Below, one piece after another: positions 1 to 33,697 of a stretch of 33,697 nucleotides of DNA. How positions within the stretch are numbered: position 1 is the stretch's first letter; every line of letters begins with the position of its first letter. The notes under the pieces are model-generated. The model made no database searches, was not told where the DNA came from, and worked only from the letters and a program-made list of their open reading frames with translations. The DNA comes from Pseudanabaena biceps PCC 7429 (GTDB lineage: Bacteria > Cyanobacteriota > Cyanobacteriia > Pseudanabaenales > Pseudanabaenaceae): the NCBI RefSeq assembly GCF_000332215.1, contig NZ_ALWB01000029.1, forward strand, positions 1 to 33,697, given 5' to 3'. The translations under genes and the position numbers were made by a program.

Positions 1-82
1 TTAAGTACCTCAGCATAATTAAAAAATAAAACTAGATAGCGTAACGCCCGCACAGCGGGCGTTACGCTATCTAGTTACTTAA
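1..82. repeat. A-type palindromic intergenic element
   Basis: A perfect 22-bp stem with the 3-base loop ACA spans 30-76. It is bordered by TTAAGT at the left and ACTTAA at the right (77-82). The left flank CAGCATAATTAAAA recurs near 31,630 and, inverted, near 8,395, 21,545, 17,225 and 31,420, which defines the family. The hairpin starts 7 nt past the stop of the minus-strand gene at 84 and is followed in that direction by a T-rich run, so it can also act as that gene's terminator. The element may begin before the window. Confidence 0.75.
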
Positions 83-83
83 A

Positions 84-1379
84 TCATAATTCTTTATTTT
101 CCTTGAGCATTTTGGCATATTCCTGATCCGCCAAATCCTGTTCGGTAGTGTAGGCAAGATTGTCTTGATCGATGACCTCTTGCTGAGTGGCAAAAGTACT
201 CGCAAAGTTGAGCTTGTCGCGTAATGTTGGTGATGGCTTTTGCAGCTTGTCGGCAAAGGCTGCCCGCTTTTGGTTGCGATCGCTAATCCCATTATTTAGA
301 TATTGCAGGACAAAATAACGAACTAAGGGAATAGAGAGAAATAACACCGCATAACCTAAAAGAAAGCCCATAGCCGCATTTACTAAACCCAAAAAACCGC
401 CAGAAGCTATGACTGAAGATAATCTAGGATTGCCAAGTAAATTACTCAAGACCAAAGATGAGACTAGATAAAAAATGCCTAGCCCGATCGACAGAGTTAT
501 TTTGCCTTGAGAGGCTTGACTAAACTGCCAAACTTTTTCTTTTAAATAAGCACTTTTGGTTTTAGCTTTGCGTTCCGAGGCGACTTTTTGGAGTTCGGGA
601 AATTTATAGGCAAGGGTTCCCGCTTCACTCACTTCGGGGAAACCGTTAAATTTTGCCAGTACGGGAATCACAAAATATTCATCATTTTCTTTATAGGTAA
701 TGTCATCGAGGTAGGGCGCAATTTGCTCGGCAATGACGACACCATTATTGCTGCGGATCATAGCGGCGATTTCCCGCCAACGGCGTTCTTCCAGATCGGC
801 GTTGGGATTGCCATCGCCAAACAGAAATGAAAATACACTTTCTAAAAAGTTCATCTCATCGGGATCACGCTGTTTGAGCTGCTGCGGCTCGTAATAATCA
901 GGCGCAAACATAATAAAGGGATTGCCAAAGGGATTGCCCCAGCCACCCAAAAAAATGAAGCCACCGCCACGATTATCGCTACGACGATCATTGCGATCGT
1001 TGTCGTTTCGTCCTTGGCTTTGTAAAGCGATCGTGGCGGCGATGATCCCGACGACCACGATCAAGATCGAAAGGATCAGTAAAATACCAAAGGAAATACG
1101 GATTGCATAAAAAACCCATTTCCAAACTCCCTGAAGCCATTCCTTGACCTGTAGCCAAAACGAACGATTGATCAGAATTTGCCGAAAGTTTGGTGCAAAT
1201 TTATAGGCAATTTCCCCCGATTCGGCAACTTGGATATTTCCACCCGTTTCCGAGGCAAGGGCTAATATCTCCCTTTGTGCTGCATTTAAACTAAGTCCAG
1301 ACTGAGCCGCCACATCACCTATCGTGACCCGATAGTTGAGCTTTTCGACGGCTTCCATCACTGCTGTACGCGGAGCCAT
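84..1379 (-). CDS. Conserved cyanobacterial membrane protein of unknown function
   Basis: 431 residues, starting with MAPRTAVMEAVEKL. Residues about 1-65 look like a small winged-helix-type fold (GDVAAQSGLSLNAAQREILA resembles a helix-turn-helix). A strong membrane segment follows at about 90-118, then an Asn/Asp/Arg-rich linker and a Gly/Pro-rich stretch. The middle soluble region (about 200-270) contains a second 'LAYKFPEL'-like piece echoing the 'IAYKFAPN' of the N-terminal domain, which suggests two related domains. Two more membrane segments lie at about 295-315 and 330-360, and the tail is charged. I recognise the overall pattern as a conserved cyanobacterial hypothetical protein but know of no assigned function. 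It is transcribed alone and ends at the hairpin at 30-76. Confidence 0.75.
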   Translation of the reverse strand: MAPRTAVMEAVEKLNYRVTIGDVAAQSGLSLNAAQREILALASETGGNIQVAESGEIAYKFAPNFRQILINRSFWLQVKEWLQGVWKWVFYAIRISFGILLILSILIVVVGIIAATIALQSQGRNDNDRNDRRSDNRGGGFIFLGGWGNPFGNPFIMFAPDYYEPQQLKQRDPDEMNFLESVFSFLFGDGNPNADLEERRWREIAAMIRSNNGVVIAEQIAPYLDDITYKENDEYFVIPVLAKFNGFPEVSEAGTLAYKFPELQKVASERKAKTKSAYLKEKVWQFSQASQGKITLSIGLGIFYLVSSLVLSNLLGNPRLSSVIASGGFLGLVNAAMGFLLGYAVLFLSIPLVRYFVLQYLNNGISDRNQKRAAFADKLQKPSPTLRDKLNFASTFATQQEVIDQDNLAYTTEQDLADQEYAKMLKENKEL

Positions 1380-1466
1380 ATGCTTTCCCTAATCGAACTT
1401 CTAAGACTATTATGATGGAAATAAGCAAGATTGAGACAAGCCGAGATTGTCTCTATGGTCATCCTA

Positions 1467-1601
1467 ATATCAATTCCCAAAATGGCGTTGCCATTTTGGG
1501 AATCTCAAAACCTTACTGGGGTTGTTTTTTAATTCACTGAAGTGTTGGCGCACTTTAGTAATGGCGCACTTCAGTAATGGCGCACTTCAGTAAATTGGTA
1601 T
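1467..1601. repeat. B-type palindromic element (MITE-like)
   Basis: The ends are ATATCAATT and AAATTGGTAT, an imperfect terminal inverted repeat. Inside are hairpin 1 (CCCAAAATGGC, loop GTT, complementary arm), a spacer conserved among copies (CTCAAAACCTTACTGGGG followed by T-rich sequence), and hairpin 2 (CACTGAAGTG...CACTTCAGTAA). In this copy hairpin 2 is expanded by short direct repeats of TAATGGCGCACTTCAG. The remainder of the gene-free gap 1380-1726 shows only an 11-bp tandem (AAGGTATTTGT twice) just before the start codon at 1727. Confidence 0.75.
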
Positions 1602-1726
1602 AAGCTATCCTATTGGATTTGAAGATGGTTGGGGAGGCATACTCCTTTGGGATGAGCTTTCCACAAATCATTGAGGATTGCTATAGTCTGAGAAAACAGT
1701 TTTAAGGTATTTGTAAGGTATTTGTC

Positions 1727-2560
1727 ATGCAGCAAGAACCAATCCCATCGACTGCAAATCAAGATTTATCTCAAGAAAGTATGGAGGAAAATGACTCGGA
1801 TTTTTTGTTAACCCCTGAACAGGAGGCGGCGATGATGACTACCTATGGAGCGGATACGGAGGATCCACGATTTGAGCTTCCAGATCCCGACAATCCTCCA
1901 GACAGTGATGCCACTGCGAAATCTTCACTAGACAGCGATCGCCATCCTCAGATGGGAGACAAGGCTAAGTCCGATAAAACCGCATTTCATAATAATTACG
2001 TGGGCTACATGGACTTGTTTGCGGACAAGCAGACGGTAATGAAGTATCTGGATGCCCATCAAGGTTGGTTTAGGCGTTGCGCTCATCCTTTTAAAGCCGA
2101 TCCGATTGGGACAACAGGATATGCCATGGGGGTGGGGCAAGTGGGAGCCATGGGCTTTCAAGTCGATGCTAGGGTGGGGCTGGATTTGTTGCCTCCCGAT
2201 GAAAATTCAACCTATCGGATTGTGACTATCCCCATCCCCAACCAACCACCGCAGGGCTATGAGGTGGATTTTCAGGCGGAGATGCGTCTGGAGGAAAAAA
2301 CTGTAGATTTACAGGCAGGATCGGCATCAGGGGGAACGGCGATCATGACTAGCATTGAGTGGGACTTGGATATTGTCGTATCGCTACAATTTCCGCCATT
2401 TATCCTGCGCTTGTCTCAAGATATTCTGCAAAAAACGGGGGATGGGGTGCTCGGTTTTGTTGTCAAACGGGTTTCTAAAAGCCTTACGGCTAAGGTGCAA
2501 GACGACTTTCATAGAACCCATGCAATTAAGGTTCCGAAGCAGATTAAGCTGAGAAGATAG
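1727..2560 (+). CDS. DUF1997 family protein
   Basis: 277 residues. The N-terminal ~85 residues are acidic and low-complexity (Glu/Asp/Ser/Pro rich) and probably disordered. Residues about 88-265 form the DUF1997 domain, recognised from FADKQTVMKYLDAHQGWFRR, 'HPFKADPIGTTGYAMGVGQVG' near residues 120-140, and a C-terminal 'LQFPPFILRLSQDILQKTGDGVL' region. The family is widespread in cyanobacteria and plastids and has a lipid-binding-like beta fold by inference, but no firm function. An AAGG ribosome site precedes the ATG. The next gene follows after 16 nt, so it probably leads a three-gene transcript with the GvpF/L and M20 genes. Confidence 0.8.
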   Translation: MQQEPIPSTANQDLSQESMEENDSDFLLTPEQEAAMMTTYGADTEDPRFELPDPDNPPDSDATAKSSLDSDRHPQMGDKAKSDKTAFHNNYVGYMDLFADKQTVMKYLDAHQGWFRRCAHPFKADPIGTTGYAMGVGQVGAMGFQVDARVGLDLLPPDENSTYRIVTIPIPNQPPQGYEVDFQAEMRLEEKTVDLQAGSASGGTAIMTSIEWDLDIVVSLQFPPFILRLSQDILQKTGDGVLGFVVKRVSKSLTAKVQDDFHRTHAIKVPKQIKLRR

Positions 2561-2576
2561 CCCTCTACGTTTAATC

Positions 2577-3269
2577 ATGCTCTATACCTATGCGATTTTG
2601 CTTGCACCTGTTCCCGAAAATAAACCTTTGGGAATTAAGGGGAAATCGATTCAATATTTGCCATGCGATCGCTTGGTGGCGGCGATCGAGGCGGATGTGG
2701 ATATTGAAGCCTTGAAATTGCTACCTGAATCGGCACTAATGCAAGCGATCGTGCTACACGATCGCCTAATTTGTGAATTATTTAGCGAACGCACCCTCTT
2801 ACCTCTGCGTTTTGGGACTGCCTTTGTGTCGATCGAGGCTTTAGAAGCTTATTTACGGACTGAATCCGTAAAATTACTGGCAAATTTACAAAAATTAGAG
2901 GGATATGCGGAGTTTTTAATTACAGGATCGGCGATCGCGCCCAAGGCGGAAGCGGCGAAGAACCTCAAGGGCAAAGACTATCTCTTAGCCAAGCGATCGC
3001 AATATCTACAACAGGAACAATGGCGATCGCAATTGCAACAGGAAGCCCTTGGCTATCTGCAAATCCTTAGCGCCAATTTAAGCCCTGAATCTCAAGCAGA
3101 ATTTCAGCAGGTGGAAACGCAAGGCTCAGAAACCCTGCGCGTTTATGCATTATTACCGCGATCGCAGGTCGAACTTATCCAAAAAGCATTGCAATCTTGG
3201 GAATCTCAGCATTCCCATTGGCAGATCGCTTGGAGTCAAGCTTTACCGCCCTATCATTTTTTGAACTAA
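2577..3269 (+). CDS. GvpF/GvpL-family gas-vesicle-type protein
   Basis: 230 residues. Family hallmarks are the N-terminal YTYAILLAPVP, the central LLPLRFGTAF (about residues 74-83), and the downstream GKDYLLAKRSQYL helix (about 131-143), with a C-terminal ferredoxin-like half ending in LPPYHFLN. GvpF/GvpL proteins are accessory proteins of gas-vesicle assembly that contact the GvpA subunit. No gvpA, gvpC, gvpN, gvpJ or gvpK lies in this window, so the gene is isolated here. It sits 16 nt after the DUF1997 gene and 32 nt before the M20 gene. It may serve a gas vesicle cluster elsewhere or be a diverged paralogue with another role. Confidence 0.85.
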   Translation: MLYTYAILLAPVPENKPLGIKGKSIQYLPCDRLVAAIEADVDIEALKLLPESALMQAIVLHDRLICELFSERTLLPLRFGTAFVSIEALEAYLRTESVKLLANLQKLEGYAEFLITGSAIAPKAEAAKNLKGKDYLLAKRSQYLQQEQWRSQLQQEALGYLQILSANLSPESQAEFQQVETQGSETLRVYALLPRSQVELIQKALQSWESQHSHWQIAWSQALPPYHFLN

Positions 3270-3301
3270 GATCGGTGCAATAGTCGCGCTGTTAATCCGT
3301 C

Positions 3302-4516
3302 ATGTCTTTTGCTACCACCACTTCCCCCACCCATACAAATTTTCAGATTCGTCCTGATATCCTCGAACTGCAACCTAGCCTCGTTCAATGGCGTAGGGAC
3401 TTTCATCGCTTCCCCGAAATAGGGTTTCACGAACGCCGTACATCTATGGCTATCGCTGAGAAGTTAACGGCTTGGGGAATTCCCCATCAAACGGAGATTG
3501 CGAAAACAGGTATTGTCGCGACAATTGTTGGGAAAAAGCAGGGACAGCAAAAGGTGTTAGCCATCCGTGCCGATATGGATGCGCTCCCAATTCAAGAAGA
3601 AAATATCATCGGTTATAAATCCCAGATCGATAACATGATGCATGCCTGCGGTCACGATGGACATACGGCGATCGCGCTTGGTGCGGCAAAATATCTATGG
3701 GAACGGGCGGATTTTAGCGGTACGGTGAAAATTATTTTTCAGCCTGCTGAGGAGGGACCTGGGGGCGCAAAACCGATGATTGAAGCGGGGGTACTCGAAA
3801 ACCCCAAGGTTGATGCCTTGATTGGTTTGCATATTTGGAATAATTTGCCCCTCGGTACGGTCGGCGTGCGATCGGGAGCCTTGATGGCGGCGACGGAATA
3901 CTTCCATTGCAAAATTATTGGACGGGGAGGACATGGAGCCTTGCCCCATCAAACCATTGATTCCATTTTAGTTGCTTCTCAAGTGGTAAATGCCATTCAT
4001 GCCATCGTATCGCGCAATGTAAGCCCTCTCGAATCCGCTGTGATTAGCATTGGGGAATTCCATGCGGGTTCCGCGACAAATGTTATTGCTGATTCTGCGC
4101 GGATTAGTGGCACGGTCAGATTTTTTAACCCTGCCGTTGGCGCGAAGTTAGCTTTGCGGTTGGAAGAGACGATCGCTGGAATTTGCGCGGCTCATGGGGC
4201 TTCCTATGAACTTAAATATACAAAGCTCTACCCTGCGGTAATTAACGATCGCGCGATCGCGGAATTAGTGCGCTCCGTTGCCGAAACCGTAATCGAAACT
4301 CCCGCTGGCATCGTTCCTGAATGTCAAACTATGGGGGGAGAAGACGTATCTTTCTTTTTGGAAGCTGTCCCTGGATGCTATTTCTTTCTCGGTTCTGCTA
4401 ATCCTGACAAGGGTTTAGCCTATCCTCACCATCATCCCCGATTTAACTTCGATGAGACGGTTTTGGCGACTGGGGTGGAGATATTTGCCCGTTGTGTGGA
4501 GAAGTTTTTGACTTAA
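3302..4516 (+). CDS. M20 family metallo-amidohydrolase (hippurate/IAA-amino acid hydrolase type)
   Basis: 404 residues. This is a dinuclear metal-dependent enzyme that cleaves amide bonds of N-acyl amino acids or similar substrates; the exact substrate cannot be read from sequence. Landmarks are FHRFPEIGFHE near the start (about 32-42), AIRADMDALPIQE, the metal-binding cluster MHACGHDGHT (about 113-122), PAEEGPGGAKPMIEAG (about 149-164), a dimerisation domain with GGHGALPHQTID, and the C-terminal TMGGEDVSFFLE with the final ligand HHHPRF. Length is normal for the family. It is cytoplasmic, with no signal peptide. It is the last gene of the DUF1997-GvpF/L-M20 run and ends 5 nt before a strong double hairpin. 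Confidence 0.9.
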   Translation: MSFATTTSPTHTNFQIRPDILELQPSLVQWRRDFHRFPEIGFHERRTSMAIAEKLTAWGIPHQTEIAKTGIVATIVGKKQGQQKVLAIRADMDALPIQEENIIGYKSQIDNMMHACGHDGHTAIALGAAKYLWERADFSGTVKIIFQPAEEGPGGAKPMIEAGVLENPKVDALIGLHIWNNLPLGTVGVRSGALMAATEYFHCKIIGRGGHGALPHQTIDSILVASQVVNAIHAIVSRNVSPLESAVISIGEFHAGSATNVIADSARISGTVRFFNPAVGAKLALRLEETIAGICAAHGASYELKYTKLYPAVINDRAIAELVRSVAETVIETPAGIVPECQTMGGEDVSFFLEAVPGCYFFLGSANPDKGLAYPHHHPRFNFDETVLATGVEIFARCVEKFLT

Positions 4517-4520
4517 TACC

Positions 4521-4610
4521 AAAGCCCAAAAGTAAAAGCCTTGCTAAGCAAGGCTTTTACTTTTGGGCTTTGAGAAAAGGTTTGCTACGCAAACCCTTTT
4601 CTCAAAGCCC
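4521..4610 (+). terminator. Back-to-back double hairpin after the M20 gene
   Basis: Hairpin 1 (4521-4571) is a perfect 24-bp stem with loop TAA. Its right arm overlaps hairpin 2 (4565-4610), a 21-22 bp stem with loop TAC and one bulged base. Hairpin 2 recurs almost base for base at 28104-28148. The position right after the M20 stop fits transcription termination, but the copy elsewhere shows it is also a mobile or copied repeat. Confidence 0.7.
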
Positions 4611-4620
4611 GTTTCACGTT

Positions 4621-4723
4621 ATACCAATTCCCAAAAGTGTGGCTACACTTTTGGGAATTAAAACCCAAATTCAGTAAGGGTTTTAAAATCACAAAATGGC
4701 TACGCCATTTTGTGATTTGGTAG
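4621..4723. repeat. B-type palindromic element, reverse orientation
   Basis: Starts with ATACCAATT and ends with a degenerate TTGGTAGTA. Two hairpins (TCCCAAAAGTGT with its complement, and ATCACAAAATGGC, loop TAC, with its complement) flank a spacer that is the reverse complement of the B-type spacer seen at 31340-31370. It abuts another hairpin at 4724. Confidence 0.7.
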
Positions 4724-4770
4724 TAATCAAGAGCATACTGCCCGCGTAGCGGGCAGTATGCTCTTGATTA
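4724..4770. terminator. Perfect 22-bp hairpin, loop GTA
   Basis: The two arms, starting at TAATCAAGAGCATACTG, pair over 22 bp around the tip GCCCGC-GTA-GCGGGC. It overlaps the TAA stop (4768-4770) of the minus-strand gene, so it probably ends that transcript. The same tip occurs in the A-type element at 31621-31719. Confidence 0.65.
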
Positions 4771-5781
4771 CAAGCTTTTCATGTCTAATTGGAGAAATCG
4801 ATCTACGCCTTGGTACATCCAATAAAGCGGCATTTTCGGATCGGCACTAGTTTTTTGGAAACCCAAAGCCAGACATAGCTCGGCATAACTGGGATGAATG
4901 ATTAGCGTATACATATCCCAGAGATTAGGAAAGTCCTGCTGCATTTGGGCGAGAGTTTTTTGGGAGTCAATCAAAAGGCTAGTTTGGGAAGCTTGGCGAT
5001 ATTTGCTATCGATTACCCAACTGCGCACAAAAAGAGAACGACAGGTTGTATCTCCTGCTAAAGCGATTTGAAAGGGATCGACATCCGCAACTTGGCTCAA
5101 ATGCAGTCCACGACTGGGGGGCTCAAAAAATTTAATTTCCGATTCGCGTTTAGTCGGATAGAAAGCATAAAATCCAATGGGATTTTGGTTATCGCTGCGC
5201 CGCAGCACCCGCAATCCCGTTGCATATTGATTTGCCCAATCGCGGAGAATATTGGCAATGCGATAGGTAACCGCATCGTGATTACGATTGAGCCAGTTGT
5301 AATTGCTAGCTAACAAATTGGCGATCGGAATCGCGTCACTGCGGGGAGCAAAGGCATCGATCGCAAAGTTAACATTTGCGTCTTGGCTGTCAGCTTTGAG
5401 GAGATCCGATGGCAGATTAAATTTAATTTGGGTGCAGTTGCCATCAAACTGTTTTTGGATTAGCCCCAGATCGACTAACTTATTGAGCATCATTCCTGCC
5501 GAGCGATCGCCGCCACGATCTTTATCGCTATAAAACACCTCTGATGCTTCAAGGCAACTACATTCCACCCATCCCTGAGGAAAGGATAATTCTGTCAGGG
5601 GCGATTTGGGAAGAATTTTGCGGGATTGGCAATCTTTTAAAAACAAATAAAGCGATAGTCGCACAAAACATTCGGCTCTGCGCCTCGTCATTCCTATGTG
5701 CCGCAGGAGGATTGTCACATAATGCTGCTGGAGTGATGGGGGAAGCCATTGGTCGATGGCTTCAGGACGGTATGCACTCAC
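4768..5781 (-). CDS. Uncharacterised protein: helical N-terminus plus GNAT-like C-terminus
   Basis: About 337 residues from a GTG at 5781. The frame stays open further upstream but would run through a 22-bp hairpin repeat (5796-5843), so a longer start is unlikely. An ATG at 5691 (MTRRRAECFVRL) is the other candidate. The N-terminal half is helical and may hold a winged helix (MMLNKLVDLGLIQKQF). The C-terminal ~160 residues read like a GNAT acetyltransferase fold: NPIGFYAFYP, a long beta-helix stretch, and the late LALGFQKTSAD typical of the last GNAT strands. The acetyl-CoA P-loop is not clearly present, so catalysis is uncertain. It diverges from the phospholipid-type gene set at 5993. Confidence 0.6.
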   Translation of the reverse strand: MSAYRPEAIDQWLPPSLQQHYVTILLRHIGMTRRRAECFVRLSLYLFLKDCQSRKILPKSPLTELSFPQGWVECSCLEASEVFYSDKDRGGDRSAGMMLNKLVDLGLIQKQFDGNCTQIKFNLPSDLLKADSQDANVNFAIDAFAPRSDAIPIANLLASNYNWLNRNHDAVTYRIANILRDWANQYATGLRVLRRSDNQNPIGFYAFYPTKRESEIKFFEPPSRGLHLSQVADVDPFQIALAGDTTCRSLFVRSWVIDSKYRQASQTSLLIDSQKTLAQMQQDFPNLWDMYTLIIHPSYAELCLALGFQKTSADPKMPLYWMYQGVDRFLQLDMKSL

Positions 5782-5795
5782 GATATTTATCACGA

Positions 5796-5843
5796 TATTT
5801 ATATATAAAGCAGGGGCTTTAGCCCCTGCTTTATATATAAATA
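5796..5843. repeat. AT-rich 22-bp hairpin between divergent genes
   Basis: Perfect 22-bp stem, TATTTATATATAAAG then CAGGGGC, loop TTTA, then the complement. It lies 14 nt upstream of the likely GTG start of the minus-strand gene and 150 nt upstream of the plus-strand gene. That position is unusual for a terminator, so a regulatory or repeat nature is more likely. Confidence 0.6.
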
Positions 5844-5992
5844 TAACAAAATTTTCCAAAAACTTCGCCCTACTTCGACCTACTTCGATCTGTTTCGACG
5901 ATCTTCTAGGCGATCGCAGCTTCATCGCTCTAGTCATTCTCATTACATAGGTACAGGCTGCATGATGAGCACATGAGTTTTTGGAGCAGCTA

Positions 5993-6619
5993 ATGGTTTC
6001 CATTTATCAATGCAAAGCGCAGTTTCAGGATTATCTCCGCCCCCTAGTCAATCAATTTGCATCTTGGCAAATTACCCCCAACCAAGTAACGATCGCCGCT
6101 CTGTTGTTATCGAGTGTGACAGGGCTAGCAATTGTGCAAAGTACACAATGGGCTACAGCTTCGCTTCCCAGTACGCAGGCGGTTTTATTGTCCGTACCTC
6201 TAGTTTTGCTAGGACGGATGGCGCTCAATGCTATGGATGGAATGCTTGCCCGCGAACATGATCGGACAACTAAATTGGGCTGCATTCTCAACGAATTGGG
6301 CGATGTTTTAGCAGATGTCTCTCTCTACTTGCCCTTTAGTTTGATTGCGGGAGTTTCTGCTCCCTTGATAATCGGAATTGTCATTTTGGCGATCGCCTCA
6401 GAAATGGTGGGAGTATTGGGATATGCGATTGACGCTCAACGCCATTATGAGGGACCAATGGGAAAAAGCGATCGCGCCTTTGTCTTTGGAGCGCTGGGCT
6501 TAATCCTCGGCTTGGGCATTGCGCCTGCTCAATGGCTAAGTATCTTTTTGAGTGGAGTTATTTGTCTGCAAATTTGGACAACGATCAACCGCATTCAAGG
6601 AATGCTGAAGGAGGTATAG
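5993..6619 (+). CDS. CDP-alcohol phosphatidyltransferase family membrane protein
   Basis: 208 residues from the ATG at 5993, chosen over an in-frame TTG at 5981 because a GGAG site lies 6 nt before it. Integral membrane enzymes of this family transfer a phosphatidyl group from a CDP-alcohol to an acceptor alcohol. The signature is present as DGMLAR (82-87), G96 and D104. However, the usual first and third aspartates are both Asn (N79, N100), giving N-x2-DG-x2-AR-x8-G-x3-N-x3-D. Several hydrophobic segments surround it. The next gene begins 3 nt after the stop. With CdsA-, PlsC- and methyltransferase-like neighbours it probably takes part in making a non-standard phospholipid; the acceptor is unknown. 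Confidence 0.82.
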   Translation: MVSIYQCKAQFQDYLRPLVNQFASWQITPNQVTIAALLLSSVTGLAIVQSTQWATASLPSTQAVLLSVPLVLLGRMALNAMDGMLAREHDRTTKLGCILNELGDVLADVSLYLPFSLIAGVSAPLIIGIVILAIASEMVGVLGYAIDAQRHYEGPMGKSDRAFVFGALGLILGLGIAPAQWLSIFLSGVICLQIWTTINRIQGMLKEV

Positions 6620-6621
6620 GC

Positions 6622-7611
6622 ATGGAAATGAATATGGGCATGAATGGCTTAGGTGGCTTTAGTCTTAATTTGGCAACTCCAGTTCTGTATACCCTTGCGG
6701 GAGTTTTTGGACTGCTAGCGATCGCCTCAGTTACGGTCATTGGCTTAGGGTTTCGTCATCCTCAAACTGACTATAGCGAACTCAAAGATCGCATCAAATC
6801 TTGGTGGATTATGGTGTTCCTGTTCAGTTTGGCAATTGCGTTGAAGCATCCTGTTTCGATCATCTTTTTTATGCTGCTTAGCTTCATCGCGCTACGAGAA
6901 TACCTCTCTCTCATTCCCACGCGCATTAGCGATCGGCGCGTCTTACTATGGGCTTACCTCGCGCTCTTCCTGCAATATTTCTGGATCTATATTGGCTGGT
7001 ATGGCATGTTTTTGATCTTCATTCCCATCTACATTTTTTTGTTATTACCGATGCGCATGTTGCTCGATGGTGAAACCCAAGGCTATTTAAACGCGATCGG
7101 GACGCTCCATTGGGGACTGATGCTGAATGTCTATACGATCAGCCATCTCTCTTACCTTGCCATACTGCCCCTGAGTGGTAACCCGATCGCAGGTGGCACA
7201 GGCTTATTAGTCTATCTATTACTAATGACCGAAATTAACGATATCGCTCAATACCTCTTCGGTAAGCTATGCGGTCGCCATCCCATTATTCCAAAGGTCA
7301 GCCCCAAGAAAACCGTCGAAGGCTTGATTGGGGGCATCGTCACAACCACGGGATTGGCGATCGCCATGGCTCCATTGCTGACTCCCTTCGATCTAATTCA
7401 TGCTGCTGGTCTGGGGCTGCTCTTGAGTCTGACGGGATTTATCGGTGATGTCAATATCTCGGCGCTAAAACGAGATTTAGGAATTAAAGATAGCGGTAAT
7501 CTGATCCCTGGACATGGAGGCATTTTAGATCGCATTGACAGCCTCACCTATACGGCTCCTCTCTTCTTCCATTTTACTGTTTATTTCTACTATCACGGAC
7601 AATTATTATGA
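6622..7611 (+). CDS. CdsA-like phosphatidate cytidylyltransferase
   Basis: 329 residues. The ATG at 6622 has a strong AAGGAGGT site upstream; the open frame further upstream overlaps the previous gene. The family makes CDP-diacylglycerol from phosphatidic acid and CTP in the inner membrane. The full CDP-DAG synthase signature is near the C-terminus: SALKRDLGIKDSGNLIPGHG followed by GILDRID (about 287-313). The upstream EINDIAQYLFGKLCGRHPI and SPKKTVEGLIGG are also conserved in CdsA. About eight membrane segments are visible. It overlaps the PlsC-like gene by 4 nt (ATGA). A cyanobacterium needs one housekeeping CdsA for phosphatidylglycerol; this one, clustered with other lipid genes, looks like an accessory paralogue. 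Confidence 0.88.
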   Translation: MEMNMGMNGLGGFSLNLATPVLYTLAGVFGLLAIASVTVIGLGFRHPQTDYSELKDRIKSWWIMVFLFSLAIALKHPVSIIFFMLLSFIALREYLSLIPTRISDRRVLLWAYLALFLQYFWIYIGWYGMFLIFIPIYIFLLLPMRMLLDGETQGYLNAIGTLHWGLMLNVYTISHLSYLAILPLSGNPIAGGTGLLVYLLLMTEINDIAQYLFGKLCGRHPIIPKVSPKKTVEGLIGGIVTTTGLAIAMAPLLTPFDLIHAAGLGLLLSLTGFIGDVNISALKRDLGIKDSGNLIPGHGGILDRIDSLTYTAPLFFHFTVYFYYHGQLL

Positions 7612-8264
7612 GACTCATTCTCAATGTCATCTTCTATCTAACTGCAAAAATTATTGTATTAGTGCTTGGACTACGTATCCGCCATCGCGAACGATTGCCC
7701 ACAAATGGTCCTGCAATTATCGTCGCCAATCACAATAGTCATCTGGACACGATTGTTCTCTTTTCACTCTTCCCTTTGTCGATGATGCGGCATCTTCGTC
7801 CCTTGGCAAATGAGCAGTATTTTCTCAACCAAAATCCTTGCTTAGCTTGGTTTGCCCGTCACATTCTGCATATTATTCCCGTCTCTAGTGATGCTAATGC
7901 TGGTAGCTGCTGCGATCGCCATGGCGCTCACCGCAATTTTTTTAAAAGCTGTGCCACGGCTCTAGCGGAAAAGCAAATCCTGATTCTTTATCCCGAAGGG
8001 ACGAGGGGAACACCCGAACACCTCAGCGAATTTAGAACTGGGATCGTCCATTTAGCGAAACTAAACCCTGATGTGCCAATTGTCCCCATTTTTCTGCACG
8101 GTCTGGGCAAAGCTCTTCCTAAAGGTGATTTTCTGATAGTGCCCTTGCTCTGCTGGATCTGCATCGGTGAATCGATGTATTGGAATGGTCAGAAACAGGG
8201 CTTTCTCCAGCAACTAAGCGATCGCATACAGGCTCTCTCAGACGAAAGAATGCTCTCTTTCTAA
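7608..8264 (+). CDS. PlsC-like 1-acyl-glycerol-3-phosphate acyltransferase
   Basis: 218 residues. The LPLAT/PlsC signature is clear: NHNSHLD (catalytic HX4D, H42 and D47) and the substrate-binding YPEGTRG (E130-R133). The family moves an acyl chain onto lysophosphatidic acid or a related acceptor at the membrane. An N-terminal hydrophobic segment (about 3-22) anchors it. The stretch between the two motifs contains an unusual SCCDR cluster. The start overlaps the stop of the cytidylyltransferase gene by 4 nt, so the two are translationally coupled. It is short compared with housekeeping PlsC and is probably a pathway-specific acyltransferase. A B/A-type repeat follows within 5 nt. Confidence 0.87.
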   Translation: MRLILNVIFYLTAKIIVLVLGLRIRHRERLPTNGPAIIVANHNSHLDTIVLFSLFPLSMMRHLRPLANEQYFLNQNPCLAWFARHILHIIPVSSDANAGSCCDRHGAHRNFFKSCATALAEKQILILYPEGTRGTPEHLSEFRTGIVHLAKLNPDVPIVPIFLHGLGKALPKGDFLIVPLLCWICIGESMYWNGQKQGFLQQLSDRIQALSDERMLSF

Positions 8265-8268
8265 TCTA

Positions 8269-8432
8269 ATACCAATTCCCAAAATGGCGTTGCCATTTTG
8301 GGAATCTCAAAACCTTACTAGGGGCGCAATTAAATATAAACCCCAAAACCTGTAGCGCACGCGCAGCCTGCGCTACAGGTTCTGATTCTGGGTTTTAATT
8401 ATGCCCAGCTACTTAATGTCTAATACCAATTC
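8269..8432. repeat. Composite B-type/A-type palindromic repeat
   Basis: The left half (8269 on) is a B-type end: ATACCAATT, hairpin CCCAAAATGGC with loop GTT, and the conserved spacer. It switches at about 8322 into an A-type unit with a 13-bp hairpin (8347-8381) and the A-type end TTTTAATTATGCCCAGCTAC. A lone B-type end ATACCAATT follows at 8424-8432. This looks like one element inserted into, or recombined with, another. It lies between the PlsC-like gene and the methyltransferase. Confidence 0.65.
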
Positions 8433-8450
8433 CTTCTCTAAGAGGTCATC

Positions 8451-9320
8451 ATGCTACAAAAATCATCGCCCACTTACGAACAACTCCTTCACCCCTTACC
8501 TATCTGGAATCCCAAGGCTTGGTATTACGGATTGATGAATTTCTCCCTCCAGACTATTGGCAAACTATCCAATGGTATTCAGATCGGCTTTCAGTATGGA
8601 TTTGATTCGGGTGTGATGTTGGAATATGTCTACCACAATAGACCGAGTGGATTTACGCTCTTAGGAAAGTTGATTGACTGGTTCTATCTTAATTCTCAGG
8701 GATGGCGCGGGATTAGATGCAGATCTTTACTGATGAAAGCTACACTACGCGAGGTACTCCAGTCCTATCTCCCAAAAAATATCCCCTGCCATTTGCTCGA
8801 TGTTGCCTGTGGTGGTGGTCGCTACGATCTAGAGGTATTGCAAGAGTTTTCATCGGCAGCGATCGCCGCAACTTTGCGCGATTACAAAATCGAGAATGTA
8901 GCTAAGGCAAGGCAGTTAGCCGACCAATTTGGCGTTAAGGTGCAGATCGAGCAAGCTGATGCGTTTAGCGATGCCGATCTAGAGCGCGTGCAGCCGAAAC
9001 CGAATGTGGTAATTGTGTCGGGCTTACATGAAATCTTGCCTAATGATGGATTAATCGAACACCACTTCCAACAACTCTATCGAACCCTCGATACGAATGG
9101 AACTCTGGTTTTCACAATTCAGCCGCAGCACCCTCAGTTAGAGATGATTGCGCGGACTCTGCCTGCCCATACGGGTTTGCCTTGGGTGATGCGTGTACGC
9201 TCTTGGGAATTAATTCACCACTGGGCTAGGGCTGCTGGTTTTCAAGACTTTCAGGTACAAATGGAACCTAATGGGATTTTTGGTGTGGTGACTGCGAAGA
9301 AGAATCCTTTAACATTGTAA
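8451..9320 (+). CDS. Methyltransf_20-type (PF12147-like) class I SAM methyltransferase
   Basis: 289 residues, with AGAGGT just before the ATG. The N-terminal ~95 residues carry the marker sequence of this family (FDSGVMLEYVYHNRPSG and LIDWFYLNSQGWRGIRCRS). A Rossmann methyltransferase domain follows, with SAM motif LLDVACGGGRYDLEVL (about 115-130) and IVSGLHEILPNDG as the motif IV region. From general knowledge, the same family occurs in proteobacteria as the C-terminal half of alpha/beta-hydrolase fusions next to PlsC-, CdsA- and CDP-alcohol transferase genes, which matches the genes here. No hydrolase domain is attached in this copy. Its substrate is unknown; a lipid or lipid headgroup is the natural guess from context. 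Confidence 0.82.
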   Translation: MLQKSSPTYEQLLHPLPIWNPKAWYYGLMNFSLQTIGKLSNGIQIGFQYGFDSGVMLEYVYHNRPSGFTLLGKLIDWFYLNSQGWRGIRCRSLLMKATLREVLQSYLPKNIPCHLLDVACGGGRYDLEVLQEFSSAAIAATLRDYKIENVAKARQLADQFGVKVQIEQADAFSDADLERVQPKPNVVIVSGLHEILPNDGLIEHHFQQLYRTLDTNGTLVFTIQPQHPQLEMIARTLPAHTGLPWVMRVRSWELIHHWARAAGFQDFQVQMEPNGIFGVVTAKKNPLTL

Positions 9321-9445
9321 TAGCTAATTACTTCGCCACTGGTTAGGTCGCGATCGCGTGCTTCGGTTTCTTCGAGTCAGTCGTTAGTAATGCGATCGCC
9401 CAGATCTTGTTCTATTTCCTGACGCAAGGCGCGATAGTTGGACAT
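9321..9445 (-). pseudogene. Decayed addiction-module antitoxin copy
   Basis: From an ATG at 9445, seven nt after the XisI stop, the frame reads MSNYRALRQEIEQDLG and reaches ...ITND, then TGA (9377-9379). It continues as LEETEARDRDLTSGEVISY. The intact antitoxin at 10505-10735 has NDWLEEAEARDHDLTSGEVI at the same place, so the Trp codon TGG has become TGA. Nucleotides 9321-9385 and 10545-10610 are visibly homologous. The 5' part does not match the intact gene, so this is a rearranged remnant. Confidence 0.7.
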
Positions 9446-9449
9446 ATGT

Positions 9450-9782
9450 TTAAGCTACTCCATAGCCTGTATAGGGTCTTTTGTAGGGAGGATGTAAACC
9501 CAGTACGATGTCTTCTTTGGGAATACCGAACTCTTGTAATTCTTGTCCTACGTCAATATCAGTTATATTTTGCTGTAGCCAGATTTTTCCGTCTTTGATG
9601 TCAAAATGCAGAACAGTATGATAGACGCGCTTCAAGCCTTTCCAGCCAATACGCATCAGTTGATAGCGATCGCGCACGGTGTCAAAAATCAACTCACTCT
9701 GTACATCGTCTTGAGTTTTAAAATGACTATGCTTTTCCAGAAGATTTTGAATGTATAGACGGTAATTTTCTAGTTTATCCAT
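9450..9782 (-). CDS. xisI: XisI family protein (fdxN-element excision controlling factor)
   Basis: 110 residues matching XisI over its whole length: DKLENYRLYIQNLLEKH, IFDTVRDRYQLMRIGWKG, HFDIKDGKIWLQQNITD and a C-terminus GIPKEDIVLGLHPPYKRP then YTGYGVA. In Anabaena, xisH and xisI control excision of the fdxN element by XisF. Many cyanobacteria carry multiple xisH/xisI copies without that element, and their present role is unclear. The usual partner xisH is absent next to this copy. Instead it is flanked by a deleted MazF-like toxin upstream and a decayed antitoxin downstream, placing it inside a degraded addiction island. Confidence 0.9.
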   Translation of the reverse strand: MDKLENYRLYIQNLLEKHSHFKTQDDVQSELIFDTVRDRYQLMRIGWKGLKRVYHTVLHFDIKDGKIWLQQNITDIDVGQELQEFGIPKEDIVLGLHPPYKRPYTGYGVA

Positions 9783-9788
9783 TTGCGG

Positions 9789-9906
9789 TTATTGCAAATC
9801 AAGAATAGTTTTTAGGGCTTGGGCTAGTTGTTGGATATACGGTTCTTCTAGTTGCCCGATCGCTTTGAGAATTCTAGTTTTATCAATTACTCGAATCTGT
9901 TACCAT
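9789..9906 (-). pseudogene. MazF/PemK-like toxin with internal deletion
   Basis: The antitoxin at 9900-10130 ends ...GEIQW-stop, and the sequence ATGGTAA (9906-9900) overlaps that stop exactly as a coupled toxin start would. Directly after it the frame shifts, and 36 codons read QIRVIDKTRILKAIGQLEEP then YIQQLAQALKTILDLQ-stop (9899-9789). This resembles the C-terminal end of MazF/PemK toxins. About 70-80 codons that would normally join the two pieces are missing. The family assignment of the short tail rests on pattern recall, so a different small toxin is possible. Confidence 0.6.
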
Positions 9907-10130
9907 TGGATTTCTCCGCGCACTAGTTTTTCTTCGTAGTCCTCTAGATTTTTGAGATAGTCACTAAAGTCGGATTCGCTGATGGTTAGGGATTCGCTAA
10001 ATTGTGTCCATTGCTCCCAACGTTGGTTGTCTTGTTTGAGCATGAGAAAGTCAATAAAATCACTTACTTCCTGAGCGAGTTCAGTAGGAAGATGTTGGAT
10101 TTTGGCGATCGCTAGGTCTTGTACTGTCAT
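9900..10130 (-). CDS. MazE/DUF2281-like antitoxin, toxin partner deleted
   Basis: 76 residues, MTVQDLAIAKIQHLPTELAQ... ending in DYEEKLVRGEIQW. The N-terminal helix pair (LPTELAQEVSDFIDFLMLK) and the acidic tail ending in GEIQW are typical of DUF2281-like antitoxins paired with MazF-type toxins in cyanobacteria. Such antitoxins bind and neutralise the toxin and usually repress their own operon. The toxin reading frame beside it is broken. Just upstream, 10127-10189 reads KFVLPLPDDFDETLTDFEEY then L-stop, with no start, its TGA overlapping this ATG. That may be the tail of another lost gene. Confidence 0.7.
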   Translation of the reverse strand: MTVQDLAIAKIQHLPTELAQEVSDFIDFLMLKQDNQRWEQWTQFSESLTISESDFSDYLKNLEDYEEKLVRGEIQW

Positions 10131-10198
10131 AAATATTCCTCAAAGTCGGTTAATGTTTCATCGAAGTCATCGGGTAATGGCAAAACGAATTTTCAAGA

Positions 10199-10495
10199 TT
10201 ACTTCCGTTTGCGCCAATAATTAGGTTTTTGCTTGTGATGCGCGATCGCTAAAATATAAATTTGCTCACCATCTAAAAGTCGGTATAGAAGCGAATACGG
10301 GAATTTTGATATCACTAATCGCCGAACTGAGCCTCGAAATTTTAAGCCGAGTTCTGGATAACGGGTTAGTAAGTTGGTTGAGGACTCTACGGTATTTAAA
10401 AACTCTAGGGCGATCGCTTTGTCTTGAGTTTTGTAGTAGCCAATCGCGTCGTCTAGCTCTTGTTGGGCTAATGGATGAAAAATGATTTCTTTCAT
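10199..10495 (-). CDS. RelE/ParE superfamily toxin
   Basis: 98 residues. Typical ParE-type layout: MKEIIFHPLAQQELDDAIGY, a helical hairpin (YKTQDKAIALEFLNTVESS), RYPELGLKFRGSVRRLVISK, then FPYSLLYRLLDGEQIYILAI and the closing AHHKQKPNYWRKR. ParE toxins poison DNA gyrase, while RelE relatives cut ribosome-bound mRNA; the FPYSLLYR and AIAHHKQKPNYW motifs fit the ParE side. The start is 9 nt downstream of the antitoxin stop, the usual antitoxin-first arrangement. All core elements are present, so the toxin is probably functional. Confidence 0.87.
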   Translation of the reverse strand: MKEIIFHPLAQQELDDAIGYYKTQDKAIALEFLNTVESSTNLLTRYPELGLKFRGSVRRLVISKFPYSLLYRLLDGEQIYILAIAHHKQKPNYWRKRK

Positions 10496-10504
10496 AGCAA
10501 GTTT

Positions 10505-10735
10505 CTAGGCTAGGGATGCGCGAAGGTCTGCGAATACTTGGCTGGCGGGATAGCCAATCACTTCGCCACTGGTTAGATCATGGTCGCGTGCTTCGGCTTC
10601 TTCGAGCCAGTCGTTTTCAACTTCGCGATCGATTTCGTTGGTTTTGCCTAGTTGTTCGATTAGGCGGGTGAATAGATGAATTAGGGAGTCTTGGGGTAAT
10701 GCAAGTACTTCGTTTTCTAGTTGTTCGAGTGTCAT
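10505..10735 (-). CDS. Addiction module antitoxin (Unstab_antitox-like)
   Basis: 76 residues: MTLEQLENEVLALPQDSLIH at the N-terminus, then an acidic WLEEAEARDHDLTSGEVIGY region and the C-terminal PASQVFADLRASLA. That last part matches the 'addiction module component' family that pairs with ParE toxins. It is placed directly before the ParE gene. It should neutralise the toxin and autoregulate the pair. A broken relative lies at 9321-9445, so this antitoxin family has been duplicated in the island. Confidence 0.82.
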   Translation of the reverse strand: MTLEQLENEVLALPQDSLIHLFTRLIEQLGKTNEIDREVENDWLEEAEARDHDLTSGEVIGYPASQVFADLRASLA

Positions 10736-10807
10736 TGTTTAGTTCCTCAAGTTTGGCAATCTGTGGTGGAAGTGTTTTTATTATAGTTGCTGTTAGAGGT
10801 GCATATT

Positions 10808-13800
10808 TTAGCTTTCTGCTTCCAAAAATCCTTTGACTGTCTCTACGGGGATGCTGACCAATGGATTGTTGAATATGGCTTTCAAGGCTTCGATGCCGCC
10901 AGTTTTTAGGGCATTGACTAATCTTGCTTTGAGGGTGGGATTGCGCTTGATTTCTTGGTGGATGGTTTCTGCGATGGTAGCTTCACTGGGGTTGGTTTTG
11001 GCTAGTTGATTAAGCAATTCCTGAACTTCTTTTGTGGCTTCGGCTAGGTTTTGTTTGGGAACTTCAGTTTTTTGAACAATTTTCTGCTCGTTGACAGTGC
11101 CGCCGAGGTTGGCGATATTGGCTGCACCAAAGTTTGCGCCGCTAAAATTATTGTTAATTTCTGTCATGTGTATTATGTTTCCTTGTGGGTTTGATAGGAC
11201 TTTATCATTGTTGTTTTCTTCCTGCAAAGGTGTTTGGGCTATGTCGTAGTTGTAGTATTTGCATCGGGCTTGGATGGCAGTGATGACTGAGAGGGCTTCT
11301 TGGCTGGCTTCTGTGGGGATGAGGGTGAGGAGATGGGGAAGTTGTTGGGTGAGTGTGGGTAAGTTGCGATCGGCTTGAGCAATTTGACATAATGACTTTG
11401 CTGCATTCTCACGAACACCAGATATTAAATCTTTTAGAGATTGAGTGAGGGATTCAATGGACTTTTCGCTTTCAGTTTTCCCTAAAGCATTTGCTGAAAT
11501 CTTACGCACAGAAGAGTCTTTATCTTTAAGAGACTGAATGAGAGGTTCAACAACATTATCGCCACCAATTTCTCCTAATACCTCTGCCGCAAATCCTCTT
11601 ACATATGAGTCTTCATCTTTGAGAGTTTGAATGAGTAATGCGATAGCTTTATCGCTGCCAATTTTACCCAATACCTCTACTGCTTTATGATCATTTTTTA
11701 GTTGAATTAGATGTTCAGCTAAATATTCAGGGATCTTACCACCACCAATTTTTTCTAGAGCTTCTGCTGAATACATTCGTACATAAGAATCTTCATCTTC
11801 AAGAGCTTGAGTAAGCGATGGGATAGCCTTCTCACTACCAATTTTACCTAATGCCTCTGCTGCTTGCCAACGTCCACCAGAATGCTTATCTTTGAGAACT
11901 TGAATAAGAGGTTCAATGGCTTTATCACTACCGATGTTTCCTAAGATTTCTGATAATGAGGCTCGTATATATGGGTTGAGCGTATAAATATCCTTATCTT
12001 TGAGAACCTTAATTAACAAATTGATAGCTCCGTCACTAACAATTTTACCCAGCGCCTCTACTGCTTTATAATACTCAGTAGAACCTGAATTTTGATGATT
12101 TAGAAACTGAATAAGAGATTCAACAGCTTTGTCATTGCCAATTTTTCCTAGTGCTTCTGCCGCATATCTACGAACATACCGATCTTTATGTTTTAGAGCG
12201 TGAACAAGAGGGTCAACAGCCTGATCACTACCTATTTTCCCTAAAGCCTCTGCTATTTTCCAACAAGTGTCATTATAGCCTTGATTATCTTTTAGAGCCT
12301 GAACAAGAGGGGCAACAGCCTGATCACTACCTATTTTTCCTAAAGCCTCTGCTGCTTGTTCACATACATCTTCATTACGATGTTTTAGAGCTTGAATGAG
12401 AGGTTCAACAGCCTGATCATTACCTATTTTCCCCAAAGCCTCTGCTGCTTTTACACATACATCATCATTTTGATGTTTTAGTGCTTGAATGAGAGTCTTA
12501 ACAGCTTTATCACTACCAACATTTCCTAGTGCTTCTGCGGCTGTTTTACAAACACTAGGGCTTTTATGGTAGAGACGTTTAATAAGTTCTTCAATAGCCT
12601 TATCATTGCTATTGTTTCCTAATATTTGTGCTGATTTCCAACGCACATAAATGTCTTTACTATTGAGAGATTGAAAGAGGATTTTATCTGCTTTTTCACC
12701 ACGAATATTTTCTAATGAATTTACTGATTTTCTACATAATTCATGATTTTCAATCTTGAGTGATACTTTTAATAATTCGCTCGCATAATCAGACCTTGTT
12801 TCTCCTAAAAGCTCGATCGCATATAACTTCGGAATTTCCCATTCTTCTATTTCCCTCAACAACAACCCAACAGTCTTCTCCTGAAACCCATACTTCACTG
12901 CCCCAGCCAACCTCGCCCCTAACCGCAAATCCACCTCCAGCGCCAGCCTTACCACCCGCACCGCCTGCTCCTCACCCTCCACCAACTCCAACATCAACGC
13001 CAAAGGTTCCGTCCATTTCAAATAATTGAGATAGCCCTGCTGTAACCGCGCATCACTCAAACTCGGCAACAGCCCCAACAACCACTCCGCCGCATAATAT
13101 TCCTGAATCAACTGATGCCGAAACTCAATGCGGTCATTGCTAATCTGAATCAAATGATGCTTCAGCAAATCCTCCAACCACCGCCCCGCACAATCATCCG
13201 CATATTCCACCTTCTCTCGCAGAAACTCCACCAAAATCTGCTCCGCATCCCGCCGCGAAATCGCCACCTGCAATTCAGTCAGATTTTCGCCGCATGTCAT
13301 CTTAAAAGCTAGATACTGCAACAACCGCCCCCACCATGCCCGCGAATCCTTCGATAGCGTCACATCCTGCTTAATCCTGTCCCCATAGCCCACCGTAAAC
13401 GCCCGAAATACCATACCCAAATTCGGTGGAATCTGCCCCTTGAATTCTGGATGCTGAAACAACGAACAAAGCATCCATAACAACAAAGGCGTTTGCCCAA
13501 ACTCCCGCAACCGTCCCGACAACTGCCGCAACAACCTCTCCCCCTGTGTCGGCAAATATGCCATCACAAACTGCTGCATCTGCGGCTCCGTCAAGGGCTG
13601 CATCTCTAACCGCTTCGCAATCCCCAAATCCCCACCCGCACTCAACTCCCGCGTCGTAAAGATCATCGGGCAAGTTTTTTGATAAAGCTCCCGAAATTGA
13701 TTTACCATGACGCGACCGCGATCCGAAGGCAACTCATTCACCCCATCCACCAACAGCAACAACCGCCCCTGACGCAATAACTGCTTAATCCTCGCCTCAT

Positions 13801-14347
13801 TAATATCCAAGGCAGGATCGTGTTTGTGCATAAAAGCAACAATGCGATCGCATACAGACGACTCATTCGCCTCCGAGGGTAAATACCGCAACTCCACCAA
13901 TACAGGAATTTTCGCTTGCTGATGATCGTTTAACGCATTTTCCGCCTCCTGCAACAACAACCGCGCCAAAGCCATAGACTTCCCCGATCCTGGTCTACCC
14001 ACCAGCAACACATGCTCCGCCGCATACTTACAGATCCCCTCCAGCACAGGCAACCGCTCGATTTTTTCTTTTTCCCCTTCCTCTTTTTCCTTTTGACTTT
14101 CTACTTTTTCCTTGTCCACCGTCTGCACCATTAAGCCGAAGTCAAAAAAAGCAGGAGCAATGCGATCGCGTTCCCCCCGTTGCGATTCCCGTCCCGTCGC
14201 ATCCGTCAGCGTATACAAGCGCCACCACTGCTGATAAGCGCTTATCAGCGATCGCAAATAACCATCAAAACAAATCTCTACACCCATGCCGTAAATCAAC
14301 CCCGAAGGACGTAGCGGCGACAATATCTTTCCGTCAGGAATTGCCAC
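10808..14347 (-). CDS. NACHT-domain STAND NTPase with HEAT repeats and cyanobacterial C-terminal module
   Basis: 1179 residues. After a ~105-residue N-terminal part with a Lys/Glu-rich linker (78-97) comes a NACHT NTPase: Walker A GRPGSGKS (117-124), Walker B LLLLVDGVNE (196-205) and sensor IFTTRE. A helical region follows (LREFGQTPLLLWMLCSLF), then about 15-16 PBS/HEAT repeats (roughly 500-970) of the form EALGKIGSDKAVEPLIQALK. The C-terminal 120 residues (from 1060) begin MTEINNNFSGANFGAANIA and end in a helical domain with NPTLKARLVNALKTGG. I recall that tail as a recurrent cyanobacterial module, also seen alone. Bacterial NACHT proteins sense phage and trigger cell death; HEAT repeats would be the sensor. 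No nuclease, protease or TIR effector is recognisable, so the effector is unclear. Confidence 0.85.
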   Translation of the reverse strand: MAIPDGKILSPLRPSGLIYGMGVEICFDGYLRSLISAYQQWWRLYTLTDATGRESQRGERDRIAPAFFDFGLMVQTVDKEKVESQKEKEEGEKEKIERLPVLEGICKYAAEHVLLVGRPGSGKSMALARLLLQEAENALNDHQQAKIPVLVELRYLPSEANESSVCDRIVAFMHKHDPALDINEARIKQLLRQGRLLLLVDGVNELPSDRGRVMVNQFRELYQKTCPMIFTTRELSAGGDLGIAKRLEMQPLTEPQMQQFVMAYLPTQGERLLRQLSGRLREFGQTPLLLWMLCSLFQHPEFKGQIPPNLGMVFRAFTVGYGDRIKQDVTLSKDSRAWWGRLLQYLAFKMTCGENLTELQVAISRRDAEQILVEFLREKVEYADDCAGRWLEDLLKHHLIQISNDRIEFRHQLIQEYYAAEWLLGLLPSLSDARLQQGYLNYLKWTEPLALMLELVEGEEQAVRVVRLALEVDLRLGARLAGAVKYGFQEKTVGLLLREIEEWEIPKLYAIELLGETRSDYASELLKVSLKIENHELCRKSVNSLENIRGEKADKILFQSLNSKDIYVRWKSAQILGNNSNDKAIEELIKRLYHKSPSVCKTAAEALGNVGSDKAVKTLIQALKHQNDDVCVKAAEALGKIGNDQAVEPLIQALKHRNEDVCEQAAEALGKIGSDQAVAPLVQALKDNQGYNDTCWKIAEALGKIGSDQAVDPLVHALKHKDRYVRRYAAEALGKIGNDKAVESLIQFLNHQNSGSTEYYKAVEALGKIVSDGAINLLIKVLKDKDIYTLNPYIRASLSEILGNIGSDKAIEPLIQVLKDKHSGGRWQAAEALGKIGSEKAIPSLTQALEDEDSYVRMYSAEALEKIGGGKIPEYLAEHLIQLKNDHKAVEVLGKIGSDKAIALLIQTLKDEDSYVRGFAAEVLGEIGGDNVVEPLIQSLKDKDSSVRKISANALGKTESEKSIESLTQSLKDLISGVRENAAKSLCQIAQADRNLPTLTQQLPHLLTLIPTEASQEALSVITAIQARCKYYNYDIAQTPLQEENNNDKVLSNPQGNIIHMTEINNNFSGANFGAANIANLGGTVNEQKIVQKTEVPKQNLAEATKEVQELLNQLAKTNPSEATIAETIHQEIKRNPTLKARLVNALKTGGIEALKAIFNNPLVSIPVETVKGFLEAES

Positions 14348-14491
14348 AATATTAGCTCAAATTTTCAAGTTAAGATATCCCGATTGAAATAGCGATCGCC
14401 TTGTCAAAGATGACGACGGGACGGCTCAAGCTAGAATCTTTTATAGCGGCTGAGGTACAAAAGTTAGAGCAATTATTGGAGTGTTAAATCT

Positions 14492-14863
14492 ATGCAAGTA
14501 ACTGAAAAGCCCGTTAGTACTGAACAAACTGAACAAGTTGATGCTCTTGTGATTGAGCAAGTGATTGAGCAAGTTTCTGAACCGTCGCATGATTCGGCTT
14601 TGTTGTCTATTAATGCCCAAGTGTCGTTTGCTAATTTGCTAACGCTGATTCAAACTTTGCCCAAGGAGCAGAAATGGCAGATTTATCAAGCGTTAGGTGC
14701 GGAGCTTTCGCCCCAATCGGCGGAGGCGAAGGCGATCGCCCGTTTAGCGGATGAGGATGACGAGTCTATGTGGATCACGGTTGTCCATGAAGATGATGAG
14801 ATCGATGAAGAGGCTTTAAATGAATGGTTGGTGAAGCGTGGTTACAAAAAAGCCGAAGTATAG
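14492..14863 (+). CDS. Antitoxin-like acidic protein
   Basis: 123 residues. The first ~45 residues contain Glu/Gln/Val-rich repeats (EQVIEQV, encoded by a tandem 12-bp repeat near 14552-14577). The middle holds LANLLTLIQTLPKEQKWQIYQALGAEL-like helices (segment about 50-75), and the C-terminus is strongly acidic (DEDDESMWITVVHEDDEIDEEAL in two blocks). The layout of helical N-part plus acidic tail, and overlap with a RelE-like toxin gene, mark it as the antitoxin. The gap between it and the NACHT gene (14348-14491) is a divergent promoter region containing only a 25-codon frame, MTTGRLKLESFIAAEVQKLE..., that I do not recognise. Confidence 0.65.
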   Translation: MQVTEKPVSTEQTEQVDALVIEQVIEQVSEPSHDSALLSINAQVSFANLLTLIQTLPKEQKWQIYQALGAELSPQSAEAKAIARLADEDDESMWITVVHEDDEIDEEALNEWLVKRGYKKAEV

Positions 14864-15161
14864 GGTTACGTTGCATCCGCTAGTGGGTGTTGAAGATTTA
14901 CCTCTGTTGCCTGAGTTTCTACAGAAGGATCTTGCTAAATATCAGTTTGTTTTGGCGATTGATCCAGTGCAAACGCAGGGAGTGCCTAGCCATGATTTGC
15001 GGGGTGAGTTAAAGCATTATCGCGCTTTGGAGATTGACTATAACGGTGTTTGCTTTCGTTTGGTGTATCGAGTGTATGAATCACCAACGCCGAAACGGGT
15101 ACAGGTGGTTAGTTTTGCTGAGCATGATTTGGCTTATGAAAGGGCAAAAGAGAGATGCTAA
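14838..15161 (+). CDS. RelE/ParE-like toxin of a second TA pair
   Basis: 107 residues from a GTG at 14838, overlapping the antitoxin by 26 nt. A core of KYRVTLHPLVGVEDLPLLPE, a central HDLRGELKHYRALEI, then YNGVCFRLVYRVYE and VQVVSFAEHDLAYERAKER is typical of the RelE/ParE beta-sheet toxin fold, in which the R-x-VYRV strand and final His/Asp region are conserved. The overlap means the frame is translated by coupling. Toxins of this kind cut mRNA at the ribosome or block gyrase; which applies is not evident. The pair is divergent from the NACHT gene and closes the island. A TAGAAT -10-like element near 15308 may serve the next operon. Confidence 0.78.
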   Translation: MVTKKPKYRVTLHPLVGVEDLPLLPEFLQKDLAKYQFVLAIDPVQTQGVPSHDLRGELKHYRALEIDYNGVCFRLVYRVYESPTPKRVQVVSFAEHDLAYERAKERC

Positions 15162-15397
15162 GTGCAAAGTTTACGCCCGACAGGGGTGAAATGCGATCGC
15201 GCTGAACTTGTAGTGAATCCTTTATGCCGAAATACTTATTAGAAAATGCGATCGCCCGAACAACCACCCGAACAAACGTTAAGATACCGACGGGGATCTA
15301 GTCTGCTAGAATCAGGGCTAGGTATTTACCCTCCTGTTTAGTTCATGCCCCACCCGTTGGGGATTGTTTGGGAATCATTTAGAGTCACGTCACCGCC

Positions 15398-16387
15398 ATG
15401 ATGCAATCGGAAAATCTTCGTCAACGTGCCGCCGTATTGGGTTTGCAAGTCTTTAGCAAGCGATCGGCAATTCGGCTTGGCATCGTAACGCAAATTTGGC
15501 TAGATGTCGATCGCCGATGCGTTACGGGAGTAACCGTTGCCGAGCGATTTGTTCCAGGGACACCGATAGGCATCGGCGACACATTTTTTATGTCCCTTGA
15601 CAACATTGATTTACTGGGACCAGACGCAATATTGGTTGATGATGAGTCGGTACTCGAAGATATTTTGGTTACCGAACGCTACACCACCCTCATTAACAAT
15701 GAAGTCGTCACCGAATCAGGCGAATTGCTCGGCAAAGTAAGAGACTTTAAATTTGACCCAGAAACGGGCGACTTAATGTTTTTGATTGTTGCCTCGATCG
15801 GCAACCCGATTATCCCCGCTAGCCTGATCAGCACCTATGAGCTAGATGTAAACGAAATCATTGCCGTAGGACGCGATCGCATCATCGTCACCGAAGGTAT
15901 GGAAGATCGGATGACCCAACTAAGCAAGGGGCTGCTAGAGCGTCTGGGGCTAGGAAAAGCACCTTGGGAAGATGAATTTGAGGATGACTATATGCCACCC
16001 TCGACCACCATTCGCGATAACGCCCTATCGTCGGGTACGCGAAGCACCTATTCGCCACCACCACAGCAACAGCGTCCTGTCTATCGTCAAGAGCAATCTT
16101 GGGATGATGGCGATAATTGGGCAGAGGAGCGCGTCCCCGTTAATCCCCCACCCCAACGTCGTCAAGCTAGAGCCGAAATGAGGCCCGAACCATCGCGTCC
16201 GATCGCTCCACCACCGATCGATAATTACGACGATGAATACGACGACTTCGAGGATGATTACCCTACCTCCAACAAACCCGACTTTCGCAACGAAACCCAA
16301 CAGCAGATCCGCGATGCTTGGGGCGAAACCAAAATTCCTGACAAGTCCAAACAACGCATTCCCGAAGAGGAATTTGACGAAATCTAA
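15398..16387 (+). CDS. PRC-barrel domain protein
   Basis: 329 residues. Two PRC-barrel beta domains lie at about 10-85 (VFSKRSAIRLGIVTQIWLD) and about 95-170 (TESGELLGKVRDFKFDPETG). Residues from about 195 on are disordered, rich in Pro, Gln, Arg and Asp, with acidic patches. PRC barrels occur in photosynthetic reaction-centre H subunits and in the RNA-processing protein RimM; cyanobacteria have several uncharacterised ones. The stop overlaps the ATG of the next gene (TAATG), so it is co-translated with the photosystem II S4 protein, which hints at a photosystem-linked role. Confidence 0.8.
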   Translation: MMQSENLRQRAAVLGLQVFSKRSAIRLGIVTQIWLDVDRRCVTGVTVAERFVPGTPIGIGDTFFMSLDNIDLLGPDAILVDDESVLEDILVTERYTTLINNEVVTESGELLGKVRDFKFDPETGDLMFLIVASIGNPIIPASLISTYELDVNEIIAVGRDRIIVTEGMEDRMTQLSKGLLERLGLGKAPWEDEFEDDYMPPSTTIRDNALSSGTRSTYSPPPQQQRPVYRQEQSWDDGDNWAEERVPVNPPPQRRQARAEMRPEPSRPIAPPPIDNYDDEYDDFEDDYPTSNKPDFRNETQQQIRDAWGETKIPDKSKQRIPEEEFDEI

Positions 16388-17163
16388 TGTTACCCCGTGA
16401 CCTATTGAATCATGTTGAAAATCGCGACACCCTCAGTCGGCTGCTAGACTTAGGTGATCGCGCAGTTCAGACGTGGGAAGTCGTGTGCAGTGATTTTTTA
16501 TCACCACCCGAAATTACCGAAGCCCTCCAAGTATTTGGCAAAATGACCGAAATTCATTGCCTTGCATGGGGCGGCTACGAACAAGCCGAACGCCAAAGAT
16601 TAGCGATCGCCCGTAGTGAATTGCCCCTCGATCCGTCAATGGTCAGTCTCACCGCAATATCGATCGCTGGTAATTTTCTGTTTGACACTGCTACCCATCG
16701 CGATTTCCTTGGTGCGATTCTCGGAACGGGGATCGAGCGGCAAAAGGTCGGCGATGTCAATGTACTAGGAGAAAAAGGCGCACAGGCGATCGTCGTGCCA
16801 GAACTCGTCGAATACTTGCAACTACATTTCAATCAAGTACGGACAGTTCCCGTTAAGGTCAATGCGATCGCTTGGGAAGAGTTAAAAATTCGCATTCCCG
16901 TCACTAAAGAACTGACTTCCACTGAGGCATCCTTGAGACTCGATGCGATCGCTTCTTTCGGTTTCGGGATGTCGCGCAGCAAAATGGTGGACTTGATTAA
17001 CGGTGAAGATGTGCGCGTTAACTGGAAGACTATCTCGCAGCCCAACTATCAACTCAAATCTGGCGATCTCATCGCCATTCGCGGTAAAGGAAGAGTCACG
17101 ATTGGCGACATTATGATTACCAAAAAAGAACGCTATCGAGTACAAATGACGCGATCGGTTTAA
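16387..17163 (+). CDS. Photosystem II S4 domain protein
   Basis: 258 residues. The family (YlmH-like, called photosystem II S4 domain protein in cyanobacteria and plastids) has an N-terminal RRM-like portion and a C-terminal S4 RNA-binding domain. Seen here: LPRDLLNHVENRDTLSRLLD at the start, GAILGTGIERQKVGDVNVLG in the middle, and the S4 fold from about 180 (LRLDAIASFGFGMSRSKMVD, then LINGEDVRVNWK and SGDLIAIRGKGRV). YlmH relatives act in ribosome rescue, while the cyanobacterial or plastid role is thought to concern photosystem II. The gene overlaps the PRC-barrel gene by one base and ends at a hairpin shared with the convergent M48 gene. Confidence 0.88.
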   Translation: MLPRDLLNHVENRDTLSRLLDLGDRAVQTWEVVCSDFLSPPEITEALQVFGKMTEIHCLAWGGYEQAERQRLAIARSELPLDPSMVSLTAISIAGNFLFDTATHRDFLGAILGTGIERQKVGDVNVLGEKGAQAIVVPELVEYLQLHFNQVRTVPVKVNAIAWEELKIRIPVTKELTSTEASLRLDAIASFGFGMSRSKMVDLINGEDVRVNWKTISQPNYQLKSGDLIAIRGKGRVTIGDIMITKKERYRVQMTRSV

Positions 17164-17184
17164 TAAGTAACTAAAGGTAAGATT

Positions 17185-17219
17185 AAAACCTAGAAGAGCG
17201 TAACGCTCTTCTAGGTTTT
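17185..17219. terminator. Bidirectional hairpin between convergent genes
   Basis: A 16-bp perfect stem, AAAACCTAGAAGAGCG with its complement, loop TAA, with A-rich left and T-rich right flanks, so it can terminate both the S4 gene and the M48 gene. It is followed by TTTAATTATGCTGA, the right end of A-type elements, and shares the TACGCTCTTCTAGGTTTT arm with the element at 31621-31719. Confidence 0.75.
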
Positions 17220-17238
17220 GGTCTTTAATTATGCTGAT

Positions 17239-18822
17239 TCATTGTATTCTATCCTTCTGATTATCTTGGTTTTCCAATACAAAGGAAGACAAAATTTGCT
17301 CACCTAATGGTACAAGTTCACGATCATGCTTCATGGCTAATTTAAGATGATCTACACCTTTTTCATCCTTTTGCCATATCAAATGTTTACCAACAATAAA
17401 ATTAGCGATCGCATGATCGGGTTCTTTGACTAAGAGTGCCTTCAGGGTTGGTAAAGCAGCTAGTTCTCCCTCTAGCTCCATCAGCCAACGCGATCGATTC
17501 CATAAATCCTTAGGTGAAAGAGGATATTTCTTTTCGAGATCCTCTAATTCGGCTAGACAGGCTCGTAAGTTTTTCGCATGAAGGAATTGCTCTTTCCATT
17601 CGGGTAAAATAATTTCCCGCCACTCACGATTAAATTGGCTGGCTAATTTCCTGATACTATTTCCTAGTAATGTTTCTGCGGCAGATATCTCCAAAGGTAC
17701 TAAAAAAATTCCCGCATTTTTAGCTGGCAGTCCTAAAGCTCTGAGGCGATCGCTCAAACAGGGATGTGTATCTGAGTTATTTGTCTCCTCTTCTAAAGCT
17801 TGTTCTAACCAATATTTTTGATCGAGAATAGGATTTTTGAGTGCTTGACCTATGGATATAAATGGATTTCCTTGAGGCTCGGAATGATGTTTTGCTTGTT
17901 GGTGGATGTCTTGCCAAAATAGTTCGGTAGCAAATGAACTTTTAGCATAGACATTGGTGAGGGCTTCGGCTGTAGCTCTCTGCCCAGCATGTTTTACGGC
18001 ACATCTATCGGCTTCATATTCATAGGTACGTGCAAGGACGAAAGAATAAGCGTCAAACCGAGGAATATACCAAGTTAAGAAATAGTAAAAATTAGATAGA
18101 AGTCCATCAAAAATAATTACAGCTTGCCCGATACTTCCTTGTAGAGAATATAACCAATTTTGATGAGCGTTTTGGACAGATCTAAAAATTTGTAGCCATG
18201 TATGGCGAATGAGATAGATTTTATGTTTATTAGAAAGATGTCCAAATTCATGGGCAAGAATAGCACGGAATTGCTCGGCAGAGAGAGCTTGCATGAGGGG
18301 CAGCCCGATAGTCAGATAATTCTCATTCCAGCCTAATATTCCAAGTCGGGGGACTTGCATCACTGAAGCATTAAATTCTCGATTAAGAATCACATGATCG
18401 AGTTGTGGTGCTTTTTCTGCTCGCCTTAACTCATCTAAAACTTTAAATAGAGAAGGGAACTGCTCACGCTCTAATTCGATGCCTGTAGGTTTGGGAAAAT
18501 TGATCCATAACGATTTAAGCATGACGATCGCGACAACAAAGAAAATGCAAATTGTTGCCAGAATAAAAAAACAGAGAAAAATCGCCCCACGAAAAGTTGC
18601 TGCGCCTCTTAGGGATGTGAAAACATGGGCTATAAAATTTGCATTATGGATACCTAGCCAGACAATCCCAACTGAACCACCAATCAGAAACAAGATCGCG
18701 CTAAACATATAGAAATAGCCTAGCATTGCCATTAACCAGACCTGATTCTTATAAGCTTTAGGATCTTTTCTAGCAAATACTTCCAGTCTCTTAACCAGTC
18801 GATTAAATTCTGCCTCAGTCAT
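17239..18822 (-). CDS. M48 family membrane-anchored zinc metallopeptidase with TPR-like tail
   Basis: 527 residues. Two membrane segments (about 28-56 and 78-102) precede the peptidase domain. Zinc site: HEFGH (191-195) plus the third ligand in YEYEADR (E270). Substrate-side features such as ASVMQVPRLGILGWNENYLT upstream of the zinc motif are typical of M48. The last ~130 residues (from about 400) resemble TPR helices (LEDLEKKYPLSPKDLWNRSR, DHAIANFIVGKHLIWQKDEK). Such proteins usually work in membrane or envelope protein quality control; the substrate here is unknown. It is convergent with the S4 gene and divergent from por, about 200 bp apart. Confidence 0.85.
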   Translation of the reverse strand: MTEAEFNRLVKRLEVFARKDPKAYKNQVWLMAMLGYFYMFSAILFLIGGSVGIVWLGIHNANFIAHVFTSLRGAATFRGAIFLCFFILATICIFFVVAIVMLKSLWINFPKPTGIELEREQFPSLFKVLDELRRAEKAPQLDHVILNREFNASVMQVPRLGILGWNENYLTIGLPLMQALSAEQFRAILAHEFGHLSNKHKIYLIRHTWLQIFRSVQNAHQNWLYSLQGSIGQAVIIFDGLLSNFYYFLTWYIPRFDAYSFVLARTYEYEADRCAVKHAGQRATAEALTNVYAKSSFATELFWQDIHQQAKHHSEPQGNPFISIGQALKNPILDQKYWLEQALEEETNNSDTHPCLSDRLRALGLPAKNAGIFLVPLEISAAETLLGNSIRKLASQFNREWREIILPEWKEQFLHAKNLRACLAELEDLEKKYPLSPKDLWNRSRWLMELEGELAALPTLKALLVKEPDHAIANFIVGKHLIWQKDEKGVDHLKLAMKHDRELVPLGEQILSSFVLENQDNQKDRIQ

Positions 18823-18993
18823 TGATCATATTTATCTCAATATCTTATATTATACTGAAATTTGAGCGCGAACTACTTATCAAAAAAATGCTGCAAGCAT
18901 TAGCCTCCATAGTATTCTCAAAGCTTTAGCAAGTGGTGCTTTCGGTAAAAATTCTTAAGTATCACCTTAGTCCAAATCACTGTAGAATTTTAA

Positions 18994-19983
<990 letters not shown>

Positions 19984-19985
19984 AA

Positions 19986-20030
19986 ATATCAAAGAGGAAA
20001 TGTCGCAACGCGACATTTCCTCTTTGATAT
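19986..20030 (+). terminator. por terminator hairpin
   Basis: A perfect 21-bp stem (ATATCAAAGAGGAAATGTCGC and complement) with loop AAC starts 3 nt after the por stop. Confidence 0.75.
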
Positions 20031-20032
20031 AT

Positions 20033-20193
20033 AACTGTCGTTGTACTAGAACATAAAATCCAAGAGGTGATTGGCGGCGCGGAGCGCCGCCAATCACCTC
20101 TTGGGTTTGAGCCAAGTATTAGTACATAAATCTCAAGAAGAGAAGGTTGGAACGAAGTGCCAACCTTCTCTTCTTGGGTGCGAATAGCGACAG
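20033..20193. repeat. C-like element with two long hairpins
   Basis: The left end AACTGTCGTTGTACTAGAACATAAA and right end GCGACAGCTATAG are related to the C-type ends at 25280-25388. Inside are a 21-bp perfect hairpin (20060-20104, loop GGA) and a 17-bp hairpin (20134-20176, imperfect tip). The half-repeat TAGTACATAAA also recurs between the two hairpins (near 20120), suggesting a tandem duplication of one unit. It could also terminate the minus-strand gene ending at 20210. Confidence 0.6.
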
Positions 20194-20209
20194 CTATAGA
20201 GAATCTAAA

Positions 20210-21061
20210 CTAGCGATTGAGTTGGCGACGTTTGAGCATACCCGCTCCCATCGCTCCTGCTAAGGCGATTCCCAGAAAAGCCGCAGGAACGGGAACTGGT
20301 CTAGAACCTTGGATATAAACTTCGTAGTTACCAGTATGTGAAACTCCATCATCCACAGCAACTAATCCCGAATTTGTGGCATTAAAGCTATACAGATAGC
20401 CCGTCTGACCGTCGTAGTCATACTTCACAAGCTCGCTCGCTTGAAGAGTTTTGCCAATTAACAAAGGCTTAAAACTATCGGGGAGAACTGAAAGTAATAG
20501 TTGAGTTGCATCTAGATAACCCGCTAAACCAATGGAAATTTCGCCAGTATTGTCATTTTGATTGACATAGGAGATATTGGGATCGCTAAACTTCTGAAAT
20601 CCGCCATTGCTTGCAAATTGGCTGAAGGCAAAGCTTTTGACATTGCTGGGTAGTCCCCCTAGTCCATAGGCTGTGAGCGCGGCATTAAACCAAGTTGTAC
20701 CAATCACCGACCAATCACTTGCGGTAAGACTGCTCAAAGTGATGGACTTGCCACCAATTGTTCCTTGGAGAGTGGTATTTTTGGTGAAATCAAAACTAGG
20801 TTGCTCGCTACTTGCCGCTAATTCGATATTGCCTGTAGGACTAATAGCATTGCCATCTAAAACGTTTTGGACATTTGCCAAAGTGTTAGATATAAGAAAA
20901 GTATTTGTAGCATCTGCATTAAAGACTAGATAGTCATTGGGGGCGCTACCCCCGATTGTGACATTATTTATTGACCCAGCAAATACGGGAGCGATCGCTA
21001 TTGCACTCCAACTAGCTAGAGAAAAAATACCAGCAGATAGACCTTTTAATACCGTTTTCAT
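20210..21061 (-). CDS. Secreted PEP-CTERM-like protein
   Basis: 283 residues. There is a signal peptide at 1-29 (MKTVLKGLSAGIFSLASWSA then IAIAPVFAG) and a C-terminal sorting signal: VPVPAAFLGIALAGAMGAG followed by MLKRRQLNR, i.e. a Pro-containing motif, a membrane helix and a basic tail, as in PEP-CTERM/VPxPA proteins processed by exosortase or cyanoexosortase. The mature part is Asn/Ser/Thr rich and beta-like, with no domain I recognise. Substrates of this sorting route are usually surface or extracellular-matrix proteins. No exosortase gene is in the window. Confidence 0.8.
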   Translation of the reverse strand: MKTVLKGLSAGIFSLASWSAIAIAPVFAGSINNVTIGGSAPNDYLVFNADATNTFLISNTLANVQNVLDGNAISPTGNIELAASSEQPSFDFTKNTTLQGTIGGKSITLSSLTASDWSVIGTTWFNAALTAYGLGGLPSNVKSFAFSQFASNGGFQKFSDPNISYVNQNDNTGEISIGLAGYLDATQLLLSVLPDSFKPLLIGKTLQASELVKYDYDGQTGYLYSFNATNSGLVAVDDGVSHTGNYEVYIQGSRPVPVPAAFLGIALAGAMGAGMLKRRQLNR

Positions 21062-21259
21062 AAAGTGACCTATTGAAATAATTGTTTAGAAAGTCAAAAA
21101 CTGAAAAAGCTAACTTTCCCCCAATACGTTCACTTTTTCTGAAACGCAAAGTAATGAATGAATGATACCTAATCCCAATCGATATTTATCTATAAAAGTT
21201 ATATAAAAGTTATACAAAGGATATAAGTATCTAAGCATAAGTAAACTTAAAACCGACTC

Positions 21260-21300
21260 AAAAGATGGGCGGCAGTGCGATGCGCCGCTGCCCATCTTTT
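21260..21300. repeat. Hairpin in the divergent gap before the PEP-CTERM gene
   Basis: An 11-bp outer stem (AAAAGATGGGC with complement) extended by an imperfect inner GC-rich stem. It lies about 200 nt upstream of the PEP-CTERM gene start in a 623-nt gene-free region (21062-21684). The rest of that region holds AT-rich sequence with GTTATATAAAAGTTATA direct repeats near 21198 and the A-type element at 21465-21567; I see no gene in it. Confidence 0.55.
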
Positions 21301-21464
21301 AGGTTTTATGTCTTCAGCAAATCTTAGGGTGCTATACAAACCTGTATGGCTAATTGTGGGTGTAAAGATTTGTTGGATAGTTGTGAATAGGTAGTGGTAA
21401 ATGTTATGAGGATGGATAAAGTTTTGCGCCCTCGTCCTTATAATATAAATTCTTTCTTAGGACT

Positions 21465-21567
21465 AAGTAAGTGGATTTAATTAAATATAAAACCCTAAAA
21501 CCTGCGGCGCACGCGCAAAGTACGCCGCAGATTTTAGATCTGGATTTTAATTATGACCAGCTACTTA
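21465..21567. repeat. A-type palindromic element
   Basis: Left AAGTAAGTGGATTTAATTAA and right TTTTAATTATGACCAGCTAC resemble the A-type ends. The hairpin at 21497-21535 has arms AAAACCTGCGGCG and complement with one mismatch. The internal GATCTGGATTTTAATTATG matches the right end at 31408-31426. It lies 120 nt upstream of the gene at 21685. Confidence 0.65.
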
Positions 21568-21684
21568 TCTTGTAGCGATCTGTCCAAGCTGCAAAGATTC
21601 TGATACATTTGGCTTATTAGATAAGGCAATCAATCAGATAATAAATTAGGTAATACATTAGGTTAAGCATTCGAGGCTGCTAAT

Positions 21685-22596
21685 ATGGCACAAAATCCGT
21701 TAGTCGAACAAGCTAAACAAGGAAATGTTAGTGCGATCGCATCTTTAATGAACCGTTTGCTAAAATCTCAAGGAATGCTAGCAAATGTAGAGCGTAATGA
21801 TGATCGCTTAGAAGTTTTAATCGAGTCCGATCTGCGATCGCTCGATGATGAAATGCGAATTCCTAAGCGCCAGATATTAGTAGGAATGCTAAAAAAATGG
21901 TTTCTTACCATTGAAGTCCAAACAATTTCTAAGATCGTAGTGTCTTGGCAGCAAACTGGTAGTGATGAGCCAGCATGGACAGAGGAAATTTATTTGGCTG
22001 AGCAGGACGAGCCAAAAGAGGCAAGTCTTAGTAACAATGGCGGAACCACTGAGCCCACAAAAAAGCTTACAATACCCCCCTTACCAGTATTTCCACCAAA
22101 ATCTATGCTAGAGCGAAACGATCCTCGCGATCGCTCCAATAGTGAAAATGACACCTCATCGGCTAGCCCTGATCTCGATGAAATGTTTGGCGCGATCGCT
22201 TCCCCTGAGCCTCTGCCAGATATCGATCTAGGGTCTAGTAATAATGTACCTTTAGAATCCATTCGGGCTTCTAAAGATGGAGAATTATTGTTTTTTTCGG
22301 ATATTCCCCTAGTTTCAAACGATCCCGATCTTAGTTCAGTAGCTAGTTCAGTAGCTAGTTCAGTAGCTAGTTCAGATATTAATAATTCCCCGTTAGATGA
22401 ATTAGATCCGATCGCCCCACCCCATAAATCCTTGTGGCAATCCCTACTAAAAACTCCTATTTTTAGCATTCAACTTGCTCAATATGTTGTTGTTTGTGTG
22501 GTTATTATCGTCTCCTTAAGAGGTATTCATACTGCATTGGGTGGAGGCAAAGCCGCTAAGGCTGCCTCTAATTCATCACAGCTAATAATGCGATAG
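21685..22596 (+). CDS. Cyanobacterial one-TM protein with Ser/Pro-rich linker
   Basis: 303 residues. The N-terminal domain (about 1-105: NPLVEQAKQGNVSAIASLMN and, later, WQQTGSDEPAWTEEIYLAEQ) is one I recognise from several cyanobacterial proteins of unknown function. A long disordered linker follows, containing three copies of SVAS encoded by a perfect 12-bp tandem repeat (unit AGTTCAGTAGCT, 22333-22368). One membrane helix lies at about 262-282 (LAQYVVVCVVIIVSLRGIHT). The N-terminal domain is predicted to be cytoplasmic. The repeat number is a likely site of length variation. Confidence 0.75.
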   Translation: MAQNPLVEQAKQGNVSAIASLMNRLLKSQGMLANVERNDDRLEVLIESDLRSLDDEMRIPKRQILVGMLKKWFLTIEVQTISKIVVSWQQTGSDEPAWTEEIYLAEQDEPKEASLSNNGGTTEPTKKLTIPPLPVFPPKSMLERNDPRDRSNSENDTSSASPDLDEMFGAIASPEPLPDIDLGSSNNVPLESIRASKDGELLFFSDIPLVSNDPDLSSVASSVASSVASSDINNSPLDELDPIAPPHKSLWQSLLKTPIFSIQLAQYVVVCVVIIVSLRGIHTALGGGKAAKAASNSSQLIMR

Positions 22597-22647
22597 AGTT
22601 ATTGCGATAGAGTCTATGAGAAAAATAGGGATTTGACTTCGCTCAGC

Positions 22648-22716
22648 CAATTAAAAAATAAACCCCGTAAGGTTTTGAAATTCCAAAAATGGCGTTGCCA
22701 TTTTTGGAATTGGTAT
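22648..22716. repeat. B-type element, truncated, reverse orientation
   Basis: The right end AATTGGTAT (22708-22716), a hairpin with 15-bp arms (AATTCCAAAAATGGC, loop GTT, 22679-22711) and the reverse complement of the B-type spacer (AAACCCCGTAAGGTTTTG). The second hairpin and the other end are missing; it breaks off in AATTAAAAAATAAACC. Confidence 0.65.
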
Positions 22717-22756
22717 TACTCTATCTGTTCAGAAAGCCTACTGAGAGAGGATTATT

Positions 22757-23866
22757 TTGTCCAATAAATTCCATGTCTGCATCACTTTAGGAACTCGTCC
22801 AGAAGCAATTAAACTTGCGCCGATCGTGCATTTATTTAGAAGTAACGCTCATTTCCAAACTTCGGTGATTCTGACAGGACAACACCGAGAAATGGTCGCT
22901 CAGGTCATGCAGTTGTTTGACATTACAGCGGATTATGACTTAAACATCATGCAACCAAAGCAGACTCTTACCCAAATTACTTGCAATAGCTTGATTGGGT
23001 TAGAGAAGTTATACAAAGAAATTCAGCCTGATATAGTCTTAGTTCAGGGAGACACCACCACCGCTTTTGCCGCAGCTTTAGCAGCTTTTTATCAACAGAT
23101 TCCCGTAGGTCATGTGGAAGCTGGACTGCGCACTGATAATCTCTTCAATCCATTTCCTGAGGAAGCAAATCGTCGTTTAGTTTCCCAAATTGCCCAACTA
23201 CATTTTGCACCTACCCTCGCTTCGGTAGAGAACCTTCAAGTCTCTGGAGTCAAAACGGGTATTCATCATACGGGCAATACAGTTATTGATGCGCTTTTGT
23301 ATGTTTCCAAGCGATCGCCTCAATGTGACATCAAAGGCTTAGATTGGTCGGCGCAGCGAGTAATTTTAGCCACCGTTCATCGCCGTGAAAATTGGGGCGA
23401 ACCTTTGGGACAAATTATCCAAGCATGGTTGCAAATCCTCGCCGATTTCCCCGATGTTGCGTTAGTTTTGCCGATGCATCTCAACCCCGTGGTACGCGAA
23501 CCGTTAATGGCTCAATTGGGCGATCATTCCCGAATTTTCTTGGTTGAACCCCTCGATTACGAGCAATTAGTGGGGGCAATGCAACGCTGCTATCTGATCA
23601 TGAGCGACTCGGGTGGTTTACAAGAAGAAGCCCCTAGTCTTGGCAAACCTGTACTGGTATTGCGTTCGACGACCGAGCGTCCTGAAGCGATCGCCGCAGG
23701 TACGAGCAAACTCGTTGGGACAGAAACTAAGGATATCGTTGCGGCGGCAGCTACTCTCCTTAGCGATCGCCATGCCTACGAACAGATGGCAAATGTGGCT
23801 AATCCCTTTGGAGATGGTCAATCCAGTCAACGTATTCTAGATATAGTTTATTCATTTTTAGCGTAG
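22757..23866 (+). CDS. wecB: Non-hydrolysing UDP-N-acetylglucosamine 2-epimerase
   Basis: 369 residues from a TTG at 22757, supported by GAGAGAGG just upstream and by the conserved N-terminus starting right there. It interconverts UDP-GlcNAc and UDP-ManNAc for surface polysaccharides. Landmarks: GTRPEAIK (12-19), TGQHREM, QGDTTTAF, GHVEAGLRT, PFPEEANRR, HRRENWGE, and SDSGGLQEEAPSLGKPVLVL followed by RSTTERPEA. All are WecB signature residues, and the length is normal. No ManNAc dehydrogenase (wecC) follows; the next gene is an unrelated lipoprotein. Confidence 0.95.
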   Translation: MSNKFHVCITLGTRPEAIKLAPIVHLFRSNAHFQTSVILTGQHREMVAQVMQLFDITADYDLNIMQPKQTLTQITCNSLIGLEKLYKEIQPDIVLVQGDTTTAFAAALAAFYQQIPVGHVEAGLRTDNLFNPFPEEANRRLVSQIAQLHFAPTLASVENLQVSGVKTGIHHTGNTVIDALLYVSKRSPQCDIKGLDWSAQRVILATVHRRENWGEPLGQIIQAWLQILADFPDVALVLPMHLNPVVREPLMAQLGDHSRIFLVEPLDYEQLVGAMQRCYLIMSDSGGLQEEAPSLGKPVLVLRSTTERPEAIAAGTSKLVGTETKDIVAAAATLLSDRHAYEQMANVANPFGDGQSSQRILDIVYSFLA

Positions 23867-23902
23867 GATGCAGTGACACATTTGCGTCACTGCACGAATG
23901 TT

Positions 23903-25270
23903 ATGCAATCTAGACGCAAGCTCCTAAAAACCGCGATCCAAACCTTAGGCGCAGCAGCAGGGGGCTTATTTCTCAATAACTGTAGCTCTAAGCCACTAGG
24001 AAATGAGCCATTGCCAAATAATACCTTCGCTGCTGCTTCGGGTATTCCTGAAATCCCAGCAGTACGGCTGGGCATAATTCCTTCGATTGAAATCGCCCCC
24101 CTATTGGTCGCCCAAAAACAAAAGCTATTTGCCAAATATGGCATGACTGATGTGCAGTTAGTTCCCTTTAGCAGTTGGCAGTCTCTAGGAGAGCATACTG
24201 CAACGGGAACGGATTTAGGCACAAATGACTATGGAATTGATGGTGGGCATTTTTATAGCCCTTTGCCCGAACTGTTAAATGAAGGCTTAATTAACCAAAA
24301 AAAGACTGCCATGTATGTACTGATGCGACTGCATACCCACGGAGGTTATATAGTCGCTTCTAAACGATTGAAGCCTTTAGGAATTCAAGTTAAACATGCC
24401 ACCTTCTCCGCTTGGCAGGATATCGCCAAGTTATTTGGTAATCCGATGAATAGCGCGATCGCGGAAATTGGGAGTAACTACGATCTCTGGCTCCGATATT
24501 GGCTAGCCGCTATGGATATCGTTCCCCTTCGCGATATCGATATCCTCGAAATCCCCCTCGATGAGATCATCCCCCAAATCAAGCAGCATCGAGCCGACTT
24601 ATTCTGCTTAGATAGCTGGCGAACACTCAAACTAATGGAAGGAAATCTTGCCGAACCTGCGATCGCCACTGGCGAAATTTGGCGCAATTATCCAGGGGAA
24701 ATTTTGGCAATGCGTGCCGATTGGGTAGACAAATATCCGATCGCTACACAGGCTATCCTTCAAGCCACGATGGAAGCACAGCTCTGGTGTGACGATCCTG
24801 CCAATGCCCGAACATTAAATACGCTTTTGGCAATCTATTTTATAAATGACGTGACCAATAACTTTGCCAATAATCGCTTGACAAGCTCAAATCCGATCAA
24901 GATGTTTGCTCAACTCTTTAAAAATAGTCCTAAACCGACAAAGGGAATGCTTAAAAATAGTTCTAATTCCCTAAATTACGCCATTAAATATTGGTCAAAT
25001 GATGGTATTTCGGTTTCCTATCCCTACAAAAGTCACGATCTATGGTTTCTCTCCGAATATCAAAGATGGGGGCTGTTACCGCCTAGTTTGCCAACCCGAG
25101 AAATTATTGATGCGGTGAATCGTGAAGATCTCTGGAGAAATGCAGCTAAAGCGATCGGTGTTCCCGATACCAATATTCCGATTTCGACTTCACGGGGGAT
25201 AGAAACTTTTTTTGATGGTTCTCAGTTCGATCCAGATCGCCCAAATCAATATTCACCAAGCAAAGCCTAA
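23903..25270 (+). CDS. NrtA/CmpA-family substrate-binding lipoprotein
   Basis: 455 residues from the ATG at 23903 (MQSRRKLLKTAIQTLGAAAG). A GTG at 23873 would add ten residues (MTHLRHCTNV) and has an AGGA nearby, but the basic start of a signal peptide fits the ATG better. The lipobox LFLNNC places the lipidated Cys at 27. The nitrate/bicarbonate-binding family shows in VRLGIIPSIEIAPLLVAQKQ, GIDGGHFYSPLPELLNEGLI and YVLMRLHTHGGYIVASKRLK. The ligand is not certain. No permease (NrtB/CmpB) or NrtC/D ATPase adjoins, so it may be an orphan sensor or share a transporter encoded elsewhere. Confidence 0.8.
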   Translation: MQSRRKLLKTAIQTLGAAAGGLFLNNCSSKPLGNEPLPNNTFAAASGIPEIPAVRLGIIPSIEIAPLLVAQKQKLFAKYGMTDVQLVPFSSWQSLGEHTATGTDLGTNDYGIDGGHFYSPLPELLNEGLINQKKTAMYVLMRLHTHGGYIVASKRLKPLGIQVKHATFSAWQDIAKLFGNPMNSAIAEIGSNYDLWLRYWLAAMDIVPLRDIDILEIPLDEIIPQIKQHRADLFCLDSWRTLKLMEGNLAEPAIATGEIWRNYPGEILAMRADWVDKYPIATQAILQATMEAQLWCDDPANARTLNTLLAIYFINDVTNNFANNRLTSSNPIKMFAQLFKNSPKPTKGMLKNSSNSLNYAIKYWSNDGISVSYPYKSHDLWFLSEYQRWGLLPPSLPTREIIDAVNREDLWRNAAKAIGVPDTNIPISTSRGIETFFDGSQFDPDRPNQYSPSKA

Positions 25271-25279
25271 TCTTCATAA

Positions 25280-25388
25280 AGCTGCCGCCAACTGTATCAG
25301 GACATAAAACCCCAAATAGAGTTGCCGCGCTCCGCGCGACAACTCTATTTTGAGTTTTAATTTTGTCCTATCAAGACTGGCGGCAGCT
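25280..25388. repeat. C-type element with 11-bp terminal inverted repeats
   Basis: Perfect terminal repeats AGCTGCCGCCA / TGGCGGCAGCT, then a second inverted layer (TATCAGGACATAAAAC against GTTTTAATTTTGTCCTATC) and a GC-rich central hairpin (AAATAGAGTTG...CAACTCTATTT). It lies between the NrtA-like gene and natE. The left end recurs at 33622. Confidence 0.75.
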
Positions 25389-25427
25389 ATAGTATAGCTG
25401 TGGCAAAGACTTAGGAGATGGGATTAA

Positions 25428-26129
25428 GTGTTAGAGATTAACAATCTTAGCGTTCGCTATGGAGGTATTCAGGCTTTACAGGATGTTAGCTTGCAGGTCA
25501 CTGAAGGAGAAATAGTAACTTTAATTGGGGCGAATGGTGCTGGTAAAACTACGACCTTACGAACTATTTCGCGCCTAGTCACCATGGGATCGGGACAGAT
25601 TATCTACAATGGCAAATCTATTAATAACTTACGACCAGATCGCATAGTCCAAATTGGCATCGCGCATAGCCCAGAAGGTCGGAGAGTGCTTGCCAGACAA
25701 ACAGTATTAGATAATCTGGAATTGGGCGCTTTTTTACGGAGCGATCGCTGGGGAATTAAAGCCGACATCGAAAAACAGTTTGAGATTTTCCCTCGTCTTG
25801 GGGAGCGTCGCCATCAACTGGCAGGAACCCTAAGCGGAGGTGAGCAACAAATGCTCGCGATCGCCCGTGCTGTTATGAGTCGTCCCAAATTACTATTGCT
25901 GGATGAGCCAAGTTTAGGGCTAGCCCCCCAGATCATCAGGGAAATTTTTAAAACGATTGTGAATTTAAATCAATCTGGAGTCACGATTTTGTTGGTCGAG
26001 CAGAATGCCAATTTAGCTTTGCAACATGCTCATCGTGGCTATGTGATGGAATCGGGCATCATCACCATTGAGGGAAAAGCAGCGGACTTATTAATTGATG
26101 AAAGAGTCCGCAAAGCTTATCTAGGATAG
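25428..26129 (+). CDS. natE: LivF/NatE-type ABC transporter ATPase
   Basis: 233 residues from a GTG at 25428 with AGGAGATGGG upstream. Motifs: Walker A GANGAGKTT (34-42), signature LSGGEQ (135-140), Walker B LLLLDEP (155-161), and HSPEGRRVLARQTVLDNLEL, typical of the LivF branch of branched-chain/neutral amino acid importers. In Synechocystis the N-I neutral amino acid system uses NatA to NatE encoded at scattered loci, so an isolated natE is normal in this phylum. The symbol is by family; UrtE is the close alternative, but no urt genes are nearby. The gap 26130-26311 shows nothing I can name. Confidence 0.85.
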   Translation: MLEINNLSVRYGGIQALQDVSLQVTEGEIVTLIGANGAGKTTTLRTISRLVTMGSGQIIYNGKSINNLRPDRIVQIGIAHSPEGRRVLARQTVLDNLELGAFLRSDRWGIKADIEKQFEIFPRLGERRHQLAGTLSGGEQQMLAIARAVMSRPKLLLLDEPSLGLAPQIIREIFKTIVNLNQSGVTILLVEQNANLALQHAHRGYVMESGIITIEGKAADLLIDERVRKAYLG

Positions 26130-26311
26130 AGAAAAACCGAGGAAAAAAGACCAAGGGAACAGATCACTCATCACCTAAAAATTAAGCGATTATGGGATAC
26201 CATAGCCCTAAAACTAGATTACCTTCGATCTTTGTAAGAAACTTTTCGTGAATTTGTGTTTTAACAAACACTTTTAGCGCACAATTTTAAGTAGATACCT
26301 AGCGCGTCACA

Positions 26312-27409
26312 TTGTTTCGTATGATTGAGACCCTTAATAAGTTGCCTCGTTGGTTTTCACTAGGCTTGACTTTTCCGTTAATCTTTCTAAACGGATGGTT
26401 ATTGCTACTGCTATGCCGAGAATTGCAGCCATTAGTCAGTATTCTTATTACGGCGACAGTTATTTCGTTCTTGCTAGATTATCCTATTCGCTTTTTGATC
26501 TCCTTAAAGGTGAAGCGTGGTGTCGCAGCAGGATTAGTCATCCTTATATTTTTCATGTTGCTCAGCACCTTAGCCATCTTCCTCGTGCCTCTGATTTTGG
26601 CACAGGCAAATGAACTAATCGTCCGCTTGCCAGAATGGATTAAATCTGGACAGCAGCAGCTTCAAACTCTTGAGACTTGGGCGATCGCTCAGCAACTGCC
26701 GATCGATATCAGCAGCACTTTTAATCAATTAATCGAAAAACTTACGGGTGTCCTGAGATCGGTTACCAGTCAACTTTTTAGTATTGTATTTGGTGCGATC
26801 GGCAGCCTTGTCAATATCTTCTTAACCCTGATATTCTCAATTTTTTTGGTGCTCCGTGGAGAATTTTTGTGGAATGGGCTGCTCAGTTGGCTACCCCAAA
26901 AATGGAACGATCAGGTGCGTAATCTGCTGCCGCGCAATTTTGAGCGTTTTATTGTAGGACAAGTGACTCTAGCCACAATTCTAGGGGTATCGCAAACTGC
27001 CGCCATGATGATTTTAGGCGTTCCACTCGCGCAACTATTCGGGTTTGGCATTGGAGTGGCAAGCTTGATCCCCCTTGGTGGTTCTAGCACGATTATCACC
27101 GTCAGCTTGCTGATTGCTTTGCAAAATTTTTGGTTGGGAGTGAAGGTGCTACTTGTCGCCGTCGCCATCATTCAAATTGTGGAAAACGTGTTAGGACCTC
27201 GTATTGTGGGTGAACTAACGGGATTAAATCCTGTATGGATGCTAATTTCCCTTGATATTGGCTTTAAGTTAAATGGCGTTCTAGGTTTGCTAGTTGCCGT
27301 CCCGATCGCAGGATTTATTAAAGGAACATTTGATACGATTCGTGGGGTAAGTAGTCCACCCCCTATAGATGCGATCGCCAAGACTCATACGGAAGCACCG
27401 CTAAAATAG
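26312..27409 (+). CDS. AI-2E family transporter (PerM/YdiK type)
   Basis: 365 residues. The start is a TTG at 26312 or the ATG at 26321 (MIETLNKL); no strong ribosome site separates them. Eight or so membrane helices in the typical order are visible: paired helices at the N-terminus (LGLTFPLIFLNGWLLLLLCR; SILITATVISFLLDYPIRFL), an amphipathic insertion of about 100 residues, then QVTLATILGVSQTAAMMILG, SLIPLGGSSTIITVSLLIAL and the closing NVLGPRIVGELTGLNPVWML. Members export autoinducer-2, Na+/H+ or other small molecules; the family name does not prove AI-2 export here. Its stop overlaps a long terminator hairpin. Confidence 0.88.
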   Translation: MFRMIETLNKLPRWFSLGLTFPLIFLNGWLLLLLCRELQPLVSILITATVISFLLDYPIRFLISLKVKRGVAAGLVILIFFMLLSTLAIFLVPLILAQANELIVRLPEWIKSGQQQLQTLETWAIAQQLPIDISSTFNQLIEKLTGVLRSVTSQLFSIVFGAIGSLVNIFLTLIFSIFLVLRGEFLWNGLLSWLPQKWNDQVRNLLPRNFERFIVGQVTLATILGVSQTAAMMILGVPLAQLFGFGIGVASLIPLGGSSTIITVSLLIALQNFWLGVKVLLVAVAIIQIVENVLGPRIVGELTGLNPVWMLISLDIGFKLNGVLGLLVAVPIAGFIKGTFDTIRGVSSPPPIDAIAKTHTEAPLK

Positions 27410-27458
27410 CGAAAAAGATGAGTGGCGGCACTTCGTGCCGCCACTCATCTTTTTCGCT
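27408..27458 (+). terminator. 24-bp hairpin ending the AI-2E gene
   Basis: A perfect 24-bp stem with loop TTC (GGCGGCAC-TTC-GTGCCGCC tip) begins within the TAG stop codon. One of the longest perfect palindromes in the window. Confidence 0.75.
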
Positions 27459-27583
27459 TTATGATATAGAACTGATACGAATCCAGCAACATAAGACTAT
27501 CCCAGATCATAAAGATCTACTAAGAGTATCTTTAAGTTTTTGTAACTTACACCGTAATCAACAGACATCCTGTTAGTCTAAGT

Positions 27584-27627
27584 AAGAGAAACATGAGTAG
27601 CCTTTTGTCGCCGCTCATGTTTCTCTT
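27584..27627. repeat. 14-bp hairpin upstream of a small gene
   Basis: Arms AAGAGAAACATGAG and complement around a 16-nt interior (TAGCCTTTTGTCGCCG). It ends 28 nt before the ATG at 27655. Its position in the leader could make it an attenuator; otherwise it is a decayed member of the intergenic hairpins. Confidence 0.5.
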
Positions 27628-27654
27628 TTAGAGAAGCATTGGTCAGTATTGCAT

Positions 27655-27975
27655 ATGAAACGTTTTCGGGATGAATGGATTGATGAATGGTGTCAGGAAA
27701 ATGGCTGGACTGACCTATTTGTCGAACGTTGTTGTAATTATTGGGCATTTCCGCCAAGCTCCGTAATGCCATTGCCGATTCCCAATGACACTCTCCGCGC
27801 GATTAAAAATGCGAAGGGAATGAGCGACGATGAAAAATCTTGGACATTTGCCGCGATCGCAATTTCCTGTCTGGCATCAATATTTAGCTTTATCTTACGC
27901 AATCCATTACCAATCACCTGTGCTTTTGGCTGTGTCGCTTTTATTGTCGGGCAACTGGAAATCGAAGAATTTTAA
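27655..27975 (+). CDS. Conserved cyanobacterial small membrane protein
   Basis: 106 residues from the ATG at 27655 (a TTG two codons earlier is possible). The N-terminal half is soluble and Trp/Cys rich: MKRFRDEWIDEWCQENGWTD, then LFVERCCNYWAFPPSSVMP. The C-terminal half has two hydrophobic segments (AAIAISCLASIFSFIL; ITCAFGCVAFIVGQLE). I recognise the N-terminal pattern as conserved in cyanobacteria but know no function. A 17-bp terminator-like hairpin (27991-28033) follows. Confidence 0.65.
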   Translation: MKRFRDEWIDEWCQENGWTDLFVERCCNYWAFPPSSVMPLPIPNDTLRAIKNAKGMSDDEKSWTFAAIAISCLASIFSFILRNPLPITCAFGCVAFIVGQLEIEEF

Positions 27976-27990
27976 TAGCCAGCACTCATC

Positions 27991-28033
27991 TCCCAAAAAG
28001 AAGGGGGTGCATGGAACCCCCTTCTTTTTGGGA
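27991..28033 (+). terminator. 17-bp hairpin after the small membrane protein
   Basis: Arms TCCCAAAAAGAAGGGGG and complement, with a 9-nt loop, beginning 16 nt after the stop at 27975. Confidence 0.65.
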
Positions 28034-28103
28034 ATCAAAAGTTAGCTGTTGCCCCTCGCTTTAGGACAAAATCAAAAAACGTGAGTTCGATATAACTTGA
28101 AAT

Positions 28104-28191
28104 GGGCTTTGAGAAAAGGTTTGCTACGCAAACCCTTTCTCAAAGCCCAAAAGACGAGTGGCGGCGCAAAGCGCCGCCACTCGTCTTTTGG
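28104..28191. terminator. Double hairpin downstream of opcA
   Basis: Hairpin 1 (28104-28148) is the near-identical copy of 4565-4610 (one base fewer in the right arm). It runs directly into hairpin 2 (28147-28191), a perfect 21-bp stem with loop AAA. Hairpin 2 is 7 nt from the opcA stop, so it is well placed as the zwf-opcA terminator. Confidence 0.7.
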
Positions 28192-28197
28192 TTGTTG

Positions 28198-29319
28198 CTA
28201 TAGAGCAATTATTTTAGAAACGAGGGCGAGGCTTTCCTCAAAGAGAACCTCTCGTCCCCATCGTTGCAATTGTTGCCCCAATAGAGTATCGGCACTTTGA
28301 TCTGACAAAGGCGACACTTGATGGACGCGATAGTTTTGAGCACCACCACCAGCTTCCATGCGCATACAGCCCGTTGACTCCGAACAGAACACATTACAAG
28401 CATCCGTATTTTGGTTAGAGGCAGTCAAGCGCAACCCAATTAGATCGCCAATGACCTCTCCTGGATCGCCTATGGGGATCGCTGCTAATTCAGCCTTAAC
28501 TTTGATATGGTTGCGACCTTCAAAAATTACATGCTGAATATTGTAATCACCACCTTCAACATTGCGCTCAATTGGCTCCCATTCCAGACGACTCGCAATC
28601 CAGCCCAAAAACATCAAAGCCTGAGTGCTATTGCCTCGTTCGTAGTCAATCGTAATGCCATCAATTTCCCATACTGCCGAGCGGCGATCGGGCTGATCGA
28701 AAGCTTGAGCAGTGAGTTCTTGCCAAGGTGCTAGTCTCTGCCAATTGAGATCGGCGATTTGAGTGCCAGCACCAATCATCCCTTGAACTTTAAGGAGATC
28801 TGCTTCTGAATTAGGAAAAACCGCTGAATCTAAGATCAAGCGATCGCTTAAATTCACTAGTTTTTCAAACATCCGCGTATTTGGGGCAGGACTATCTTTC
28901 CACCACAAAAACACAGGGAGATCGGGGATCAGTAGTTCTGGCAAGATGCTATGCACACGATCAAAGGCAAGTGTTGCTCCCGTCAAGGTGATATATTCAC
29001 CACAAACTAACGAGCTGCGACTTTTTTGAATCGGGCAATAGGCTGCCACCTGCGCCGATATACCTTCATCCACACCATCCAATGTAACCAAATCAATAAC
29101 GCGACAGGGGCTTTGAGAAACGATCGCATCAACGGAAGCCATCCTTGACGCTGCACCAATAGTTTCTGGTTCGTACACTAACAGATTGAATGTAGTAGCA
29201 CGCGCGGCGGAGTTTTCTCCATAGGACTGCCAGATTTTGCTTAGCTCTGCTTCGACTTGAGAAACCGAGACATCTTTGGGAGCTTGCAAAGATACAACGG
29301 AAGTTGCTTGCGTATTCAT
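28198..29319 (-). CDS. opcA: Glucose-6-phosphate dehydrogenase assembly protein OpcA
   Basis: 373 residues. OpcA is an allosteric partner needed for full activity and oligomerisation of cyanobacterial G6PDH and for its redox control. Recognised from DVSVSQVEAELSKIWQSYGE at the N-terminus, TFNLLVYEPET, the central LLIPDLPVFLWWKDSPAPNT, and the C-terminal cysteine-bearing NTDACNVFCSESTGCMRMEA, a region implicated in redox response. It lies 154 nt downstream of zwf on the same strand, the conserved cyanobacterial zwf-opcA order. The gap holds heptamer tandem repeats. Confidence 0.93.
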   Translation of the reverse strand: MNTQATSVVSLQAPKDVSVSQVEAELSKIWQSYGENSAARATTFNLLVYEPETIGAASRMASVDAIVSQSPCRVIDLVTLDGVDEGISAQVAAYCPIQKSRSSLVCGEYITLTGATLAFDRVHSILPELLIPDLPVFLWWKDSPAPNTRMFEKLVNLSDRLILDSAVFPNSEADLLKVQGMIGAGTQIADLNWQRLAPWQELTAQAFDQPDRRSAVWEIDGITIDYERGNSTQALMFLGWIASRLEWEPIERNVEGGDYNIQHVIFEGRNHIKVKAELAAIPIGDPGEVIGDLIGLRLTASNQNTDACNVFCSESTGCMRMEAGGGAQNYRVHQVSPLSDQSADTLLGQQLQRWGREVLFEESLALVSKIIAL

Positions 29320-29378
29320 GGATTTATAAAAACATCTCTGCTGGATACTGAATAAGATTTGGTGATAGGTAAAGGCAA

Positions 29379-29413
29379 TTGGTAATTGGTAATTGGTAAT
29401 TGGTAATTGGTAA
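29379..29413. repeat. Heptamer tandem repeat (STRR-like)
   Basis: Five perfect copies of TTGGTAA, followed at about 29450-29465 by the inverted form ACCAATTACCAATTA. It lies between zwf and opcA. Heptameric short tandem repeats (STRR) of this kind are well known between genes in cyanobacteria. The inverted piece could fold with it in the zwf-opcA transcript. Confidence 0.85.
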
Positions 29414-29473
29414 TAATTAATTCATAATTCGTAATTCATACTAAGCCCTTACCAATTACCAATTAATCTTTAC

Positions 29474-31003
29474 CTATAACCGCCGCCACTGTCTTCCATC
29501 ACGTTCGATCAGTTGTTCGGCTTCAGAAGGTCCCCAAGTCCCTGCCTCGTATTGAGGCACGACAATAGGATCGTTAGGCATTTCCCACGCACTAAGTGCA
29601 GGGGTAACCACTTTCCAAGCAGCCTCTACCTCATCACCACGAGTAAATAGAGTCTGATCGCCTAACATACAATCTAGCAACAGGCGATCGTAAGCGTCGG
29701 AACCTTCGATCCCAAAGGTTTTGCCATAGCCAAAGTCCATATCTACCGATCGCGATCGCAGATCGGCTCCTGGCATTTTTGCTTCAAACTTCAATGCAAC
29801 CCCTTCATTAGGCTGAATTCTTAAAGTCAGCACGTTTGGCGAAACTTGCTTAGCCGCTGATTGAAATAATAAATAGGGAACATCACGAAATTGAATCGCA
29901 ATTTCACTAACTTTTTTAGGCATCCGTTTTCCCGTTCGCAAATAAAAGGGAACACCTTGCCAGCGCCAATTATTAACTTCAAACTTCATAGCAACGTAGG
30001 TCGGCACGAGGGATTCAGGATTCACATTAGGTTCATGGCGGTAACCCTGTACCTGTTTCCCCTTCATCCAACCCGCACTGTACTGCGCCCGCACGCAGGA
30101 TCGCTCCAATCGGCGCGTATCCGCCAATCGAGTTGCTTGAATCACCTTAACTTTCTCATTTCGCAACGAATCAGCATCCATCGAGTTAGGTGGCTCCATT
30201 GCGGTCAAACAAAATAGTTGCATCAAATGGTTCTGCAACATATCTCTGAGCGCTCCAGAGTTTTCATAGTAACCAGCTCGATCTTCAACACCAACAGTTT
30301 CCGCCACTGTAATTTGAATGTGGTCGATAAACTGACGATTCCATAAGGGTTCAAAAATTGCATTAGCAAATCTTAGAACTAAAAGGTTCTGAACCGTTTC
30401 TTTACCAAGATAATGATCGATCCGATAAATCTGCTTTTCATCACAAGCTTTCTGAACTACCCGATTGAGATCTTGACATGATGACAAATCTCGACCGAAA
30501 GGCTTCTCAATTACTAAGCGAGTTTTTTGAGGATTTTTAATCATGCCTGCTTGCCCTAACTTCTCGATCGCATCGGTAAAGTAATTGGGTGAAACAGCCA
30601 AATAAAAGACTCGATTACCACGAGTACCCCTTTCTTTATCTAGCTGGGTGAGGAATTCATCCAACTTACGATAATCCTCAAGATTACTCATATCAAGAGA
30701 CTGATAGTACAAGCTTTCGGCAAAGTCTTGCCAAAGCGCCTCAGCACCGACACCCACTGAGAATTTTTCTACGCCTTCACGCATTTGCTCTCGGAAGTAA
30801 TCATGGCTCCAAGGTCTTCGAGCTACTCCGACAATTGTGAGCTCGGGAGGTAGACGGCGCTGCTGCTTGAGATGGTAGATTGCTGGAACTAGCTTGCGGA
30901 TAGTCAAGTCGCCCGATGCCCCAAAGATTACCAGAATCAAAGGCTCAGGAGATCTTTCTTGCTGTAAACCAACCCGTAAGGGATTTTCGAGTATTTGTAC
31001 CAC
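29474..31003 (-). CDS. zwf: Glucose-6-phosphate 1-dehydrogenase
   Basis: 509 residues. First enzyme of the oxidative pentose phosphate pathway, the main NADPH source in the dark. NADP-binding GASGDL (28-33), the EKPFGRDL region (166-173) and the active site RIDHYLGKE (194-202) are intact. Cys176 and Cys187 lie just before the active site; a cysteine at this place in Nostoc is tied to thioredoxin/OpcA control. A further Cys occurs in [11 protein letters not shown]. The length is normal. It is followed by opcA. A near-consensus Fur box lies about 110 nt upstream of the start (31112-31130). Confidence 0.96.
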
Positions 31004-31111
31004 AGGCTCGGTTGTTGAACGCTAAGTAGATTTTAGCCAATACATTCTAAATTCATCCAATTCGTCTGTTTTCCTTTAGGATCACTAGACTCTTTTGAGT
31101 CCTTAATATAT

Positions 31112-31130
31112 GATAATGATTATTATTATC
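31112..31130. promoter_or_regulatory. Putative Fur box
   Basis: GATAATGATTATTATTATC matches the 19-bp consensus GATAATGATAATCATTATC at 17 positions by direct alignment. It is about 110 nt upstream of zwf (minus) and about 870 nt upstream of the porin (plus). Only zwf is at normal promoter distance today; the sequence between it and the porin is mostly inserted repeats. AT-rich chance matches are possible. Confidence 0.6.
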
Positions 31131-31153
31131 ATAATATTCATCGCGGAGACGTA

Positions 31154-31438
31154 ATACCAATCCCCAAAATGGCGTTGCCATTTTGGGATCTCAAAACCTT
31201 GCGGAGTTTGTTTTTTAATTCACTAAAGTGAGGCAACACTTTAGTGAATTGGTATAAAACCCTAAGACCTGCGGCGCACGCTGCGCGTGCACCGCAGGTC
31301 TTATACCAAATCACAAAATGGCTACGCCATTTTGTGATTTTAAAATCCTTACTGGGTTTGGTTTTTAATTTCCAAAAGTGTAGCCACACTTTTGGAAATT
31401 GGTATTAGATCTGGATTTTAATTATGCTGAGGTACTTA
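31154..31438. repeat. Nested palindromic elements (two B-type, one A-type)
   Basis: 31154-31255 is a full B-type element (ATACCAAT ... AATTGGTAT, two hairpins). It is followed by the left part of an A-type element with a hairpin of about 17 bp (31263-31302). A second full B-type element (31303-31405: ATACCAAAT ... AATTGGTAT) interrupts it. The A-type right end (GATCTGGATTTTAATTATG, to 31438) then resumes. Flanking TTA/TTA at the second B-type element would fit a TA target duplication. Confidence 0.75.
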
Positions 31439-31620
31439 GAAATAAAGAAAAAATCAAGAAAAAGTTGTTTGCTTCCCCTAAACAATTTATCTATTGCAAG
31501 ATAAAATCAATAAATTAATTTGCAGCTTGTATATAAAAACTAATAAGAACTATTACGTTCGCTTCACCTATATTAGTCAACTTAATCAGTCAGCTTAGAT
31601 TTTGCGATGGGAAAATCTAC

Positions 31621-31719
31621 GTAGCTAGGCATAATTAAAAACCAAAAACAGAGAGCGTACCGCCCGCGTAGCGGGCGGTACGCTCTTCTAGGTTTTAAGT
31701 TTACTTATTACCTAGCTAC
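31621..31719. repeat. A-type palindromic element, complete
   Basis: Ends GTAGCTAGG / CCTAGCTAC (9-bp perfect inverted repeat). The inner hairpin 31652-31686 is a 16-bp perfect stem with loop GTA. The gap 31440-31620 is AT-rich with no gene. 31720-31940 contains only short frames (a 16-codon one, MRIIEMSHLQKVIFWE, from 31799 with GAGGG before it), too short to call. Confidence 0.7.
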
Positions 31720-31940
31720 TTAAGCTAGGGAACTTCGTGGATATGTTTTTTTAATGAGAGCCTATATGCCTGCCAGTACAGAAAACGAGGGAAATATATG
31801 CGCATCATTGAAATGAGCCATCTCCAAAAAGTCATATTTTGGGAGTAGGTAAGTAGTCAGCAGATCACAAAACTGCACCATTACTTTACAGGCATCCCAT
31901 AACAATCATAATAAAATCAGTTTTTAAATTAGAATTACTC

Positions 31941-31965
31941 TAGTAATTAATGATATTAATTACTA
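31941..31965. promoter_or_regulatory. Perfect 11-bp palindrome upstream of the porin
   Basis: TAGTAATTAAT, spacer GAT, ATTAATTACTA. It ends 36 nt before the porin ATG. Unlike the hairpin repeats it is purely AT-rich and unique in the window, so an operator for a dimeric regulator is the natural reading; a 5'-UTR hairpin is possible. AGGAG (31991-31995) is the porin ribosome site. Confidence 0.45.
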
Positions 31966-32001
31966 TTAAGATCGAATTTATATAACAGTGAGGAGTTTGA
32001 A

Positions 32002-33609
32002 ATGTCGAAGGTTTGGTTTGCCCAAGTTCAAAGATCGGTGCTTGGGGCGATCGCTTTTTCCACCTTGGCAACTTTGCCTAATCCTAGTGCAGCCCAATCA
32101 CTACCTCCCACCAAAGATGTGATAGGTCAGAATGTCACATCGGTTTCTCAGCTCAGTGATGTGCGCCCTACGGATTGGGCTTTTACGGCGCTACAGTCTT
32201 TAGTCGAGCGCTATGGATGTATAGCGGGCTACCCCGATCGCACTTTTCGCGGCAAACAAGCCACCAGCCGCTATGAATTTGCCGCTGGGCTAAATGCTTG
32301 CTTGGATAAGATCAATGAGATTATTTCCGCAGGTTTAGCAGATAAGGTCAGCAAAACCGATCTCGCCACCTTACAAAAGTTACAAGAAGAATTTGCCGCC
32401 GAACTTGCCACCCTGCGCGGTCGAGTCGATACCCTTGAGGCAAAAACTACTAAACTCGAAGCCCAGCAATTTTCCACGACGACAAAACTTGACGGTCAAG
32501 TCATCGTATCCGCCTCAGCTAGTGGTTCTGGTAGCGATAGCCTCTTAAATCCGATTGGTAATGCATCAGGGCTTTCGGGTAAGGCAAATACAACTGTAAT
32601 CAGTCGCGTACGGCTCAATTTGAATACCAGTTTTACAGGCGAAGATTTGTTATTAACGCGTTTGGAAGCAGGGAACGGTGGTACTAATCTGTCGAATTCT
32701 CTTAATGACGCTGGCGGTGTTTTCCGAGGCTTTACAGGATTTAAAAATAGTTCTGTTTTCGATTACAGCGAAGCAGGCACGACCTTCACGCTCGGTCGCT
32801 TGCGCTATGACTTTCCTATAGGCAAGGATATTCGCGCTTCGCTGGGCGCGGTAATGTCGCTCAACGATCACTTGGATCACAACAGTTTTGCTAACGATGA
32901 GTCCGTTGATTTCTCCAGTCGTTTGTTTATCAATAATCCCCTAATTTTGCCCGTCAATGATGGTGCGGGTGGAGCGATCGCTTGGAATATCGGTGGCAGT
33001 GCTTTCACTCTGCGAGCAGGATATGTTGCCGCAACCGCCAATCAAGCAACCAACGATGGGACAATCAATCGTGGTTTATTTGGTGATCCCTACCAAGGAA
33101 CAGTGGAGCTAGAGTTTGCCCCCAAAAACAGCGAAAACGATAGCCCCTTGGCATTGCGCTTGCAATATACCAGAGCCTCGGTCAATAATCTCGATTACAA
33201 TACAGGCGGATTGAATCTGGAGTGGGCTTTTAATAAAGCGATCGCCGTTTTCGGACGCTATGGATTTGGAAATATCAGCAATCGGGGATCGGCGATCGCT
33301 AATGCATTACCTACCTATATCAACGCTGGGGTAACCAGCGATGCGATTAGTCCTCAAACTTGGTCTGCTGGTTTTGCTTTCCCCGATCTGTTTAAGGAAG
33401 GAGCAATGGGCGCGATCGCAATAGGACAACCGTTCATTGAGAGTAAGGTCGGTAATGCCACTCAAACAAATGTGGAGTTGTTCTATCGTTTCCCGATCTC
33501 TAGCAATATTAGTATCACCCCTGATTTGCAATTTATCTTCAATCCCAACAATAACAGTAGTAACAGCACCATCACCGTCGGTACATTGAGAACTGTATTT
33601 ACTTTCTAG
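32002..33609 (+). CDS. SLH-domain OprB-type outer membrane porin (iron uptake porin type)
   Basis: 535 residues. Signal peptide about 1-31 (ending NPSAAQS). One SLH domain at about 49-108 (VSQLSDVRPTDWAFTALQSL; GCIAGYPDRTFRGKQATSRY) anchors it to peptidoglycan-linked polymer. A coiled coil at about 115-155 (LQKLQEEFAAELATLRGRVD) leads to an OprB-type beta barrel that ends in the terminal Phe typical of outer membrane proteins (RTVFTF). Cyanobacterial homologues are the major porins and several are needed for inorganic iron passage. It stands alone behind a 1-kb gap. Confidence 0.92.
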   Translation: MSKVWFAQVQRSVLGAIAFSTLATLPNPSAAQSLPPTKDVIGQNVTSVSQLSDVRPTDWAFTALQSLVERYGCIAGYPDRTFRGKQATSRYEFAAGLNACLDKINEIISAGLADKVSKTDLATLQKLQEEFAAELATLRGRVDTLEAKTTKLEAQQFSTTTKLDGQVIVSASASGSGSDSLLNPIGNASGLSGKANTTVISRVRLNLNTSFTGEDLLLTRLEAGNGGTNLSNSLNDAGGVFRGFTGFKNSSVFDYSEAGTTFTLGRLRYDFPIGKDIRASLGAVMSLNDHLDHNSFANDESVDFSSRLFINNPLILPVNDGAGGAIAWNIGGSAFTLRAGYVAATANQATNDGTINRGLFGDPYQGTVELEFAPKNSENDSPLALRLQYTRASVNNLDYNTGGLNLEWAFNKAIAVFGRYGFGNISNRGSAIANALPTYINAGVTSDAISPQTWSAGFAFPDLFKEGAMGAIAIGQPFIESKVGNATQTNVELFYRFPISSNISITPDLQFIFNPNNNSSNSTITVGTLRTVFTF

Positions 33610-33621
33610 TATTTCTAATAT

Positions 33622-33697
33622 AGCTGCCGTCAAATGTATCAGGGCATGAAGCCCAAAACAGTGTTGCCGCGCGGAGCGCGGCAACACTGTTTTGGGC
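33622..33697. repeat. C-type element, cut by the window end
   Basis: Left end AGCTGCCGTCA...TGTATCAGGGCATGAA matches 25280 onward. It is followed by a hairpin of more than 20 bp with loop GGA (GCCCAAAACAGTG...). It begins 12 nt after the porin stop and probably terminates that transcript. Confidence 0.7.

Follow-up and report, generated by a model that had tools for sequence, protein, structure and literature searches.

What does a cyanobacterium, whose main phospholipid is phosphatidylglycerol (PG), do with an additional run of phospholipid-type genes? The question is raised by a locus of Pseudanabaena biceps PCC 7429 in the 33,697-nucleotide stretch analyzed here (contig NZ_ALWB01000029.1; "the window"), where an earlier note made from the sequence had placed four lipid genes. 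All four are present on the plus strand, each with a Pfam match, within a cassette that also includes a divergent gene and a repeat:

4516-9450, no strand assigned: extent of the cassette; the site is empty in a close relative (genome G014).
4768-5790, minus strand: divergent gene accompanying the operon, about 340 aa, found in the same genomes as the methyltransferase.
5993-6619, plus strand: CDP-OH_P_transf gene, YnbA-type CDP-alcohol phosphotransferase, 208 aa (PF01066, E 2.7e-7).
6622-7611, plus strand: CTP_transf_1 gene, YnbB-type phosphatidate cytidylyltransferase, 329 aa (PF01148, E 8e-66).
7608-8264, plus strand: PlsC-type lysophospholipid acyltransferase gene, 218 aa (PF01553, E 4e-20).
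8267-8430, no strand assigned: dispersed MITE-like repeat between the acyltransferase and methyltransferase genes, with related copies elsewhere.
8451-9320, plus strand: Methyltransf_20 gene, SAM-dependent methyltransferase, 289 aa (PF12147, E 6.5e-79).

The tight packing described for this run holds in part. The cytidylyltransferase and acyltransferase genes do overlap by 4 nt (7608-7611). The supposed 3-nt spacing is really 2 nt, the TAG of the YnbA-type gene ending at 6619 and the YnbB-type ATG, with AAGGAGG ahead of it, lying at 6622; and the methyltransferase gene is not packed with the others, starting 186 nt past the acyltransferase gene. Most of that gap is filled by the repeat, related copies of which occur at other window sites and in G014; in relatives, the gap amounts to tens of nucleotides or the genes overlap. 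Because all 17 carriers in the genus keep one gene order (15 complete sets, 2 truncated by contig ends), the grouping is not due to chance. The divergent gene gave no match in Pfam or PDB searches, and the start that would extend it to a 411-aa ORF lacks conservation. It adjoins the operon wherever the contig permits, and the 17 genomes that have it, out of 38 in the order, are precisely those that have the methyltransferase.

The cluster is accessory, as the earlier note had supposed. Its suggested check for pgsA, cdsA, and plsC elsewhere, run on a genome that is 99.9% complete, found separate homologues of all three on other contigs (C220, 120 bits; C143; and C38, respectively), which rules out a housekeeping PG-pathway identity for the cluster. 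The housekeeping CdsA is present in 26/26 genus members, with or without the cluster. The four genes plus the divergent gene form a cassette that is patchily distributed in Pseudanabaena; even strains at 98% to each other in CdsA can differ in whether they carry it. Positions 1660-4515 and 9451-9915 of the window are collinear with contig C471 of G014 at 94 to 95%; the block between them is missing there, and other accessory genes occupy the site. Within cyanobacteria, the inheritance of the four genes has been joint.

The association extends well beyond this group. In the best 80 database loci, YnbA, YnbB, and the acyltransferase occur together in 66, the methyltransferase being missing from 44, and YnbA-YnbB-acyltransferase sets are found in at least ten phyla. 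Twenty neighboring genes were scanned in other genomes for a clue to the headgroup and gave nothing consistent; DUF2238, FKBP, amidohydrolase, sulfotransferase, and ceramidase-like proteins appeared in single or few loci.

Assignment of the cytidylyltransferase to YnbB rather than CdsA follows from its N-terminal half, which is homologous to YnbB: the protein is 44% identical to E. coli YnbB over 301 aa (full length), whereas the genome's own CdsA aligns to it over the C-terminal 137 aa only. The C-terminal CDS signature KR..KD..PGHGG..DR.D is intact in the window protein and in 87/87 full-length relatives. The PlsC-type protein carries the HX4D (NHNSHLD) and PEGT (YPEGTRG) motifs, and its orthologues adjoin YnbA/YnbB in most database loci. 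The methyltransferase is 38% identical over 273 aa to the C-terminal half of YnbC (residues 312 to 582); its AlphaFold model (pLDDT 90.9) has a generic fold whose top structural matches are mixed small-molecule methyltransferases, with no substrate indicated. This protein also gave the only match to the PADLOC defence models, a weak generic one to mads_2, and no YnbA was found among 50,697 phage records; an anti-phage defence system was rejected as lacking PADLOC support.

E. coli YnbB forms CDP-diacylglycerol in vitro, and its overproduction raises the level of MPIase; it fails to complement cdsA and does not replace CdsA for bulk phospholipid (PMC6362211, PMC7018664). These properties would suit a route to an MPIase-like glycolipid, in which the YnbB-type enzyme would mainly make a pyrophosphate-linked precursor of the GlcNAc-PP-diacylglycerol type and the other genes would tailor it. 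We consider this unlikely, since MPIase is normal in an E. coli ynbB knockout, where CdsA performs that job (PMC6362211). Such a route would also leave YnbA without a role; the conserved acceptor pocket of YnbA resembles that of the phosphatidylinositol phosphate (PIP) synthases.

The YnbA-type protein is 42% identical to E. coli YnbA over 204 aa and passes the PF01066 profile at 32 bits against a cut-off of 22. Its AlphaFold model (pLDDT 92.8) has the PIP synthases as closest solved folds (Z 18 to 19), with PGP synthase below them at Z 12. That ordering bears on a second PG route, backup or stress induced, with YnbA as an alternative PGP synthase. The enzyme classes of the cluster are those of the PG pathway, and PG is the phospholipid that cyanobacteria chiefly make, but given the greater structural proximity to PIP synthases, a broken family signature (below), and a methyltransferase that has no place in PG synthesis, we regard this reading as quite improbable. 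The inability of YnbB to complement cdsA also argues against it (PMC6362211).

The superfamily signature D1xxD2G1xxAR...G2xxxD3xxxD4 has been described as absolutely conserved (PMC4634129). In the YnbA-type protein it reads N79xxDGxxAR(x8)GxxxN100xxxD104xxxD108, and Asn replaces both D1 and D3 in 61/61 aligned family sequences and likewise in the divergent ones from Melainabacteria and Bacteroides; the two other PF01066 members of this genome retain all the signature aspartates. Lacking two of the four metal-ligand aspartates, YnbA should not be assumed to be active. Invariant in the family are D2, the catalytic D4, an extra aspartate (D108), the CDP-binding N30/T33, and the acceptor arginines: R161 (61/61) and R200 (60/60) align with R155 and R195 of Mycobacterium tuberculosis PgsA1, which bind inositol phosphate (PMC4634129). 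The closest NCBIfam and PDB relatives, archaetidylinositol-phosphate and PIP synthases, together with these phosphate-binding arginines, might suggest that YnbA is a PIP synthase whose product is then methylated as phosphatidylinositol. This is very unlikely. PgsA1 R94 is not retained, its equivalent being Val/Ile/Ala, nor are D1 and D3; and inositol-phosphate synthase (PF01658) was found neither in this genome nor in ynbA-bearing E. coli by a search that was positive in 6/14 control genomes, so that a headgroup of inositol from standard synthesis is improbable. Least likely of all is that YnbA is no longer a transferase and the cluster serves lipid binding, remodelling, or regulation. Every member examined that has a clear signature does carry Asn in place of both D1 and D3, but the residues kept invariant are not those expected of a dead enzyme.

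Taken together, the set is the cyanobacterial form of a ynb-type operon, accessory and transferable, and is probably dedicated to one minor glycerophospholipid. We infer that it makes a lipid; the reactions, their order, and the target of methylation given here are proposals on the same footing. The PlsC-type enzyme would acylate lysophosphatidic acid or reacylate a lysolipid, and the YnbB-type enzyme would convert phosphatidic acid to a pool of CDP-diacylglycerol distinct from the main supply. The YnbA-type enzyme may then transfer the phosphatidyl group to a small phosphate-bearing alcohol, probably not inositol phosphate, and the methyltransferase may methylate the headgroup as the last step. 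A phosphorylated intermediate would fit because proteobacterial sets add a PAP2/DSP phosphatase; that the cyanobacterial cluster has no phosphatase of its own counts against such a pathway. More tentatively, and with the odds somewhat against it, the YnbA family, with Asn in place of two metal ligands, could form a class of CDP-alcohol phosphotransferase with its own mechanism. Its product would be a minor phospholipid, not yet described, that is common to at least ten bacterial phyla, with E. coli K-12 among the producers, and in cyanobacteria the family would be carried by a mobile cassette.

The E. coli ynb operon is annotated, yet the open literature searched yielded no work on a ynbA or ynbC product. 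Pseudanabaena carriers and their close noncarriers with an empty site offer a clean natural comparison for lipidomics, and the replacement of two aspartates by asparagine, at positions that have been called absolutely conserved in the superfamily, poses a concrete enzymological question.

Among known systems, the mycobacterial PgsA1 and Renibacterium RsPIPS share with YnbA the fold, CDP-binding motif, catalytic D4, and acceptor-phosphate arginines; they differ from it at D1, D3, and the R94 equivalent and are only 14 to 19% identical. The Bacteroides inositol-lipid cluster BT_1522-BT_1526 is likewise an accessory bacterial CDP-alcohol transferase cluster, but in BT_1523 the DX2DG...GX3DX3D signature is complete, and an inositol-phosphate synthase lies alongside (PMC9246714). 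The closer match is to the ynbABCD-type operon, in line with the earlier suggestion of similar proteobacterial sets without a settled product. E. coli K-12 ynbABCD has adjacent, codirectional orthologues of YnbA, YnbB, and the YnbC methyltransferase in the same order; the window set inserts the acyltransferase between the latter two and lacks both the alpha/beta-hydrolase half of YnbC and the PAP2/DSP phosphatase YnbD, neither of which was found in the cluster or in genus relatives. The plasmid-borne sets of Citrobacter TSA-1 and E. coli 2015C-3121 have all four functions in the window's order, the methyltransferase there being fused to a hydrolase, and that of TSA-1 encodes, in addition, a PAP2/DSP phosphatase along with a small membrane protein. 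The three-gene sets of Methylococcaceae, Beggiatoa kin, Nitrospira, Bacillales, and others are without the methyltransferase but have the same YnbA-YnbB-acyltransferase core, and it is near their homologues that the cyanobacterial YnbA and YnbB branch.

The four lipid-type genes claimed by the earlier note at 5993-9320 were all found there on the forward strand, in a contig of a 5.47-Mb genome of 99.9% completeness, together with a divergent gene to their left.

4768 to about 5790: divergent gene, family unassigned, present in exactly the 17 carrier genomes
5993-6619, + strand: CDP-OH_P_transf gene (YnbA-type), domain match
6622-7611, + strand: CTP_transf_1 gene (YnbB-type), domain match
7608-8264, + strand: Acyltransferase gene, domain match
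8451-9320, + strand: Methyltransf_20 gene, domain match

Of the tight spacing described for the set, the 4-nt overlap of the CTP_transf_1 and acyltransferase genes was borne out, the first spacing measured 2 nt instead of 3, and the packing does not extend to all four genes, the methyltransferase gene beginning 186 nt past the acyltransferase gene. This gap is mostly occupied by a dispersed repeat, of which the sister genome G014 has numerous related copies. Because in relatives the two genes are often only tens of nt apart, or overlap, their ancestral arrangement was probably tighter than in the window. Short dispersed, partly palindromic MITE-like repeat families were seen at 1464-1559, 4520-4771, 8267-8430, 22643-22718, 28091-28153, and 31152-31407, with dozens of related copies in G014.

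The same genome carries a strong pgsA on contig C220 (120 bits), a full-length cdsA on C143, and on C38 a plsC-type gene that scores higher than the window acyltransferase; these separate homologues rule out that the window set represents the housekeeping lipid genes. A second CDP-alcohol transferase gene, on C244, adjoins a thiE-like gene. Since each of the 26 genus members, even the nine lacking the cluster, also has a housekeeping CdsA, the accessory status originally proposed for the set holds.

The set is carried by 17 of the 26 genus genomes, and its presence or absence on the CdsA gene tree entails seven changes (gain or loss), of which five or more are required by branches with good support. 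The divergent gene adjoins the four-gene set wherever the contig is long enough. The flanking genes beyond these five are common to a few strains only. G014, the nearest relative (98% in CdsA), is collinear with window positions 1660-4515 and 9451-9915 at 94-95% and has, in place of 4516-9450, 2.2 kb with XisI, VapC-like, and other small accessory genes. In Pseudanabaena sp. ABRG5-3 the cassette is borne by a 125,503-bp plasmid, beside nif genes; in genome G013 it lies on a 4.5-Mb chromosome-sized contig. In quick trees, whose deep placements are weak, the cyanobacterial sequences of each of the four proteins (YnbA, YnbB, acyltransferase, and methyltransferase) came out as a single group. In the trees for YnbA, YnbB, and methyltransferase, the non-genus cyanobacterium G273 fell outside a second one, G321, plus Pseudanabaena; that of the acyltransferase likewise joined G321 to Pseudanabaena. 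Since each protein forms one group and G321 joins Pseudanabaena in all four trees, the sequences fit inheritance of the four genes as a unit in cyanobacteria.

Directly past the cassette, 9450-10495 (reverse strand) contains XisI, DUF2281, and ParE-type genes, and appears to be a hotspot for small accessory genes because G014 has additional XisI, VapC-like, and DUF433-like genes at the same site. The region 10808-14347 (reverse strand) encodes 1,179 aa in which a NACHT domain precedes numerous HEAT repeats, and its DNA is internally repeated at 11429-12642; the product looks like a STAND-type NTPase.

On balance, we favor the view that the cluster encodes a phospholipid pathway, as a class, all of whose reactions are predicted. 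The acyltransferase would convert lysophosphatidic acid to phosphatidic acid, YnbB would turn this into CDP-DAG, YnbA would form a phosphatidyl-(phospho-alcohol), and methylation would be the last step. In proteobacterial sets, loss of the headgroup phosphate would fall to a phosphatase and acyl-chain trimming to a hydrolase; in cyanobacteria these steps would be either missing or performed by other enzymes. The CDS signature is kept in 87/87 full-length YnbB relatives, the window acyltransferase retains its NHNSHLD and YPEGTRG motifs, and in the methyltransferase the SAM-binding motif (LLDVACGGGRY) is intact, the structure model of this enzyme being confident but its fold matches generic.

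The signature D1xxD2G1xxAR...G2xxxD3xxxD4 of CDP-alcohol phosphotransferases has been termed absolutely conserved, D1 to D3 binding metal and D4 being the likely base, whose change to Asn (D4N) leaves almost no activity (PMC4634129). All 61 YnbA sequences (alignment A2) have Asn at both D1 and D3, as do divergent Bacteroides and Melainabacteria members; D2, D4, and an additional Asp four residues past D4 are invariant. The Asn residues were not selected for, as the patterns used to gather the set (DGMLARE[HYC] and Y[EAD]GP[MFL]GKSD) omit both positions, although they include the neighboring DG and, for some sequences, K158. A divergent cyanobacterial cluster (L082 in G343, 7506-12170) has a YnbA homologue with Ser, Asp, Asn, and Gly at the four signature positions; with D4 lost too, it is possibly decayed or has another function.

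The AlphaFold model of YnbA (pLDDT 92.8) matched PIP synthases with Z 18-19 versus Z 12 for PGP synthase. In Mycobacterium tuberculosis PgsA1, R155 and R195 are needed for inositol-phosphate binding (PMC4634129) and R94 is critical (PMC6506517). By profile alignment, the first two correspond to YnbA R161 (kept in 61/61) and R200 (60/60), and the third to Val/Ile/Ala; the acceptor alcohol therefore likely carries a phosphate and is probably other than inositol phosphate. Inositol-phosphate synthase (PF01658) was absent from this genome and from E. coli, the same search being positive in six control genomes.

A single search of GTDB genomes using the YnbA alignment yielded at least 589 relatives. 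The best 80 of these, several from metagenome bins in which contig assignment can be wrong, came from Pseudomonadota, Cyanobacteriota, Melainabacteria, Campylobacterota, Bacillota, Planctomycetota, Acidobacteriota, Nitrospirota, Elusimicrobiota, Thermodesulfobacteriota, Gemmatimonadota, Latescibacterota, and Bdellovibrionota. YnbA, YnbB, and acyltransferase stood alone in 44 of these 80 loci and the full set occurred in 17; among the 80, the four-gene form was confined to the three Pseudanabaena loci. Beyond the genus it was also found, in the same order, in two further cyanobacteria, G273 and G321. The YnbA family is rare in Cyanobacteria (17/386 genomes at E 1e-6, mostly in the Melainabacteria-like family). 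Melainabacterial YnbA (L083, L085, L086, and L087) has a C-terminal flavodoxin-like extension and Ile for Arg in the AR motif, the gene order there being YnbA, methyltransferase, YnbB, acyltransferase. A sulfotransferase within cluster L165 (3278-4372) and a ceramidase-like protein adjoining cluster L147 (11608-12402) are possible headgroup or lipid-class hints for those organisms, and in Nitrosomonas mobilis (L120, 9032-9601) a PgsA-like CDP-alcohol transferase directly follows the YnbA-YnbB-acyltransferase set.

The ynb operon type itself is already known and unexplained; no mention of the four-gene cyanobacterial form, its cassette behavior, or the Asn/Asn signature was found in the open-licence literature searched. 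BLAST against E. coli K-12 gave 42% identity to YnbA for the window transferase (over 204 aa), 44% to YnbB for the cytidylyltransferase (over 301 aa), and 38% to YnbC residues 312-582 for the methyltransferase. The genome's own CdsA aligns with the window cytidylyltransferase in the C-terminal half only, as does CdsA with YnbB in E. coli, where YnbB is no substitute for CdsA and its overproduction affects MPIase (PMC6362211, PMC7018664). Fuller proteobacterial sets on annotated plasmids comprise YnbA, YnbB, a lysophospholipid acyltransferase, a YnbC hydrolase-methyltransferase fusion, a YnbD PAP2/DSP phosphatase, and a small membrane protein; the window set consists of YnbA, YnbB, an acyltransferase, and a methyltransferase, and lacks both the YnbC hydrolase half and the phosphatase.
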